DNA of 64,000 nucleotides, taken from Microscillaceae bacterium. Lineage in GTDB: Bacteria > Bacteroidota > Bacteroidia > Cytophagales > Microscillaceae. Position 1 is the first letter of the stretch; each line of letters opens with the position of its first letter. The position numbers were made by a program, and so were the translations under genes. This document shows positions 1-64,000 of this stretch, one piece after another. The stretch is from contig JAABSX010000002.1 in the NCBI GenBank assembly GCA_011390205.1, positions 1-64,000 on the forward strand, given 5' to 3'. Below the pieces are notes generated by a model. It had not been told where the DNA came from and ran no database searches. It worked only from the letters and a program-made list of their open reading frames with translations.

Positions 1-610
1 TCAGCAGGCTCGTCGCAAAATCCACTTCCTTAATGACTGAATAGACAATGTGTCCTGTTTGGTCATCTATCAGAAAAATATCATAATAGCCGTAGGTCGC
101 CAGAAAATTAGCGACGGTAAGATGGTATTTTTCGTGCACCTCGTGATAAGGGTGCGGCTTGAAGAAGTTTTTGTTGCCTATCAGGTACTGAGATTGCAGA
201 AATTGTGTGGTAGGGTTCTTAGGAATGATATTTTCTAGCTTGAAAGTATCTCGTTCGTGTACTTCTATTTTGGCAAGCAATTCTTCCTGATAATGCGCCT
301 GTAATCGCTCTTCAACCCCATCGAGTGCAAGCTGCGAGCTATCTATGGCTCTAAAAGCCTCCTTAAAGGCTTTCATGGCTTCTATCACACTGGTTGTCTG
401 TGAAAAAAAGTCTAACTCTTGGCGAATGTGCACGAAATACTCTTCTATTTTTTTCTTTTTGATTTCTCTGACCGTGGTGAGTTGGTCAAAAGAACGCTGC
501 CTCAGTGTATCCGAAACTTGCTGGTACTCGATGTAAATGGTTACAATGAGGGGAACAACACCCACTATCAAAAAAAAGAATAGTAACTTATATTTTATTT
601 TTGAAAACAT
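1..610 (-). CDS. Membrane-anchored sensor protein, N-terminal part (3' end outside window)
   Basis: Reading leftward from the ATG at 610, an open frame runs off the left edge (about 203 codons). It begins MFSKIKYKLLFFFLIVGVVP, a short basic N-terminus and one transmembrane helix (about residues 8-26), followed by a polar, partly helical extracytoplasmic region. This is the usual front end of a bacterial transmembrane receptor: a periplasmic sensing domain that would be followed by a second membrane helix and a kinase, cyclase, phosphatase or chemotaxis output module. The output domain lies outside the window, so the enzyme class cannot be told. The start fits because no other ATG precedes the hydrophobic segment. 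Confidence 0.7.
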   Translation of the reverse strand, partial: MFSKIKYKLLFFFLIVGVVPLIVTIYIEYQQVSDTLRQRSFDQLTTVREIKKKKIEEYFVHIRQELDFFSQTTSVIEAMKAFKEAFRAIDSSQLALDGVEERLQAHYQEELLAKIEVHERDTFKLENIIPKNPTTQFLQSQYLIGNKNFFKPHPYHEVHEKYHLTVANFLATYGYYDIFLIDDQTGHIVYSVIKEVDFATSLL

Positions 611-912
611 ATCTTATCTCAATCCTAATAAAATAAACGAATACACTCCGCCCCGCAAAAAGCTTCCCAAAGTTGATTTAACACGAGTAATTTTATATTT
701 TTTGGTATAGAACTACGCGAGTCAGAATATTGAGAGACACCTCATTATGCTTTTTTTAGCCTTTCGGCTTTCAAATCTAATTTATTTTTTTTGATAAGCA
801 CTGATTTTTTAGAGTTTATGTCAGAATCTGGTAGTGTATAACAAGTAATGCTCTTTCAAAAATTTGAGTAAACTTACGGAAAAAATTCATGTTTCCCTAA
901 ATTGTATTTTTT
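611..912. other. Intergenic region, no gene seen
   Basis: AT-rich spacer between the divergent membrane-sensor gene and the IS1-like fragment. I see only a very small hairpin, AGCC-TTTC-GGCT, near 757-768, and no convincing promoter boxes, repeats or coding frame. Confidence 0.6.
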
Positions 913-1440
913 ATGATTACTTGTCCTTCTTGCCAAAGCGAAAACATTAAACTAAATGGGCATATTCACAGCCGTAAACAAAACCATCTTTGCAAGGATT
1001 GCGGTCGCCAATTTGTGCTAAATCCGAGCAATAAAGTGGTTTCAGAAAAAGATAAAGCCCTGATAAACAAGCTTTTATTAGGAAAAACATCTTTGGCGGG
1101 TATTGCCCGCACGATGGAAGTTTCCCAAGTTTGGCTTCAAACATATATTAGCGATTTGTATGCTTCTTGTCCCGATGATTTGTGTGCTGATTTACCCGAC
1201 CAAGCAAGTATGTGCGCACATTTGGAAGATAAGTTTGATGAGTATGTGTATGAAATTGCGGCTTTAAAAAAAACGCTTCTGCGTTTGAGCCTGAGCCTTC
1301 ATGGGAAGACATTGAAACATTTGAGCAAGATTTATTCGAGAATTTATGCTTTCTTATTTATTTGCAGACAATCTGGATTTGTATGCAAGAGAAGTGCTTC
1401 TATCTGCACATCATCACTCAAAATCAGGTCATTTATCTAA
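913..1440 (+). pseudogene. IS1-family transposase N-terminal fragment, decayed
   Basis: Residues 1-35 hold the zinc-ribbon pattern of IS1-type InsA proteins (CPSC then CKDCGRQFV), followed by a helix-turn-helix region ending near the phrase VSQVWLQTYI. In intact relatives a DDE catalytic part follows; here it is missing. After residue 118 the frame passes an 8-A run (1266-1273) and becomes unlikely protein. The +2 frame then reads FEPEPSWEDIETFEQDLFEN, and from 1347 the third frame reads MLSYLFADNLDLYAREVLLS up to a TGA near 1451. Sensible protein thus continues only by switching frame twice. I see this as a truncated, frameshifted relic, not an active element. No terminal inverted repeats were found. 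Confidence 0.6.
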
Positions 1441-1469
1441 TGTAAACCACTGATAATCAGCCTCTATTT

Positions 1470-3536
1470 TTACTGACTAATCTCCAAAATCTTAAACTCT
1501 GTACGTCTGTTTAGCTCTCTCCCGTGAGGGGTATCATTAGAAGCGACAGGCTCTTGCTCACCATAGCCCACAAAACTAAGCCTATTTTTGTCTATGCCTT
1601 GCATCACCAGATAATCATAGACCGATTTCGCCCTACTTTCAGAGAGGAGCAGATTGTAATTTTCGGGACCTATGCTGTCCGTATGTCCTTCTATTTGTCC
1701 TTTGATTTCGGGATTGGTATTTAGAAAAGCGAGTAAATTCTGCAATGCAGGGATAGAGTTTTTGGTGAGGGTGGCACTGTTGTAATCAAACAAGGCTTTG
1801 AAATCTATTGATTTTTTGATATTGATGCGTTTAAGGTAGATATGCAGGATTTTTTCTTGGTTTACGACCCCCACAGGGATTTCAAAATATTCAGAATGAT
1901 AAAGATAGCCTTCTTTCTGGACGTGTAAGAGGTATTTCCGCCCTGTCTGCATTTGTGTATAATAGACTCCTGCTGGGGCAACTGCATTTATTTCATTGAC
2001 TACTTGATTTTCTTCTACATCTATCAGAGACATTCGGGCACTGATGAGCTGGTCACTCTCTTCATCTTTTACGATGCCCCTCAGAATGACAATGGCACGC
2101 TTGGGGTCATTGGCGGTGAGTGGGTCAAAACCTACAGAGATGGTCTTCATAGATAACTGAAAATCAATCACTTCCACATCACGGTAGTCAGGCATATCTA
2201 CTGTATAGAGGTCTTTATCGCCAAGGCTATTTTTTTGGTTAGAGGCATAGTATCCTTTTTTATAATTGGAAGAAAGCACAAAATGAATGTCATCATCACT
2301 GGTATTGATGGGGTATCCAAGATTGACAGGCTCAGTCCAGCTGCCGTCTATCAGTTCGGTATAAAATATATCAAAGCCCCCCATGGTCTGATGCCCTCTT
2401 GAGCTAAAATAGAGTGTTTTGGCATCAAAATGAATAAATGGAGCATCCTCATCTTCAGGTGTATTGATGGCAGGGCCAAGATTGACAAGCTCCCCCCAGT
2501 TGCCATTTTCTTTTTTTTCTACTTTGTAGAGGTCTAGCCCTCCTTGTGCATCGGGGTGAGGTCTGTCAGTGGCAAGGTAAAGTGTATTGCCATCTTTGGT
2601 AATAGATACGGATGTTTCTCTATATTTGGAGTTGATATTTCCGCCCATTTTTTGGGGAACAGACCATTTATTTTTGTCATTTAGCTCAGATACGTAAATA
2701 TCTCCTCCATTTTTATCTTGGTAAATAAAAAGTTGCTTGCCATCAGGTGAGAGTGCCACAGATGCCTCATGGTATTTAGAATTAATATTTCCGTCAATAT
2801 TTTTAGGTTTGCTCCACCCTTCTCTTTTCTGATGCGAGATATAGATGTCTTCATAGAATAGATTGTCTTCGGGTGAGCGTCCGCCTCCTGTAGTACCCTT
2901 TCGGCGTGATGTAAAAATCAGCACAGATTCATCTGCAGAGATGACGGGGGCGTAGTCACTGTCTTCAGAATTAATTTTATCCCCTATGTTTTGTACTTTT
3001 GCATTGGTGGGGTCTGTCAAGAAGCGAAGCCCTAGTTTTGATTCTCTGATACGCTGCTTGGTGAGTTCTAAAAAATCTTGCACCGTGATTTCTTCATTGT
3101 AGATTCGGAGTGTACCTGTGGTTTTGGCTATTTTTTCTTGTGAAAACTCATAATAATGCACGGCTTCATCTGCTTGGTGATTAAATTTGAAGGCTTCTGC
3201 GAGATAAAACTCTAGCAAAGGATAGCTTGTAGGAGCAATGTTTTGTACTTTTTGTAAGAAAGGCAATGCCTTTTGCTTGTCATTCATTTTGAGGTAGCAT
3301 AGCCCTATCCCGAAATTAACTTCTGCATCTTCGGGGCTTTGGCTGTATGCCTCTTGGTAATATTCTAGAGCCGTGCTGTATTCATAGACTTTAAAATAAG
3401 CATTGCCCTCACGCAGGCTTTTTCTGATGTCATCTTGAGCTTGTGCTATGAGTGGTATAAAAATCAAAGAGAAGAGCAAAAAACTGCTTCGGATTGTTTT
3501 ATGCATCCTCTTTGGTGTATGTTGTGTAGTAATCAT
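1470..3536 (-). CDS. PorE-like OmpA-family protein with TPR and PD40 repeats
   Basis: A 688-residue envelope protein. Order of parts: signal peptide (a second possible start, MHKTIRSSFLLFSL, lies ten codons in), TPR-like helices (about 30-150), a run of WD40-like PD40 blades (about 190-440, for example VSADESVLIFTSRR and ALSPDGKQLFIYQDK), a carboxypeptidase-regulatory-like beta domain (about 490-570) and a C-terminal OmpA peptidoglycan-binding domain (about 575-688) with the motifs IEGHTDS, LSESRAKSVYDYL and GRELNRRTEF. This architecture matches PorE of the type IX secretion system, which is thought to tether the machine to peptidoglycan. Many paralogs share it, so membership of T9SS is inference. 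Divergent from the next gene with 51 bp between. Confidence 0.85.
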   Translation of the reverse strand: MITTQHTPKRMHKTIRSSFLLFSLIFIPLIAQAQDDIRKSLREGNAYFKVYEYSTALEYYQEAYSQSPEDAEVNFGIGLCYLKMNDKQKALPFLQKVQNIAPTSYPLLEFYLAEAFKFNHQADEAVHYYEFSQEKIAKTTGTLRIYNEEITVQDFLELTKQRIRESKLGLRFLTDPTNAKVQNIGDKINSEDSDYAPVISADESVLIFTSRRKGTTGGGRSPEDNLFYEDIYISHQKREGWSKPKNIDGNINSKYHEASVALSPDGKQLFIYQDKNGGDIYVSELNDKNKWSVPQKMGGNINSKYRETSVSITKDGNTLYLATDRPHPDAQGGLDLYKVEKKENGNWGELVNLGPAINTPEDEDAPFIHFDAKTLYFSSRGHQTMGGFDIFYTELIDGSWTEPVNLGYPINTSDDDIHFVLSSNYKKGYYASNQKNSLGDKDLYTVDMPDYRDVEVIDFQLSMKTISVGFDPLTANDPKRAIVILRGIVKDEESDQLISARMSLIDVEENQVVNEINAVAPAGVYYTQMQTGRKYLLHVQKEGYLYHSEYFEIPVGVVNQEKILHIYLKRINIKKSIDFKALFDYNSATLTKNSIPALQNLLAFLNTNPEIKGQIEGHTDSIGPENYNLLLSESRAKSVYDYLVMQGIDKNRLSFVGYGEQEPVASNDTPHGRELNRRTEFKILEISQ

Positions 3537-3587
3537 GACAGATAAAATAATACCTCAATAATAATTTTAATTTATATCATAAAAACA

Positions 3588-4667
3588 ATGACAGAATCAC
3601 TTTCGCCCGAATATGTCAAAACACAAGGATGGCTTATTTTTGAGTCTATCAGTGGCAGCCGAGCTTATGATTTAGCAAATATACACTCTGATACTGACAT
3701 CAAAGGTGTGTTTGTGTTACCTCCTGAGAGATATTATGGGCTTGATGACATTGAGCAGGTCAGCAATGACAGCAATGATATAGTCTATTATGAGTTAAAG
3801 AAGTTTGCCAGTTTATTGGCAAAAAGTAATCCAAACATCTTAGAGTTGCTTTATACAGATGAAAAAAGTATCCTTTACGAACACCCTACTTTCACTGCTT
3901 TTAAGGCTGGTCATTTTTTATCAAAGCAATGCTATCAGACCTTTGCAGGCTATGCTTTCTCTCAAATCCGAAAAGCCCAAGGATTGAACAAGAAAGTACT
4001 CAACCCACTCCCAAAACGAAAAAAAGAAGTCTTAGACTTTTGTTTCATTGCTACCCAAAATGCCAGTATTCCATTGAGAGACTGGCTCAAAACGGCAAAA
4101 TATTCTCAGACACAATGCGGGCTTGCAAGCCTGCCACATTTTAAAAACGTCTATGTACTTTATTATGATGCTCAAAATAAACTAGGCTACAAGGGCATTA
4201 TACAAAGCCCGCATTCCAATGAAGTTTCGCTGAGTGCTATCCCAAAAGCTGAAAATTTTATCACCTATCTTTATTTTAATCAAGAGGGCTACTCCTCTTA
4301 TTGCCGTGAATACCGTGAATACTGGGAGTGGGTAGAAAAACGCAATGACACACGCTACCAAGGCACTCTAGCACACGGCAAGGGCTATGATGCCAAAAAT
4401 ATGATGCATACTTTCCGACTCTTGGATATGGCAGAGCAAATCGCCTCCGAACAAAAAATAACCCTCCGAAGCCAAAGAAGACAAGAACTGCTAGACATCA
4501 AAGCGGGCAAATATGACTATGAAGTACTTATCCAAAAAGCCCAAATACAAATACAATCTATTGAAAAAAAATTTGAAGAAGCTGAGCTCCCACAATGCCC
4601 CGATACCGCTCTGATAGAAAAGATAACTGTGCAAATCAGAAACCAAATATACCAAAACCAAACATAA
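3588..4667 (+). CDS. RlaP-like nucleotidyltransferase (DNA polymerase beta superfamily)
   Basis: The 359-residue product has the pol-beta nucleotidyltransferase signature near the N-terminus: SGSRAYDLANIHSDTD (GS followed by DxD), where the two aspartates bind the catalytic metals. The remainder, helical and rich in aromatic and basic residues, fits the predicted nucleotidyltransferase family PF10127 (RlaP), found beside RNA ligases in RNA-repair operons. No ligase or kinase partner is encoded next to it here, so a repair role is inference from the family. Length is typical. A likely stand-alone gene: the upstream neighbour is divergent and the next gene begins 151 bp later. Confidence 0.8.
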   Translation: MTESLSPEYVKTQGWLIFESISGSRAYDLANIHSDTDIKGVFVLPPERYYGLDDIEQVSNDSNDIVYYELKKFASLLAKSNPNILELLYTDEKSILYEHPTFTAFKAGHFLSKQCYQTFAGYAFSQIRKAQGLNKKVLNPLPKRKKEVLDFCFIATQNASIPLRDWLKTAKYSQTQCGLASLPHFKNVYVLYYDAQNKLGYKGIIQSPHSNEVSLSAIPKAENFITYLYFNQEGYSSYCREYREYWEWVEKRNDTRYQGTLAHGKGYDAKNMMHTFRLLDMAEQIASEQKITLRSQRRQELLDIKAGKYDYEVLIQKAQIQIQSIEKKFEEAELPQCPDTALIEKITVQIRNQIYQNQT

Positions 4668-4818
4668 AACATCCTGACTCTTTGCAAGGCATCTGATAGA
4701 AATATAGTTATTCTGAATATTTTTTGTATTTTTGCTTACTTAAACGGTAAGCCTTATTTTAACTTGCTCCCCAAATACATCACAAGGGAGATTTATTCAT
4801 TCAAAGCAATTCGCTGAT

Positions 4819-6801
4819 ATGATGCACGAAAAAGAAGACGAAAACACCAATCAGGAAAATACTGACATGGTACACAATGAAAATACGGATACTTCTGAAA
4901 ATCAACTGACAGAAGATACCAATACGCAAAACACTGATACTGCCCTCCCCGAAGCATCAGGAGAAGACGATCACCAAGCGCAAGAAGCAACAACAGATGA
5001 TGCCCCCAAAGAACCCGTCTCAGAAAATACACCTACTGAAAGCAATGTAGAAAGTGAAACTGAAAACACAGATACAGAAGACGAGCAAGAACAGGCTGAT
5101 TACTCACAGTTTTCCAAAGAAGAATTTTTACACCTTATCCAAAGGCTAGAAAAAGAAGAAGATTTGCGGAAATTTACGCCCATCCTGAGAGAGATTCGTC
5201 CTTTGTTTGATGAAATCATCCAAGAAGAAAAACAAAGTGCACTTCACAAATACCTAGAAGAGGGCGGAGAAGAAGATGGATTCGAATACAAAGAAGACGA
5301 ACAAACACAGACGTTTTATAAAATTTATAACGAAATCCAGAAACGCCGACAAGAATACATCTCAAAACAAGAGCAAAGCAAAGAACAAAACCTCCAGAAA
5401 AAAGAAGAAATACTTGACCAAATCCGAAAACTGCTCGAAAACCCTGAAAGCAGCTTAGAAGAACTCAAAAAACTCCAAAAAGCTTGGAAAGAAGTAGGCT
5501 CTGTGCAGCCCCAACTCAACAAAAACCTTTGGGCAAGTTACAGTGCACTCCTTGACCTGTTCTATGACCAAAGAAGCATTCACTTCGAACTGCTGGAGCT
5601 AGACCGAAAGAAAAACCTCGCCATCAAGCTTACCCTTTGTGAAAAGGCGGAAAGACTTGTAGAATACGAAATCATCAACCAAGCCATCAAAGAACTCAAC
5701 GAACTGCACGAGGAGTTTAAGCACATAGGCCCCGTGCCCAAAGAAGAACGAGAAGCCCTCTGGCTCAGATTCAAAGCAGCCTCTGACAGGGTCTATGACC
5801 GAAAAAGAGAATATCACCGAAAACTAGATGAGGAAAAACAAAAAAACCTCGCAGAAAAAATAAAACTCTGTGAAGAAATAGCTCCCTACACAGCCTTCGA
5901 GTCTGAAAAAGTAACAGAATGGAACATAAAAACTAAAGAAGTGCTTGCCCTCCAAAAAAGATGGGAAGCCATCAAACTTATCCCCCGTGAAAACGTCAAA
6001 GAGGTAAGCAAAAACTTTTGGACACCCTTCAAGACTTTCTTTAATAACAAAAACGCCTTCATACGTACACTAGACGAAGAAAGGGAAGAAAATCTCAAAC
6101 AAAAAATAGTCCTCTGTGAAGAAGCTGACCAACTCGTAAATGGAGACCATGATGCCAAAGCCGTGGCAGAACAACTCAAAAACTTGCAGCAAAAGTGGAA
6201 AGATATAGGGCCCGTGCCCGCAAAACAAAGACAAAGTATCTATAACCGATTCAAAGCCACTTGTGATGCCTTCTTTAACCGCCGCCGTGAGGCCTATGCC
6301 GAGCAAGAAAAAGAATATACCGAAAATCTTCAGAAAAAAACAGCCATCTGCGAAAAAATAGAGCAGCTGCAGCCCGATGAAAATACCTCCAATGATACAG
6401 TACATCAGTTTATCAAAGAATGGAGAGCCATCGGCTTTGTGCCCAAAAAAAATAAAATCAAAATACAAACTAGATTTGATGAAGCCATAGATGCCCTCAT
6501 CAACCGATTGCCCAAAACTACTGAAATCGCACGTGAGAAAACACGTATTTCTGCACAAGCAAAACTTGCCAAAGATAGCCCCAATGCCCAACGAAAAATG
6601 AACCAATTGGAAGGAAATCTGAAGCGAAAAATTAGTACGCTTGAAAATGAAATAGATGTACTCAATAACAACATAGGATTCTTGGCAAGCTCCAAAAAAG
6701 CAGATAAACTCAAAGACGCTCTTAACTTGCAAATAGATACCGCAAACCAAGAACTCAAAACGCTCAAAATCCAATTAAAAGCACTCACACAGATGGAGTA
6801 A
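4819..6801 (+). CDS. DUF349-repeat protein
   Basis: The 660-residue product starts with about 90 acidic, low-complexity residues rich in E, N, T and D. Then come about five copies of the DUF349 helical repeat between residues 190 and 590, recognisable by W-x-x-I/V-G-x-V-P phrases such as WKDIGPVPAKQR and WRAIGFVPKKN. The C-terminus is a predicted coiled coil. The function of DUF349 proteins is not settled; they are cytoplasmic and conserved in Bacteroidota. The acidic leader resembles a disordered tail. TATTTTTG around 4726 may be a -7 box. Long antisense frames across this gene come from its skewed codon use and are not genes. Confidence 0.85.
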   Translation: MMHEKEDENTNQENTDMVHNENTDTSENQLTEDTNTQNTDTALPEASGEDDHQAQEATTDDAPKEPVSENTPTESNVESETENTDTEDEQEQADYSQFSKEEFLHLIQRLEKEEDLRKFTPILREIRPLFDEIIQEEKQSALHKYLEEGGEEDGFEYKEDEQTQTFYKIYNEIQKRRQEYISKQEQSKEQNLQKKEEILDQIRKLLENPESSLEELKKLQKAWKEVGSVQPQLNKNLWASYSALLDLFYDQRSIHFELLELDRKKNLAIKLTLCEKAERLVEYEIINQAIKELNELHEEFKHIGPVPKEEREALWLRFKAASDRVYDRKREYHRKLDEEKQKNLAEKIKLCEEIAPYTAFESEKVTEWNIKTKEVLALQKRWEAIKLIPRENVKEVSKNFWTPFKTFFNNKNAFIRTLDEEREENLKQKIVLCEEADQLVNGDHDAKAVAEQLKNLQQKWKDIGPVPAKQRQSIYNRFKATCDAFFNRRREAYAEQEKEYTENLQKKTAICEKIEQLQPDENTSNDTVHQFIKEWRAIGFVPKKNKIKIQTRFDEAIDALINRLPKTTEIAREKTRISAQAKLAKDSPNAQRKMNQLEGNLKRKISTLENEIDVLNNNIGFLASSKKADKLKDALNLQIDTANQELKTLKIQLKALTQME

Positions 6802-6828
6802 AAAAAATAAAAAAAAATTGTGGTAAAA

Positions 6829-6860
6829 TTTGCTAGTAAATAATCTCTTTACTACATTTG
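6829..6860 (+). promoter_or_regulatory. Bacteroidota-type promoter for tRNA-Thr
   Basis: TTTG at 6829-6832, a 20-nt spacer, then TACATTTG at 6853-6860. This matches the Bacteroidota -33 (TTTG) and -7 (TAnnTTTG) consensus exactly. Transcription would start about 6 nt upstream of the tRNA at 6873. Confidence 0.8.
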
Positions 6861-6872
6861 CATCACAATCAA

Positions 6873-6945
<73 letters not shown>

Positions 6946-6955
6946 CTTTATTATC

Positions 6956-6991
6956 AAGCACTTAGCACTCAAAAAGCTAAGTGCTTTTTTT
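6956..6991 (+). terminator. Rho-independent terminator after tRNA-Thr
   Basis: Perfect 11-bp stem AAGCACTTAGC (6956-6966) and GCTAAGTGCTT (6976-6986) with a 9-nt loop, ending in a run of seven T. Confidence 0.9.
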
Positions 6992-7093
6992 GTATGCCTA
7001 ACATTTCAATCCTTAGCGCCCCACTGCCCTCCACTGTCGTAAGTCTAAGCGTAGCGGGGTAAAAAGACGTTCCACTACAGAGCAGCCTCAACA

Positions 7094-7225
7094 GCTATTT
7101 CTAAAATACCAACCACACCACAAGTATTCACCAAAGAGGACAAAGAACAATGGATTTTGATTCATATAGAAGTACAAGGCTACGAAGATAAGAATTTTCC
7201 CCCACTACCGCGACTGTATGAATAA
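7094..7225 (+). pseudogene. Relic of an Rpn/PD-(D/E)XK transposase-nuclease protein
   Basis: An in-frame stretch reads KEDKEQWILIHIEVQGYED before stopping at a TAA at 7223-7225. WILIHIEVQG is the nuclease-motif phrase of the Rpn (YhgA-like) recombination-promoting nuclease family, where the E-x-Q/K residues are catalytic. Only about 40 codons remain, with no start codon and no downstream half, and the frame ends 17 bp before the palindrome at 7242. I read it as debris cut off by the RAYT element. Confidence 0.5.
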
Positions 7226-7241
7226 AAAGCGGAAGCTGCTT

Positions 7242-7297
7242 CAAGTCTGAGCGAAGCGGGGACTTGGAGCATTTATTTTGTCCAGTCTTCAGACTGG
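7242..7297 (+). repeat. Left REP/BIME pair beside the RAYT gene
   Basis: Two palindromes 15 nt apart: 7242-7266, with stem CAAGTC/GACTTG around a GAGCGAAGCGG core, and 7282-7297, CCAGTCT-TC-AGACTGG. Both recur as exact reverse complements, in reverse order and with the same 15-nt spacing, on the other side of the RAYT gene. Confidence 0.85.
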
Positions 7298-7349
7298 GCG
7301 TAGCATAAGCAAGACAAAAACAATATCTTTGTAAAAAACAACAAGTCTT

Positions 7350-7901
7350 ATGAGCCGAAACTACAAATTTAGAGACCAAGACCAGCCTTATTTTGTTAGT
7401 TTTGCTACAGTATTCTGGATAGATGTGTTTACAAGAAATATGTACAGAGATATTTTATTAGATAGTATCAGATATTGCCAGCAACACAAAGGTTTAGAGC
7501 TATATGCTTGGTGTATGATGAGTAATCATGTGCATTTAATCATCGGAACTACTGATAAGAAGATGGAAGACATACTTAGAGATTTAAAAAAATATACCTC
7601 AGTCAAGATATTGGAAGCGATTAAAGAAAATCCACAAGAGAGCCGTAGAGAATGGATGCTTTGGATGTTTAAACAGGCAGGGAAAAGAAATTCAAATAAT
7701 CAGCATTATCAGTTTTGGCAACAGAACAATCAACCCATTGAGTTAAGTAGTGCATTGATTGCCGAACAAAAATTAGCGTATTTGCATAATAATCCTGTGG
7801 AAGCTGGATTAGTAGAGGAAGCAGCGTATTACTTGTATAGCAGTGCAAAAGACTATGCTGGAAAGAAGGGTTTGCTAGATATAGTATTTTTATTTGGCTA
7901 G
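7350..7901 (+). CDS. REP-associated tyrosine transposase (RAYT, IS200-like Y1 family)
   Basis: The 183-residue product has the Y1 transposase fold of RAYT proteins: the metal-binding HUH motif SNHVHLII near residue 60, and the C-terminal phrase YLHNNPVEAG, whose tyrosine is a candidate for the catalytic residue that cuts single-stranded DNA at REP hairpins. Length matches the family. It is flanked by exactly inverted REP-like palindromes (7242-7297 and 7910-7965), the expected substrate, so the locus is a complete RAYT unit. The gene starts at ATG 7350 and looks intact. Similar hairpins occur at 9.4-9.6 kb without a transposase, perhaps mobilised in trans (inference). Confidence 0.9.
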   Translation: MSRNYKFRDQDQPYFVSFATVFWIDVFTRNMYRDILLDSIRYCQQHKGLELYAWCMMSNHVHLIIGTTDKKMEDILRDLKKYTSVKILEAIKENPQESRREWMLWMFKQAGKRNSNNQHYQFWQQNNQPIELSSALIAEQKLAYLHNNPVEAGLVEEAAYYLYSSAKDYAGKKGLLDIVFLFG

Positions 7902-7909
7902 GACTTAGC

Positions 7910-7965
7910 CCAGTCTGAAGACTGGCTGAAAAGACTACCACAAGTCCCCGCTTCGCTCAGACTTG
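7910..7965 (-). repeat. Right REP/BIME pair, inverted copy of the left one
   Basis: CCAGTCT-GA-AGACTGG at 7910-7925 and a 25-nt palindrome at 7941-7965 (CAAGTC/GACTTG around the complement of the GAGCGAAGCGG core). These are exact reverse complements of 7282-7297 and 7242-7266 at identical spacing, so the whole RAYT unit 7242-7965 has symmetrical ends. Confidence 0.85.
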
Positions 7966-8022
7966 CGGCAGGTGGGGGGCTGGCACATAGAAAATGTTTT
8001 CGGCTAGGTATTCGTCTTTGTC
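7957..8022 (-). pseudogene. Relic of a type I restriction-modification HsdM protein
   Basis: Read leftward, the strand encodes DKDEYLAENIFYVPAP followed by a few residues and a TGA at 7957-7959. D-E-Y-x-A-E-N-x-F-x-V-P is a conserved phrase of type I methyltransferase (HsdM) subunits. Only about 20 codons survive, trapped between the right REP palindrome and the first 234-bp repeat; no other hsd sequence is nearby. Confidence 0.45.
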
Positions 8023-8256
8023 ACCCCACTGGTCAGAGGTTGTAGCATTAAGCGTAACCCACATTAGCAAACTGGTCAGATGCGTCTCGCTCTGACCAAA
8101 GGCTTTTGCATCATGAAGCCGTAGTTTTGGATATTTATTTGCGTTTATTTCAGAATTTTATTTTATATTTGAGTTGTAATAATTCATAAAAGTTTGTTCT
8201 GAGCGAGACGCTCAAAACAGTTGCTGTTGCGGGTAAGACACTAAGACCAGAGGGGG
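8023..8256 (+). repeat. 234-bp dispersed repeat, copy 1
   Basis: Nearly identical to 8391-8624 and partly matched at 9575-9835. It holds two hairpins: TGGTCAGA/TCTGACCA around TGCGTCTCGC (about 8072-8097), and TGTTCTGAGC/GCTCAAAACA around a short GAGA-type loop (about 8195-8218). No coding frame spans it. The hairpins with GCGAGAYGC-like cores resemble the REP cores next door, so this may be a non-autonomous REP-derived element. Confidence 0.85.
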
Positions 8257-8306
8257 ACTTAATCCGCCATTCAATTACAAATACGATAAGAGTAAATTTT
8301 AAAAAC

Positions 8307-8677
8307 ATGAAAATAAGATACTTATTGGTTATAATTTTTTCTTATTTTTATTATAACCATACTAATGCTCAAAATAATGATTTTGCTATTACCCCACTGG
8401 TCAGAGGTTGTAGCATTAAGCGTAACCCACATTAGCAAACTGGTCAGATGCGTCTCGCTCTGACCAAAGGCTTTTGCATCATGAAGCCGTAGTTTTGGAT
8501 ATTTATTTGCGTTTATTTCAGAATTTTATTTTATATTTGAGTTGTAATAATTCATAAAAGTTTGTTCTGAGCGAGACGCTCAAAACAGTTGCTGTTGCGG
8601 GTAAGACACTAAGACCAGAGGGGGGAAAAATTAATAAAGAGAAAGTAAAGCAGCTTGGCTTAGAAACCACCTTTTAA
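8307..8677 (+). pseudogene. Small secreted-protein gene interrupted by repeat copy 2
   Basis: ATG 8307 opens a signal-peptide-like segment, MKIRYLLVIIFSYFYYNHTN, then AQNNDFAI, directly followed at 8391 by repeat copy 2, which brings a stop. After the repeat, at 8627-8677, a short frame reads KINKEKVKQLGLETTF then TAA and looks like a protein tail. The simplest reading is a small exported protein split by the repeat. The two parts are in different frames and the tail could belong to something else. Confidence 0.4.
8391..8624 (+). repeat. 234-bp dispersed repeat, copy 2
   Basis: Matches 8023-8256 base for base by eye apart from one extra G at the end, at an offset of 368 bp. The near-identity implies recent duplication or gene conversion. 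Same two internal hairpins as copy 1. Confidence 0.85.
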
Positions 8678-8752
8678 AATGTTTTTTATTTTTTTGCAAT
8701 GCACAGTAATATTGAAATAATTATGATTTATTAAAATATAAAAATAATAAAA

Positions 8753-9373
8753 ATGGAAGATATAATAAATAATATTGATAGCGTAGTAAAATACTTCGCA
8801 GAGTGTTCAAAAAATAACGACAGTTTTATACCTGAGTATGAGAATTCCAATAAGATTCTTAAAATTCTTAGAAATACTACCAATATAACAAAACACGAGC
8901 TAACATCCATCATTGAGATTTTGAATAATATGTCTATGATAAACCATTATAATGGTTCAGGATGGCATGAATTTACGATACTTGTTAATTCATTAATAAG
9001 AAAATATAGCTATGAGTTGGAATGGGAAAACGACTTGGTTAGGTTGATAAAAATTGATTCTGTGGAGCAGATTATGGAAAAAAAGATGAAAGGAATAAAA
9101 TCTTTTTACTATTTAAGATTAGAAGATGAGCAAAACTTTGAAAAAAAAGATTTATCAGACTTAATATTTTTAAACAGTAATTTTACTGGCAGATTTAAAA
9201 AGTGTAACTTAACAAATACTTATTTTTACAAATGCGATCTTACAAACTCAGATTTTAGTGAAGCAATACTTGTAAATGTAACTATGAGAAATTGTATTTT
9301 AAAAGGGGTAAAGTTTCAAGATGCAAATTTAACAAATTTTAAAACCCAGTTCTGCGTAGAGTGTTGTCCGTAG
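8753..9373 (+). CDS. Pentapeptide-repeat protein
   Basis: A 206-residue product. Residues 1-130 are a helical, charged domain I do not recognise. From about residue 135 the chain follows the A(D/N)LXX rhythm of pentapeptide repeats (DLSDLIFLNSNFTG, CNLTNTYFYKCDLTNSDFSE, DANLTNF), which would fold as a short right-handed beta-helix. Such proteins can act as protein- or DNA-mimicking modules, but nothing here says what this one does. Its codons are much more AT-rich than the neighbours, suggesting transfer. The stop codon (9371-9373) lies inside a REP-like hairpin at 9366-9398, so the original C-terminus may have been cut off. Confidence 0.75.
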   Translation: MEDIINNIDSVVKYFAECSKNNDSFIPEYENSNKILKILRNTTNITKHELTSIIEILNNMSMINHYNGSGWHEFTILVNSLIRKYSYELEWENDLVRLIKIDSVEQIMEKKMKGIKSFYYLRLEDEQNFEKKDLSDLIFLNSNFTGRFKKCNLTNTYFYKCDLTNSDFSEAILVNVTMRNCILKGVKFQDANLTNFKTQFCVECCP

Positions 9374-9425
9374 TTTGAGCGCAGCGGAAACTACGGACTT
9401 GCTATGCTGCAAATCTTAGATTTGC
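9366..9425 (+). repeat. REP-like palindrome pair
   Basis: 9366-9398 forms an 11-bp perfect stem GTCCGTAGTTT/AAACTACGGAC around GAGCGCAGCGG; 9409-9425 is the palindrome GCAAATCT-T-AGATTTGC. Same architecture as the RAYT-flanking pairs (core-bearing hairpin, short spacer, second palindrome) but with different stems. Confidence 0.8.
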
Positions 9426-9502
9426 CTGTTTTTTGTAAAAAAACAGTGGGTGTTTGTGTTTTGTGATGTGTGGATAAGTTGATAGTTTTGCTTTTATGCA
9501 AT

Positions 9503-9561
9503 ACAAATCAGAGATTTGTCAGAATATCGTGCGTAGTTTGAGCGAAGCGGAAACTACGCAC
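9503..9561 (+). repeat. REP-like palindrome pair, second copy
   Basis: 9503-9519 is ACAAATC-AGA-GATTTGT; 9529-9561 has an 11-bp stem GTGCGTAGTTT/AAACTACGCAC around GAGCGAAGCGG. Compared with 9366-9398, the one stem position that differs is changed on both sides (C to G and G to C), so pairing is kept. Confidence 0.8.
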
Positions 9562-9569
9562 AACGGGGG

Positions 9570-9835
9570 GGTTATTTCAGAATTTTATTTTATATTTGAG
9601 TTTAAATGATTCGTAAAAGTTTGTTCTTAGCGAGATGCTAAGAACAGTTGCGGTTGCGGGTCAAGACCTCGCTCTGACCAAAGGTTTTTGCATCATGAAG
9701 TGGTTATTTAGTTGTAAATTAGGATTTATTTCAGAATTTTATTTTATATTTGAGTGTAAGTAATTCATAAAATTTGTTCTGAGCGAGATGCTCAAAACAG
9801 TTGCTGTTGCGGGTAAGACACTAAGACCAGAGGGA
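9570..9835 (+). repeat. Two degenerate copies of the 234-bp repeat in tandem
   Basis: The first partial copy (about 9575-9666) and a longer one (about 9667-9835) share long stretches with the repeat at 8023, such as TTTCAGAATTTTATTTTATA. In the first the hairpin reads TGTTCTTAGC/GCTAAGAACA, fully paired, where other copies have TGTTCTGAGC/GCTCAAAACA. Both are more diverged than the 8023 and 8391 copies. Confidence 0.75.
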
Positions 9836-9837
9836 GA

Positions 9838-9957
9838 GGCAATTTCACCTCCAAAGAAGACCTGAAAGACAAAGTAGAAAAATTTATTACCTATTTCAAT
9901 GAAACCATTGCAAAGCCGTTTAAGTGGACTTATGGCGGAAAACCTTGTAAAGTTTAA
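9838..9957 (+). pseudogene. C-terminal relic of an IS630-type transposase
   Basis: An open stretch directly after the degenerate repeat reads SKEDLKDKVEKFITYFNETI then AKPFKWTYGGKPCKV and a stop. The phrase YFNxTxAKPFKWTYxGKP is the C-terminal end of IS630-family transposases. The rest of the gene is missing, apparently replaced by the repeat. Confidence 0.65.
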
Positions 9958-10000
9958 ATTGTATAGTTATTTATCGGATGCAACACTAGATACAAAAAAA

Positions 10001-11532
10001 CTACAGTCTCTCTACTAAGACATCCTCTATTTCTTTACGCTCACTGATGAGGTTGATGCCCAATAAATAGATGTCTTTTTTCTCACTTTGGTAAGGCAAG
10101 TAATAACCTTTCTCGTGAATTTGGTCTATGGCTGCTTGGGCTGATTCATCTCTTTTAAATTCAAAAATAAAAATTTTGTCTTTAAAGCTGACCACTGCAT
10201 CTAGCCTACCTCTGCCTGTGGGGGTTTCTACACTTGCAAAATAACCCAGTAATTTGAAGGTCAAAAAGACAATGGCGTGGTAGAATTTCTCTCTATTTTC
10301 CAGAAAATAATCTTGTGGAATAGCCCCAAATAAAGCATTGAAACAATCTTTGAGTAGCTCAAAATCATTCTCTCGGAGGGCATCATAAATATCAGATATT
10401 AGTGCAGGTTGGGGGTTTCCACTATCAAAGATATACTCCCCAAGAAGGTATTGATTCATAGCCTCTTCTACTTCTGTATAGGGTATTCTAAGCGAAGCAT
10501 ACGGTGTGGCAACTGCTCTTTGATGGTTAAATATCCTGTCTGGAAAAGTAAAGCCGTAAGGTTAGGATTTTCTAAATTAACAGAATCCAATGCCAATTGA
10601 TTACTTTTTACTTTGCTGAGATTATACACAAAATCCTTTTGAAGTAATTTGGTCAAAAAAGTGGGTGTGCCTGTGCTAAACCAAAAGTTATCAAAGCTTT
10701 TGATTCTGAAAAAAGAAAGCACTGAAAAAGGATTGTACAAAAAGTCTTTTCCATTCCAAGAATAGCCATTATAAAAGGTCTTTATCTTTTGTAATAATGC
10801 TTCTTTCTCTAAGTTCATAAAAACAGCCATTTCCTCAATTCTATTCGCAAAATAATGCTCTAACTCGGCTTGTGTATAGCCTGTGATATTAGCAAACTCG
10901 GCACTTGTGCTGATATCAGTCAGGTTATTCAAATCTGAAAAGATACTCACCTTAGAAAATTTAGAAACGCCCGTCAAAAAGACAAATCTCAGGTAGCTGT
11001 CCATCGGTTTGATGATGGAGTAGAGGTTTTTTAAAAAGTCTCGGTGTTCTCTTGCTTTGTCTAAATCTTCGAGAAAATCTATGATGGGCTTGTCGTATTC
11101 ATCAATCAGCAATACTACTTGAGCTTGGTATTTGGTGTGCAAGCTTATAATTAGTTCGCCTAATAAATCCTTAGGACTTTCACTTTCAAGCTGAATTTGA
11201 TAGCTTTCAGCGATATTTCGTAAGTATTTTTGAATTGCTGACCAAAATCCATTGCCTTTATAATCAATCGCCGAGAAATCAATCCGAATCACAGGATAGC
11301 TTTGCCACTCTATTTTATCTTCTATCCAGAGTCCTTTAAAAAGCGCCTTATTTCCTGTAAATAACTCGTGCAAGGTACTGATAAGCAAGGATTTACCAAA
11401 CCTGCGTGGACGAGAAAGAAAGTAATATTTTGAGACAAGTAAATTATGAATTATCTCTGTCTTATCGATATACAACAAGTCTTTTTCTCTCAACTCTCTA
11501 AAATCTTGAATGCCTAAGGGTAAGTTTTTCAT
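10001..11532 (-). pseudogene. AAA-ATPase-like / PD-(D/E)XK nuclease protein, split by a frameshift
   Basis: Two adjacent frames make one protein. 11532-10468 encodes the AAA-ATPase-like part, with the Walker-like phrase RPRRFGKSLLISTL (about residue 40) and the acidic strand VVLLIDEYDKP. 10459-10001 encodes the C-terminal PD-(D/E)XK nuclease, with GRGRLDAVVSFKDKIFIFEF followed by K-R. Family members (AAA-ATPase_like plus PD-DEXK_9) are single chains of about 510-530 residues, the sum of these two. The first frame ends RLEYPIQK-stop where the next continues TEVEEAMNQYLL, so losing one base near 10475 explains the split. The start is the ATG at 11532, not the earlier TTG. Function of intact members is unclear. 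Two separately made subunits are an alternative. Confidence 0.75.
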
Positions 11533-11570
11533 AGAATCTATATTTGAGTGCAAGGTAAAGATACATAAAA

Positions 11571-11630
11571 CTACATCTTCTCTACCAAGATGTCCTCAAG
11601 ATTTCTGTACTTGAGGGCAGCATGATAGAC
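11571..11630 (-). pseudogene. Tail fragment of a second AAA/PD-(D/E)XK paralog
   Basis: Read leftward it encodes VYHAALKYRNLEDILVEKM and a stop. The ending resembles that of the split gene below it (EIEDVLVERL-stop). It lies just upstream of that gene's start, as if a tandem paralog had been deleted except for its last codons. The match is short, so this is tentative. Confidence 0.35.
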
Positions 11631-12169
11631 TAGATAGCCCTCTGCCTTGATTTTCGGTAAAGCCTGATAGCCATCATTAGTGTAAGTGCGAAAACTACCA
11701 AACCCAGCAAGCCCCATATCCAGTCAGTAGCACTTTTAAGAACGACCACGAATACAATCCCGACCAAAAACAAAGTAGCTACTTCATTCCACATTCTGAG
11801 CTGAAAAGAACTCCATCTAAAAATTCTTTGCTTTAATTGATTTAAAATCTTCTGACAAAAAAAATGATAAATCAATAGCCCCAGTACAAAACTGATTTTG
11901 ACCCACATCCATGGCTGCTGCAGGTAGTAAGGGTTGAGTATCAGCATCGTGATACCACTCAAAAGGGTAAACAGCATGGCGGGAGTAGTGATGATTTGCC
12001 ACAGTTTTTTCTCCATGATGATAAACTGTGCTTGCAAAATATCTCGCTCTGCTTCAGGGCGTTCTTCGGCTTCGGTATGGTAGATAAACAGGCGTATGAT
12101 ATAAAAAAGCCCAGCAAACCAACTGACTACAAAAATAATATGAATGGATTTGACGTATAATAAAGCCAT
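11630..12169 (-). CDS. hemJ: HemJ-like membrane protein (protoporphyrinogen IX oxidase, CopD-related)
   Basis: A 179-residue protein with four to five membrane helices. The N-terminal phrase YVKSIHIIFVVSWFAGLFYI carries the conserved histidine, followed by IRLFIYH and later MWVKISFVLGLLIYH, both with conserved charged and histidine residues of HemJ. HemJ oxidises protoporphyrinogen IX to protoporphyrin IX, the next-to-last step of haem synthesis, at the inner membrane. Length is within the usual range. The family is close to CopD-type proteins, so function rests on resemblance. Transcribed leftward after the TlpA-like gene with 122 bp between; no other haem gene is nearby. Confidence 0.75.
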   Translation of the reverse strand: MALLYVKSIHIIFVVSWFAGLFYIIRLFIYHTEAEERPEAERDILQAQFIIMEKKLWQIITTPAMLFTLLSGITMLILNPYYLQQPWMWVKISFVLGLLIYHFFCQKILNQLKQRIFRWSSFQLRMWNEVATLFLVGIVFVVVLKSATDWIWGLLGLVVFALTLMMAIRLYRKSRQRAI

Positions 12170-12291
12170 AAAATAGGATAAAAAAATATTTAAAAATCTT
12201 AGGTGCTAAGTTAGTGAATCTCTTCATAGCATAAAAGTATGCACAGACTTCAACTATAAAATCAGCCCTTAGGTTTATGTGTGGTCTTTAT

Positions 12292-12873
12292 TTACTTTGA
12301 TTTATTCTGTCTTTCTAAAAGAGATAAAAAAGCAGTGGTATTGTAATTACTCATTCCTATCTGTTTGACGATGATTTTGCCCTGTGGAGAGATGACATAG
12401 GTGCGAGGGATAGCGTTGTGCTGATAGACATCTGGTAAAGAACTTGCCAAAAAATATACAGGAAAAGAGTATTCATTTCTTTTTAGAAAAGCCTCTACTT
12501 TGGAGGGGTCATCATCTACACTCATCATCACAAAAATAACTTTGTCATGGTCTGCCTTTTGGTACAGTGCCTCTATGCCTGGCATCTCGGCTACACAAGG
12601 TGGACACCAAGTAGCCCAAAAATTAAAAAAAATTGTCTTGCCCTCAAAATCAGAAAGAGAATATACCTTGCCTGATAAATCTTGCAAACGCAGCTGATAG
12701 CTGGCTGTACTTAGCTGTGCAGATTCTGAGGCACTCGGGTTAAATAACCCTGTCTGCAAAAAAAGCCTCTGCAGCAAGATATGCCCTCCAGTAACATAAA
12801 CCAGAAATAAAATTCCTAGAAATATCCCCCAATCTCTTACTTCTTTGAGGATTTTTTTTGACATCTTGCTCAT
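12292..12873 (-). CDS. TlpA-like membrane-anchored thiol-disulfide oxidoreductase
   Basis: About 193 residues from the ATG at 12873. A membrane anchor (about residues 15-35) leads into a thioredoxin-fold domain facing the periplasm. The redox centre is FWATWCPPCVAEMP, with the cysteines near residues 90 and 93, followed by VIFVMMSVDDDPSKV and the cis-proline phrase AIPRTYVIS. TlpA/ResA-type proteins reduce or rearrange disulfides in envelope proteins, often for cytochrome c maturation. No cytochrome maturation genes are adjacent, so the client is unknown. Confidence 0.88.
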   Translation of the reverse strand: MSKMSKKILKEVRDWGIFLGILFLVYVTGGHILLQRLFLQTGLFNPSASESAQLSTASYQLRLQDLSGKVYSLSDFEGKTIFFNFWATWCPPCVAEMPGIEALYQKADHDKVIFVMMSVDDDPSKVEAFLKRNEYSFPVYFLASSLPDVYQHNAIPRTYVISPQGKIIVKQIGMSNYNTTAFLSLLERQNKSK

Positions 12874-13142
12874 TTTCAAATATTTTACTTTAATATTGTT
12901 AAGAAACCAAGTCTGCTTGGGCTGTGTTCATTGTCTTACAGATTTATAAATTCGATAACATAGTTTTCTCTCAGAAAAGCGGCAAACAAACACCATGGTA
13001 CTTACACAAAAGACTGCCTACTGAAGAGTATTTATTAGTTTAGGACATTGCAAAAAAGCAAAGACTGTTGATTCATTTTTATAAAAAATCTATCTTCAAA
13101 AAAGTATCTAAACATCTGTCGTACACAAAGTATTTCGCAAAA

Positions 13143-15083
13143 ATGACCAAAAACCGTAAAAGATGGCTTCAGGCTTTGGTGAAAGGAAGAAGTATCAAAG
13201 CAAAACTCGCACAAGCTTTCCTAGCGTTTGGCTTTGCTATTCTTTTGCTCGGAGGAGCTTTTGCGTGGCACTCTTATCAAGAAAAACACCTCAGTGCCCT
13301 CAAAGAAAAAATGCATCGGATAGAAGCCAATTTCCTGAGAGCAGAGCGAGTAGAACGAGATTTTTTCATCTATGAAACCCGAAATATTGACTTCTTTAAC
13401 TACGGAAAAAGTAACTTCCTTAACCAAAGAAAGAAAATATTTAAAATCATCAAACAAGATTTAAGGCTCCTCCAAGCCAACTATGAAACACAAAGTAAAA
13501 ACATCAGGCAGAGAATCAAACTGCTTCATAACCACGCTGCCGCACTAGACCAAAGCTTTGATAAACTGGTGAGCTTTACCCGAAAAAGAGGCTTTAAAAA
13601 TACAGGATTGGAAGGGAAAATGAGACAGCTTATCCACAAAATAGAAGATGACTCCACAAACATTGACCTCAACAAAATACTCAATATAAGAAGGTCTGAA
13701 AAAGATTTTATTATCAGAAAAGATACCATGTATCTACAAAAAGTCCAAACTATCATCTCTGAACTAGCACAAGACATAAGCCAAAACTCCAGCATATCTC
13801 AAGAAAAAAAACGAGCACTCAGCAAACAATTACAACTCTATCAAGATACATTCATAGAACTGGTAGAAACCGAGAAAATCATAGGGCTAAAAGCAAGTGA
13901 AGGATTAAAAGGAAATATACAGGCACTTTCTGTTACCATTGATCAAGATATAGAAATACTTTCTCAGCAGATTATACAAAAAGTAGAATTGCTAAAAAAA
14001 CGCCTCCAATGGATAATGTATGCCCTCTTGCTTATTGCTTCTTTGCTGGTCATCGGCATTGGTTTATACATCGCCAGACAGCTAGGAAAGCCCATTACCG
14101 AACTCTCAAATACGATTTACTACATCATAGCGCAAGATTTTAAAGAGGGAATTTATATCCCACGGATAGACACAAAAAATGAAATAGGCAGGCTTGCCAG
14201 AGATTTAAAGGCAATGTATGAAAAACTACTCGAACACAATCAAAAAATAGAAAGCCAAAGCCAAGAAATCTCTGCCCAACGTGATTTGCTTGTCAAACAA
14301 AACCACGATATCCTAGAAGCCCAAGAAGAAATCAGGCAGGCCAATGAAAAACTCTGGAACTGGAAAAATGAACTGGAAAAAAGAGTGGAAGAACGCACCG
14401 AGGAGTTACAAAAAACCAATGACGAACTAGATTTTTTCTTGTATCGGGCATCTCATGACCTCAAAGGGCCTCTTGCAAGCCTACAAGGGCTCATTCAGCT
14501 TGCCGAAATGGAAATCAAGACGGCAACGCAACGTGTGTTTTTTGAACGGTTTAATACCAATGTAAGGCAGCTCAATAGACTCCTAGATAAGTTCTTGATG
14601 ATTTTTGAGGTGCATCACGAAGAAAATAAACTCGCTGACACCAGTCTTGAGCAGCTTTGGCAAGATAGCCTACACAGGCTAGACCAATGGCACGTGTTTT
14701 CTCCTAATTTATTCCAGATAAATACTGAAGGTGCTTCAAAATGCTACACCAATGCCACACTCCTTGAAATAATCTTGCTCAATCTCCTAGACAATGTACT
14801 TGTGTTCGGAAAAAACTATCCTTGTAATATCACCCTTACGGCATTGCCTCATGAGCTTATCTTGTATATCAAAGACCGTGGAGAGGGTATCCCACCAGCG
14901 TTTTTGCCTGAGCGCATCTTTGATATGTTTTTTAGAGGCTCTGAAAAATCAACAGGCAATGGCCTAGGGCTTTACATCGTACAGAAAGCCGTAGAAAAAC
15001 TCCAAGGAAGCATCAATGTAGAAAGCATTTTAGACAAACAAACTATTTTTTCAGTAACTATCCCGCTTTCTCCCAAGCCCTAA
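13143..15083 (+). CDS. Transmembrane sensor histidine kinase
   Basis: About 646 residues from the ATG at 13143 (a TTG 75 bp earlier is less likely). Order: basic N-terminus, membrane helix (about 23-42), a long helical periplasmic region of four-helix-bundle type, a second helix (LQWIMYALLLIASLLVIGIG), HAMP-like segment, coiled coil, the histidine box YRASHDLKGPLASL (histidine near residue 437) and an ATPase domain with the N box (LLNLLDNV), the G1-type phrase IKDRGEGIPP and the G2-type phrase STGNGLGLYIVQKAVEK. The HDLKGP form is typical of Bacteroidota kinases. No response regulator lies next to it, so it is an orphan kinase here. Confidence 0.92.
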   Translation: MTKNRKRWLQALVKGRSIKAKLAQAFLAFGFAILLLGGAFAWHSYQEKHLSALKEKMHRIEANFLRAERVERDFFIYETRNIDFFNYGKSNFLNQRKKIFKIIKQDLRLLQANYETQSKNIRQRIKLLHNHAAALDQSFDKLVSFTRKRGFKNTGLEGKMRQLIHKIEDDSTNIDLNKILNIRRSEKDFIIRKDTMYLQKVQTIISELAQDISQNSSISQEKKRALSKQLQLYQDTFIELVETEKIIGLKASEGLKGNIQALSVTIDQDIEILSQQIIQKVELLKKRLQWIMYALLLIASLLVIGIGLYIARQLGKPITELSNTIYYIIAQDFKEGIYIPRIDTKNEIGRLARDLKAMYEKLLEHNQKIESQSQEISAQRDLLVKQNHDILEAQEEIRQANEKLWNWKNELEKRVEERTEELQKTNDELDFFLYRASHDLKGPLASLQGLIQLAEMEIKTATQRVFFERFNTNVRQLNRLLDKFLMIFEVHHEENKLADTSLEQLWQDSLHRLDQWHVFSPNLFQINTEGASKCYTNATLLEIILLNLLDNVLVFGKNYPCNITLTALPHELILYIKDRGEGIPPAFLPERIFDMFFRGSEKSTGNGLGLYIVQKAVEKLQGSINVESILDKQTIFSVTIPLSPKP

Positions 15084-15169
15084 GAAAAACTCATTTAACG
15101 CAGGTTTAACAACGCTTTTACATAGACCTTGACCCAAAATTCCGTTACATTTTCAAAAACTTGTTTGCC

Positions 15170-15967
15170 ATGAAAAAAATAATCATCGCCCTAATAGCAG
15201 CACTTACACTCTGGGCTGCCCCCCATGCAAAAGCACAATGCGACTCTACTTACATCACTCAGACCCTCCAAACAGGGCAGTGGCTTGGTGATTGGGCGTG
15301 GAGCTTCGTAACCATCACCTCAGCACAAGAAGAGGAGGTAGGTGAACAAATACTTGAATACATGAAAGAATCTTTCAAACTAATTCCTAAAGACCCTCGC
15401 CAAAAGCAACTGGACAAAATACTCCAAAAACTGACCCCCTATACCAACAGAAAAGACATTAAATTCAAGATTCACTTGGTAGAGGATGATGAGCTTATCA
15501 ATGCCTTTGCAGTGGCTGGTGGGCATTTGTTTGTAACTACAGGCATCATGAAATGGATAGAAAGTGAAGACGAGCTTGCTTTTATCATCGGGCACGAAGT
15601 GGCGCACGTAGATCTAGAGCATTGTATCCGAAATGTGAAAAGAAGCATTACTATACAAACTTGGGCTGATTTTTTTGAGATGGGGGAGTATGCAGGCATC
15701 ATAGACCAGACTCAAGCCGTAGTAGGGACACCCTTCGGTCAGGTAGATGAATACATGTCAGACAGAGAGGGGGCTTACTTGGCCTGGAAAGCGGGCTATG
15801 ACCCAAGCAAAGGAAAAAATTTCTTCAAAAAATTAGACGAACTCGAGGGAGGTACAGGCAAATCACCCGATGATTTTGAGGTATTGATGCGTACACACCC
15901 TTATTCTTCTCAGAGGGCTGTCTGTCTGGACCATTATATCCATAATGAAATGAAAAAAAGAAAGTAA
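15170..15967 (+). CDS. M48-family zinc metalloprotease, exported
   Basis: From the ATG at 15170 (not the upstream TTG) the product has a signal peptide MKKIIIALIAALTLWAAPHA ending KAQ, then a peptidase domain. The zinc site is HEVAH (residues about 142-146), and the downstream phrase YMSDREGAYLAWKAGYDP supplies the third, glutamate ligand. M48 enzymes of this exported type resemble BepA/LoiP, periplasmic proteases for outer-membrane quality control. No lipobox is visible, so it may be soluble. Length (265 residues) fits. It stands alone, convergent with the AsmA gene and separated by a hairpin terminator. Confidence 0.9.
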   Translation: MKKIIIALIAALTLWAAPHAKAQCDSTYITQTLQTGQWLGDWAWSFVTITSAQEEEVGEQILEYMKESFKLIPKDPRQKQLDKILQKLTPYTNRKDIKFKIHLVEDDELINAFAVAGGHLFVTTGIMKWIESEDELAFIIGHEVAHVDLEHCIRNVKRSITIQTWADFFEMGEYAGIIDQTQAVVGTPFGQVDEYMSDREGAYLAWKAGYDPSKGKNFFKKLDELEGGTGKSPDDFEVLMRTHPYSSQRAVCLDHYIHNEMKKRK

Positions 15968-15975
15968 AACTAAGA

Positions 15976-16018
15976 AAGCCTTTGCTCTTTCAGAAAACAC
16001 ACTCGAGCAAAGGCTTCT
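15976..16018 (-). terminator. Hairpin terminator between convergent genes
   Basis: 12-bp stem AAGCCTTTGCTC (15976-15987) and GAGCAAAGGCTT (16005-16016). T-rich sequence follows on the minus strand (TTTCTTAGTTTT), so it mainly serves the asmA-like gene, but the stem can act both ways. Confidence 0.7.
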
Positions 16019-16051
16019 CTTGGGTAGCATTGTGAGAAATGCAAAACAACC

Positions 16052-19000
16052 TTACTTCAGTTTGTCCGCCTGCTCTTGGGCATCTTTGATAATTTTATCG
16101 GCTCTTCTGTCCGCCTCTACCACGATTTGGTCAGCCTTTTTGTAGGCAGATTCTTTCACTTGTTTAGCGGCAACTTCGGCGGCTTTCTTTGCCAATAATC
16201 CTTTCTTAGCAGCTTCTTCTACAGCCTTTTTCTCGGCTTCATTGGCTTCTTCTTTTATTTTTTGAGCTTGCTGACGGGCTTGGGTTTTGATAATCTCTGC
16301 TTGCTTTCGGGCAGCTTCCATGATTGCCTCTGCACGTTCGTTGATGTTGTCTTTGATTTCGCTTTTTACCTCTTCTCTCTTTTCTGTTATCTCTTCTTTC
16401 TTTTTCTCTATCAGGGTAGGTTTGCCGTCTGCACTGAGCATTTTGACATCAGGTTTGAGGTAGTTTCCGCCTATCTTGAGGTTCAGTTTGATATTTCCTT
16501 GTTCGTCAGTGCCTGCCCCGATGGCTTTGAGTGCAGTGCTGGCGAGCATCCCTATTTTGTCTTTTTGGATGGTCAGTTTCACAAGCATATCTAGTACTCC
16601 CTCTAGGCTGCTGTTTCCACTGATGTTCATGTTGAGTTCACTGGTTTTGATATCGAAGGGTTGGTAATTGATTTTGCCATCTTCTACGATTCCTTTCACA
16701 AGTACATCATTGAGGGCAAGTGCTTTGAGAGATTGTAGGTTGGTGAGTCCACTGATTTTATCTAGGATGGGCAAGTCTTTTGCCATTCCTCTGATAATGT
16801 TGATATTAAAATTTCCATTGAGAGATTCGTCTAGCAGCGGCATGAGTGTCTGGCTTAGATTGCCTTTGAGCTGTAAGATAGTATTCAAATCCCCTGTGAT
16901 GGTATTGGTCAAAGAAGCATTTGCCCCCATCGTATAGCCCAGCATATTGCCGATAGGCAGGTCATCTATCCCGAAGCCAAATTCATACTTGGGCTTGAGT
17001 AGGTCGGTAGGGTCATAGACAAAATTAGTGTTAAAGCCTCCGCCCAGTGTTCGGAAGGTAATGTTCTCTGTGCGTATTTTTCCATCTTTGATGAGGATAA
17101 TGCCTTTGAGTTCATTGATTTTGAGCTTATCATAGATGACTTCTTTGATGTCAGAATCAAGCCTAAAATCTATGTTTTTAGGAATCTCCACCACGAGGCT
17201 TTCACCTGCATAAGTACCATTTGATTCGGAGCTGCTTGAGGTGGGTGTTTTCGTGCCAGTATTGCTAGAGACGGTATTGGTGGTGGCCGTGGTGATGTCT
17301 TCGGTGTCGGTCATCCATTCATCTACCAAAAATCTATCAGACCTAAAATCTAGGACACCTTTGAGCACGGCATCAGGAGCAAAGAGATACGCCATATAAT
17401 TGCTCAAAACTCCATTGGCGTGCATATCGCTTTTGCCTATGAAGCCATCCATTTTATCAAGGGTCATTTGCTGAGGCGTAAAGCTGGCTTGCGCTTGGGT
17501 GATTTTCACGCCTTGTGGCAGGTCAGTACTTTTAAACTCAAAATTGCTGATAGAAGCAGTGCCACTGGTAGGTATTTTATCATATTGCCCATTGATGGCA
17601 TACGAAGCCCTCCCTTTGGTCTGGATGTCAGCCCTGATTTTGCCGATTATGTCCATTCCTTCTACGGGGTAGAGGTGCATCACTTTGGCAAGGTTTATCC
17701 CTCCTTTTGCCATCATATCAAACTGAATATCATTCAAATCACTAAAAAGGGCTTTGATTTCAAAAGGTTCTTTGTCCAGTACCATTTTGAATGGATTGAG
17801 GCGGATTTGGGTGTCTTCTATTTTGCCTGAAGCGTTGGTTACTTGGGCATCTATGAGCAGGTTCTCGAGTGCATCGGGGTATTGGGTAGATTTAAGGTAG
17901 CCATCTTTGAGTGTCATTTTGGCATCTATGGCAGGGATTTGGGTCTCTGTTATACGCCCTTTAGCCTTGAGGTTCAGTCCAAAACTCCCTTTCAATACAT
18001 TGCCTTCCAAGGGCAAAAACTGGCTTAATTCTCCTAGATTTAGCTTGGCAGAAACCAGCGCATCTATGAGTGCATTTTCTAAGCCCTGTACTTTGGCTGT
18101 GGCATCTATGGGGTTCGTGCCAAAATCAATGTGAAATTTTTTGAGGTCAAGATTGGTATTGTTGATGATTCCATCTTTGTTATCTATGTCTAAATCCATT
18201 TGCACATTATTGACAGATTTGGGCAAGGCAGGATACTGAAACATCCCGTCTTTGACCATCAGCGAGAGGTTAAAAGCAGGAAGTTTACTGCCTTCGTAGT
18301 CTGTTTCTCCTTTTAAGAAACCTTCCATTTTGAGCAATCCACTGGTTTTGAGTTTATCAAACTGCGCTGTAAACATCCCTGGAACGAGTGAAAGAATATT
18401 TTTAAATTTATCTTCACGACTAGCAAAGCGAATGTCTAGGTTGATTTTTTCTTCTAATAACTGCACAAACCCCTCAAAGCCGAACGAAAAATCATTGATT
18501 TTGACTTGATTGTCTTTAAAGGTGTATTTAGACTCGGGCAGGTTCATGTTGAGGGTGATGTCAGAGGCTATTTTTTTGTTGGTCAGATACGCTGTTCCGG
18601 ATTGTGTGTAGCTAAAATCCTCCATATCGGTCAGGATTTCTAAGTCAAACACTTCTTGGTTAAAATTCCCTGAGCCTTTATGGGTCAATCCTTCTATCTC
18701 CACAAATGCATCCAGACTGGCATCTTGGTAAATTATTTTTCCGTTTTCTATCTCCCAGAATCGGATACCCACATCAAATTTGGTTTCTTCTTCTGCTTTT
18801 TCTTCTTCGGTCAGTGTAGAATCTTCAGGTTCGAAGATAGCGATGTCCCAGTTGGCTTTTCCGTTGCTAAGTACTTTGGCAAATACACGAGGGTTTTTAA
18901 GGTAAATGCCTCTTACCTTGGTTTCAGCGCCAAAAATCACACTCCAGATATCAACCGTAACACGAGAACGGTCTATAGCCACAAGGGTATCACCTGCAAA

Positions 19001-19261
19001 TTCTTCTTTGCCCACGATACTAAAATCATCCAAACTGGCAGTGATATTCGGAAAATTTCTAAAAATACTTAGGCTTAATTTGTCTAAATCTAGGTTTATC
19101 TCTGCATTGAGCGATTGGGCTATCCGCTTATCTATCTTGGCTTTGATGTCATCTTTAAAAAAATAAGGAATCAGAAAACTGGCAAGGAGCAACACAATAA
19201 ACATCCCTAAAAAGGTGTATCCTATGATTTTAAGTATTTTACGAAAGTTGGTTTTTTTCAT
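16052..19261 (-). CDS. AsmA-family envelope protein
   Basis: A 1069-residue protein with an N-terminal membrane helix (about 10-33, IGYTFLGMFIVLLLASFLIP), then the AsmA N-terminal phrase (LNAEINLDLDKLSLSIFRNFPNITASLDD) and long beta-strand-rich repeats. A Ser/Thr-rich linker sits near residues 660-690 and the AsmA C-terminal region ends about 940. The last 110 residues are a coiled coil rich in Ala, Lys, Glu and Gln. AsmA-like proteins form bridge-like grooves that move lipids between the two membranes or affect outer-membrane assembly (family knowledge). The coiled-coil tail is unusual compared with E. coli AsmA but common in Bacteroidota. Confidence 0.88.
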   Translation of the reverse strand: MKKTNFRKILKIIGYTFLGMFIVLLLASFLIPYFFKDDIKAKIDKRIAQSLNAEINLDLDKLSLSIFRNFPNITASLDDFSIVGKEEFAGDTLVAIDRSRVTVDIWSVIFGAETKVRGIYLKNPRVFAKVLSNGKANWDIAIFEPEDSTLTEEEKAEEETKFDVGIRFWEIENGKIIYQDASLDAFVEIEGLTHKGSGNFNQEVFDLEILTDMEDFSYTQSGTAYLTNKKIASDITLNMNLPESKYTFKDNQVKINDFSFGFEGFVQLLEEKINLDIRFASREDKFKNILSLVPGMFTAQFDKLKTSGLLKMEGFLKGETDYEGSKLPAFNLSLMVKDGMFQYPALPKSVNNVQMDLDIDNKDGIINNTNLDLKKFHIDFGTNPIDATAKVQGLENALIDALVSAKLNLGELSQFLPLEGNVLKGSFGLNLKAKGRITETQIPAIDAKMTLKDGYLKSTQYPDALENLLIDAQVTNASGKIEDTQIRLNPFKMVLDKEPFEIKALFSDLNDIQFDMMAKGGINLAKVMHLYPVEGMDIIGKIRADIQTKGRASYAINGQYDKIPTSGTASISNFEFKSTDLPQGVKITQAQASFTPQQMTLDKMDGFIGKSDMHANGVLSNYMAYLFAPDAVLKGVLDFRSDRFLVDEWMTDTEDITTATTNTVSSNTGTKTPTSSSSESNGTYAGESLVVEIPKNIDFRLDSDIKEVIYDKLKINELKGIILIKDGKIRTENITFRTLGGGFNTNFVYDPTDLLKPKYEFGFGIDDLPIGNMLGYTMGANASLTNTITGDLNTILQLKGNLSQTLMPLLDESLNGNFNINIIRGMAKDLPILDKISGLTNLQSLKALALNDVLVKGIVEDGKINYQPFDIKTSELNMNISGNSSLEGVLDMLVKLTIQKDKIGMLASTALKAIGAGTDEQGNIKLNLKIGGNYLKPDVKMLSADGKPTLIEKKKEEITEKREEVKSEIKDNINERAEAIMEAARKQAEIIKTQARQQAQKIKEEANEAEKKAVEEAAKKGLLAKKAAEVAAKQVKESAYKKADQIVVEADRRADKIIKDAQEQADKLK

Positions 19262-19545
19262 GGTATTAATGGCGAAATAAGTGTTTCAAATGCTAAATTA
19301 AGCATTTGTTCTTTTTTAGCATACTGATAAACTGCAATTTAACAAACTGAAAACTTCTTATGATAGATTTAAGTCTATTTTTATAGGAAAAATATTTTTA
19401 GATACCTGACACTAGAAAACAAGGAGGATATATTTTTGAACACCTAGCCCCTCATGAAAAAGACCCAGTATGATGCCCTAATCCATATTTTGTACTTACT
19501 TTTAAGGCAAAATATTTTGCTCAATCTCAAAAATTCCCATAAAAA

Positions 19546-20265
19546 ATGGCAACTTTATATTTAATACGACACGGACAGGCTTCTTTTATGCAAAAAAACT
19601 ATGATGTGCTTTCAGAAAAAGGACAACAACAAGCCCGCATTTTAGGAGAATATCTTGGCAAAGAAGGCTTTCAGTTTGATGCCTGCCTGATGGGGCTTCT
19701 CCACAGGCACGAAGGCACTTACCAAGGCGTAGCAGCACAATACCAAGCAGCAGGGCTTCACATCCCGCAAGCCGTCACACACATCGGGCTCAATGAGCAT
19801 CAAGGGGCAGAGATACACAGGCATCACCTTCCTGTTTTTTTAGAAGAACCTGAAAATCAAGAACTCAAAAACGCCTTGGTAGAAAAAGGGCACAAAGACC
19901 CCGAAGTCCGCAAAGGGCTCATGCGCTTGTTTTTTAGAGGAACTAGAGCTTGGGCTCTAGGTGAGCTGAATGTAGAGGGCTTTGAAAGCTTTCCAGCCTT
20001 CAAAGCAAGGGTAAGCGAAGGCTTTGAATTTCTCAAAACCCAACTAGAAAACCACCAAACCGTAGCTGCCTTCACTTCGGGAGGTACTATCGGGATGATT
20101 CTGGGGCTAATCCTAGACCTAGATGATGAAAAAGTAATGGAACTCAACTGGCAAATCAGTAATTGCTCCATCACTGAGCTCTCTTACAGCAAAGGTAAAT
20201 TTTATCTAAGAGGATTCAATGCACATCATTTTTTCCCAGATAAATCGTTCGTTACCTTCGTCTGA
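19546..20265 (+). CDS. Histidine phosphatase (phosphoglycerate mutase-like)
   Basis: A 239-residue protein beginning MATLYLIRHGQASF. LIRHGQA is the RHG catalytic motif, whose histidine takes the phosphate. A later TSGGTIGMILG replaces the second-histidine phrase, which usually reads as (V)SHG: no histidine is seen there, so activity may differ or the region may be read differently. The family includes phosphoglycerate mutases, broad phosphatases and SixA-like protein phosphatases; the substrate cannot be told. Stands alone before the ABC ATPase gene. Confidence 0.85.
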   Translation: MATLYLIRHGQASFMQKNYDVLSEKGQQQARILGEYLGKEGFQFDACLMGLLHRHEGTYQGVAAQYQAAGLHIPQAVTHIGLNEHQGAEIHRHHLPVFLEEPENQELKNALVEKGHKDPEVRKGLMRLFFRGTRAWALGELNVEGFESFPAFKARVSEGFEFLKTQLENHQTVAAFTSGGTIGMILGLILDLDDEKVMELNWQISNCSITELSYSKGKFYLRGFNAHHFFPDKSFVTFV

Positions 20266-20381
20266 GCATAAAGGAATGTTTTCTTTTCATTAAAATTGAA
20301 ATTAGGCTAGAGCCTGTCTATGCTTTTGAGATTGTTTTGTAAATTTGCCCTCTCAATACATCACCAAAACTTAGACACTCT

Positions 20382-21056
20382 ATGCCTACGATTTTATCTA
20401 CACACAACCTCACCAAAAGCTATCCTAGTGCAGGAGCAGCACTCACAGTGCTCAAAAAAGTGTCTTTTGACATCAATGAGGGGGATACTTTTTCCATTGT
20501 AGGATCTTCGGGCAGTGGCAAAACTACTCTTTTGGGACTGTGTGCTGGGCTAGACAGGGCTACCTCTGGCTCTGTAGTCTTAAACGGAATTACCTTAGAC
20601 AAACTCAATGAAGATGAGCGAGCAAGGGTAAGAAACCAATATGTAGGCTTTATTTTTCAGAATTTTCAGCTCATCCCTACACTCACTGCCTTAGAAAACG
20701 TAATGGTGCCCATGGAGTTGAGAGGGCAAAAAAACGCCAAGGCACATGCGCAAGAGCTACTCGGAAAAGTAGGGCTTGCCGAAAGGCAGCACCACTACCC
20801 CACACAGCTATCAGGAGGCGAGCAGCAGCGGGTATCTCTAGCAAGGGCCTTCTCTAACACACCTAAAATTCTCTTTGCAGACGAGCCCACAGGAAACCTG
20901 GACGAGGAAACCAGTGAAAAGGTAGAAAAATTACTCTTTGACCTCAATGAAGAGAACGGAACAACACTCGTATTAGTAACCCACGACTTAGACCTTGCCC
21001 ACAAAACCAAAAGCATCTTACGCCTCAAAGGAGGAGAAATCGTGCCTAATCCCTAA
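20382..21056 (+). CDS. ABC transporter ATPase, LolD/MacB type
   Basis: A 224-residue ATPase with all motifs: Walker A GSSGSGKTTLL (about residues 42-52), Q-loop FIFQNFQLIP, signature LSGGEQQRVSLARAF, Walker B ILFADEPTGNLD and the H-loop VTHD. This form (LolD, YbbA, MacB, FtsE-like) powers lipoprotein release or similar mechanotransmission with a FtsX-like permease. No permease is encoded alongside, so the partner lies elsewhere. TAAATTTG at 20340-20347 may be a -7 box. The gene ends four bases from the end of the convergent gldD. Confidence 0.92.
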   Translation: MPTILSTHNLTKSYPSAGAALTVLKKVSFDINEGDTFSIVGSSGSGKTTLLGLCAGLDRATSGSVVLNGITLDKLNEDERARVRNQYVGFIFQNFQLIPTLTALENVMVPMELRGQKNAKAHAQELLGKVGLAERQHHYPTQLSGGEQQRVSLARAFSNTPKILFADEPTGNLDEETSEKVEKLLFDLNEENGTTLVLVTHDLDLAHKTKSILRLKGGEIVPNP

Positions 21057-21060
21057 AAAA

Positions 21061-21693
21061 TTAAGGCTGATTCTGCTCATAATCCCACTTAGCAGTGTTG
21101 AGCAAGTGAATCATGTCTTTTTTGATAAACTCAATCACAGGTGCAAGTGAGTCATTCTTAGTCGCTGTCCTGAAATACAAAGCACCTCTCAGAAAATGCT
21201 TGCTAGAATCACTCACATAAAACTGAAACTGACTAGGCACTTCGCCTTCTAGCTCATAAACGGCTGCTGTCTTGCCCGAAGGGGTCTTGATAAGGCTCTC
21301 TTCTACTCCCGATGCCTTAATCATGTGCTTGCTAATCAGTCTGTGAGAGTCATCTATAAACTCAGCCAAAAAAGCAGGGTCTTTTTCCAGAGATTTGTAA
21401 GTAATCTGTATATCTGCCTTGAATTTCGGATAGATAATATGAATCCAGTGAGGTTCTTTGATGCCAGATGAATCAGGGCGGATATATGCATGCTTGGAAT
21501 ATTCAAACGAATAAGGATGCGTATCTTCTAATGACTGATACTCTACCGAAGGCAAATCTATGCGGTTATAGCCCGTAGGTTTGGGTACATAATTGCCCTC
21601 TGATGAGCTACAAGCACTCAAAAAACAAACCGCCAACAAGCCTGTAAACCCGTAAATAATTACTGAATGATTTAGAAAAGAAGATAAATTCAT
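21061..21693 (-). CDS. gldD: Gliding motility lipoprotein GldD
   Basis: A 210-residue lipoprotein: N-terminal hydrophobic segment with the lipobox LSAC (cysteine near residue 28), then NYVPKPTGYNRIDLPSVEY, a phrase typical of GldD. GldD is required for gliding in Flavobacterium johnsoniae and is one of the core Gld proteins connected with type IX secretion. Length fits the family. gldE, which often sits before gldD, is not adjacent. Convergent with the ABC ATPase, four bases between stops, so some transcript overlap is likely. Confidence 0.93.
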   Translation of the reverse strand: MNLSSFLNHSVIIYGFTGLLAVCFLSACSSSEGNYVPKPTGYNRIDLPSVEYQSLEDTHPYSFEYSKHAYIRPDSSGIKEPHWIHIIYPKFKADIQITYKSLEKDPAFLAEFIDDSHRLISKHMIKASGVEESLIKTPSGKTAAVYELEGEVPSQFQFYVSDSSKHFLRGALYFRTATKNDSLAPVIEFIKKDMIHLLNTAKWDYEQNQP

Positions 21694-22037
21694 GTTTTTA
21701 AGAAAATTTTAGGATGCAAGATAGCTCCAATACTCGCCGAGCCACCAAATATCATACGCACAGCAGATAAGTATGCTTTATCTGAAAACTGTAATACTTT
21801 TCATTATAAACAAGCAATCTACACTTTTTCTTATAATAAAAAATAATCTATCTTGTTTTTGCCCCTGAAAACACAAAGGCACTTCATCAAAAATATGTCG
21901 GAAATCACTATGAATAAAAAAGTAGCTGCAGAAAAAAATGTATGCCTAGATGTCTTGTCTGTCTTCACAAAATGAAACAATTCCTCGTTTTAACACTTAA
22001 AAACTTCTGTAAGTTTGATTCTGGTGAGATACTAAAG
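21694..22037. other. Intergenic region, no gene seen
   Basis: AT-rich spacer between gldD and the structured-RNA region. I see no repeat and no frame longer than about 20 codons with protein-like content. Confidence 0.5.
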
Positions 22038-22098
22038 TTTCCGAAGGTGAGACACCTTACGGGGATTTGACTCCCTCGTTTTGTGTCTTTACGGAACG
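22038..22098. other. Compact structured element of unknown class
   Basis: TTTCCG (22049-22054) can close with CGGAA (22093-22097). Inside are AAGGTG-AGA-CACCTT and, alternatively, AGACAC pairing with GTGTCT, plus GGGGATTTGACTCCC, which mimics a T arm when read on the minus strand. The fold is nearly symmetrical, so the strand is uncertain. It lies immediately downstream of the two tRNA-like RNAs. Confidence 0.35.
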
Positions 22099-22114
22099 AA
22101 ATAAAATAGGAAAG

Positions 22115-22238
22115 CTGCAAGAGAAGGACTCGAACCTTCACAGAGCGGTTAGTCTTTCACCATAGATGGTCAAAGATTTATCCACGAATCTCTACCCCCG
22201 AGACTGGAGGGCATGGCTGCCAATTTCATCACCTTGCA
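22115..22238 (-). ncRNA. tRNA-like RNA, copy A
   Basis: Minus-strand RNA of about 124 nt. The ends pair as a 7-bp acceptor stem TGCAAGG/TCTTGCA, with discriminator G and no encoded CCA. Next come U8, a 3-bp D stem (ATG/CAT) with the tRNA-Leu-like D loop AAATTGGCAGC (G18-G19 present), and near the 3' end a perfect T arm GAAGG-TTCGAGT-CCTTC. Instead of an anticodon arm there is CCCTC-CAGTCTC-GGGGG, whose loop lacks U33, then a hairpin AGATT-CGTGGATA-AATCT, a variable hairpin (ACCATCTATGGT core), and AGACT, which can pair with AGTCT in the first loop. Same body as copy B. It may be an odd type II tRNA; I cannot assign an anticodon. Confidence 0.65.
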
Positions 22239-22280
22239 ATATGTTTGAGAATCTACTTTTAGATTCCCTTTAAAAAAAAG

Positions 22281-22421
22281 CTGTGAGAGAAGGACTCGAA
22301 CCTTCACAGAGCGGTTAGTCTTTGCCTTTGTCTATGTTGCCACAGACAATAGCACGAGATTTATCCACGAATCTCCACCCCCGAGACTGGAGGGCATGGC
22401 TGCCAATTTCATCATCTCACA
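22281..22421 (-). ncRNA. tRNA-like RNA, copy B
   Basis: Minus-strand RNA of about 141 nt, 42 bp upstream (in transcription sense) of copy A. Acceptor stem TGTGAGA/TCTCACA differs from copy A but is fully paired. D arm, the CCCTC/GGGGG hairpin, CGTGGATA loop, AGACT strand and T arm are identical or nearly so. The variable hairpin is longer (TTGTCTGTG-GCAA-CATAGACAA, one G-U pair) and unrelated in sequence to that of copy A. Eight T follow the 3' end, which could terminate transcription. A -33/-7 promoter lies upstream at 22461-22492. Conserved loops with compensated stems argue for a functional RNA. Confidence 0.68.
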
Positions 22422-22460
22422 GTATTACTTTTTCAAAGAACTTTGTCTCTTTTGACATTA

Positions 22461-22492
22461 CAAAGTAAGTGAAGGAAATTCTTTTTTGCAAA
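22461..22492 (-). promoter_or_regulatory. Promoter of the tRNA-like RNA pair
   Basis: On the minus strand: TTTG (22492-22489), 20-nt spacer, TTACTTTG (22468-22461), close to the Bacteroidota TTTG/TAnnTTTG consensus. A start about 6 nt later would leave a leader of some 35 nt before copy B. This orientation supports minus-strand transcription of both RNAs. Confidence 0.6.
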
Positions 22493-22575
22493 TTTCTTAA
22501 AAAATATTTTATATTTTTATTGTTTTCGTTATTTTTGAATTAAATATTTAGATAATCTTAAAAACACATAAAATA

Positions 22576-23040
22576 ATGGATAAAAATTTAGAAATCGATA
22601 ATGTGGATTTGACCATTTTAGGGCTACTTTCTCAAGATGCCAATATGCCTTATACCGAAGTAGCTAAAAAAGCCTTCGTCTCTGATGGTACGGTACACGT
22701 CCGTATGCGCAAGCTCAAAGAGATGGGTGTGGTACAAGGGGCTCAACTTACCTTAGATTATAGCAAACTAGGCTGGGACATTGTGGCATTTTTGGGGATT
22801 TACCTTGATAAAAGTTCTCTCTATAGTGAAGTCTCCGAAGATTTGAAGCAAATCCCTGAGATTACGGGCATGCACTATACTACGGGAGGCTACAGTATTT
22901 TTGCCAAAATCGTCTGTAGAGATACCAAGCACCTCCGAAACGTACTCCACGACAAAATCCAGAAGGTCAAGGGGATTCAAAGAACAGAAACCTTTATTTC
23001 TCTAGAAGAACCCATCAATAGGACTATTCCTTTGCAGTAG
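22576..23040 (+). CDS. Lrp/AsnC-family transcriptional regulator
   Basis: A 154-residue regulator: helix-turn-helix at about residues 10-60 (VDLTILGLLSQDANMPYTEV, then VSDGTVHVRMRKLKEMGVV) and a C-terminal RAM ligand-sensing domain (about 70-145, including GMHYTTGGYSIFAKIVCRDT). Lrp/AsnC proteins form dimers and octamers and usually bind amino acids, often acting on amino-acid metabolism or on their own promoter. The closest neighbours are the tRNA-like RNAs (divergent) and an outer-membrane operon, neither an obvious target. Confidence 0.93.
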   Translation: MDKNLEIDNVDLTILGLLSQDANMPYTEVAKKAFVSDGTVHVRMRKLKEMGVVQGAQLTLDYSKLGWDIVAFLGIYLDKSSLYSEVSEDLKQIPEITGMHYTTGGYSIFAKIVCRDTKHLRNVLHDKIQKVKGIQRTETFISLEEPINRTIPLQ

Positions 23041-23148
23041 AGAAGAAGAAGAGTATTTAGAAATTTCCAAAAATTCATATTAAATTAATGCAGAGCATTT
23101 ATTTTTAAATAATTTTTTCTTTTATTTCGAGAAAAATATACCTGTTCT

Positions 23149-24000
23149 ATGAAATTACTTCTAAAAGCGATGATGCTATGCCTTCTGGCTGTAAATAGCT
23201 ATGCCCAAACTGACAATGCACTCGTGGGGGCTAGAGCTGCGGGGATGGGCAATGCTTCTGTAGTTCTGGCTGACTCATGGGCCATTCTCAATAACCCCGC
23301 AGGGATGACAGGCGTACAGCAAGGCACAGCTTTCGCCACTTATGAAAATCGTTTCGGCTTTACACCCTTTCAGACACTCAGTGTAGGGGCGGTGCTTCCC
23401 CTCAATATCAAAGATGCTGCCGCAGGGCTGAGTATTTCACGCTTCGGAGATGAGCTTTACAATGAACTAAAAATAGGCATCGGCTATGCCCAAAAGATAG
23501 ACCTGGTGAGCTTAGGGCTGAAAATCAATTACTTACAAGTATATCTACAAGACCTAGGCAGCAGAGGAAGTTTTGTGTTTGAGCTAGGGGGCTTGGTTCA
23601 TCTTAGCCCTGAAATATCTTTTGGAGCACACATCTATAATTTTAGCCAAAGTAGCTTCACCTCCGAGTTTGCAGAAGATGAGCCAGTACCTGTGATTATG
23701 AGGGCAGGGATGTCTTACACACCTTCTGACGTACTTTTGATGACCTTAGAAGTAGAAAAAGACATAGATTATCCTGCAAGCATCCGAGCTGGCTTAGAAT
23801 ACCAAATCATCAAAGGGATTTATGGACGAACAGGCATCCGTACTGCCCCTTTTGATTTGCATTTTGGAGGAGGCTTAAGGGTCAAAAAATGGCTCCTAGA
23901 CCTGGCACTGACTACCCAAAATAATCTGGGGCTTAGTTACACTTTCTCCCTAGGCTATCACCTCGGAAAAATCTCAAACCCGCAAAAGAAAACACCATGA
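23149..24000 (+). CDS. PorV/PorQ-like outer-membrane beta-barrel protein
   Basis: A 283-residue exported protein. A signal peptide (MKLLLKAMMLCLLAVNSYAQ) is followed by GARAAGMGNASVVLADSWAI and LNNPAGM, a phrase shared by FadL-like barrels such as PorV and PorQ, then alternating beta-strand sequence to the end. PorV and PorQ serve T9SS cargo handling; this paralog's role is unknown. Its stop overlaps the next gene's start (ATGA at 23997-24000), so the two are co-translated and probably work together. Confidence 0.75.
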   Translation: MKLLLKAMMLCLLAVNSYAQTDNALVGARAAGMGNASVVLADSWAILNNPAGMTGVQQGTAFATYENRFGFTPFQTLSVGAVLPLNIKDAAAGLSISRFGDELYNELKIGIGYAQKIDLVSLGLKINYLQVYLQDLGSRGSFVFELGGLVHLSPEISFGAHIYNFSQSSFTSEFAEDEPVPVIMRAGMSYTPSDVLLMTLEVEKDIDYPASIRAGLEYQIIKGIYGRTGIRTAPFDLHFGGGLRVKKWLLDLALTTQNNLGLSYTFSLGYHLGKISNPQKKTP

Positions 24001-26105
24001 GCAAATACCTCTGTCTTTTCTTATGTCTGTGTCTAGGAATTTTTGATGGTTTTGTCTCAGCTCAAGATTTCCCGAGAGGAGAGGTAGATTTGGATAAATT
24101 CATCTTAAATCTCTTCCCAGTGCAAGATGAAGACCTAGATTATGAAGATATTTATGAAACCTTGTTTCAATATTATCGCACGCCCCTAGACCTCAACCGT
24201 GCTGGCAGAGAAGAATTCCAATCTCTTTTTATACTTTCAGAGCTGCAAATCAATAGTCTTTTAGAATACAGAGAAAAATACGGCAAATTACTTTCTATTT
24301 ATGAGCTGCAAGCAGTGCCTAATTTTGACCTAGGCACGATTTATAATTTTGTGCCTTTTGTGCAAGTGGCTTCCAATCCTGATCGCCCTCAGTCCCTTCT
24401 CAAAAGAATTATCTCCGAAAAAAACAATTATTTACTCCTACGCTATGACCGAGTGTTAGAGCAACAGAGAGGTTTTACAGAAGCGGCTTCACCCTCTCAG
24501 ACCTACCTAGGCTCACCTGGTAGATTGTATGCACGATTTAGAGTAAGCCATGCCCGTGATTTTAGTCTGGGCTTTACCTTAGAAAAAGACAATGGAGAGC
24601 AGCTTGCTTGGAATCCAGAAAAACGCCAATATTTGGCAGATTTTATCTCCTATCATGCCTATTTTGAAAACAAAGGAAAGTTCAAAAAAATAGTAGTAGG
24701 CGACTATCAAATGCAATTCGGACAGGGCTTGCTCTTGGCAGGGGGCTTCGGCATAGGCAAAGGAGCTGAATCTGTGCAAGGCATCAGACGCAGCAATATG
24801 GGCATCCGTCCTTTTACCTCTGCCCTCGAGACAGGCTTTTTTAGAGGATTGGCGGCTACTTATCAGATTAATCGGAATTTTGAACTGACAGGATTTTACT
24901 CTAGAGTCAGGCGAGATGGCACATTTAGGGCTTTTACAGACAGTACGGAAGCAGAGTTAGAGGCATTTATAGAAACCCTCAGAACCACAGGCTTTCACCG
25001 AACCGAAAACGAAATCGCAGGCAAAGGACTTTTTACGGAACAAAGCACCGGTGGTAATTTACTTTTTTCCAATGCACAAAAAAATCTTCAAGTGGGTTTT
25101 ACAGGTATTTATACACATTACAATTTGCCTTTTCAGCGAAACCAATCTAGTCAGAGAGATAGCCTATTGTATTTGTTTGAATTTAGGGGCAGAGCCAATT
25201 ATAATCTAGGAATGAATTTTAGCTATAATTGGCAAAACTTTGCCTTTTTTGGGGAGGCAGGACGCTCCAAAAGTGGCGGGATGGGTTTTGTAGGGGGGCT
25301 AGTGGCGAGCCTTTCGCCACAGGTAGAATTTGCCTATCATTACAGACACTACGACAAAGATTTTCATACTTTCTTTGGCTCGGCTTTAGGAGAAGGTACA
25401 CGCAATATCAATGAAAGTGGCATGTATTGGGGCATCAAGATTACGCCCATTGTACGCAAACTGGTGCTTTCGGCTTATTATGATTCCTTCAAATTTCCTT
25501 GGCTTCGGTTTAGGGTAGATGCCCCCTCGCAGGGCTATGAGTGGCTTGGCAGAATGACTTATAGCTTTAATCGCTCTACTCGGATTTTTTTACAGGTAAG
25601 GCAAGAAGCCAAGGACAGAAACGTAAACAGTGCAGAGAGTCAGGGAGCTTTCAGGCAGATTTCGCTGGGCAACAAACGCAATTACCTGATTAATATAGAT
25701 TATGGAGCTTCCGAGATATTTCGCCTACAGTCTAGGGTTCAGTTTAGCACCTTTGATTTTAATGGCAAGAGAACCAGTGGGTTTGCATTGGTGCAAGATA
25801 TCGGGGCAGATTTGGGCAAAATAAAAATAGACACTCGCTTTGCTCTCTTCGGAACAGATGATTTTGACAATCGGCAATATGTCTTTGAAAAAGATGTGTT
25901 GTGGGCATTTTCTATCCCTGCCTATGCAGGTCAGGGCTTGAGAAGTTATCTTTTGATACGCTACCAAGCTACCCGAAAACTTGACTTCTGGATTCGGTAT
26001 GCTCGCTTTGATTACCGAAACCAAGAAACCATCAGCTCGGCTGGTGATTTGATACAGGGAAATACCCGCTCTGAGATTAAAGCACAGATGAGGGTGAAGT
26101 TTTGA
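23997..26105 (+). CDS. Helix-hairpin-helix outer-membrane barrel protein
   Basis: A 702-residue exported protein. After the signal peptide (ending VSAQ), residues about 55-125 form a ComEA-like helix-hairpin-helix unit (TPLDLNRAGREEFQSLFILS and LLEYREKYGKLLSIYELQ). The remaining 570 residues look like a large beta-barrel with many aromatic strands (for example IVVGDYQMQFGQGLLLAGG). Such proteins are common in Bacteroidota and have no firm function; HHH units can bind DNA, but this one would be outside the cytoplasm. Overlaps the previous gene by 4 bp. The last 60 codons are repeated at 27699-27881 and the last 35 at 28642-28749. Confidence 0.85.
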   Translation: MSKYLCLFLCLCLGIFDGFVSAQDFPRGEVDLDKFILNLFPVQDEDLDYEDIYETLFQYYRTPLDLNRAGREEFQSLFILSELQINSLLEYREKYGKLLSIYELQAVPNFDLGTIYNFVPFVQVASNPDRPQSLLKRIISEKNNYLLLRYDRVLEQQRGFTEAASPSQTYLGSPGRLYARFRVSHARDFSLGFTLEKDNGEQLAWNPEKRQYLADFISYHAYFENKGKFKKIVVGDYQMQFGQGLLLAGGFGIGKGAESVQGIRRSNMGIRPFTSALETGFFRGLAATYQINRNFELTGFYSRVRRDGTFRAFTDSTEAELEAFIETLRTTGFHRTENEIAGKGLFTEQSTGGNLLFSNAQKNLQVGFTGIYTHYNLPFQRNQSSQRDSLLYLFEFRGRANYNLGMNFSYNWQNFAFFGEAGRSKSGGMGFVGGLVASLSPQVEFAYHYRHYDKDFHTFFGSALGEGTRNINESGMYWGIKITPIVRKLVLSAYYDSFKFPWLRFRVDAPSQGYEWLGRMTYSFNRSTRIFLQVRQEAKDRNVNSAESQGAFRQISLGNKRNYLINIDYGASEIFRLQSRVQFSTFDFNGKRTSGFALVQDIGADLGKIKIDTRFALFGTDDFDNRQYVFEKDVLWAFSIPAYAGQGLRSYLLIRYQATRKLDFWIRYARFDYRNQETISSAGDLIQGNTRSEIKAQMRVKF

Positions 26106-26326
26106 AGACATCACGCCAAACACATCCCCTTACCTATGAAGCACAAGCAAGTCCATACACATCACAGACTTGGATAATTAGAGGAAAAACTTATATTTGT
26201 ACTACCTACTTTGACTGGCTTTATCTTATTGGATGAGCCTTCAGATAAAGTAGAAATGAACGAAACTAAACACCTATAAAAATGTGATTGCGTTTATTTG
26301 GGTGTTGTAACCTATTAAAAAAGAAT

Positions 26327-26719
26327 ATGAGAATAATTTTGATTATAATATTATGTGTGTTAACCCAATTTGGGTTCAGTCAAGATATGAATTGTGGAAA
26401 ATTCAAAACTGGATATTTTCAAAACATCGATAGCAAAGATGGAAACACTTTTATAAAAAGAACGAAGAAATATCAAATCGAAACTGACAAATCAAGTGGC
26501 GTAGAAGTAAAACTGAAAATCATCTGGATAAATGATTGTTCATATAGATTGAGTTTTATAAAAGGGAATTCAAAATGGGACAACGAAGAACATGTTCCAA
26601 ACAATCCTGATTTAATAGTGGAGATTATTGAGACAGGTGAAGATTATTATATCCAAGTGGCGAAATTTCAAGGAATGAATGACTTTAAATATCGAAGTAA
26701 GATAAAGCTTATAAAATAA
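26327..26719 (+). CDS. Small exported hypothetical protein
   Basis: From the ATG at 26327 (an upstream TTG is unlikely), a signal peptide MRIILIIILCVLTQFGFSQ precedes about 110 residues beginning DMNCGKFKTGYF. The phrase VKLKIIWINDCSYRLSFIKG resembles a small Bacteroidota family of unknown function sometimes annotated wrongly as topoisomerase. Two cysteines could form a disulfide. It is more AT-rich than the barrel gene before it and belongs to the first accessory module between repeated gene ends. Confidence 0.7.
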   Translation: MRIILIIILCVLTQFGFSQDMNCGKFKTGYFQNIDSKDGNTFIKRTKKYQIETDKSSGVEVKLKIIWINDCSYRLSFIKGNSKWDNEEHVPNNPDLIVEIIETGEDYYIQVAKFQGMNDFKYRSKIKLIK

Positions 26720-26861
26720 CAAACTACAAAAACACCTATACGCAATGCCTTTCAGGACACTACGCGTATTCGAACCGTTTAAGCGAATACTATGAAGATA
26801 TTTTCTGAAAAGAACAAAACTTAGTATTTAACAGAAATAATTGTAAATTTGTAAGGTATCA

Positions 26862-27442
26862 ATGACAAAAAGCTTTACATTATTGCAGGTTGTAACGGAG
26901 CAGGAAAAACTACTGCATCCTTTACCATATTACCTGAAATTTTGGATTGTAAAGAGTTTGTCAATGCAGACGAAATTGCAAAAGGACTTTCACCTTTTCA
27001 ACCTGAGAAAGTTTCATTTGAAGCAGGACGAATAATGCTAAACAGAATTAACGAACTACTTTATGAAAATGAAAATTTTGCCTTTGAAACAACTTTAGCA
27101 ACCAAGAGTTACAAAAGTAAAATTAATGAAGCGAGAGAAAAAGGTTACCGAGTAGTATTGTTATTTTTTTGGCTGCAAAATATTGAATTAGCTAAAGAAC
27201 GTGTAAAAATTAGAGTTTTAGAAGGTGGACATAACATAGAACCAGAAGTCATTGAAAGAAGATATATTAGAGGAATTAAAAACTTGTTTGATATTTATCT
27301 TCCTATTGTTGATGGAGCATTCATTTTTGATAATTCTGAAGCTAAACATGAACTTTTAGCAGATAAACAGATTGATACTACACTCAATATTGTAAATTTA
27401 GATAAGTTTAACCTTTTAAAAAAATACTATGACACCCACTGA
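26862..27442 (+). pseudogene. Zeta-toxin-like kinase, start region frameshifted
   Basis: The frame ending at 27442 contains a Walker A, GCNGAGKTT, then NADEIAKGLSPFQPE, FAFETTLATKSYKSKI and VVLLFFWLQNIELAKERVKI: the order of motifs in zeta-type kinases, which in toxins phosphorylate UDP-N-acetylglucosamine and block wall synthesis. No start codon lies in frame before the Walker A. The likely start ATG at 26862 is one base out of frame; one more A in the run 26867-26871 would give MTKKLYIIAGCNGAGKTT. So the gene is broken, or it uses slippage or a non-standard start. A 50-residue companion overlaps its end. Confidence 0.7.
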
Positions 27443-27581
27443 AAAACATCTAGAAGAAAAAAACAAAATACTAAAAGGTCTTGAAAAAGTGTATGAAAAA
27501 CTTTTAGAATTCAAGAAAGAAAAAAACAGTGAATTGGTTATTTTACGAGATAATGAAATTGTGAAAATAAAGCCTAAATAA
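27429..27581 (+). CDS. Small partner of the zeta-toxin-like gene
   Basis: A 50-residue protein, MTPTEKHLEEKNKILKGLEK followed by VYEKLLEFKKEKNSELVILR and ending IVKIKPK. It is helical and highly charged, and overlaps the zeta-like gene by 14 bp, so the two are translationally coupled. Size, charge and position suggest an antitoxin or accessory protein; the antitoxin role is inference. I know of similar small proteins beside zeta-like genes in Bacteroidota only by general recollection. Confidence 0.65.
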   Translation: MTPTEKHLEEKNKILKGLEKVYEKLLEFKKEKNSELVILRDNEIVKIKPK

Positions 27582-27698
27582 AAACACAATCACCTAATCG
27601 AGTAAATTACATCACTAAACACATAATAGAGATGGCCTTCCGATAAGGCAGTTCTTAATTCAAATAACATTTTTTGGTAATCTTGCCTAACTCTAAGC

Positions 27699-27881
27699 TA
27701 TCAAGGGCAAGGCTTAAGGAGCTATCTGCTGGTTCGCTACCAAGCTACTCGCAAGCTAGATTTTTGGATTCGATATGCCCGCTTTGATTACCAAAACCAA
27801 GAAACCGTCAGCTCGGCTGGTGATTTGATACAGGGAAATACCCGCTCTGAGATTAAAGCACAGATGAGGGTGAAGTTTTGA
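27699..27881 (+). repeat. Second copy of the 3' end of the HHH barrel gene
   Basis: Encodes YQGQGLRSYLLVRYQATRKL and onwards to SEIKAQMRVKF and a TGA, matching the last 60 codons of the gene at 23997-26105. The final 74 nt are identical to 26032-26105, while the earlier part carries many synonymous changes. There is no start codon and nothing homologous upstream. Confidence 0.9.
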
Positions 27882-27898
27882 GGAGTGAAATACTATCT

Positions 27899-28330
27899 CT
27901 ACTCAGGAAATTGAAGAATGCGTAATAATTCATATAAATCAAATGCTTTGTCCTCTATTTCTTCATAAGATTGCTTTAGCTCATGGTATTTTTCTTCCCA
28001 TTCATTCGTAAGTATTTTCCTTATCACATCATCACACCAAACCTCAAAATCGGGTGAAATCCACCGTGCAAATTTTACAGCAAGATGTGGGTGTAAAAAA
28101 GTACCTTGATCTTTTGGGTTACCTCCTTGCTTAATATAAATCACTTCTGTTTTTTCCGTTCTGTAAAATTTACAGAACGCTTTTAGATACTCTGTAAAAG
28201 CCTTAGACCTCACAAAATTTTCAAAGTTTTCTTTTCCAAATGCCTTGGCAGTAGCAGTAGCATTGATCCAACCATCTTCAGTAAAAATGATTTCCTTTTC
28301 TAAAAAAAATTTGACTTTAATATCTTTCAT
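27899..28330 (-). CDS. KilA-N domain protein
   Basis: 143 residues from the ATG at 28330. The KilA-N DNA-binding domain is clear: EDGWINATATAKAFGKENFE near the start and the ending phrase TFLHPHLAVKFARWISPDFE followed by VWCDDVI. A short helical tail follows. KilA-N proteins are typical of phages and large DNA viruses and of accessory chromosomal cargo. It diverges from the small gene at 28428 with about 97 bp between, an arrangement seen in regulatory pairs. Part of the second accessory module. Confidence 0.85.
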   Translation of the reverse strand: MKDIKVKFFLEKEIIFTEDGWINATATAKAFGKENFENFVRSKAFTEYLKAFCKFYRTEKTEVIYIKQGGNPKDQGTFLHPHLAVKFARWISPDFEVWCDDVIRKILTNEWEEKYHELKQSYEEIEDKAFDLYELLRILQFPE

Positions 28331-28427
28331 AATTTTTGAATTTAGTAAACAGTACAAAGGTATGTACTTTATACTTATGTTGCAAAATTTTTACTTTATA
28401 TTTGCCAAGCAAAGAAGATTAATAAAT

Positions 28428-28610
28428 ATGGAATTAGATATAGACAAATTATTGAAAGTCAATAGTGTCGCAAAAGAAAAAGCTATTACGGCTAAATATG
28501 TATATACATTAATTGAAAAAAGCATCTTAGATGGTGTGAAAATAGATGGGATTCAATTTATTATTAATAATGAGAAGTATAAAAACTACACTAAAAGAAA
28601 TAGAAATTAA
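28428..28610 (+). CDS. Small putative DNA-binding protein
   Basis: A 60-residue protein, MELDIDKLLKVNSVAKEKAI, then TAKYVYTLIEKSILDGVKID and a basic tail. The pattern (a helix-turn-helix reading x-A-x-x-K-x-I-T-x-x-Y-V-Y, then a short wing VKIDGIQFII) resembles MerR/excisionase-like winged-helix proteins. Divergent from the KilA-N gene. I do not recognise the family with certainty. Confidence 0.6.
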   Translation: MELDIDKLLKVNSVAKEKAITAKYVYTLIEKSILDGVKIDGIQFIINNEKYKNYTKRNRN

Positions 28611-28641
28611 TCTTACTTACCTTTGTTATTAGCACCTTACA

Positions 28642-28749
28642 TACCCACGCTTTGATTACCAAAACCAAGAAACCATAAGCTCCGCAGGTGATTTGATACA
28701 AGGAAATACTCGTTCAGAAATTAAGGTACAAATGAGGATTAAGTTTTAG
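28642..28749 (+). repeat. Third copy of the 3' end of the HHH barrel gene
   Basis: Encodes RFDYQNQETISSAGDLIQGN and on to SEIKVQMRIKF with a TAG, matching the last 35 codons of the gene at 23997-26105. It is more diverged than the copy at 27699-27881 in both codons and residues. It closes the second accessory module. Confidence 0.88.
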
Positions 28750-28888
28750 TCTGTGTGGATACAAAAAATAAAAATTTCCTTTCTGTAAGGGTAGCCCTTT
28801 CCCTGAGTCTTCTTTAGCATTCTCCAAAATAAACCTTAATTTTGTATCTAATTAAGTGCAAACAAGAATTTTAGTGAATCTCCTGAAT

Positions 28889-29992
28889 ATGAAAAAATTA
28901 CGTACACTTTGGCACAAAACTGATTCTGAGACAGGCATACAGGTCATAGACCAGCGTCAGCTACCTCACCAGTTTATCACCGAAGACCTTCATACTGTAG
29001 CAGAAGTATTTTATGCCATCCGTGAGATGGTAGTGCGTGGTGCTCCTCTCATCGGAGCTACTGCAGCCTATGGTGTTTATTTTGCCTGCTTAGAAGCAGA
29101 AAAAGCCTCAAATCCTGATGTGTATTTTGCAGAATGTATCCAAAAACTCAGAGACTCTCGCCCCACGGCAGTGAATCTATTTTGGGCTATAGATAGGCAG
29201 CTCAGAGCCATCGAGGCAGGCGGCACTTGGGCAGAAAAAGCACAGCTTGCCCGCCAATCTGCAGACCTCATTGTGGAAGAGGATGTAGAAATTTGCCGAA
29301 AAATAGGCGAGCAAGGACTCCCCATTATCGAGAAAATCTACCAAGATAAAAAGGGAGAAAGGGTCAATATCCTCACCCACTGCAATGCGGGCATGCTGGG
29401 CTGCATAGAGTGGGGCACTGCCACCTCGCCCATTTATCAAGCTCACCAAAAAGGAATCCCCGTACACGTCTGGGTGGACGAGACCCGCCCCCGCAACCAA
29501 GGGGCAAGCCTCACCGCTTGGGAGCTGAGCCAAGCAGGTATTCCGCATACTGTCATCGTGGACAATGCTGGCGGACACCTGATGCAGCACGGTTTTGTGG
29601 ATATGGCCATCGTGGGCACTGACCGTACCACTCGCCAAGGGGATGTAGCCAACAAAATCGGTACTTACCTCAAGGCACTGGCTGCCAAAGACAATGATGT
29701 CCCTTTTTATGTGGCACTGCCTTCTACTACCATTGACTGGACCATCCGTGATGGACTCAAAGAGATTCCGATAGAAGAACGCACAGAGGCAGAGGTGAAA
29801 TTTATCCCTGGTTGGTCTGTAGAGCATGAAAAAATGCTCAATGTACGCCTGACTCCACCCGACAGCCCTGCTGCCAATTATGGTTTTGATGTAACACCTG
29901 CCCGCCTCGTTACGGCATTGATTACCGAAAGAGGCATCTGTGAGGCAAATGAGGAAGGAATGCTTTCGCTATTTCCCGAAGAGAAAAAGTAA
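28889..29992 (+). CDS. mtnA: S-methyl-5-thioribose-1-phosphate isomerase
   Basis: 367 residues from the ATG at 28889 (a GTG 33 bp earlier is less likely). It converts methylthioribose 1-phosphate to methylthioribulose 1-phosphate in methionine salvage. Family phrases: VVRGAPLIGATAAYGVYF, ILTHCNAGMLGC with the catalytic cysteine, WVDETRPRNQGASLTAWEL and AIVGTDRTTRQGDVANKIGT with the conserved aspartate. Length is normal. TAATTTTG near 28850 may be its -7 box. No other salvage gene is next to it. Ends in a good hairpin terminator. Confidence 0.96.
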   Translation: MKKLRTLWHKTDSETGIQVIDQRQLPHQFITEDLHTVAEVFYAIREMVVRGAPLIGATAAYGVYFACLEAEKASNPDVYFAECIQKLRDSRPTAVNLFWAIDRQLRAIEAGGTWAEKAQLARQSADLIVEEDVEICRKIGEQGLPIIEKIYQDKKGERVNILTHCNAGMLGCIEWGTATSPIYQAHQKGIPVHVWVDETRPRNQGASLTAWELSQAGIPHTVIVDNAGGHLMQHGFVDMAIVGTDRTTRQGDVANKIGTYLKALAAKDNDVPFYVALPSTTIDWTIRDGLKEIPIEERTEAEVKFIPGWSVEHEKMLNVRLTPPDSPAANYGFDVTPARLVTALITERGICEANEEGMLSLFPEEKK

Positions 29993-29999
29993 CAAAAAT

Positions 30000-30038
30000 G
30001 AGCGTAGCATTTTCTCAGTGAATGCTACGCTCTATTTT
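30000..30038 (+). terminator. Terminator after mtnA
   Basis: Perfect 12-bp stem GAGCGTAGCATT (30000-30011) and AATGCTACGCTC (30021-30032), followed by TATTTT. Confidence 0.8.
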
Positions 30039-30098
30039 GATTTGGAAGATTTTTGGTTTTTCGCCCTTATCTGTGGAGGCACAGGCAAGGGTAGAACT

Positions 30099-30926
30099 TC
30101 ATGAGATATTGATTTTCAGGTAGTTATCTATCTCTGTCAATGCTTCTAATGCTCCTTTAGCTATCCCGATATTAGGCGCCTTCATTGCATAGTCTTTGGG
30201 GTTTATACGTACAATTTTTGCCCCATAATCTGTTCGCAACATTCTTGTTTTTACTCTGATTGACTGTACGTGAGGCCCAGAGCCAATTTCAAACACAAGC
30301 AGGTTTTTACTTTTGTTTCTCTCCAAAAATGCTTGGAATTTTTTTTCTTGTTCTTTTGACCTCGTATCTATATATGTATCATCTCTAAACATGTACACAT
30401 TAGGTCTTGCTATTGCTTTGCTTGTGGCACAGACTGGAAAGATACCTTTTTCTGCATTGGTGATAATTTCTTCACCACTCAATTCATTTTTCCAAATTTT
30501 CCTCGTGAGGTCGGGTCGCGAACTTTGAAAATAAGCCAGTGTGCCGTGCAGCTCCCTGATGTTTTCTTCTGCAAAACCTGATTTCTGTAGATGACTATCA
30601 ATATTAGAAGTCAGGCAAAAGTAATCTAAGTTATAGGTTTTAATCCAATTTTTTAAAATCGTGAATCCATTGTGAGGCTTTGTTTCGGCATACTCCTTAA
30701 TACGTTGTCCAAACAGCATCCAGCTATAAGCGGGCTTATCAATGAAGGCTTGCGGATTGACCACTTCGAAAATACTTTTTTCTGTATCGCTTTCTACTTG
30801 TCCCCATTGCCCGCTATTGCCTCGGTAGTCAGCCAGCCCAGAATCTACACCCATGCCTGCCCCTGTATTAATGACAATCGCATGGGCATTTTCTAGCCAT
30901 GTTTTTACCGTTTCGAGTTCGTTCAT
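30099..30926 (-). CDS. Sir2-like NAD-dependent deacylase, zinc cysteines missing
   Basis: A 275-residue protein with the sirtuin NAD-binding phrases: GAGMGVDSGLADYRG (usually GAGxSxxSGIPxFRG), LTSNIDSHLQKSG (the usual TQNID motif) and the catalytic histidine in RELHGTLAYFQ. Sirtuins remove acyl groups from lysines using NAD. The four zinc-binding cysteines are not present; only two cysteines occur in the whole protein. The inserted segment is longer than usual. It may be a diverged sirtuin with another activity such as NAD hydrolysis; that is open. Confidence 0.82.
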   Translation of the reverse strand: MNELETVKTWLENAHAIVINTGAGMGVDSGLADYRGNSGQWGQVESDTEKSIFEVVNPQAFIDKPAYSWMLFGQRIKEYAETKPHNGFTILKNWIKTYNLDYFCLTSNIDSHLQKSGFAEENIRELHGTLAYFQSSRPDLTRKIWKNELSGEEIITNAEKGIFPVCATSKAIARPNVYMFRDDTYIDTRSKEQEKKFQAFLERNKSKNLLVFEIGSGPHVQSIRVKTRMLRTDYGAKIVRINPKDYAMKAPNIGIAKGALEALTEIDNYLKINIS

Positions 30927-30995
30927 TTTTATTGTTTTATTATTGAATACTCCATTCTATACCTTGTATCCTCATTCAGCACAAGCCCTTTCACC

Positions 30996-33900
30996 TCATG
31001 CCAGCACCTCAGGCTTTTGCTCTTCTATCTGCAAGATTTTCCTCCAAGTGGGAATTTCTAAGAAAGGTAAGAACTCATTTTTGCGTATAAGGTAAATCGT
31101 AGTGCTCGTTTCGGCGATGAGCCTCACTTGGTCGGGCATATCCTCGGGCAAGTTGCTAGAATGGATTATCTCTTTTTCATTTCTTTCTACCACTTGTTTT
31201 TTACCTCTCTGAATTCTGATATTTCCTGAATAGACTACCAAAAAATCACAGTCTTCGGCCTTGCTGTAGAGAGCGATTCTGTCTCCTGCTAGGTAATATT
31301 TCACCTGAATTACCTTTGAGAGTGCCAGTAAATCTATAACAGAAAGTGGTACAAGCTGCGGCATGCTTCTCAGGAAGCTCGTAATCGGGAAGTAGCTATC
31401 TGAGTATTGTAGCCTGAGCAGGCTAAGAGAGAGTTGGTCAAATCGGTGGAGCAGTGCTATAAAATCATCTTTTTGGATGAGATATACCCTGCTGTCTTCG
31501 CTTGCTTCTATGGAAAGCTGTGCTATGTCTTTGTCTAAAAAACACCAAGGATGTATCATTGCCCGCTCTGCAAAGATGATTTCTTCTTTTGTACCGTCTT
31601 TTTGAGTCATTTGCACTTTGAGTGTGCCGCCAAATACAAGCCAAGCATCCATTTGGTAGGTATCTGTATAGCTAGTAAGTTTTTCACCTTCTGTAAAAGC
31701 TTTTAACTCGGCTTTGAGGGCAATCTCAAGCAACGTAAAACTTGCCAAACTTTGGATACCTTCTACCTTCTTAAAAAACTGAACTTCGTTGAGGTCTTGA
31801 TTTAATTGTTGAAGCTGCTCTTCAGGAAATTTAAAAAGTTTTGCTTCAGTGAGCGCCTTGAGTTCTAAGTTACTAAGTGCTTCATTGCCAAACTGTGTTC
31901 TGCTCAAAGTCCCTGCTTGTAATCGGATATTTTTTTGAGCTGCTTTCAGTTGCACGGTTCCTTCTTGGATGAGCCAGATATCCATTTGCTCCACAAAAGC
32001 ATAATTGGCAAGCACTTCATTAGCTTTGGCTTCATAGCTTTCTGTAATTTGCATGATGCTATTGAGTGCGAGTGTGTCAGCCACAGGCAATAATTTATCT
32101 TTGTATAAGCTATTGACCAAGTCATATTGTAGGTTGGTGTATTTGAGTACTGCCAGCGGAACTTGGTCATAGACTGAGATGATTGTATGAAAACTAGCAC
32201 GGTTAATTTTAAATAGGATGGTATCTTCTTCGGTATTGAGGGTGATATTAGGGATGACCTCATTGATGTAGAATAAATCGTGGATGAAGTCTTTGTTTTT
32301 ATAAATCTGCAAGATGATTCCTTCACTAGATAGATTTACCTGCCCCCGATAGACGATGATGTAATCCATTTCTTCTATTTGCTGATAATGAGCGATTTTT
32401 TCACCTTTGGGTAGGTGATGCCACTCTATCAGTTCGGCAATTTCGGAAAGGATAAGCCCAGGTACTCCCTTAAAATTATGCACCCCTCTGAGAAACTTCA
32501 CCATATCAAATCGGGTGCGTGCTTCACGTGATGCGTTAGGGTCTTCAAGGTACTGCATTGTCTTGGCGAGTGCTACCACACTTGGGTAATTCTCTTTATA
32601 ATGAAGAAAATCAAGATTTTCTTCAAAAGCTTCGGGGTCTTGCTCATACAAAAACTGGTAAGCTATTTCGCTGATGAGGGTGTTAGGATTGACCACATTT
32701 GCGACAAAGATGGTAGGGTCATGAAATTTTTCGAGGGCTGCAAGTGCTGCCAATGCACAGGCTTTTGTCCATCGGTTGGTGCTTTTATAATCTCTCTGAA
32801 TGATGTTGATGAGTGCTTCTGGGTGGTTTAGTTTTGTAACTGCCTCCATAGGGTATTCATCTTGCAGGTTTTGGATTTTTTCTTGGTAAGAGCTTGAGAT
32901 GTCTAGCAAAGGAATCAAGACAGGTTTGACAGTGTCAGAGAGTACGATATTGAGTAGCTCTTGGGCAAATTCGGCACGTTCGGCCTCTCCGTGCAGTAAG
33001 CTAGTGCGCACCAGTGAGATAGAGGCTGGCTCATAGAGTAGGGCCATAAGGCTAAAAATCTCTTCATAGTTTCCTTCTATTTCTGCTTCTAGAGCTTCTT
33101 TTAGGAATATATCCAAGCCATATTTTTCTAAGGTAATAAAAATGGCTAAGTTCCAGACCAAGTTTTCGCAGACAGTACGCAGCTCGGCGTTGATGAGTCC
33201 TGCATTTTCTTCACTCATTTTGCGGCCGCAGCGGCTAAGCATATCTAGGGCAAGGTGGCTGATATTTTGGTTGGCATCGCTGAGTTTATTGAGTAGAAGG
33301 GCTACGGCTTTTTCAGAGCCCAATCGCCCATAAATTTGAACTATTCTGAGCTGAATCATTTGGCTTTGCCCAGTCATATAAAAGGCATTCTCTAGCTGCG
33401 GAAAGATATCTTCACCAATGGCGACCAGTGCAGCAAAGGCGGCATTTCCGTATTGTGGCTCGTCAAGTTTTTCTATGAGTTTGTAATAAAGTGCCGTCTC
33501 TTTGCTGCTAGAAGATGCCACCAAGGCTTGGTACCTGACCAAGTAAGAGGGGTCTTGCAAAAGGTTGGGGAGGAGTTCTTCTTGGGCGGCTTGGCTGGCG
33601 TAGATGGTAAGCAACGCCCCAAATACCCTCTCTTCGGTTTGCTTAGAGAGGGTAAGCTGTCGGATGTATTTAATTCTTTCAAGCCTAAACTCTGCCCCCC
33701 TTAGGCGGCTGTAGGTCTGCTGGATGAGCCTTGCATTCTCTAAGATAGGAAAATAACGAGATTTGAGGACAACATCCAAGACAGGGATGGCTTCTAAGAT
33801 ACAAAGTTTGGCGGCTTGGTGCAGCACTATTTTTTGTGTGTCTTCTTCTATGTTAAGAGGCAAGTATCTGAGTTCGTTTTGCCAGTTTTTAAGTACTTGG

Positions 33901-35702
33901 TTGAGCTCTTCTTTCATCGCCTGTCCTTTTGTGCGGAGGTGTTCAGCTTCTCTATTGTGTAGAATCTGAGTATCTAAGAGCGAAATCAGTTGCCTTACTT
34001 CTTCTTCAAAGGAGAGCTTTATCGTAAATCCCTCTGCATAGGGATGATTTTGCCCCATAAGATTTTCTAAATCTTGGGAAGATTGTTCTTTTAATTTTGA
34101 CTGGATGATGTCCTGAAATCTTACAATCAGAGCTTTGATATTGCCATCTTTGTCATCTAGCAAGGTTAAGACTGCTTTTCTATACAAGACAGGGTTGAGT
34201 ATATTTAAGACATTCAGATAGACAGGCAGTTGATTGGGAGATATTTGGTGAATATCTTGCAAGATTTGCCTTGCTAGGCTTTTGGGTTCGGCATATTCCT
34301 CTTTGCTGTTTTGGTCTGGCTGTGCATTGAGGGTTTCCTCGAGTATTTGTCTGTATTCACGGTAGAGGTGCATTACCACAAACACCAAAAACGCCAAAAT
34401 GCTGATACTTATAAAAATGACACCACTAATATCTGTGAAGACAGTGTAATAAGTCATCAAAATGATTCCAATGGCCCAGATAGCTACCTGACGCACATCC
34501 CCTTCTAGCCTAGATTGTATATCAGCACGAAGGTTTGTGTCTAAAGGTAAAAGATAACGTCTGAATACGGGCATTTTGAAAGCCGCACTAGAGATGTCTT
34601 TGATGAGCTTGGTAAGGCTCAAAAACACAAACATAAAGATAAGAATGTAATTGTTTTGCTTTAAAGTAGTGCTACCAAATAACTGTATAAGGGAAGTAGC
34701 CAAAGCCAAGATTAAAAAAATCCCTGTGCTGACAGGTAAAACAAGTAACCCCATTCTTAGCCCATAGTTACGAATCAGATTGGATAAAAAAATAATCCTT
34801 ACTAGCAATGCACTTAAGAGACTGAAACCCATGAACATGCTCAGAAAAGTAACCAAACTTCTTAGGTTTTGAAGATTCTCCGTAAAGTTTGAAGACTTAA
34901 TCTCATAGCGAATGACTATGATATGCCAAAAGAAGTAATCAATGCAGATACTAAGCATGACTGCCAAGCCTAAAAATAAAGCCAGTGAAACTACATAAGG
35001 CTGCTCAATCAATTGAAAAAAATCATTCTTGGCACGTACTTCTTTTAAATCAATGGGAATGCGCCTTAGTTGAGAAAAATTCAAACTCATCACTATCAAA
35101 CAAATACTTGAGGCGGTCATCAGCCAAATACTTACAATATATATATCTTTTAAGAATGGAAAAATCGCTTTTTCGCTGTTAGGAAGTAAAAAAGGAATTA
35201 AAAACAAGCCTACCGAAGCGATGAGCATGAACCCTATATTGGCACGGTTCGTATATCGCTTAGCTGTTCTTAAATCAAACAAACGGTTAAAAACGCCTTC
35301 AAACAAGTAATAACTCTGTGCATTGATAGGAAACAAAACCACAAAAGAACAAAACACAACCCACTCAAACGTGCTTGTATCTGCTGCCTGTGCATATATG
35401 TGCAGCCATACCCAAAGCCCCACTACACTTAAAAACAAGAAAAAAGCACTTGCCAGCCTGCCTATAGCTATATAACTCTGTAAAAAAGAAATGCCTAAAG
35501 CCAGAAAAAAGCCAAAAAAGCCCGCCATAAAAAACACTTTAGGAATATCTGCCGTGTCATTCTGGAATAAAAACAAACTCGTAACCGATAAGTCAAATAA
35601 GACCAAGGCCAGCCCCAAAAAACTGCCCCAAATACTTAGATATATCAAGGGCAGAGATATATTAGAGGAGTTTTTAAGTAGGTTTGATGTGGATTGTTGC
35701 AT
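30996..35702 (-). CDS. Giant membrane protein: nucleotide-transporter-like domain, HEAT repeats, cyclic-nucleotide-binding-like domains
   Basis: 1568 residues from the ATG at 35702 (the earlier TTG overlaps the upstream gene). Residues 1-460: about twelve membrane helices resembling ATP/ADP-carrier (TLC) or MFS proteins. Residues 480-1020: helical repeats of HEAT type, such as YLVRYQALVASSSSKETALY and ALAALAALEKFHDPTIF. Residues 1060-1560: about four beta-rich units shaped like cyclic-nucleotide-binding folds, for example WHHLPKGEKIAHYQQIEEMD. The substrate is unknown. The usual TLC charged residues were not checked. Follows the coiled-coil gene by 19 bp on the same strand, so probably one operon. 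Confidence 0.75.
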   Translation of the reverse strand: MQQSTSNLLKNSSNISLPLIYLSIWGSFLGLALVLFDLSVTSLFLFQNDTADIPKVFFMAGFFGFFLALGISFLQSYIAIGRLASAFFLFLSVVGLWVWLHIYAQAADTSTFEWVVFCSFVVLFPINAQSYYLFEGVFNRLFDLRTAKRYTNRANIGFMLIASVGLFLIPFLLPNSEKAIFPFLKDIYIVSIWLMTASSICLIVMSLNFSQLRRIPIDLKEVRAKNDFFQLIEQPYVVSLALFLGLAVMLSICIDYFFWHIIVIRYEIKSSNFTENLQNLRSLVTFLSMFMGFSLLSALLVRIIFLSNLIRNYGLRMGLLVLPVSTGIFLILALATSLIQLFGSTTLKQNNYILIFMFVFLSLTKLIKDISSAAFKMPVFRRYLLPLDTNLRADIQSRLEGDVRQVAIWAIGIILMTYYTVFTDISGVIFISISILAFLVFVVMHLYREYRQILEETLNAQPDQNSKEEYAEPKSLARQILQDIHQISPNQLPVYLNVLNILNPVLYRKAVLTLLDDKDGNIKALIVRFQDIIQSKLKEQSSQDLENLMGQNHPYAEGFTIKLSFEEEVRQLISLLDTQILHNREAEHLRTKGQAMKEELNQVLKNWQNELRYLPLNIEEDTQKIVLHQAAKLCILEAIPVLDVVLKSRYFPILENARLIQQTYSRLRGAEFRLERIKYIRQLTLSKQTEERVFGALLTIYASQAAQEELLPNLLQDPSYLVRYQALVASSSSKETALYYKLIEKLDEPQYGNAAFAALVAIGEDIFPQLENAFYMTGQSQMIQLRIVQIYGRLGSEKAVALLLNKLSDANQNISHLALDMLSRCGRKMSEENAGLINAELRTVCENLVWNLAIFITLEKYGLDIFLKEALEAEIEGNYEEIFSLMALLYEPASISLVRTSLLHGEAERAEFAQELLNIVLSDTVKPVLIPLLDISSSYQEKIQNLQDEYPMEAVTKLNHPEALINIIQRDYKSTNRWTKACALAALAALEKFHDPTIFVANVVNPNTLISEIAYQFLYEQDPEAFEENLDFLHYKENYPSVVALAKTMQYLEDPNASREARTRFDMVKFLRGVHNFKGVPGLILSEIAELIEWHHLPKGEKIAHYQQIEEMDYIIVYRGQVNLSSEGIILQIYKNKDFIHDLFYINEVIPNITLNTEEDTILFKINRASFHTIISVYDQVPLAVLKYTNLQYDLVNSLYKDKLLPVADTLALNSIMQITESYEAKANEVLANYAFVEQMDIWLIQEGTVQLKAAQKNIRLQAGTLSRTQFGNEALSNLELKALTEAKLFKFPEEQLQQLNQDLNEVQFFKKVEGIQSLASFTLLEIALKAELKAFTEGEKLTSYTDTYQMDAWLVFGGTLKVQMTQKDGTKEEIIFAERAMIHPWCFLDKDIAQLSIEASEDSRVYLIQKDDFIALLHRFDQLSLSLLRLQYSDSYFPITSFLRSMPQLVPLSVIDLLALSKVIQVKYYLAGDRIALYSKAEDCDFLVVYSGNIRIQRGKKQVVERNEKEIIHSSNLPEDMPDQVRLIAETSTTIYLIRKNEFLPFLEIPTWRKILQIEEQKPEVLA

Positions 35703-35721
35703 ATTTTTGGTATTTATTGAG

Positions 35722-37080
35722 TTAGTGTAGGTTACTTGAATCTTGCTCAAGCGCTTCTTTTTCTTTTTGTAATTCTGTTTTTAGGTCTTCAAGTACTTTT
35801 TTCATGTCTTTTTCTATTGCTAAGAGTTCTTTATTAATCTCTCTAGATGCCTGAGGGTCAGTGCTTTTTATCAACTCCTCTGTCAGTGCTGCGTGCTTTG
35901 TATCCAGTGCTTGCTTGTCTGCTTTGAGTTTTATGATGCGTTCAGAAAGTTCAAGTTTTTTTTCTCCCTCACTGGCTTGCCCTGCTTCCTTTTTGAGATT
36001 TTGTTGAATCTGTATGCGTACATACTGTAGTGAGTCTTTGGGGTTACGAAAAAGAGGCTGCACACTGCTCGAGTCCTTCTGGCTTGGCAGCCCTTCTGCC
36101 CTGTGAAGGGAGTCTTTTTGAGCTAGAAAAGAGTCTGTAAGTAATTGATTTACAGAGTCCTTAGCAATATTTTGCTCAGGCAGTATATTTTGAGAAGCTA
36201 GGTTGTCCTGTGTTTGTTGAGCTGGCAAGAGTGTATCAGAAGGCATTTGCTGGGTATTGAGAGAATCTAAGGAGGGTGCCATATTTTTTGTATTCTCAGA
36301 ATTGATGTCAGTGCTGTCACTGAGGTTTGTACCTTCCTGCTCAATGATTTCGAGCACAGGCGGGTAGGTTTCCCATTCGGGTTCTTTTTTACTTTCTTCC
36401 AGCTCAGTTTTGAGTGTTTCGTTTTCTTTTTTGAGCTGGTCTAGTTCGGTGGCAAGTGCTTGGCTTTGCGCTTTGATGTCCTGAATCTCTTTTAGTTTGG
36501 TTTCTATAGCCTTTTTTTGGTCTTCTACGGCTTTTTTCATGTCAGCTATTTTTTGAAGCCCCAGCAGTTTATCTGCGGGCCATAGCACTGCTTTTCCTAA
36601 TTTGGCGAAGAATCCAGGAGATTTATTGCCAGTTTCGGTCTCTACGATTTGTTCATAGAATTTTTTACCATCTTTTGTAATCTGATAATACTCCGATAAT
36701 ACCAGCTCACCGAAGACACTTTGTTTGGGTTTGGGGTCAGGCTCTATGTATTGAGCTGCAAGCCTGCACAGGTTATTGTCAAAGAAGAGAGAATTTTTGA
36801 AGAGGCTGTCATTTTTATGAAATTTAAAATAAGAATCGAAGCTAATGCTATCCGAGACAATAAATAGCCAGTCTTTTCGGTGCTTGATGGCCACAAGCTT
36901 ATAGGTATTCCCTGAGGCCGTCTTGCCCTCATGGTTGGGAGCAAGTGTCTGTATTTTGGTATGGCAGTCTATCCAGTAAGCCTGCCCTGTGGAGTCTAGC
37001 TCTTGTGTGTAGCCATTGGAGAGATACAAAAGGCACAAAACAAAGAAGCATACCGAAGATGTGTATTTGAATGGAATCAT
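35722..37080 (-). CDS. Exported coiled-coil protein of unknown function
   Basis: A 452-residue protein. A signal peptide (FFVLCLLYLSNGYTQ) leads to a folded domain (about 25-160), a short hydrophobic linker (KLGKAVLWPADKLLGLQKI), then long coiled coils (about 170-230 and 370-452) rich in K, E and Q around a Ser/Pro/Gln-rich disordered centre. I do not recognise the family. It is first in a likely operon with the giant transporter-like protein and may act as its periplasmic partner (inference from spacing only). Confidence 0.75.
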   Translation of the reverse strand: MIPFKYTSSVCFFVLCLLYLSNGYTQELDSTGQAYWIDCHTKIQTLAPNHEGKTASGNTYKLVAIKHRKDWLFIVSDSISFDSYFKFHKNDSLFKNSLFFDNNLCRLAAQYIEPDPKPKQSVFGELVLSEYYQITKDGKKFYEQIVETETGNKSPGFFAKLGKAVLWPADKLLGLQKIADMKKAVEDQKKAIETKLKEIQDIKAQSQALATELDQLKKENETLKTELEESKKEPEWETYPPVLEIIEQEGTNLSDSTDINSENTKNMAPSLDSLNTQQMPSDTLLPAQQTQDNLASQNILPEQNIAKDSVNQLLTDSFLAQKDSLHRAEGLPSQKDSSSVQPLFRNPKDSLQYVRIQIQQNLKKEAGQASEGEKKLELSERIIKLKADKQALDTKHAALTEELIKSTDPQASREINKELLAIEKDMKKVLEDLKTELQKEKEALEQDSSNLH

Positions 37081-37276
37081 AAAAGATACTCTTTTTTAGA
37101 GTTTGTGTGTGAAACAAGAAGCAAAAAACCATTACTTTACCAGAAAAATCACCAAAAAAGGATAAATATTTTTTATCTTCTGATATTATTTCTAAATTAA
37201 ATCAGAATTTTGATTAAATTCAAATTTTGATTAACTTATTTATAATTTTGCTTCTATTTATCAAATACATATAGGG

Positions 37277-39103
37277 ATGCCAAAACACAAACTATCTTTC
37301 ATTATTGCTATTTTTCTGCTTATCGGGCTATCTCCGCAGGTATTTGCGCAGCTAGACAAAATCGAAAAGAATGTAGATAAAAAAATAGAAACTGTCAAGA
37401 AACAGCAACAAGACACAAAGCCATCTACAAGCACAGAAAAGAAAGAAACGGCAGTGCCAAAAGAAACCAACAATGGAGACGGAAGGGCAATTTTCTCTTA
37501 TGACCCCGAAATAGATGATGATTTTGGTTTTGCAAGCTCAGGGGGAGTCATCGCTCCCACAGAAGAAGATGCCAACAAACTGCCTGACCCTCAGCGTATG
37601 TTAGATACTACTGCTTTTATGGTACGGATGAATGCCGTCAAGAGAAGGGATATGCTCAGGTATAGAGATGGGCTGCAAAACAGTGCACCTATCATCAACA
37701 CACAAAAATACGAAACCAAGCATACACTTAAAAAGGAAGTAAAAGTATTTGGCTGGCATCCGCACTGGATGAAAAATGCCTACGAAAGCTATAATTTTTC
37801 TTTGCTCTCTGTGATTGCGTATTTTAGCTATGAAATAAACCCTGAAGATGGTAACTACCGAAGCATACACGATTGGGAAAGCACCGAGCTCATCGGTAAG
37901 GCGCAGGCAGAAGGGGTGAAAGTGCTGCTCAGTGTGAGTAATTTTGGTGAAAAAAACAATGAAATTTTTCTGAGCAACCGCACTGCACAACGCAACTGTA
38001 TCAACAATATAATCAGCCTGCTCAAAAAACGAAATGCCAACGGTGTACATCTCGATTTTGAAAATATCTCCCAAAAAAATAGTGAAGATTTTACCAACTT
38101 TGTGCTAGACCTTAGCTCACAAGTTAAATCTCTCATCCCCAACGGAATGGTAACATTGTCCGTGCCTACCATTGATTTTAAACGCATCATAAACCTTCAC
38201 CAACTTAAAAACCAAGTCGATTTGTTTATCATGGGAGGGTATGAATTTTATGGGAGCAACACCCGCACTGCGGGCCCTATTTCACCCATCACTGGGGGTG
38301 CTTTTTGGTGGCAGTTAGGGCTTGAAAATGCCGTAGATGATTATCTAGCAACTGGGCTAGACCCTAGCAAACTCATCCTTACAGTGCCTTACTACGGAGC
38401 AGAGTGGGTTACAGAGAGTCTTCAAATCCCCTCGGCAGCCAAAGAATTTTTGGATTACCCAATGTATCGAGATATTATGCGCAAGTCTGTCAATCCGCTC
38501 AACGAACCCGCAAGCATGAGTGCTTATGCGACTTATCGTGATGCCAATGATAACTACCGCCAGATTTGGTTTGAAGACAGCACATCTTTAGCCCAAAAAT
38601 ATGCTTGGATTCAATCCAAAAAAATAGGTGGTGCTGCCATTTGGGCATTGGGCTATGACAATGGCTCTACTGACCTCTGGGAGGCACTTGCAGGGCAGTT
38701 TGCAGTACCTAAAGCCAACAGCAAATCCGCAGCCCTCAATACCACTAGCTGGATTAGAAGGTTTCTGATGCCGATTATGAGGGTGAGCCAAAACCCTACA
38801 CTTTTGTTTAAAAACCCACGCTATCTGATGACACTTTTTGGCTCATTGTTTGGCGTGAGCCTCATCGGTTTTTTGGTGCTTTACCGCTATGGCTGCCGTA
38901 TGAAACGTACATTTAACTTGGGCATGAAGGGTATCTTAGCTTTGGTCTTGCTTTGCTTGCTTATTGTCGTGATGATGAGCATCGGAAAGTTTGACAGCAC
39001 TTACCTTAAAGCAGCCGCTTTTTTAGTGGGTGGGTTTATCATCGGAGCGATTGTATTTTTATTTTTAAGCCGAAGGTTTATTACCGAGCGAGATTTGCCT
39101 TAG
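37277..39103 (+). CDS. Membrane-anchored GH18-like glycosidase
   Basis: A 608-residue protein: signal peptide or anchor (about 5-25), charged linker, a GH18 TIM barrel (about 150-490) and three C-terminal membrane helices (about 512-600). The catalytic strand reads NGVHLDFENI (residues 255-264): the proton-donor glutamate (about 262) and the preceding aspartate are kept, but the usual first aspartates of DGxDxDxE are N and H. GH18 barrels of this YaaH-like kind act on chitin or peptidoglycan N-acetylglucosamine links. The altered motif leaves activity uncertain. A likely -7 box, TAATTTTG, is at 37243-37250. Confidence 0.82.
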   Translation: MPKHKLSFIIAIFLLIGLSPQVFAQLDKIEKNVDKKIETVKKQQQDTKPSTSTEKKETAVPKETNNGDGRAIFSYDPEIDDDFGFASSGGVIAPTEEDANKLPDPQRMLDTTAFMVRMNAVKRRDMLRYRDGLQNSAPIINTQKYETKHTLKKEVKVFGWHPHWMKNAYESYNFSLLSVIAYFSYEINPEDGNYRSIHDWESTELIGKAQAEGVKVLLSVSNFGEKNNEIFLSNRTAQRNCINNIISLLKKRNANGVHLDFENISQKNSEDFTNFVLDLSSQVKSLIPNGMVTLSVPTIDFKRIINLHQLKNQVDLFIMGGYEFYGSNTRTAGPISPITGGAFWWQLGLENAVDDYLATGLDPSKLILTVPYYGAEWVTESLQIPSAAKEFLDYPMYRDIMRKSVNPLNEPASMSAYATYRDANDNYRQIWFEDSTSLAQKYAWIQSKKIGGAAIWALGYDNGSTDLWEALAGQFAVPKANSKSAALNTTSWIRRFLMPIMRVSQNPTLLFKNPRYLMTLFGSLFGVSLIGFLVLYRYGCRMKRTFNLGMKGILALVLLCLLIVVMMSIGKFDSTYLKAAAFLVGGFIIGAIVFLFLSRRFITERDLP

Positions 39104-39303
39104 TGGCTTGTTAAAAAAACAGACTTACATGTTTATTCTTAGAAGCATACAGGAGCAATCTATTTTATTAATCAAACAAGGGATTTACATAGCTTAATGC
39201 GACAGATGCGACATAGCAGTTTAGACATTACACAGTGTTATCTAGCGAGCCGAAACATCACCTTTAATAGTGTGATTAGGAATGAATACCCCAGATTATA
39301 AGG

Positions 39304-39353
39304 AAAGCCCAAAACTCAAAATAGTACAATACTAAGATGAGTTTTGGGCTTTT
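39304..39353 (-). terminator. Terminator for tRNA-Ala
   Basis: Perfect 15-bp stem AAAGCCCAAAACTCA (39304-39318) and TGAGTTTTGGGCTTT (39338-39352), just downstream of the tRNA on the minus strand and also able to act on plus-strand transcripts. Confidence 0.8.
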
Positions 39354-39357
39354 ACCT

Positions 39358-39433
<76 letters not shown>

Positions 39434-39651
39434 TTCCTAAGAGTGATGCAAAGTAAATACATTCAAAAGAGATTTGCAAGAATATTGGTTTTAATTTTAG
39501 ACACTAGGGTCAAATAACCGTGTCATATCACAGGTTTGGTATTATTTTTTGTGCTGTCGCAGGCATTTGCTTGATTGCATAGCATTTTGATACACCTTCA
39601 GATTTCTACGAAATGACGAGAAAAACTCAAGCCTTTCTCTCTTTTGCTAAA

Positions 39652-39834
39652 TCATTTTTCTACAGGATACATTCGTCTGAGGTCATTGATAAGAAATTTT
39701 TTCTGTGCAGTAAAACTATCAGGGTGCATTTGCTCAAAAAGCACCTTAAATTCTGCCCATTTCTCAGGTGCTGCACTTTGCCAAGTGAGGGCATTAATTT
39801 TTTTTTGGATTAAATATTCTTCGAAACTTATCAT
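39652..39834 (-). CDS. Small conserved hypothetical protein (60 aa)
   Basis: A 60-residue soluble protein, MISFEEYLIQKKINALTWQS, then AAPEKWAEFKVLFEQMHPDS and FTAQKKFLINDLRRMYPVEK. The helical pattern and the phrase LFEQMHPxSFTxQKxFLI look like a short protein common in Bacteroidota, as I recall it, of unknown function. The plus-strand frames over it are shadows. ATG at 39834. Alone between tRNA-Ala and the dehydrogenase gene. Confidence 0.75.
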   Translation of the reverse strand: MISFEEYLIQKKINALTWQSAAPEKWAEFKVLFEQMHPDSFTAQKKFLINDLRRMYPVEK

Positions 39835-40010
39835 TATCTTGGTGGGTAAAGGATAAAACCAAATTTTTTCAATTTTAGACGTTTTTCTTGGAATAATCTT
39901 GCTGCAATACTCAGAAAAACATAATAATCTGCGAATTTTTAAATTTTATCATCATTAAGTTATATTTAGTAAATTGCGTACAAAATCAAATTTAATCAAA
40001 ATTAGAAGAT

Positions 40011-40973
40011 ATGCAACAAGATAAAATATTGGTCATCGGTGCATTGGGGCAGCTTGGCAGTGAGCTCGCAGATGCCTTGAGGGAGGCATTCGGAGAAGAC
40101 AATGTAATTATTTCGGACATTCGCCGCCCTATTGATTTAGAACCTCATGTACGTTTTGAAGCCTTGAATGTGTTGGATAGCAAGCGTCTTGCGGCATTGG
40201 TAGATGAGTATAAAATCACACAAATCTATCACTTGGCAGCTGTGCTTTCTGCTACGGGTGAGCAAGATCCTCTTTTTGCATGGCAAATTAATACTGATGG
40301 CACACTGAATGTGCTCGAAGTAGCCCGTGAAAAAAATATCCACAAGGTCTATTTTCCTAGCTCTATCGCTGTTTTTGGGGCAGATACGCCTCGCCAAAAC
40401 ACTCCTCAGAATACGATTATGAACCCTAGCACGGTCTATGGCATTAGCAAACAAACTTGTGAACGCTGGTGCGAGTACTATTTCCGTAAATTTGGCTTAG
40501 ATGTGCGTAGCCTGCGTTATCCAGGCATCATTAGCCACAAAGCTCCTCCTGGGGGAGGCACTACAGATTATGCTGTAGAGATTTTTTACAAGGCTGTTGC
40601 CACGAAGTCTTACAAGTGTTTTCTGCAAGAAGACACCTATTTGCCTATGATTTATATGCCTGATGCCATCAAGGCAACTCTTCAACTGATGGAAGCTCCT
40701 GCTCAGAATATCTCTGTGAGGTCTAGCTACAATCTTGGGGCGATTAGCTTTAGCCCTGTAGAGCTTACCCAAGAGATTCAAAAGCATTTGCCCGACTTTA
40801 AGGTAAAATATGTGCCAGATTTCCGCCAACAGATTGCCAATTCTTGGCCTCAAAGCATTGATGATTCGGTAGCAAAAAAAGACTGGGCTTGGACACCTGA
40901 TTTTGATTTGGCTCTGATGACTGAAGATATGCTTTTCAATCTTCAAAAAAAGGTAGAAAAAATAGTCTTGTAG
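40011..40973 (+). CDS. L-threonine 3-dehydrogenase, SDR type
   Basis: A 320-residue extended SDR. Rossmann motif GALGQLGSELADAL at residues about 10-23, then IYHLAAVLSATGE, the catalytic pair in VYGISKQTCERWCEYYF (YxxxK), and TYLPMIYMPDAIKATLQLME. This set, with no zinc ligands, is that of the SDR-type threonine dehydrogenase, which oxidises threonine to 2-amino-3-ketobutyrate, leading to glycine and acetyl-CoA. Length fits. The usual partner kbl is not in the window. The next gene starts 39 bp later. Confidence 0.88.
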   Translation: MQQDKILVIGALGQLGSELADALREAFGEDNVIISDIRRPIDLEPHVRFEALNVLDSKRLAALVDEYKITQIYHLAAVLSATGEQDPLFAWQINTDGTLNVLEVAREKNIHKVYFPSSIAVFGADTPRQNTPQNTIMNPSTVYGISKQTCERWCEYYFRKFGLDVRSLRYPGIISHKAPPGGGTTDYAVEIFYKAVATKSYKCFLQEDTYLPMIYMPDAIKATLQLMEAPAQNISVRSSYNLGAISFSPVELTQEIQKHLPDFKVKYVPDFRQQIANSWPQSIDDSVAKKDWAWTPDFDLALMTEDMLFNLQKKVEKIVL

Positions 40974-41012
40974 ATGAAGTCGGTTTGAGATGCTTGGTTT
41001 ATTTTTGTTGCT

Positions 41013-41918
41013 ATGACTACTTTATTTGCTTATTTGCGGCTGATGCGTCCTGCCAATCTATTGACAGCAGTGGCAGACATCTGTCTGGGCTATGCGGCTT
41101 CGGGTTTGTTGCTCAAGTCTTCGGGCTTACTCAATTATACACCGATTAATTTTATAGAATTTCATTGGCTTATCTTGGCTACTTTGGGTTTGTATGGCGG
41201 CGGAGTAGTTTTTAATGATGTATTTGATTACGAGTTAGACAAAAAAGAACGCCCCGAACGCTCTCTTCCTAGTGGCAAGGCTTCTCTCTGGGGAGCTACT
41301 TTGTTAGGCGTTTTCTTGCTAAGTTTTGGGGTGTTTTCTGCAAGTCAGGTATCTTGGTTGAGTGCTGGTATTGCGGTGTTGGTCGTTTTTTTGGTTATTT
41401 TATATGACAGCCTTGCAAAGCATCATGTATTTTTTGGTCCATTGGTGATGGGGCTTTGCAGAGGAGGTAATCTGGCACTGGGGATGAGCATTGAGCCTGA
41501 GTCATTGCTTTTGTTGTGGTTTTTGCCTTTGATTCCGATTGTTTACATTGCAGCGATTACGCTTATCAGCAGAGGAGAAGTGCAGGGAGGCAATCGCCCT
41601 GCTTTGTTGCTGGGTTTTGGGATGTACGTGTTGGTTTTTTTGGCGATTGTTGGCTTAGGGTTTTATCCTCGCTATTACCTTTTGTATGCCTTGCCCTTTG
41701 GTATTTTGTTTGGTTTTTTGATATTGCCGCCCCTTCGCAAGGCTTGGATAGATTTACAGGCAAAGAATGTATTCAAAGCCGTAAAAGCAGGTGTGTTGGC
41801 TTTAATTGTATTGGATGCTACACTTTCGGCTGGTTTTGCAGGCTGGGAATATGGATTACTGGTTTTGTTGTTGTTGCCAATTTCTATGGGCTTGGCACGA
41901 ATCTTTGCAGTTACTTAG
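41013..41918 (+). CDS. eboC: UbiA-like prenyltransferase, EboC type
   Basis: A 301-residue protein with eight or nine membrane helices. It begins YLRLMRPANLLTAVADICLG, close to EboC of the ebo cluster. The first aspartate motif is NDVFDYELDKKERPERSLPS (NDxxDxxxD, binding prenyl diphosphate through magnesium); the second is reduced to a YDSLAK phrase. ebo clusters move a precursor to the periplasm and in cyanobacteria serve scytonemin. None of the other ebo genes is next to it here; it may be co-transcribed with the dehydrogenase. Ends in a strong terminator. Confidence 0.75.
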   Translation: MTTLFAYLRLMRPANLLTAVADICLGYAASGLLLKSSGLLNYTPINFIEFHWLILATLGLYGGGVVFNDVFDYELDKKERPERSLPSGKASLWGATLLGVFLLSFGVFSASQVSWLSAGIAVLVVFLVILYDSLAKHHVFFGPLVMGLCRGGNLALGMSIEPESLLLLWFLPLIPIVYIAAITLISRGEVQGGNRPALLLGFGMYVLVFLAIVGLGFYPRYYLLYALPFGILFGFLILPPLRKAWIDLQAKNVFKAVKAGVLALIVLDATLSAGFAGWEYGLLVLLLLPISMGLARIFAVT

Positions 41919-42007
41919 GCAGGCTCAACAGATTAAGAGTACATTTAGCTTGCGGATTACAGATTGTTTTATCAAACCAATACGATGTTTGATTTTTAAA
42001 CTAAAAG

Positions 42008-42045
42008 AGCCACAAAGTGCATAAAAGTACTTTGTGGCTTTTTTT
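42008..42045 (+). terminator. Rho-independent terminator, shared by eboC and htpG
   Basis: Perfect 11-bp stem AGCCACAAAGT (42008-42018) and ACTTTGTGGCT (42029-42039) with TTTTTT after it. The convergent htpG ends 23 bp further on, and the stem can end its transcript too. Confidence 0.9.
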
Positions 42046-42067
42046 AGGTATAGTGAGATTGATGGCA

Positions 42068-43882
42068 CTAGACCATACTTACACTGCGCTCAATGAATTT
42101 GCCAAGGTTTTCACCCGTAAGCATATTTTGAGAAAGCAGTGCCAAATCATAGACCTGTAGCACCAGCCTAGATTGAGCCTCACCCTCCGAGCTGAGTATT
42201 TTTTGAACAATGCCATGGTTGGCATTGACAGATACATTGATGGTCTGCGGCATGTTGCCCATCATTGCTCCAAAGCCCTGTGTTTTTGCCATTTCTTGCA
42301 TCCTACGCATAAACTCAGGCACTGTAATCACTACAGGCAGCTCATCTGTGGGCAAAGATTCTATCTGAATGACCAAATTTTTATTATCCAAGGTTTTTTC
42401 AAAAATCTCTTTCAATTTGGTGTTTTCATCTTCAGAAAGCACACTTTCTTGAGTAATGCCAGTATCTACCAGTTTGTCTGCAACATCTGCATCTACACGC
42501 TTGAGGGTAGTGTTTTCTAGCTTACTTTCAAGGGCAGTGATGAAGTGCGAATCAATCATTCCGTCATTCATCGTCAAGACATCAAATCCTTTTTTGCGGG
42601 CAGACTGTATGTAGAGGCTTTGCTTCTCGGGCTCATGGCTGTAGATAAATACTGCTTTGTTGTCTTTATCTGTCTGAGCTGCTTGGATATGTTCTCTGTA
42701 TTCGTCTAAGGTAAAATACTTACCTTCGGTATTTTTGAGAAGGGTAAAATCTTTAGCTTTTTCGTAGAATTTATCATCAGACAAGAAGCCATATTTTACA
42801 AACAGCCCAATGCTTTGCCATTTGTTTTCGTAGCCTTCACGGTCATTCTTGAACAATTCTTGGAGCTTATCGGCTACTTTTTTGGTGATATAGCCATTGA
42901 TTTTCTTTACATTAGAATCTGCCTGTAAAAAGCTACGAGAGACATTCAACGGGATATCAGGCGAGTCAATCACACCATGCAACAACATCAAAAACTCAGG
43001 CACGATGTCTTTGACCTCATCAGTGATAAATACTTGGCGAGAATAAAGCTGTATTTTGTCCTTGTATAAATCTAGGTTAGAAGTTACTTTTGGGAAATAC
43101 AAAATCCCAGTGAGGTTAAAAGGATAATCTACATTGAGGTGAATCCAGAAGAGAGGCTCGGCAGCCATTGGATAGAGTACTTTGTAGAATGCCAAGTAAT
43201 CTTCGTCTTTGAGTTCATTGGGAGATTTTACCCAGATAGGAGCCTGGTCATTGACTAAATCTCCTTCAAACTCTACGGGCATGGGCAAAAATTTACCATA
43301 CTTGTCTAAAATGCCTTGCAGACGGTATTTTTCCAAAAATTCAGTAGAATCTTCGGCAATGTGCAAGATGATGTCCGTTCCTCTTTCTTCCTTGCTGGTA
43401 GATTCTATTTCGAAAGAAGTGCTTCCATCACAAGTCCACTGCACTGCCTCACTGCCTTCTTGGTAAGATTTACTCAGGATGGTTACTTTCTCAGAAACCA
43501 TAAAGGCAGAATAAAAGCCGAGCCCGAACTTGCCAATGATGTCTTTAGTATCGGTTTTAGACTTGTACTTTTCTACAAACTCAGTTGCCCCTGAGAAAGC
43601 TACTTGATTGATATACTTTTTGATTTCTTCGCTCGTCATGCCTATGCCATTATCACTGATAGTAATTGTTTTTGCTTCAGCATCTAGGCTTACTTTTACT
43701 TTTAGCTCTCCTACATCTTGGGTGTATTCACCCAAAGAAGCCAATCTTTTGAGCTTTTGGGTAGCATCTACGGCATTTGAAACCAGCTCTCTCAGGAATA
43801 TTTCGTGGTCTGAGTAGAGGAATTTTTTGATAATCGGAAAAATATTTTCTGTATTTACAGAGATTGTACCTTTTTCTTGCAT
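42068..43882 (-). CDS. htpG: Chaperone HtpG (Hsp90)
   Basis: 604 residues from the ATG at 43882 (MQEKGTISVNTENIFPIIKK). N-terminal GHKL ATPase: ELVSNAVDATQKLKRLAS (catalytic glutamate and magnesium asparagine), DNGIGMTSEEIKKY and GKFGLGFYSAFMVSEKVTI. Middle domain with GVIDSPDIPLNVSRSFLQAD, which carries the catalytic-loop arginine. The C-terminal dimerisation domain ends near residue 600. HtpG folds and remodels client proteins using ATP. Length is normal. Its promoter would be in the AT-rich stretch 43885-44060, shared with the divergent membrane protein gene. Confidence 0.97.
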   Translation of the reverse strand: MQEKGTISVNTENIFPIIKKFLYSDHEIFLRELVSNAVDATQKLKRLASLGEYTQDVGELKVKVSLDAEAKTITISDNGIGMTSEEIKKYINQVAFSGATEFVEKYKSKTDTKDIIGKFGLGFYSAFMVSEKVTILSKSYQEGSEAVQWTCDGSTSFEIESTSKEERGTDIILHIAEDSTEFLEKYRLQGILDKYGKFLPMPVEFEGDLVNDQAPIWVKSPNELKDEDYLAFYKVLYPMAAEPLFWIHLNVDYPFNLTGILYFPKVTSNLDLYKDKIQLYSRQVFITDEVKDIVPEFLMLLHGVIDSPDIPLNVSRSFLQADSNVKKINGYITKKVADKLQELFKNDREGYENKWQSIGLFVKYGFLSDDKFYEKAKDFTLLKNTEGKYFTLDEYREHIQAAQTDKDNKAVFIYSHEPEKQSLYIQSARKKGFDVLTMNDGMIDSHFITALESKLENTTLKRVDADVADKLVDTGITQESVLSEDENTKLKEIFEKTLDNKNLVIQIESLPTDELPVVITVPEFMRRMQEMAKTQGFGAMMGNMPQTINVSVNANHGIVQKILSSEGEAQSRLVLQVYDLALLSQNMLTGENLGKFIERSVSMV

Positions 43883-44067
43883 AGTTTTCGCTATTTGTTT
43901 TTTGATTTGAAAAGTCAAAACTTGTTCCAAGCCTTGAATTTATGACACTTTGTCAGTAAATGATAAAATATTTACTTTTATTTTTCAATAATGATTGAAA
44001 ACTTCAAACTTTTTTTATCTTTATGCAAAGATAGGTTTTTGACGTGAGGGCGTAACTAAAACATACC

Positions 44068-45300
44068 ATGGCCTTAAATTATATTTGGATTTCATTTTTC
44101 TTGATTGCGTTTTTTATAGCAGTGTTTCAACTACTCGTTACCGGAGACACTACTGTTTTTGAGCGTCTTGTAAACTCTACTTTTAAATCTTCTGGTGCTG
44201 CATTTGACCTTGCCATAGGGCTGACAGGTGCTATGACGATGTGGCTGGGAATCATGAAGATAGGAGAAAAAGCGGGCATTGTACGTATCCTTACCTTTAT
44301 TTTTGGTCCTTTTTTCCAGCGTTTGTTTCCTGAGATTCCTAAGAATCACCCAGCCATTACGCCTATTTTCATGAAAATCTCAGCGAGCTTACTGGGCTTA
44401 GAAAATGCAGGCACACCTTTGGGCATCAAAGCCATGCGAGAGATGCAGACCCTAAACCCCACGCCTGATGTAGCTTCTAATGCTCAGATTATGTTTGCGG
44501 TGCTCAACTCTACAGGGCTTACTTTGATTCCTGTTACTATTTTGGTCTATCGGACACAGCTCAATGCGGCAGTACCTTCTGATGTATTTATCCCAATATT
44601 ACTTTCCACCACCGTTACGGCACTTTCAGGGATGATTCTAGTGGCATTCATCCAAAAAATAAATCTGCTAGACTGGGTATTCTTGTCTTATTTAGGAGCT
44701 ATTTTGGGTTTTATCGGACTGACGATTTATTATTTTACAAGCCTGCCTCAAGAGCAAATCAGTGTAGTATCTAGTCTGGTCAGTAATTTTTTGCTTTTTT
44801 CTATCATTATCTTTTTCATTGTCTTGGCACTCATAGAGCGGGTCAATGTCTATGAAGCCTTTATAGAAGGAGCAAAAGACGGCTTTGATGTAGCCGTGAA
44901 GATTATTCCTTTTTTAGTAGGGATCTTAATTGGGATTGGGGTGTTTAGAGAGGCTGGTGCATTGGATTTTATTATGAAGGGACTAGAGTATCTTTTTGAG
45001 GCATTGGGAATCAATGGAGAGTTTATCTACGCCTTGCCTGTAGCATTTATGAAGCCGCTAAGCGGCAGCGGCTCTTCGGGGATGATGCTTGACCTGATGA
45101 AAAGCTATGGAGCTGATTCACTCATTGGCAAGTTGGCTTGTGTCTTTCAAGGCTCTACCGATACGACACTTTACATCATGGCAGTGTATTTTGGCTCTGT
45201 CAATATCAGACACACACGCTATGCCGCCTCAGCAGGACTCTTTGCTGATTTTGTAGGGCTGACCTCTGCCATTTTTATTACATATATCTTCTTTACTTAA
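44068..45300 (+). CDS. Nucleoside-recognition (Gate) domain protein, SpmA-SpmB fusion type
   Basis: A 410-residue protein with ten or more membrane helices. The first half resembles spore maturation protein SpmA (GLTGAMTMWLGIMKIGEKAG, NAGTPLGIKAMREMQTLNP), the second SpmB (PFLVGILIGIGVFREAGALD, PLSGSGSSGMMLDLMKSYGA). Both halves carry the Gate domain shared with nucleoside transporters. In non-spore-formers such fused proteins have no settled role; transport of an unknown small molecule is assumed. A short hairpin (GTGCT/AGCAC, about 45308-45324) follows. Confidence 0.88.
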   Translation: MALNYIWISFFLIAFFIAVFQLLVTGDTTVFERLVNSTFKSSGAAFDLAIGLTGAMTMWLGIMKIGEKAGIVRILTFIFGPFFQRLFPEIPKNHPAITPIFMKISASLLGLENAGTPLGIKAMREMQTLNPTPDVASNAQIMFAVLNSTGLTLIPVTILVYRTQLNAAVPSDVFIPILLSTTVTALSGMILVAFIQKINLLDWVFLSYLGAILGFIGLTIYYFTSLPQEQISVVSSLVSNFLLFSIIIFFIVLALIERVNVYEAFIEGAKDGFDVAVKIIPFLVGILIGIGVFREAGALDFIMKGLEYLFEALGINGEFIYALPVAFMKPLSGSGSSGMMLDLMKSYGADSLIGKLACVFQGSTDTTLYIMAVYFGSVNIRHTRYAASAGLFADFVGLTSAIFITYIFFT

Positions 45301-45531
45301 GATAAATGTGCTAATTATCAGCACTTTATATAAAAAATAACACAAACTAATTTTGTACAAACACTTAGAAGGTTTTAAATTTTTTCTTCTCCTAGCTGCT
45401 TTAAGTCTTCCAAGGGAACATTTAAAGCAGATGGGGGAAGTAGTCTGGACCTAGGCATTAAATTTGTAAAAAATAGCATGTATTAAGAATCATTTAAACA
45501 CAACTCTTTTACTTTACTTCAATTCCTTCTT

Positions 45532-46104
45532 ATGAAAACTAACTTAACACTCATTTTTGTAAGCTTGCTGCTATTTCCCACCTTTGCATATAGTCAGAAC
45601 TACCCCATCCCCTCAAATTATATAGTAAAACAGCAAGTAGAACACGATTTTGACAGAGATGGCAAAAAAGACTTATGTGTTTTTTCTGAGAATAAAATCA
45701 TCCTTTTATTTTTAAGCAGAGATTTCAAAAAGACCAAAACATTTCAAAAATATGAAATTGACGACACAGGAAATGCTTCCCTATTTGTAAAAGGAGATAC
45801 CTTGCAAATCCATCAGACAGAAGGGATGTCTGCTGTTATAGAGCATTACTATGATTTTTATTACGATAAAAAAATAAAAACAATGCTACTCACCAAGTGT
45901 AATGTATCTATTTTTAAGGCTATGTATGATGTTATAGCTGAAATAGATATATCTACACAAACCTATCATATCAAATATATTAGTGAAGAAAAAACATTTG
46001 ATATCACAGAAAAATATACAGATTTACCTGTGATTACTTTCAAAAATCTTCAAGAAAATTACACCAAATGTCGTCAGCTAATCATGCAAAGATTGGAAGA
46101 ATAG
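45532..46104 (+). CDS. Exported hypothetical protein with an EF-hand-like loop
   Basis: A 190-residue protein. A signal peptide (MKTNLTLIFVSLLLFPTFAY then SQ) is followed near residue 40 by DFDRDGKKDLCVFS, a calcium-binding-loop pattern of the FG-GAP/EF-hand kind. The remainder is beta-rich with no motif I recognise. Similar small proteins are common in Bacteroidota. It stands alone with unusually AT-rich codons. Confidence 0.7.
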   Translation: MKTNLTLIFVSLLLFPTFAYSQNYPIPSNYIVKQQVEHDFDRDGKKDLCVFSENKIILLFLSRDFKKTKTFQKYEIDDTGNASLFVKGDTLQIHQTEGMSAVIEHYYDFYYDKKIKTMLLTKCNVSIFKAMYDVIAEIDISTQTYHIKYISEEKTFDITEKYTDLPVITFKNLQENYTKCRQLIMQRLEE

Positions 46105-46189
46105 GCTTCCGTATATCTATTATTCCTCCGTCTAGTCATAAGGCCTTACCCACAACAGCCACTGTTTTTAACGAGATACTCCATTTTGA

Positions 46190-46416
46190 TTAGAGTGTCT
46201 TGACCCACCACAGCAAACTGGTCGGATGCCCCCGCTGTTTTCTACACAATATTTTACAACAAGAGGCACAGCAAGCGAAAAAGGCAATGGCTTGGGGCTG
46301 CACTTGGTGAAAGGCTTGGTATAAAAAACGGAGGAAAAATCTGGGTAACGAGCCAAGAAGGCAAGGGCAGTGAGTTTTGTTTTTTGTTGCCTATGGCTAG
46401 ACAGACTACCCACTAA
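46190..46416 (+). pseudogene. C-terminal relic of a sensor histidine kinase
   Basis: A plus-strand frame reads FSTQYFTTRGTASEKGNGLG then LHLVKGLV and a stop. One base later the reading continues IKNGGKIWVTSQEGKGSEFC and FLLPMA. Together these are the G2 box and last strands of a kinase ATPase domain, broken by a frameshift near 46320. Nothing of the rest of the kinase is present. The overlapping minus-strand 138-aa frame is therefore not a gene. Confidence 0.65.
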
Positions 46417-46579
46417 CACTGGCAGTCTGTATCCGAGAAAGCTATAGTTGTCCATACCAATTTTTGCAAAGAGCTTACAAACAACACGTAAAACATAGAC
46501 TTTCCACTTTTTAGTACTACAAAGCAGGAGATTTTTAATCTGTTTTACACTCCCGACTACAGAGCACAAGATTTTAGTC

Positions 46580-46635
46580 CCCATCCATTCACCGATTCAC
46601 AGCACAAGTAAAAACTTGTGTGGTGAATGGATGGG
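46580..46635. repeat. Long nested hairpin downstream of nrdA
   Basis: Outer 14-bp stem CCCATCCATTCACC (46580-46593) with GGTGAATGGATGGG (46622-46635), inner stem CACAAGT/ACTTGTG. No T run follows on either strand, so it is not a typical terminator, but it could protect or end the nrdA transcript. Confidence 0.6.
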
Positions 46636-46667
46636 TTTAGGAAAAGAAAATTCACTTTATTGGAGGT

Positions 46668-49100
46668 TTAAGAGCCACAAGCCTCACAATCTGGGTCATC
46701 TATGGAGCAGGCTTGCCCGTTTGTGGGCTGTTCACCAAGGCTGATATTGCCGTTTTGGGCTACCATGTTAGAGATTTGGGTTTTCTCGGTAGTTGCAAGG
46801 GTTTCCTCAGCTTTGGCTTCGGCTATTACTTCTACTTCCTTCTTTACCGTAAACTTAATGGCATCTACAGCAGCCTTGGTGCGGAGGTAATACATTCCTG
46901 TTTTTAAGCCTTTTTTCCAAGAGTAGAAGTGCATAGAAGTCAGCTTAGAGAAAGTAGGGTCTTGCACGTGTAGGTTCAGGCTTTGGCTTTGGCAGATGAA
47001 TGCTCCCCTGTCGGCGGCCAGGTCTATGACGGATTTTTGCTTAATCTCCCAAGTCGTTTTGTAGATATCTTTCAGATTCTGAGGGATTTCTGCAATATTT
47101 TGCACAGAGCCATTCTCAGCGATGAGCTTATTTTTCATTCTGTCATCCCATAGCCCTAGTTTGATGAGGTCTGTGAGCAAGTGCCTGTTCACCACCGCAA
47201 ATTCGCCCGAAAGCACTCTTCGTGTATAGATATTGGAGGTGTAAGGCTCAAAGCATTCATTATTGCCTAAGATCTGTGAAGTAGAAGCCGTAGGCATCGG
47301 GGCGAGCAAGAGAGAGTTACGTACGCCATTTTTGATGATTTCACTGCGAAGAGCTTCCCAATCCCAGCGGCCTGATTCGGGCTTTACGCCCCACATATCA
47401 AACTGGAAAATGCCTTGTGAGATAGGCGAGCCTTCGTAGCTTTCATAAGTGCCATCTTTTTGGGCAAGCTCCATAGAGGCAGTCAGGGCAGCGTAATAGA
47501 TAGTCTCAAAGATGTCTTTGTTAAGTCCTTTTGCTTCCTCTGATTCAAAAGGCATTCTGAGCATAATAAAAGCATCTGCCAAGCCTTGCACACCGATTCC
47601 TATCGGGCGATGACGCATATTGGAGTTACGTGCCTCAGGGATAGGGTAATAGTTGAGGTCTATGATTTTATTGAGGTTGTAAGTAATGGTTTTTGTTACC
47701 TCAAATAATTTTTGGTGGTCAAAACGCCCATCGATGACGAACTTAGGCAGTGCGATAGAAGCTAAGTTACAGACGGCAGTCTCATCAGCTGCGGTGTATT
47801 CCATGATTTCAGTGCACAAATTAGAACTCTGAATCGTACCTAGGTTTTTTTGGTTAGATTTCTCATTTGCAGCATCTTTGTAGAGGAGGTAAGGCGTACC
47901 TGTTTCTATCTGAGATTCAAGGATTTTGAACCAAAGGTCTTGGGCTTTGACTACTTTTCGGTGGCGACCTTCACGCTCATATTTTTCGTATAATTCTTCA
48001 AATTCTTTGCCGTAGGTAGTGTGGAGGCCTGGGGCTTCGTGTGGGCAGAAGAGTGACCATGTGTCATTGGCTTCTACGCGCTTCATAAACAAATCAGGTA
48101 TCCAGAGGGCATAGAATAAATCTCTAGCACGGGATTCTTCTTTGCCGTGGTTTTTCTTCAAATCTAAGAAGTCAAACACATCGGCATGCCATGGTTCAAG
48201 ATAAATCGCAAAAGCTCCTTTGCGTTTGCCTCCGCCTTGGTCTATATAGCGGGCAGTATCATTGAAGACCCGTAGCATTGGGATGATGCCATTGCTGTAG
48301 CCGTTTGTGCCTTTGATGTATGAGCCAGTAGCACGCACATTGTGAATCGCCAGCCCTATTCCGCCAGCAGATTGAGAGATTTTAGCACAGTCTTTCAAGG
48401 TGTCATAGATTCCATCGATAGAATCCTCTTTCATACTTATCAGAAAGCAGCTACTCATCTGAGGCTTGGGGGTGCCTGCATTGAAAAGTGTGGGGGTAGC
48501 ATGGGTAAACCATTTTTCAGACATCAGATTATAGGTTTCTATGGCTGCTTCTAAGTCTTCGCCATGGATGCCTATTGCCACACGCATAATCATGTGCTGT
48601 GGTCTCTCTACCACGTGGTTATCCATGCGTAAGAGATACGAACGCTCTAGGGTCTTGAAGCCAAAGTAATCATAGTTAAAATCACGGTCATAGATAATGG
48701 CCGAGTTTAACTCATTGGCATATTTTTTAGAAATCTGATAAGTTTCTTCAGAAATTAATCCTGCATTTTCACCTGTTTTGGGGTCAATGTATTCATAAAG
48801 TTTTTTCATTGTACGTGAAAAAGACTTGACCGTATTTTTTTGAAGGTTAGAAATGGCGATGCGTGCCGCAAGACTGGCATAATCAGGGTGAACCGTAGCA
48901 AGTGTGGCACATATTTCGGCGGCTAGGTTGTCTAGTTCTACAGTGCTGACACCATCATAGATTCCATTGATGACTTTCATCGCAATCTGGACAGGGTCGA
49001 CATAATTTCGGTTCAGACTGTAGCACAGCTTCTCGATGCGTGCCGTGATTTTATCAAATTTTACAGGCTCTCTCCGCCCATCTCTTTTTACTACTTCCAT
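46668..49100 (-). CDS. nrdA: Ribonucleoside-diphosphate reductase alpha subunit, class I
   Basis: An 810-residue large subunit that reduces ribonucleotides to deoxyribonucleotides using a radical from the small subunit. Residues 1-90 are the ATP cone ([20 protein letters not shown]). Active-site cysteines: [13 protein letters not shown] (C218), [11 protein letters not shown] and [13 protein letters not shown]. Also [18 protein letters not shown], and [20 protein letters not shown] with radical-transfer tyrosines nearby. The C-terminus ends CEACGS, the redox pair recharged by thioredoxin or glutaredoxin, preceded by a linker. nrdB is not in the window. Possible NrdR boxes were looked for upstream and not seen. 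Confidence 0.96.
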
Positions 49101-49401
49101 GTATATGTGATTTTTTTTAGGGTAAAATTTAGTGCATCTCTCAAATATAACTCAAAAATTAAGCAATTTCATAGCTTTTCTTACTCCAAAATGGAACGAG
49201 TCAGCTAACGGCTTGATTTTTATGCTTTTAGCTTTCAAAATTTTTTGAAAAAAAAAGTGTGTTCATTTTTCATTAAAAAACGTTCAAAAAGAATCTCAAA
49301 GCTCGTAGGGTCTTCTCCTAAAAAGTTCCATCTTAAGCCCGAAAACTCAGGATAATTTCAGACCAATCAAGCCAGAGATATTTACGAAGTAAGGCACAAA
49401 G
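49101..49401. other. Intergenic region before nrdA, no gene seen
   Basis: AT-rich leader of nrdA. It has A- and T-runs but no hairpin, box pair or coding frame I would defend. Confidence 0.5.
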
Positions 49402-49459
49402 AAGCCCCGAGCGTGTTGTCTTAACTTTGACGGTTCAGACTTTGATACCCTCGGGGCTT
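49402..49459. terminator. Hairpin downstream of the acyltransferase fusion
   Basis: 10-bp stem AAGCCCCGAG (49402-49411) with CTCGGGGCTT (49450-49459) around a 38-nt loop. Only CTTTG follows on the minus strand, so termination efficiency is doubtful. Confidence 0.5.
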
Positions 49460-49481
49460 GGCTAAAAAAAAGTTTTGTCTT

Positions 49482-52400
49482 CTATTCTTCTGCCTGCCCC
49501 AGTTCATCTAGGTACAACTGTCTGATTTCTTTGACGTGTTGGTCTATATTTTCGGCTTTCCAGTTTTGGGTAGAGATAGGGGGCATTACCACAATATCTA
49601 CGGCTGAGGGGCGCACAAAGGTAGCTCCCCTGGGCATCACGTCATGGGCATTTCGAATCACAATAGGCACAATAGGTACTTTGGCTTGCATGGCTATATG
49701 GAATGGGCCTTTTTTGAATCTGCCTAATTTATAATCATAGCTGCGTGTGCCTTCGGGGAAGATAGCCAAAGACATTCCTCCTTGCAAGGCATCTACTATG
49801 GGTTTCAGACTCTCGATGGCCTTCTCACTGTCTGCTCTGTCCACAAACACCACTCCTGCCATTTTCATCATAAATCCGTATAGCCCTGTTTCTAGTTCTT
49901 TCTTGGCTACGCCTAAGATGTCTTTGCGCAATAGTTTGGCAGCAATGAAAAAATCTACTTGGCTTTGGTGATTAAAAATAAAGACTGCGGGTCGGTATTT
50001 TTGTAAATTTTCTTCTCCTTTAATGACCAGATTGATGCCCACAAGTGCTGCCCCTAAGTCACCAATGGTAGCCGTCATGGCATTGATGCCATCTTTCCAA
50101 GAGAGATTATATAGCCCTGAGAGTGTGCCACTCATCACGGCAGGGAAGAGGCTGCCCATCGCAAGCCCTGTGCGGAGTATGTTGGCTACTTTGGGGCGCT
50201 GGACATCATCAAAACGGTGGATAGGCCAGTTATTTTGAAATGCCAATACAGCAAGTTTTGTGTCTGGATTAAGGGGGCGAGGTTTTCCTACGATTTCTAG
50301 CAAGGGCATATCTTCGGCACTGTCTGTATAAAAGTAGCTTTTGTTGAGGTCTATTTGGTGTTTTTCTGAAAATATCCTTGCTTGTATTGCCTTGCCATCA
50401 CCCCAGCAAGCTGGCTCTATGATTTTGCCTGTAAAAGTACCTTTGCTTACTTCCATGCGTGTGCACATGACTTCCTTGATGCCTAGATCTCGGGCTATAG
50501 GATTGACCTGATAAGGGGTGGCAGCAGATACAATCGCTACAGTATGCCCTTGGGCAAGGTGGGCTGCCACTAGAGATCTAGACTCTGGATAGACTTCATC
50601 GGCAAGGTGTTTTAGATAGACATCTTCACCTACTTCTATGAATACCTGTTCTTTGATTCCTCTGACTCCCTGTGCTCCGAGTGCTGCCAAACCTGCAAAA
50701 TTACCATTACCTGCGGCATAGACCAGCACACCTGCAAACTGTGCGACTACCTCACGGGTGGTCATTTTGCCACTGAGTATCCTTGCTTGCATAAAATCTT
50801 TTGCAGAGAACCCTCTGATGAGTGTCTGGTCTAAATCAAAGAAGGCGGCAATGTGCTTGCCTTTTTCGTCTTCTAATACCTCTCTCACCAAGCCCGTATT
50901 TTTAGACCCAGGCACCATTTCACGCTCTAGTGGGATAGGCAATGAAGAATCATGGGGTCTTTCTAATGTAAAGCCTTGTAAAACGTTGATTCTATCCACT
51001 ACATCTGTAAGCCTGTCTAAGAATGTTTGCAATGCTTCTTGTTTTCTTTTGTCCGATGTAGGGATGAGCTGATAGTTATCTGCAAGGCGTATTCCATTGA
51101 GCAAAAAAGGCTTAGAAACTGCCTCTATACGTCTGATACGTCCTTGCCAGTGCAGCTCTTCACCTAGCAAAAGGCAATCTTTGACAAACTGCTCTTCTTG
51201 GAATGGGAGCATTAGCTCAGGACTTAGCAATGTATAAGCCACTACTCGGTATGCCTCTGTATAGGTATAAAGCACTACAGGTGCTACCAAGATACGTTGT
51301 TCTTTGAGAAGCTCTAGCAGGTCTGTTTCTTCGCTGGCAAGATTTTCTCTCCATTCAGTATCTATGAGGGCAAGGTCTGTCTCTATTTTATCACTAAAAG
51401 TGGCTTTGTCTGAGTAAAAAAATTCAAACTTAAATAAATCTCTCAGATGCATAATCTCTTGCCAGAATCTAAAAGTACGCTCTAAGGCAGGCACATCTTT
51501 GACTTTCAGCAAGGCAAGCTCTATAAAAGCACGCCTGTATAGATGATGCACCGACATGTTGGCGTAGTAGGTAGCCGCTAGGTGGTTCTCTGGCACGATG
51601 GTATATTTGGCATTTAGCCCACCTCCCTGCTGCTGCACGAGTTTATCCCTTACGAGTAGATTAAGGGCAGCCTGTACACTTTCTCCTATTCCCTTGCTTC
51701 TATCTACGAGGGCATCGGGTTTATGATTTTCGATGAGGTACATCAAGTTGGCGATGTCTGCATCTAGGGCTCTTTTACTCAATGAAAACTTACTCAAAAG
51801 AGCCGTACAGACTAGAGAGGTAGTGGTTACAGGAGTGATGTTATTGATTCGGTGCGAAATCTCAAATGCAAACTGTGAGATGCCTGATTTGGGTGTATTT
51901 TCTTCTTCTTCGGGTGTGCCAGGGATAGGGTTAGAGTATGTTTCACTGGCATTGAGTGGCTCTCCGAGCCGTAGAGAGATTTTACCAAAGTTTCCGCTGA
52001 TGTTTTTGAGGTAGTTAATCCACCACCAAAGGCTTTCGGGGCTTTTGTCTTTTCCTCGTCCTTCTTCTGTCATTTCTTTGACATCAGGGATGAGGTCATA
52101 CACAATAGAAACAGGGACATATTTGACCTCTTGTTTGGAGCTTTTTTCTGCTTCGGCGATGTATTTCAGGATGCCCATTTTGGGCCAAACCAGCTTACCA
52201 GTGCGTGAGCGAGTGCCTTCTATTGCCCACATAAAATGCGATTTTTCTTTGACCAAGGTAGCGATGAAGTGCCTTAGCGTGGCTTTATAGACCTCATCAT
52301 CTTTGAAAGAACGACGAATGAATATAGCCCCTGTCTGCCTTGCAAACTGCCCCAAACCCATAAAACTCATATTGATTCCGCCAAAAGTATAAGGCACTGG

Positions 52401-52736
52401 CAGCCCATAGCTATTGAGTGCAATGGCAAGCACAAACATATCTATATACGTCTTGTGTGTCATCACAAAAGCGACAGGGTAGCGGTGCATGAGTTTTGCG
52501 AGTTGCTTAATCTCAGCAGGATTTACATCAATAGATTTTTCATAAGCACGAGACAAAACATAATGCGAACCACGCAGCATCAGGAGGTCTGCGATGGGCT
52601 GGTGCACAGTATAAAGTTCACGAAGGCATTTTTCAGCATCTTTGAGGACTTTTTCTGGGCTAAGACCTTCTTTTTGGGCTATTTCTGCGAGTTGCTTTTG
52701 AAATTTAGGGTCTTCAAGTATTTGTGTATAAGTCAT
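49482..52736 (-). CDS. Fused glycerol-phosphate acyltransferase / HAD-IB phosphatase / lysophosphatidate acyltransferase
   Basis: 1084 residues, three enzymes in a row. Residues 1-590: PlsB-like acyltransferase with the HxxxxD motif MTHKTYIDMF and the phrase AIEGTRSRTGKL. Residues about 630-840: HAD-IB hydrolase with catalytic FFDLDQTLIRGFS and later FYTDSAEDMPLL. Residues about 850-1084: PlsC-like acyltransferase with FIFNHQSQVDFF and FPEGTRSYDYKLGRF. Together it could acylate glycerol 3-phosphate twice to phosphatidate, with the HAD part removing a phosphate, perhaps to diacylglycerol. The HAD substrate is inference. HAD-PlsC fusions are known; the extra GPAT is less usual. Upstream of acpP-fabF-rnc, which fits lipid synthesis. 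Confidence 0.88.
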   Translation of the reverse strand: MTYTQILEDPKFQKQLAEIAQKEGLSPEKVLKDAEKCLRELYTVHQPIADLLMLRGSHYVLSRAYEKSIDVNPAEIKQLAKLMHRYPVAFVMTHKTYIDMFVLAIALNSYGLPVPYTFGGINMSFMGLGQFARQTGAIFIRRSFKDDEVYKATLRHFIATLVKEKSHFMWAIEGTRSRTGKLVWPKMGILKYIAEAEKSSKQEVKYVPVSIVYDLIPDVKEMTEEGRGKDKSPESLWWWINYLKNISGNFGKISLRLGEPLNASETYSNPIPGTPEEEENTPKSGISQFAFEISHRINNITPVTTTSLVCTALLSKFSLSKRALDADIANLMYLIENHKPDALVDRSKGIGESVQAALNLLVRDKLVQQQGGGLNAKYTIVPENHLAATYYANMSVHHLYRRAFIELALLKVKDVPALERTFRFWQEIMHLRDLFKFEFFYSDKATFSDKIETDLALIDTEWRENLASEETDLLELLKEQRILVAPVVLYTYTEAYRVVAYTLLSPELMLPFQEEQFVKDCLLLGEELHWQGRIRRIEAVSKPFLLNGIRLADNYQLIPTSDKRKQEALQTFLDRLTDVVDRINVLQGFTLERPHDSSLPIPLEREMVPGSKNTGLVREVLEDEKGKHIAAFFDLDQTLIRGFSAKDFMQARILSGKMTTREVVAQFAGVLVYAAGNGNFAGLAALGAQGVRGIKEQVFIEVGEDVYLKHLADEVYPESRSLVAAHLAQGHTVAIVSAATPYQVNPIARDLGIKEVMCTRMEVSKGTFTGKIIEPACWGDGKAIQARIFSEKHQIDLNKSYFYTDSAEDMPLLEIVGKPRPLNPDTKLAVLAFQNNWPIHRFDDVQRPKVANILRTGLAMGSLFPAVMSGTLSGLYNLSWKDGINAMTATIGDLGAALVGINLVIKGEENLQKYRPAVFIFNHQSQVDFFIAAKLLRKDILGVAKKELETGLYGFMMKMAGVVFVDRADSEKAIESLKPIVDALQGGMSLAIFPEGTRSYDYKLGRFKKGPFHIAMQAKVPIVPIVIRNAHDVMPRGATFVRPSAVDIVVMPPISTQNWKAENIDQHVKEIRQLYLDELGQAEE

Positions 52737-52898
52737 ATCATCTTAAATTTTAGGCATCGGATACACTGCCAGAAAAATATCCAAACAGCTTCACACAAAT
52801 TTAGCATGAATATCATAAAAGTACGGTATAGTGAGATAAATATCGAGAGATGAGATAGGAAAAGTAAAAGGAGAATAAGATTGAAGTACTTGGATTTT

Positions 52899-53651
52899 TT
52901 AGGAGATATTGAATTCTAAACAGGCTTTTTCGGCCGCAGATTGCTCTGCTTTTTTCTTACTCAGTCCTGTGCCTGTGGCGATAGGATCTTCGTCTACGAT
53001 GAGCTGCACTGTAAATTCACGGTGATGCTTGCTGCCTTTTTCTAGGATGGTCTCAAAGCGTAAATCTCGGTTTTCTTTTTGGGCCCACTCAATGATGAGG
53101 CTTTTGAAATTTTTGTTATTGGCCACCACATTTTGCAGGTCTAGCTGGGCCTGGACAATCTTCTGAATCACAAAGCTACTACAGAATTTAAAGCCATGGT
53201 CAAGATAGACCGCCCCAACGAGGGCCTCGAGGGCATCGCCGTTCATAGATTTGTAAGACATGTGGTGCCTTCTGCCCTCAAAACGGACGAGTTCGTTGAT
53301 TCCTAGTTTGAGCGCAAGTTGATTAAGGGACTCCCTATTGACGATGCGTGAGCGGATGTCAGTCAGAAAACCCTCATCTTTAAAAGGATATTTTTTGAAC
53401 AAATAATCTGCAATAACAGCCCCTAAGAGTGCATCACCAAGGTATTCAAGCCTTTCATTAGACTCCCTGACCCCTGTTTGCTCACTTAGCTTTGAGGCCG
53501 AAGTATGGCTAAAAGCCAAGAAGTAAAGATTGACATTGACAGGACTTCGCCCAGTAATTTGTTTGACAGATTGTATAAGAGTTCTTTCACTTTCTGAGTG
53601 TATTCGGAAAGGAGCGATAAGCCTTAAAAAAAAACGCTTCAATAAGTTCAC
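52899..53651 (-). CDS. rnc: Ribonuclease III
   Basis: A 250-residue protein: nuclease domain with NERLEYLGDALLGAVIADYL (E66, E69, D73 in the catalytic signature), and a C-terminal dsRNA-binding domain (about 170-247, ending LSKKKAEQSAAEKACLEF). It cleaves double-stranded RNA in rRNA and mRNA processing. The start is a GTG at 53651, four bases after the fabF stop, with no better ATG nearby, so translation is probably coupled to fabF. acpP-fabF-rnc is a common gene order. Confidence 0.95.
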   Translation of the reverse strand: MNLLKRFFLRLIAPFRIHSESERTLIQSVKQITGRSPVNVNLYFLAFSHTSASKLSEQTGVRESNERLEYLGDALLGAVIADYLFKKYPFKDEGFLTDIRSRIVNRESLNQLALKLGINELVRFEGRRHHMSYKSMNGDALEALVGAVYLDHGFKFCSSFVIQKIVQAQLDLQNVVANNKNFKSLIIEWAQKENRDLRFETILEKGSKHHREFTVQLIVDEDPIATGTGLSKKKAEQSAAEKACLEFNIS

Positions 53652-53655
53652 ACTA

Positions 53656-54906
53656 TCAATCGGGTTTTTTAAATATCACTGAGCAATTATGCCCTCCAAA
53701 TCCAAAGGTATTACTCAAAGCATAATTGATTTCTCTTTTTTGTGCTTTGTTAAAAGTAAAATTAAGATTACTATCAAACTGCTCATCATCCGTAAAGTGA
53801 TTAATGGTAGGAGGAACAATCTGATGCTCTATAGCCAACACACAAGCAAGGGCTTCTATAGCTCCTGCTGCACCAAGTAAGTGCCCTGTCATTGATTTTG
53901 TGGAGCTGATATTCAATTTGAAGGCATGCGGGCCAAACACAGATTGTATCGCAAGTGCTTCACTGATGTCTCCTAGTGGGGTGGATGTTCCGTGTACATT
54001 GATATAATCAATTTTTTCGGGGCTAAGGTTTGCATCATTGAGTGCATCTTTCATTACATTTTTAGCACCCAAGCCTTCGGGGTGTGGTGCAGTAATATGA
54101 AAAGCATCCGAAGACATTCCTCCACCTACAAGTTCGGCGTAGATTTTTGCTCCTCTTGCCTTGGCGTGTTCGTACTCTTCCAAGATAATAGCTCCTGCCC
54201 CTTCTCCAAGCACAAATCCATCACGGTCTTTGTCAAAGGGTCTAGAGGCCGTTTCGGGTGAGTCATTTCTTTCTGAAAGAGCTTTCATGGCACTAAACCC
54301 TCCCATCCCTGCTTCTGTAACTGCTGCTTCAGAGCCACCACTGACGATGATGTCAGCCTTGCCAAGTCTAATATAATTAAAAGAATCAACCAAGGCATTG
54401 GTAGAAGAAGCACAGGCCGACACCGTAACGAAGTTCATGCCCCTGAATCCGTAACGGATAGAGATATGCCCTGCACTCAGGTCAGCAATCATTTTAGGAA
54501 TAAAGAAAGGATTAAAACGAGGTGTGCCACTTCCTTTGGCGAAAGCCATCACTTCCTCTTGAAAGGTAGTTAGCCCCCCTATCCCCGAACCCCAAATGAC
54601 GCCCACACGATCTTTATTGACCTTGTCTAAATCAAGCTTAGAATCTTGGATGGCCTGCTCAGACACCACAAGGGCGTACTGCGTAAACAAGTCCATTCTT
54701 CTTGCTTCTTTACGGTCAATATAATCTTGAACGTCGAAGTTTTTTACTTCACACGCAAATTGTGTTTTAAACTTTTCTGGGTTATACTTGGTGATGGCAG
54801 CAGCACCGCTGACACCATTTACCAAAGCCTGCCAATAAGAAGACACATCATTGCCTATAGGAGTCAGTGCCCCTAAACCTGTAACAACTACTCTTTTGAG
54901 ATCCAT
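53656..54906 (-). CDS. fabF: 3-oxoacyl-ACP synthase II
   Basis: A 416-residue condensing enzyme that extends acyl-ACP with malonyl-ACP. Catalytic triad: cysteine in VSACASSTNALVDS (C165), the histidines in HGTSTPLGD and in MTGHLLGAAGAIEA. It begins RVVVTGLGALTPIGND, as expected of FabF. Length is standard. It follows acpP by 31 bp and precedes rnc by 4 bp. Confidence 0.97.
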   Translation of the reverse strand: MDLKRVVVTGLGALTPIGNDVSSYWQALVNGVSGAAAITKYNPEKFKTQFACEVKNFDVQDYIDRKEARRMDLFTQYALVVSEQAIQDSKLDLDKVNKDRVGVIWGSGIGGLTTFQEEVMAFAKGSGTPRFNPFFIPKMIADLSAGHISIRYGFRGMNFVTVSACASSTNALVDSFNYIRLGKADIIVSGGSEAAVTEAGMGGFSAMKALSERNDSPETASRPFDKDRDGFVLGEGAGAIILEEYEHAKARGAKIYAELVGGGMSSDAFHITAPHPEGLGAKNVMKDALNDANLSPEKIDYINVHGTSTPLGDISEALAIQSVFGPHAFKLNISSTKSMTGHLLGAAGAIEALACVLAIEHQIVPPTINHFTDDEQFDSNLNFTFNKAQKREINYALSNTFGFGGHNCSVIFKKPD

Positions 54907-54937
54907 GGATAAGGAGGAGAATTTATTCTTTAACTAA

Positions 54938-55174
54938 CTACTTTACGTTTTCTTCCAAATAGGTAATTGCATGCCCTACGGTTGCAATATTTTCGGCGTG
55001 GTCATCTGGGATAGAGATATCAAACTCTTTCTCAAATTCCATAATTAACTCTACCGTATCAAGGGAGTCAGCACCTAGATCATTTGTAAAGCTTGCTTCT
55101 GCAGTCACTTCTGACTCTTCTACACCAAGCTTATCGATGATGATGTTTTTAACTTTTTGCGCAATATCAGACAT
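54938..55174 (-). CDS. acpP: Acyl carrier protein
   Basis: 78 residues from the ATG at 55174 (the 20 extra residues of a longer frame are not ACP-like). It begins [20 protein letters not shown], and the serine of [12 protein letters not shown] takes phosphopantetheine. Strongly acidic, with three predicted helices. It carries growing acyl chains and feeds FabF, encoded just downstream. Promoter expected in the AT-rich stretch 55180-55300. Confidence 0.97.
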
Positions 55175-55460
55175 TCTTCTTTTTTTTTTAGTGAAAAACC
55201 ATGCAAATAAATAGATTAAAATTATCTCTGACAAAAAAAAATCAAAAAACTATAGATATAATTCTGTTTTGACGGCTTTGCCTCCTCTGATTTTTAAAAA
55301 AGAAGGCTTGCATTGTTTTGAAAAAAACATAAAAAACTAAAGGATTATTTTTTTATTTGCCCTAAGATTTGCTTTAATTTACCTTTCCTTTGCAATCTAT
55401 ACCGAAAAACTAAGATTGGTTAAGAAAAAACAATAAAAACACTTCTAAAATTTTTAAAAA

Positions 55461-56891
55461 ATGAAAAAACGATTTAACAAAACCAAAATCATCTCTACTG
55501 TAGGGCCTGCCTGTAGCAGCAAAGCAATGCTTTTAGAGCTTGCAAGAGCAGGAACAGATATTTTCAGGTTGAATTTTTCGCATGGCACACACGAAGAGCA
55601 TTTTAAGGTGGTCGATAACATTCGTCAGCTTAATAAAGAGCATAATCTTAACATAGCTATTCTACAAGATTTACAAGGACCTAAGATTAGAGTAGGAGAT
55701 ATAGAAAAAGGAGAAGTAATGCTCGAGACAGGCAAATTACTTACCATTACCACAAAATCCGTTGTGGGCACTGCCAAAAAAGTAAGTACTACTTATACAG
55801 CCCTCCCCAAAGATGTAAAGATAGGAGATAAAATCTTGATGGATGATGGCAAAATCACGCTGGAAGTTACAGATATAGGCTCAGACGAAGTTACCACAAA
55901 GATACTCTTTGGAGGAATCCTCAGACCTAAAAAAGGGATCAATCTCCCCAATACACAGGTGTCTTCTCCCTCACTGACCGAAAAAGATACCGAAGACCTG
56001 ATGTTTGGGCTAGAGCATGATCTTGACTGGATTGCACTTTCATTTGTCAGAAATCATATTGACATCTTGCTTCTCAAGCACCTCATCCGCCAAAAAGGAA
56101 AAGCCACCAAGGTCATCGCCAAAATAGAAAAACCTGAGGCAATGGAAAACTTAGATGAAATTATCGCTGTGTCTGACGCTCTTATGGTAGCACGTGGAGA
56201 CCTTGGCGTAGAAATCGGGATGGAAGAAGTACCAATGGCCCAAAAGAAAATCGTCAAGAAATGTGTCCAAGCTGGCAAGCCTGTCATCATTGCTACACAA
56301 ATGATGGAAAGCATGATTACCAATCCTGGCCCTACACGTGCTGAAACCAATGACATCGCCAATGCAGTGCTAGATGGAGCTGATGCCCTTATGCTGAGTG
56401 CAGAAACTGCCGTGGGGCAATACCCCCGAATGGTCATAGAAGAGATGACAAAGACCATCCGAATCGCTGAAACTAAAGCAGACAATATCTATCACAAAAA
56501 CCAACAGGCTGACCCCGCATCACCTACTTTCTATAATGACAGTGTAATCGCTGCCGCAAGCCGATTAGTAGAAAATGTAGATGCTACTGCCATCTTGGGT
56601 ATGACTAGCTCAGGATATACTGCTTTCAGAGCCGCAAGCCACAGGCCTAGTGCCAATATTTATATCTTTACCTCTAACAGACAACTCGTAAATCAACTGA
56701 GCCTGGTCTGGGGGATTAGGGCATTTTATTATGATAAATTTGTGTCCACAGACCAAACCTTTGACGATGTCCAGAGAATCTTAATAGACAAAGGGCTAAT
56801 AGAAAAAGGGGATAGAGTGATTCACTTGGCAAGCATGCCCATCAATAAAAAGAACAGAACCAACGTGATTAAGCTCTCTATCGTAGAATAA
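55461..56891 (+). CDS. pyk: Pyruvate kinase
   Basis: A 476-residue protein that transfers phosphate from phosphoenolpyruvate to ADP in glycolysis. Phrases: TKIISTVGPACSSKAMLLEL at the start, FRLNFSHGTHEEH, the catalytic loop AKIEKPEAMENLDEIIAVSD, MVARGDLGVEIGMEEVPMAQ and MMESMITNPGPTRAETNDIA with metal and PEP ligands. The C-terminal regulatory domain is complete and length is usual. Single gene with its own upstream region. Confidence 0.97.
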   Translation: MKKRFNKTKIISTVGPACSSKAMLLELARAGTDIFRLNFSHGTHEEHFKVVDNIRQLNKEHNLNIAILQDLQGPKIRVGDIEKGEVMLETGKLLTITTKSVVGTAKKVSTTYTALPKDVKIGDKILMDDGKITLEVTDIGSDEVTTKILFGGILRPKKGINLPNTQVSSPSLTEKDTEDLMFGLEHDLDWIALSFVRNHIDILLLKHLIRQKGKATKVIAKIEKPEAMENLDEIIAVSDALMVARGDLGVEIGMEEVPMAQKKIVKKCVQAGKPVIIATQMMESMITNPGPTRAETNDIANAVLDGADALMLSAETAVGQYPRMVIEEMTKTIRIAETKADNIYHKNQQADPASPTFYNDSVIAAASRLVENVDATAILGMTSSGYTAFRAASHRPSANIYIFTSNRQLVNQLSLVWGIRAFYYDKFVSTDQTFDDVQRILIDKGLIEKGDRVIHLASMPINKKNRTNVIKLSIVE

Positions 56892-57032
56892 AGCAAGGAG
56901 AAGTAGTAAAAAGACTTATTTTTTATTTGGAAAAGACTTAGGCAAAATTTTGTAAATCAATTTTGTTTTCTTAGACTTGTCCTATAAGATATGAGTCTTT
57001 TACTATTTTGAATCCTTAAACACCGCTTAATT

Positions 57033-58679
57033 ATGAATTTTGATTATATCATCGTGGGTGCAGGCTCTGCAGGCTGCGTACTCGCTAATCGACTTACCGA
57101 AGACCCCAAGGTCAAAGTCTTGCTCTTAGAAGCAGGAGGGAAAGACAAAAAACTAGAAATCCACGTACCAGCAGCTTACTCCAAACTAAATAACTCAGAG
57201 GTGGATTGGGCCTTTCATACAGAGCCACAGGCACATGTGAATCAAAGGCGGATGTTTCAACCCAGAGGAAAAACCCTCGGAGGCTGTAGCTCCACCAATG
57301 CCATGGCCTATATCAGAGCAAATGCCGAAGACTACAATGACTGGCAAAAAATGGGCAACCAAGGCTGGGGCTATGAAGATGTACTGCCTTATTTTGTTAA
57401 ATCAGAGCACAATGAGCAGATTCAAGGGGCTTACCACGGCAACCAAGGCCCTCTGAACGTAACCCTTGCCAAACAACACAAATCTCCCTTGGCAGGTGCT
57501 TTTATACGTGCTTGTGTAGAGGTAGGTATCCCCGAAAATCATGATTTTAACGGAGCTACTCAAGAAGGGGCTGGTTTGTTCCAGTTTACTATCAAAGGTG
57601 GTAAAAGATGGAGTACAGCTTCAGCTTTCTTAAAGCCTGTCCTTGGCCGCCCTAACCTCACAGTCATCACGCATGCACACACCCAAAAAGTGATTTTAGA
57701 GGATAAAAAAGCTGTAGGGGTAGAGTTCTCACAGGGTAAAAAAACAGAAAATATACAAAAGGCTTTTGCTAGTAAAGAAGTAATTCTCTCAGCAGGGGCC
57801 TTTGGCTCGCCGCAGCTTCTGATGCTTTCAGGAATTGGTGATAGCAAAGAACTTCAAGACAAGGGCATAGCAGTAGCCCATCATCTGCCTGGAGTAGGCA
57901 AAAATCTACAAGACCACGTCTTTTGTTTTATGAGTAGCCTTTGCTCCCAGCCTATCACTGCCAATCATCACCTCAAACCGCTCAATCAACTCAAAGGGCT
58001 TGCAAGGTTTTTACTCTTCAAAAAAGGACCTTTTACTTCGAGCCCACTAGAAGCCAATGCCTTTGTGAAACTAGACAAGGCTGCCGACCGCCCCAATCTG
58101 CAGCTACATTTTGCACCTGTGCATCTTGGCTCTTATGAAGGTGATTTATACAATACGGATTCTTACCCTCACACCGATGGTTATACCATTTTGCCTACTT
58201 TGCTCAAGCCCGAAAGTAGGGGCTATGTGGGGCTACGTTCTGCACACCCCTTTGAAGCTCCTGTCATTCAGCCCAATTACCTAGAGTCTGAAGCAGATTT
58301 AAAAGTGCTGCTAGAAGGCTGCAAACTCTCATACAAAATCTTGCAAGCTGCTGCTTTCAGGCCTTATATGAAAGAAATTCATTTTCCTGCACAGCTAGGA
58401 AGTGATGAAGAGTTGGCAGTGCATATCCGCAAGACCTTAGAAACGGTCTATCATCCTGTGGGAACTTGTAAAATGGGGCATGACGAGATGGCAGTGGTAG
58501 ATAGCAACTTATCTGTGCATGGCATCAAGGGGCTGCGTGTGGTAGATGCTTCTATTATGCCTACGGTCGTCTCTGGCAATACCAATGCACCAAGCATCAT
58601 GATAGGGGAAAAAGGAGCTGATTTAATCAAAGGAATCAAAACAGCCGAAAGCAAAAAGAATTTACAGGCTACGAATTAA
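57033..58679 (+). CDS. GMC-family FAD oxidoreductase (choline dehydrogenase-like)
   Basis: A 548-residue flavoprotein: FAD-binding DYIIVGAGSAGCVLANRL, GMC signature 1 region FQPRGKTLGGCSSTNAMAYI, signature 2 VILSAGAFGSPQLLMLSGIG, GVGKNLQDHVF, and the C-terminal active-site histidine in TVYHPVGTCKMG followed by SGNTNAPSIMIGEKGADLI. The family oxidises alcohols; many members are labelled BetA, but no betaine genes are adjacent, so the alcohol is unknown. Length is typical. Ends with a strong hairpin terminator. Confidence 0.92.
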   Translation: MNFDYIIVGAGSAGCVLANRLTEDPKVKVLLLEAGGKDKKLEIHVPAAYSKLNNSEVDWAFHTEPQAHVNQRRMFQPRGKTLGGCSSTNAMAYIRANAEDYNDWQKMGNQGWGYEDVLPYFVKSEHNEQIQGAYHGNQGPLNVTLAKQHKSPLAGAFIRACVEVGIPENHDFNGATQEGAGLFQFTIKGGKRWSTASAFLKPVLGRPNLTVITHAHTQKVILEDKKAVGVEFSQGKKTENIQKAFASKEVILSAGAFGSPQLLMLSGIGDSKELQDKGIAVAHHLPGVGKNLQDHVFCFMSSLCSQPITANHHLKPLNQLKGLARFLLFKKGPFTSSPLEANAFVKLDKAADRPNLQLHFAPVHLGSYEGDLYNTDSYPHTDGYTILPTLLKPESRGYVGLRSAHPFEAPVIQPNYLESEADLKVLLEGCKLSYKILQAAAFRPYMKEIHFPAQLGSDEELAVHIRKTLETVYHPVGTCKMGHDEMAVVDSNLSVHGIKGLRVVDASIMPTVVSGNTNAPSIMIGEKGADLIKGIKTAESKKNLQATN

Positions 58680-58695
58680 GCCGCTGCTAGGCAAA

Positions 58696-58730
58696 AAAGC
58701 CTTTGCTCCAGTGGAGCGAAGGCTTTCTTT
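58696..58730 (+). terminator. Terminator after the GMC oxidoreductase gene
   Basis: 14-bp stem AAAGCCTTTGCTCC (58696-58709) with GGAGCGAAGGCTTT (58713-58726), one G-U pair, 3-nt loop, followed by CTTT. Confidence 0.8.
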
Positions 58731-58778
58731 ACATATCTTCTAAGTTTTTCTTTTTTTAAGAATCTTGGGGCTTGCTTC

Positions 58779-58997
58779 TTATTCTGATTTTTTTCTGTGA
58801 TGTTCGTATTGCCAGTTTTGCAAATCTTCTCCTGAGTACCCTTTTTTATCAAAAGCTTTATCTCCCTCTTGAATTGTTTTTTCTGCTAAAAACTGTATCG
58901 ATACTTTGCGTAAGTCCGCCAAATCCTGTTCAGAGTCTATCGTTTGGAAGAGCTTGAGGATATTCAGTTGTGCTTGATTAAGTGTGTTTCTATGATT
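58779..58997 (-). pseudogene. Antitoxin-like small protein without a start codon
   Basis: Between stops at 58998-59000 and 58779-58781 an open minus-strand frame reads LNILKLFQTIDSEQDLADLR, then KVSIQFLAEKTIQEGDKAFD and KKGYSGEDLQNWQYEHHRKK. The composition is that of a real small helical protein, similar in style to antitoxins paired with RelE/HigB toxins (xxADKxxxEKGxxxxxxxxWxxxHxR). No ATG or GTG opens it; only CTG or internal TTG are possible. No toxin gene is adjacent. Probably a relic that lost its 5' end. Confidence 0.5.
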
Positions 58998-59187
58998 TTA
59001 CTAATTCAAGGTTACGATTTTTCACTCAGAAATTGTGGATTCTATGGTACTCAATATTACAGTAGCTATTTCAAGGAATAATCTGAATTTGAAAAGGTTA
59101 TATTCTGTGATTACCTTTGGCACTTCAGGAGGTTTATTTTAGAAGTCGGTAGTAACTTTCAAGGCAAAGAGGCATAAAACTCCCCCA

Positions 59188-59892
59188 CTACTTATCTGTG
59201 AGCATGAAGCCTACTCCGTGTACATTTTCTATCTTGATGCTGCTGTCTTTTTTAAGGTACTTGCGTAGCTTGGTAATAAACACATCAAAACTACGTCCGT
59301 GGAAATAGTCATTCTCTCCCCAGATAGCGATTAATGCCTCTTCACGGCGCAAAATATTATTTTTTTTCAGATAAAGCAGTTTAAGTATCTCACTTTCTCG
59401 GGCAGTAATTCGGCGTTCGTCTCCATCTATCTCGAGCAGTTGTAAGCTATAATCAAAGGTATATTTCCCGATTTTGAAGATGGTATCCTCTATCTCATTA
59501 GGCACAGAGATGGTATTTCGCTTAAGGATTGCCTTGATTCTATAGACCAGTTCTTCTTCATTGAAAGGCTTGGTGATGTAATCATCTGCTCCTAGTTTGA
59601 AGCCGTGTATTTTATCATCTATGAGTGATTTGGCAGTTAAGAATAAGATAGGGATGGTTTTATTGTTGGTTCTGATTTCTCTTGCCAGTGAGAATCCGTC
59701 TTTCTTAGGCATCATCACGTCAAAGATACAGAGGTCAAAAAGTTTTTCTTTGAAAGCTTCTAGTGCCTCCTCTCCATCTCTGCAAAGCTTGACTTCAAAG
59801 CCCTCCATTTCAAGGTAATCTTGTAGGAGAGAGCCAAGGTTAAAGTCATCTTCGGCGAGCAACAGGCGAGTTTTTACTTTACTTTTTATCAT
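59188..59892 (-). CDS. OmpR-family response regulator (RprY-like)
   Basis: A 234-residue regulator: receiver domain (about 8-122) with the acidic pocket in LLLAEDDFN, the phospho-acceptor aspartate in LCIFDVMMPKKDG, T in PILFLTAKSLIDD and K in DDYITKPFNEEEL. It is followed by a winged-helix DNA-binding domain (about 135-232, ITARESEILKLLYLKKNNIL and FDVFITKLRKYLKKD). It lies 91 bp downstream of the cognate kinase gene on the same strand; the pair resembles Bacteroides RprX/RprY. Confidence 0.95.
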   Translation of the reverse strand: MIKSKVKTRLLLAEDDFNLGSLLQDYLEMEGFEVKLCRDGEEALEAFKEKLFDLCIFDVMMPKKDGFSLAREIRTNNKTIPILFLTAKSLIDDKIHGFKLGADDYITKPFNEEELVYRIKAILKRNTISVPNEIEDTIFKIGKYTFDYSLQLLEIDGDERRITARESEILKLLYLKKNNILRREEALIAIWGENDYFHGRSFDVFITKLRKYLKKDSSIKIENVHGVGFMLTDK

Positions 59893-59927
59893 ATTTTGAT
59901 TTCTTCAAATCACTTATAAGCCCCTTC

Positions 59928-59972
59928 AAGCCCCAAAGGAGGGGTTTTTGGTAAATTTCCCCTTTGGGGCTT
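59928..59972. repeat. GC-rich hairpin between kinase and regulator genes
   Basis: 12-bp stem AAGCCCCAAAGG (59928-59939) and CCTTTGGGGCTT (59961-59972), with a partial direct copy (AAGCCCCTTC) just before it. It sits inside the intercistronic gap and could weaken read-through into the regulator gene. It looks like a dispersed intergenic palindrome. Confidence 0.6.
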
Positions 59973-59983
59973 AGTCGGCTAAA

Positions 59984-61237
59984 TTATTCATAAGGCAAAA
60001 ATAAGTCAAATCTGCTTCCTTTTCCTAATTCACTTGATAGATTAATGTGCCCTTTGTGCGCATCTACCATCATCTTCACATAAGCAAGCCCCAGCCCGAA
60101 GCCTTTGACATTGTGGATATTGCCTGTGGAAACTCTGTAAAATTTATCAAAAATATATTTTTGCTTGTCTTTGCTCATGCCTATTCCCTTGTCTTCTACT
60201 GAGATGACCACTCCATCTTCACGGTCATGGGTGCTGATGGTGATGTCAGGAGATTCGGGAGAGTATTTATTGGCATTGTCTAACAAGTTAGAGATAACAT
60301 TGGTCAAGTGGCTCACATCCGCCACTATTTCATCTTTGAATGCATTCAAGAAGCAGTGAATTTTGCCATTCCGTTCTCTTACTTGGAGGTCTATGGTATT
60401 GAGGGCATCTTGTATGACATGGTGCACACTGGCCTTGGATTTATCTAGCTGGATATCACCTCGCTCTAGTTTTGCGATTCTGAGAACTTGCTCTACTTGA
60501 TTTTGTAGCTTGGAGTTCTCTTCGTGGATAATGCCCGAATAATGAATAATTTTCCCTTGGTTTTCTAAAATTTTAGGGCGGCGGAGCATATTGCTTGCCA
60601 AGGAAATCGTGGAGATGGGCGTTTTGAGCTCATGGGTCATATTATTGATAAAATCTGTGGTCATTTCCGAAAGTTTCTTTTGTTTCCAGATGGTTTGTAT
60701 CGTCAGGATAAAACCCGTGATGAGAAGCATTACAAAAAGCAAAGAAGCTGCAAGCATTCCGCCCATTTGCTCAAAAACATAGAGATTGGGGTTTAAAAAT
60801 GACAGCCTCAGCTCGGCACGTCTGGGCCTCAGGATACCATCTAGACACAACCCGTGTGCATTGACACTGGTCTGGCAGCTCCCTGCATAATCAGGGTGTT
60901 TTTTATCTACTATTTCAAAAGTATAATCAAGATTAATGTGGTGATACCTAAACTCAGTCTGTAAAAGGCTGTCTATTTTGTCTTTTTGGGCCTTACGAAT
61001 AGGAATGACTAAAGAATTGCTTTGGTTTTGTTCAATGGTTTGAGCAATGGCTTGCACAGTGAGACTATCTTTGGATAATCTATACGCAATCCGATAAGAA
61101 GCCATCGTTACACGGTGCTTTAGCTGTGACTCACGAAGCTGTGCAGCATGCCTTATCCAAGTAATCTGCATAATGACAAGCCCCAGCAATGACAAAGAGG
61201 AAGCTGTAATGATTAGTATGATACGCTTTTTGTTCAT
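59984..61237 (-). CDS. Transmembrane sensor histidine kinase (RprX-like)
   Basis: A 417-residue kinase: two membrane helices (about 6-27 and 158-181) around a periplasmic domain of about 130 residues with two cysteines in GSCQTSVNAHGLC that may be disulfide-bonded. Then the H box FINNMTHELKTPISTISLAS (histidine near residue 203) and the ATPase domain with NLLDNANKYSPESPD, VEDKGIGMSKDKQKYIF and FGLGLAYVKMMVDAH. There is no HAMP domain. Together with the OmpR-type regulator downstream it forms a two-component system of unknown signal. Confidence 0.94.
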   Translation of the reverse strand: MNKKRIILIITASSLSLLGLVIMQITWIRHAAQLRESQLKHRVTMASYRIAYRLSKDSLTVQAIAQTIEQNQSNSLVIPIRKAQKDKIDSLLQTEFRYHHINLDYTFEIVDKKHPDYAGSCQTSVNAHGLCLDGILRPRRAELRLSFLNPNLYVFEQMGGMLAASLLFVMLLITGFILTIQTIWKQKKLSEMTTDFINNMTHELKTPISTISLASNMLRRPKILENQGKIIHYSGIIHEENSKLQNQVEQVLRIAKLERGDIQLDKSKASVHHVIQDALNTIDLQVRERNGKIHCFLNAFKDEIVADVSHLTNVISNLLDNANKYSPESPDITISTHDREDGVVISVEDKGIGMSKDKQKYIFDKFYRVSTGNIHNVKGFGLGLAYVKMMVDAHKGHINLSSELGKGSRFDLFLPYE

Positions 61238-61689
61238 AATCTTACAAAGGTATTCATTCGGTTTTTTTCCTTAAAGGCTTTAACAACTCGATAACGGCAT
61301 TTTTTGTCTGCCAAACTGCTCTTTCCTAACAAAAAGAAAATTAGGAAATCTTTTTTAAATATAAAAATCTATTCTGGTATTTGCACAAAAAACTGTCTAA
61401 AAGAAACTTAAAAAGACTCATCTTTTATATGAAATAAGAACAAGAAGCTAAGCACATGTGCCAATTATCAATCTATGGCACAACATATAGTACAAACTGA
61501 ATAGGTATAAGCAATGAGTAATATGCAATCTACGGAAACTTATTTTTTTGGTAATGCCCCATAAATTTTACATTTTTGCAGACTTTATTTAAGTTTTTAG
61601 ACAAACCTTGATGAGAGTAAATAAATTTCAATACAAAACCTAATCTATACAGATTAACTATTTTTTAGGACTTAAAGAAGGAAAAAACC
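61238..61689. other. Intergenic region between kinase gene and prfB, no gene seen
   Basis: About 450 bp of AT-rich sequence with divergent promoters expected on both sides. TTTTACATTTTTGC around 61565-61578 could be a -7 region for prfB. No repeat, hairpin with a T run, or coding frame was found. Confidence 0.5.
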
Positions 61690-62770
61690 ATGACCAACGA
61701 ACAATTCAAAGACATGAAGGCCCGCATCTCGGCTTTGAGGGGGTATCTTTGACTATGATGAAAAGCTAGAAAAAATACAAGAACAAGAAACCCTAACACT
61801 GAACCCTAAATTTTGGGATGACCCAAAGGAAGCCGAAAAAATCTTAAAAAATATCAAATCACTCAAAATCTGGACGGACAGCTACGCAAAAGCTGCACAA
61901 CTCTTCGAGGAGCTAGAAATTTTACAAGAATTTTTGGAGGCGGGTGAAGGAAGCAGCGCCGAAGTAGAGGAGGCTTTCAAGGCTTTGCTCAAAGCAGTAG
62001 AAGACCTTGAATTTAAGAAAATGCTCAGTGGCGAAGAAGACCAACTCAATGCCATCATAGAAATTAACCCTGGTGCAGGCGGCACAGAAAGCAATGACTG
62101 GGCAGAAATGCTCATGAGAATGTATATCCTCTGGGGCGAAAAAAACAAATACAAAGTAAAGGAGGTAGATTACCAACCAGGAGAAGTCGCAGGCTGCAAA
62201 TCAGCTACTTTGGAGTTTGAAGGAGATTTTGCTTACGGACACCTCAAATCCGAAATAGGCGTGCATCGCTTGGTCAGAATATCTCCCTTTGACTCTGGAG
62301 GCAGGCGACACACTTCCTTCGCCTCAGTCTTTGCTTATCCTGTCATAGATGATACCATCGAGATAGACATCAACCCCGCTGACATCAGCTGGGATACCTT
62401 CCGCTCAGGTGGTGCTGGAGGGCAGAATGTAAACAAAGTAGAGACTGCCGTAAGGCTCAAACATGCCCCTAGTGGGCTCATCATTGAGTGTCAGCAAGAA
62501 CGCTCACAGATTCAAAACAAAGAAAAAGCCCTCAAAATGCTCAAATCCAAACTTTACCAAATAGAAGTGGATAAGCGAAATGTAGAGCGTGATAAAATAG
62601 AGGGTACTAAAATGAGGGTCGACTTTGGCTCACAAATCCGAAGCTATGTGCTGCACCCTTACAAAATGATTAAAGACCTCCGCACCAATTACGAACGCTC
62701 AGATGTGCAAAATGTACTGGATGGAGATTTGAATGATTATATCAAAGCATTCCTCATGAGTGAGGATTAA
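61690..62770 (+). CDS. prfB: Peptide chain release factor 2, with programmed +1 frameshift
   Basis: Starts at ATG 61690 ([20 protein letters not shown]), reads to an in-frame TGA at 61750-61752, shifts +1 and continues [20 protein letters not shown] to the TAA at 62768-62770. Features of RF2: SPF in [18 protein letters not shown], which reads the stop codon, and GGQ in [16 protein letters not shown], which triggers peptide release. Total about 359 residues, normal for RF2. The shift self-regulates: low RF2 makes the ribosome pause at TGA and slip into the productive frame. The purM gene begins 66 bp later. Confidence 0.96.
61737..61753 (+). promoter_or_regulatory. prfB programmed +1 frameshift site
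   Basis: AGGGGG (61738-61743), a Shine-Dalgarno-like stimulator, is three bases before the slippery CTT-TGA-C (61747-61753). This is the classic RF2 autoregulatory site, with one extra G compared with the E. coli AGGGGG-TAT spacing kept. Confidence 0.95.
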
Positions 62771-62835
62771 GCTTTTTCAGAGACAGGCACTAAAAATAGC
62801 CTGTATTCGTAATTTTAACTTTATTTGATATTACA

Positions 62836-64000
62836 ATGCGTTACGACCAAAGAGGGGTTTCCGCCTCCAAAAGTGAAGTCCATCAAGCCATCCAAAAGCT
62901 AGACAAAGGGCTGTTTCCCAAGGCTTTCTGCAAGGTCATCCCTGATATGCTCGGCAATGACCCTGCCTACTGCAATATCATGCATGCCGATGGAGCAGGC
63001 ACAAAATCTTCACTCGCCTATGCCTATTGGCGTGAGACGGGTGATTTGTCTGTCTGGAAAGGCATCGCCCAAGATGCCCTCGTGATGAACCTAGATGACT
63101 TGCTCTGCATCGGAGTCTATGACCAAATGCTTCTCTCCTCTACCATTGGGCGTAACAAGCACCTCATTCCTGGAGAAGTCATCAAGGCCATCATAGAAGG
63201 CACACAAGAACTGCTCGATATGCTTGCCGAGCAAGGCGTACACATCCACCACACAGGCGGTGAGACGGCAGACGTGGGAGATTTGGTGCGTACCATCATC
63301 GTGGATAGCTCCGTAACGGCACGAGCCCGCAGGGCAGATATCATCACCAATGAAAAAATTACCTCAGGCGATGTCATCATCGGCTTGGCATCTTATGGAC
63401 AAGCATCTTATGAGCAAACCTACAACGGAGGAATGGGCAGCAACGGGCTTACCTCTGCAAGGCACGATGTTTTCAGCAAAGAAATTGCTCAAAAATACCC
63501 CGAAAGCTTTGACCCTGCTGTGCCTGAGAACTTGGTGTATGTAGGCAAATACGGACTTACCCAAGAAATCAATCCCCAAGAGTATCCTGCACTGCCTCAG
63601 AGCATCACGGCAGGTAAATTGGTCTTGTCGCCCACACGCACCTACGCACCCGTGATGAAAGCCCTGCTAGAAAACTTCCGTGGCCAGATTCACGGCTTGA
63701 TTCACTGTACGGGCGGTGCACAGACCAAAGTCCTCAATTTTGTGGAAGGCCTGCACATCATCAAAGATACGCTTTTTGATACGCCTCCGCTTTTTGAGAT
63801 TATCCAAGAGCAAAGCCAGACCCCTTGGGCGGAGATGTATAAGGTCTTCAATATGGGGCATCGCTTAGAAATCTATGTGGCCGAAGCAATGGCGCAAGAA
63901 ATCATAGATCAAGTAAAATCCTTCAAGATAGATGCACAAATCATCGGGAGGGTAGAAGCAGCAGCAGAGAAAAAACTCACCATTCAATCCAAATATGGCA
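62836..64000 (+). CDS. purM: Phosphoribosylformylglycinamidine cyclo-ligase (AIR synthase), 3' end outside window
   Basis: About 388 codons from the ATG at 62836, running off the right edge. It begins MRYDQRGVSASKSEVHQAIQ, then NIMHADGAGTKSSLAYAYW, QDALVMNLDDLLCIG and HHTGGETADVGDLVRTIIVD, corresponding to the PurM ATP-binding and GGETAxxxG motifs in the form used by Bacteroidota. It closes the imidazole ring to make AIR in purine synthesis. Since a Bacteroidota PurM has about 388-390 residues, only the last few codons are probably missing. Confidence 0.93.
   Translation, partial: MRYDQRGVSASKSEVHQAIQKLDKGLFPKAFCKVIPDMLGNDPAYCNIMHADGAGTKSSLAYAYWRETGDLSVWKGIAQDALVMNLDDLLCIGVYDQMLLSSTIGRNKHLIPGEVIKAIIEGTQELLDMLAEQGVHIHHTGGETADVGDLVRTIIVDSSVTARARRADIITNEKITSGDVIIGLASYGQASYEQTYNGGMGSNGLTSARHDVFSKEIAQKYPESFDPAVPENLVYVGKYGLTQEINPQEYPALPQSITAGKLVLSPTRTYAPVMKALLENFRGQIHGLIHCTGGAQTKVLNFVEGLHIIKDTLFDTPPLFEIIQEQSQTPWAEMYKVFNMGHRLEIYVAEAMAQEIIDQVKSFKIDAQIIGRVEAAAEKKLTIQSKYG

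Follow-up and report, generated by a model that had tools for sequence, protein, structure and literature searches.

The window analysed here, a stretch of 64,000 nucleotides from a Microscillaceae bacterium, carries two tRNA-like units on its minus strand, which raises the question of whether they are tRNAs of an odd type, remnants of tRNAs, or an RNA with a role of its own. Unit 1, the upstream copy, is located at 22281-22421 (141 nt) and unit 2, the downstream copy, at 22115-22238 (124 nt), with 42 bp in between, in agreement with the original prediction. A covariance model built from 26 sequences (R1), whose E-values are rough, scored the two units with 127.6 bits (E 2.3e-35) and 128.7 bits (E 1.1e-35), respectively. 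As had been described, the acceptor stems differ in sequence, TGTGAGA/TCTCACA in unit 1 and TGCAAGG/TCTTGCA in unit 2, and both pair; the alignment places G73 after each stem, followed by an invariant C (22280 and 22114). The 3-bp D stem with GG in its loop and the perfect T arm with UUCGAGU were likewise recovered. The gene downstream of the array (21061-21693) encodes the gliding lipoprotein GldD (PF25593).

None of the known families accounted for these units. ARAGORN, applied to the whole window, found only a tRNA-Thr and a tRNA-Ala and left both units without a call, and neither its tmRNA search nor Rfam detected a tmRNA at the locus. No Rfam 15 family exceeded its gathering score at the locus or in the full-length relatives tested, and on the window units and the full-length members tested neither ARAGORN nor the Rfam tRNA model RF00005 made a call. 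The weak score of Plastid-psbl-rps4 at the locus (21 bits; threshold 68) is explained by an opposite-strand reading of the T arm. A search of an open-access library of papers returned no description of the family. Within Rfam 15 and this literature the family is thus previously unnamed and without an entry, which fits the earlier remark that no named tRNA-mimic family of this layout was known.

The structure of the units was derived by comparison. In 133 distinct sequences 29 pairs were supported, with 97.6% of the cells paired and changes on both sides in 21 of the 29 pairs. None of 500 column shuffles was as good as the real structure, pairing fell to 51-57% when the partner was slid by 1-3 columns as a control, and an alignment that had not been fitted to the structure left the picture unchanged. 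Single-sequence folding was significant for unit 1 (z -2.9) and not for unit 2 (z -1.2), and the minimum-energy folds of both units disagree with the comparative structure. From the 5'-end the latter consists of a 7-bp acceptor strand, UG, the 3-bp D stem with GG, an anticodon-type arm of 5 bp with a 7-nt loop and a single U; then follow the variable arm, two bases, the T arm, the second acceptor strand, the invariant G73 and C. The acceptor was modelled with 7 bp in all members (99.9% paired); some copies also show C(-1)-G73 as an eighth, optional pair, which was left uncounted. The elbow bases G18 and G19 and the T-loop UUCGA are invariant, and a bulge of 1-2 nt was found in the T stem of 14 out of 141 copies.

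The central part of the molecule had been read differently before. The original prediction saw no anticodon arm; in fact CCCTC-CAGTCTC-GGGGG occupies the anticodon-arm site exactly, at 22378-22394 in unit 1 (loop 22383-22389, triplet GUC) and with identical sequence at 22195-22211 in unit 2 (loop 22200-22206). Across the family this helix is 99.4% paired and three of its pairs changed on both sides. The loop sequences CAGTCTC and CGTGGATA are indeed the same in both units, and one hairpin is wholly different between them in sequence, as had been observed. The proposed hairpin GAGATT-CGTGGATA-AATCTC had to be given up, since its 5' strand, GGAG or AGAG, instead pairs with CTCT immediately 5' of the T arm. 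This pairing is formed in 100% of the sequences, one of its pairs has 66 double-changed cells, and the AAA of the proposed hairpin is unpaired in the comparison. Similarly, the suggested AGTCT/AGACT pseudoknot did not hold, as, among 26 relatives, one of its two outer pairs can form in no more than 6 and the other in 8, and in 6 of them a C lies opposite position 36.

These pairs define a giant variable arm, located at 22308-22376 in unit 1 and 22142-22193 in unit 2. In unit 1 it consists of the 4-bp stem GGAG/CTCT, a 5' bulge, a short stem, the internal loop GAUAAA/CUAA and a variable hairpin; unit 2 has the stem AGAG/CTCT and a shorter variable hairpin. The family consensus reads GGRG/CYYC for the stem (100% paired), followed by a 5' bulge of 4-5 nt, a 3-bp stem, the internal loop GAUAAA/CUAA and the hairpin, whose closing pair alternates between C-G, G-C and U-A. 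The apical hairpin is free in sequence and length, ranging from about 10 nt (genomes G133 and G311) to more than 90 nt. Comparative evidence thus establishes a fold in which a full tRNA shell is joined by a giant variable arm that contains a conserved internal loop of its own. In the Microscilla arrays (L007, L008, L145) 113-nt and 161-nt forms are mixed, and in the longer one additional sequence is inserted ahead of the GGGATAAA motif.

Covariation contradicts the view that the units are tandem tRNA pseudogenes or a functionless remnant of a mobile element. Tandem arrays of near-identical copies are what such an origin would leave behind, and we nevertheless regard it as highly improbable in the face of compensatory changes across the order, a conserved promoter and a syntenic partner gene. 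Neither viral contigs, searched with the exact pattern, nor phage and plasmid records, searched with blastn, yielded a match. A viral, phage or plasmid origin was rejected on the basis of these records. The host tRNAs that were compared included no clear nearest relative from which the family could have originated.

The element is widely distributed. A DNA search of 57 relatives detected it in 39, often in tandem arrays, and array size ranges from a single copy to about 7. Of 193 genomes from the order of the window, which we judged from the named matches to be Cytophagales, R1 matched 142, and of the 159 good-quality ones among them 129 (E 1e-15 or better). A pattern scan of named genomes found at least 120 stretches. 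Among the matches listed were Dyadobacter, Cyclobacterium, Belliella, Aquirufa, Emticicia, Fulvivirga, Flammeovirga, Sporocytophaga, Marinoscillum, Microscilla and Siphonobacter, as well as, outside Cytophagales, Saprospiraceae (Portibacter) and Chitinophagaceae MAGs. In a wider sample of the phylum, members at 91 bits or more were present in three further families of the same class (f23, f24, f27) and in one outside the class (f66), and none was seen in the large groups f25, f26 and f36 under strict filters that may drop weak members. Family members score 91-138 bits, compared with at most 62 bits for matches of class II tRNA size; the sole exception is a short relative of 77 nt with 69 bits. 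We interpret the many matches of 83-87 nt at 55-62 bits as ordinary class II tRNAs. A 77-nt relative in one genome (G026; L181, 1338-1414) is without the giant arm, is called tRNA-Asp(atc) by ARAGORN and adjoins a dinB-like gene rather than an AsnC-like gene.

The anticodon-type loop has the consensus C/U-N-G-U-C-U-C, and its triplet is nearly always GUC. G34 is present in 137 of 141 copies (97%), U35, C36 and C38 in all 141, and G73 in 140 of 140; G2-C71 is invariant. The bacterial Asp identity set comprises G73, G34, U35, C36, C38 and G10 together with G1-C72 and G2-C71, and G1-C72 is strictly conserved among bacterial tRNA-Asp (PMC9976931). Most of this set is kept in the family, with G1-C72 and G10 missing: the acceptor begins with U1-A72 in 131 of 132 distinct rows instead of the G1-C72 of tRNA-Asp, and position 10 is A in 126 of 141 copies, not G. 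Canonical tRNA-Asp (GUC) shares the cloverleaf shell, the loop C32-N-G34-U35-C36-N-C38, G73 and G2-C71, whereas the family differs from it in U1-A72, in U37 instead of a purine, in a free position 33, in the giant variable arm and some bulged T stems, and in going undetected by ARAGORN as well as by the tRNA model of Rfam. In the tRNA-Asp(GUC) of the host itself the loop reads CUGUCAC, compared with CUGUCUC in the RNA family.

Aspartyl-tRNA synthetase (AspRS) therefore probably recognizes the RNA: the loop, G73 and G2-C71 would permit binding of the enzyme without decoding. Counting against this reading are U1-A72, A10 and the rare copies with AUC, CUC or UUC, and the long variable arm might be an obstacle to AspRS. 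The copies with the rare loop triplets UUC, CUC and AUC are located in L108 (5713-5834 and 5881-6002), L030 (1435-1550) and L027 (1433-1550). Besides its normal tRNA-Asp(GUC) (L207), the host G000 encodes a second one on contig C22 (L210, 1501-1573) with A73 and a different body.

Ordinary decoding tRNAs avoid both a free position 33 and a pyrimidine at position 37. In the family position 33 is U in 109, G in 16, A in 9 and C in 7 copies, and position 37 is U in 138 of 141. These features bear on the possibility of a specialised elongator, namely a translational tRNA-Asp of an odd class II type, for which the cloverleaf shell, the GUC triplet, G73 and the ARAGORN call on the relative without the big arm would speak. 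We consider it improbable, because U33 is not conserved, position 37 is a pyrimidine, T stems are bulged in 14 of 141 copies, the arm is giant, the host already has an ordinary tRNA-Asp(GUC), and the full-length members tested go unrecognized by both ARAGORN and the tRNA model of Rfam. The RNA is probably a real regulatory RNA and not a working translation tRNA.

The type II tRNA derivative considered earlier as an alternative comes nearer to the anatomy than a molecule with no anticodon arm. With class II tRNAs (Leu, Ser) the family shares the 3-bp D stem, the 11-nt loop as in tRNA-Leu, and a variable arm that begins one base after the anticodon stem and ends two bases before the T stem, and R1 cross-matches presumable class II tRNAs at 83-87 nt with 55-62 bits. 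In contrast to these, the variable arm of the family is several-fold longer and contains a bulge, an internal loop and a variable hairpin, and the anticodon-type loop is Asp-like.

Divergently from the array, the window encodes an AsnC/Lrp-family regulator on the plus strand (22576-23040; AsnC NF008384, E 3.1e-46; AsnC_trans_reg, HTH_AsnC). AsnC is its best curated model, yet its 157 bits lie below the NCBI cut-off of 227. An AsnC-like gene is located upstream on the opposite strand at 81 of 144 loci with gaps of 122-328 bp, and sufB/sufD often lie beyond it. Both RNA and regulator were found in 139 of the 193 genomes, neither in 31, the regulator only in 20 and the RNA only in 3; this co-occurrence corresponds to a Fisher p of 5e-19 with kinship ignored, and one deletion could remove both where they are adjacent. 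Certain genomes of families f1, f2, f10 and f11 are without both while their relatives carry both, and in G046, G047, G093 and G119 both are present and unlinked. Judged from these genomes, RNA and AsnC-type regulator go together, including cases in which they are unlinked. The AsnC-like protein probably controls the RNA.

Of the regulator-only genomes, 13 out of 20 belong to one small-genome family. Regulator identity is 38-46% at best in the tested f25 and f26 genomes, compared with 57-72% in RNA-bearing ones. In RNA-lacking genomes the model found no missed RNA next to the regulator. Near several AsnC-like genes that are without the full RNA (L256, L257, L258, L261, L265, L266, L267) the trailer described below persists, and at L261, L265 and L267 there is a hairpin of 56-64 nt resembling acceptor and T arm only, perhaps a relic. 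Such small hairpins beside RNA-less regulators fold weakly better than shuffles. No operator common to linked and unlinked arrays was found, and the signal obtained in a motif search for a palindromic operator was traced to the beginning of the asnC reading frame.

Upstream of the units lies the Bacteroidota-type promoter that had been noted before, at 22461-22492 on the minus strand: TTTG (22492-22489), 20 nt and TTACTTTG (22468-22461), a -7 box one base off consensus. Of 92 non-redundant loci, 44 are preceded by the layout TTTG-N18-23-TAnnTTTG, compared with 0.5 expected after shuffling of mononucleotides; for the -7 box by itself the count is 77 of 92, with 14.7 expected. The array carries its own promoter. 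The leader contains a boxA-like GTTCTTTGAA (22432-22441, minus strand), a putative boxA possibly acting in NusB-type antitermination; GTTCTTT occurs within 60 nt upstream at 9 of 92 loci, the window included, against 0.5 expected. The T run reported after the TGTGAGA unit is present as a T8 run directly after unit 1 (22272-22279, minus strand) and could, together with the acceptor/T-arm helix, terminate part of the transcription between the two units. Terminators consisting of a hairpin and a T stretch, judged by eye, follow many arrays. In many Cytophagales a U/G-rich trailer (TTTTGGGTTWATKTTGTTTA or TTTGGTTTTTAGTTTGTTGATGAAGTGTAA) is conserved between RNA and terminator (L039, L117, L116, L037, L010 and others), and in some loci it is preceded by a terminator and could be a separate small RNA.

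Such a trailer would suit the main rival of a charging-based role, in which the shell serves processing and stability only. Acceptor, D and T arms would then attract RNase P and RNase Z and guard the ends, charging would play no role, and the variable arm, or in some lineages the 3' trailer, would do the work by binding a protein or an mRNA. We regard this proposal as possible and rather less likely than not. Conservation and covariation extend from the shell to the internal loop and the helices on either side of it, while the terminal hairpin varies freely in sequence and length, as would be expected of such a molecule, and the trailer conserved ahead of the terminator in many Cytophagales agrees with it. 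What it leaves unexplained are the invariant U35, C36, C38 and G73 beside a free position 33.

Our main reading, to which we give somewhat less than an even chance, is that of an unnamed tRNA-mimic regulatory RNA that is seen by AspRS, controlled by the AsnC-like protein and reports Asp/Asn charging. That the RNA belongs to an unnamed tRNA-mimic family follows from the lack of an Rfam or ARAGORN match, the strongly covarying structure and the wide conservation; this part of the original prediction stands, and its central layout is replaced by the anticodon-type arm and the long variable arm. The primary transcript would be cut by RNase P and RNase Z, and CCA would then be added. The loop, G73 and G2-C71 would allow AspRS to bind and perhaps charge the RNA. 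Decoding by the ribosome would not take place, because position 33 is free, U occupies position 37 and the core bears a long structured arm. In setting the level of the RNA the AsnC-like protein would respond to Asn or Asp, as the analogy to E. coli AsnC suggests, and the RNA may report or buffer the Asp/Asn charging state. The GAUAAA/CUAA internal loop is a candidate docking site for an effector protein. In its fullest form, as a stand-alone tRNA mimic that is aspartylated and untranslating, whose charging is read via the giant variable arm, and which together with a dedicated AsnC-type partner forms an Asp/Asn sensor across Cytophagales, Chitinophagaceae, Saprospiraceae and relatives, the proposal is speculative and may well be wrong.

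The combination of Asp-like determinants with non-decoding features would also be compatible with an Asp carrier for a non-ribosomal reaction, comparable to aminoacyl-tRNAs in lipid or peptide modification, or with a Ser carrier, as the large variable region and G73 are SerRS features too. This is unlikely, since no transferase gene recurs among the annotated neighbours and the AsnC-like regulator is the sole widely shared one. The recurring neighbours in the annotated part were AsnC-like, SufB/SufD, PadR, TonB, exonuclease and DUF819 genes, with no Ro or RtcB among them.

Several known RNAs resemble the family in part. Allo-tRNA, tRNA-Sec and selC* tRNA-Cys are likewise non-canonical bacterial tRNA shapes with a long variable arm (PMC7609411). 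The family differs from them in its acceptor of 7 bp, the triplet NUC and a loop that breaks the decoding rules. The acceptor stems of these tRNAs are lengthened, and the molecules are still translational. tmRNA shares a tRNA-like domain with a long insert, whereas the family has a full anticodon-type arm and no ARAGORN or Rfam tmRNA match. The bacterial Y RNA YrlA, which is linked to the RNA repair genes rsr and rtcBA, and viral tRNA-like structures are non-coding RNAs mimicking tRNA as well; their architecture and partners are different.

To our knowledge, few regulatory RNAs of Bacteroidota are well understood, and the RNA described here is present in roughly three out of four genomes sampled from the order and yet has no Rfam entry. 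If our main reading applies, a chromosome-encoded mimic of tRNA in which most Asp identity elements are retained and the decoding rules abandoned would represent a natural test of non-translational tRNA-like signalling. The GUC/G73 pattern sharply predicts aspartylation, and the partner regulator makes the idea of tRNA-like signalling directly testable.

The host genome G000 contains another tRNA-like cluster on the minus strand of contig C73 (L222, 18998-19331), in which at least two tRNA-like halves are interrupted by inserts. No sequence kinship between this cluster and the RNA family was seen. It has a repeated GTGCCGTAGAA...TTAC.TCG segment and scored 36 and 43 bits with the Rfam tRNA model.
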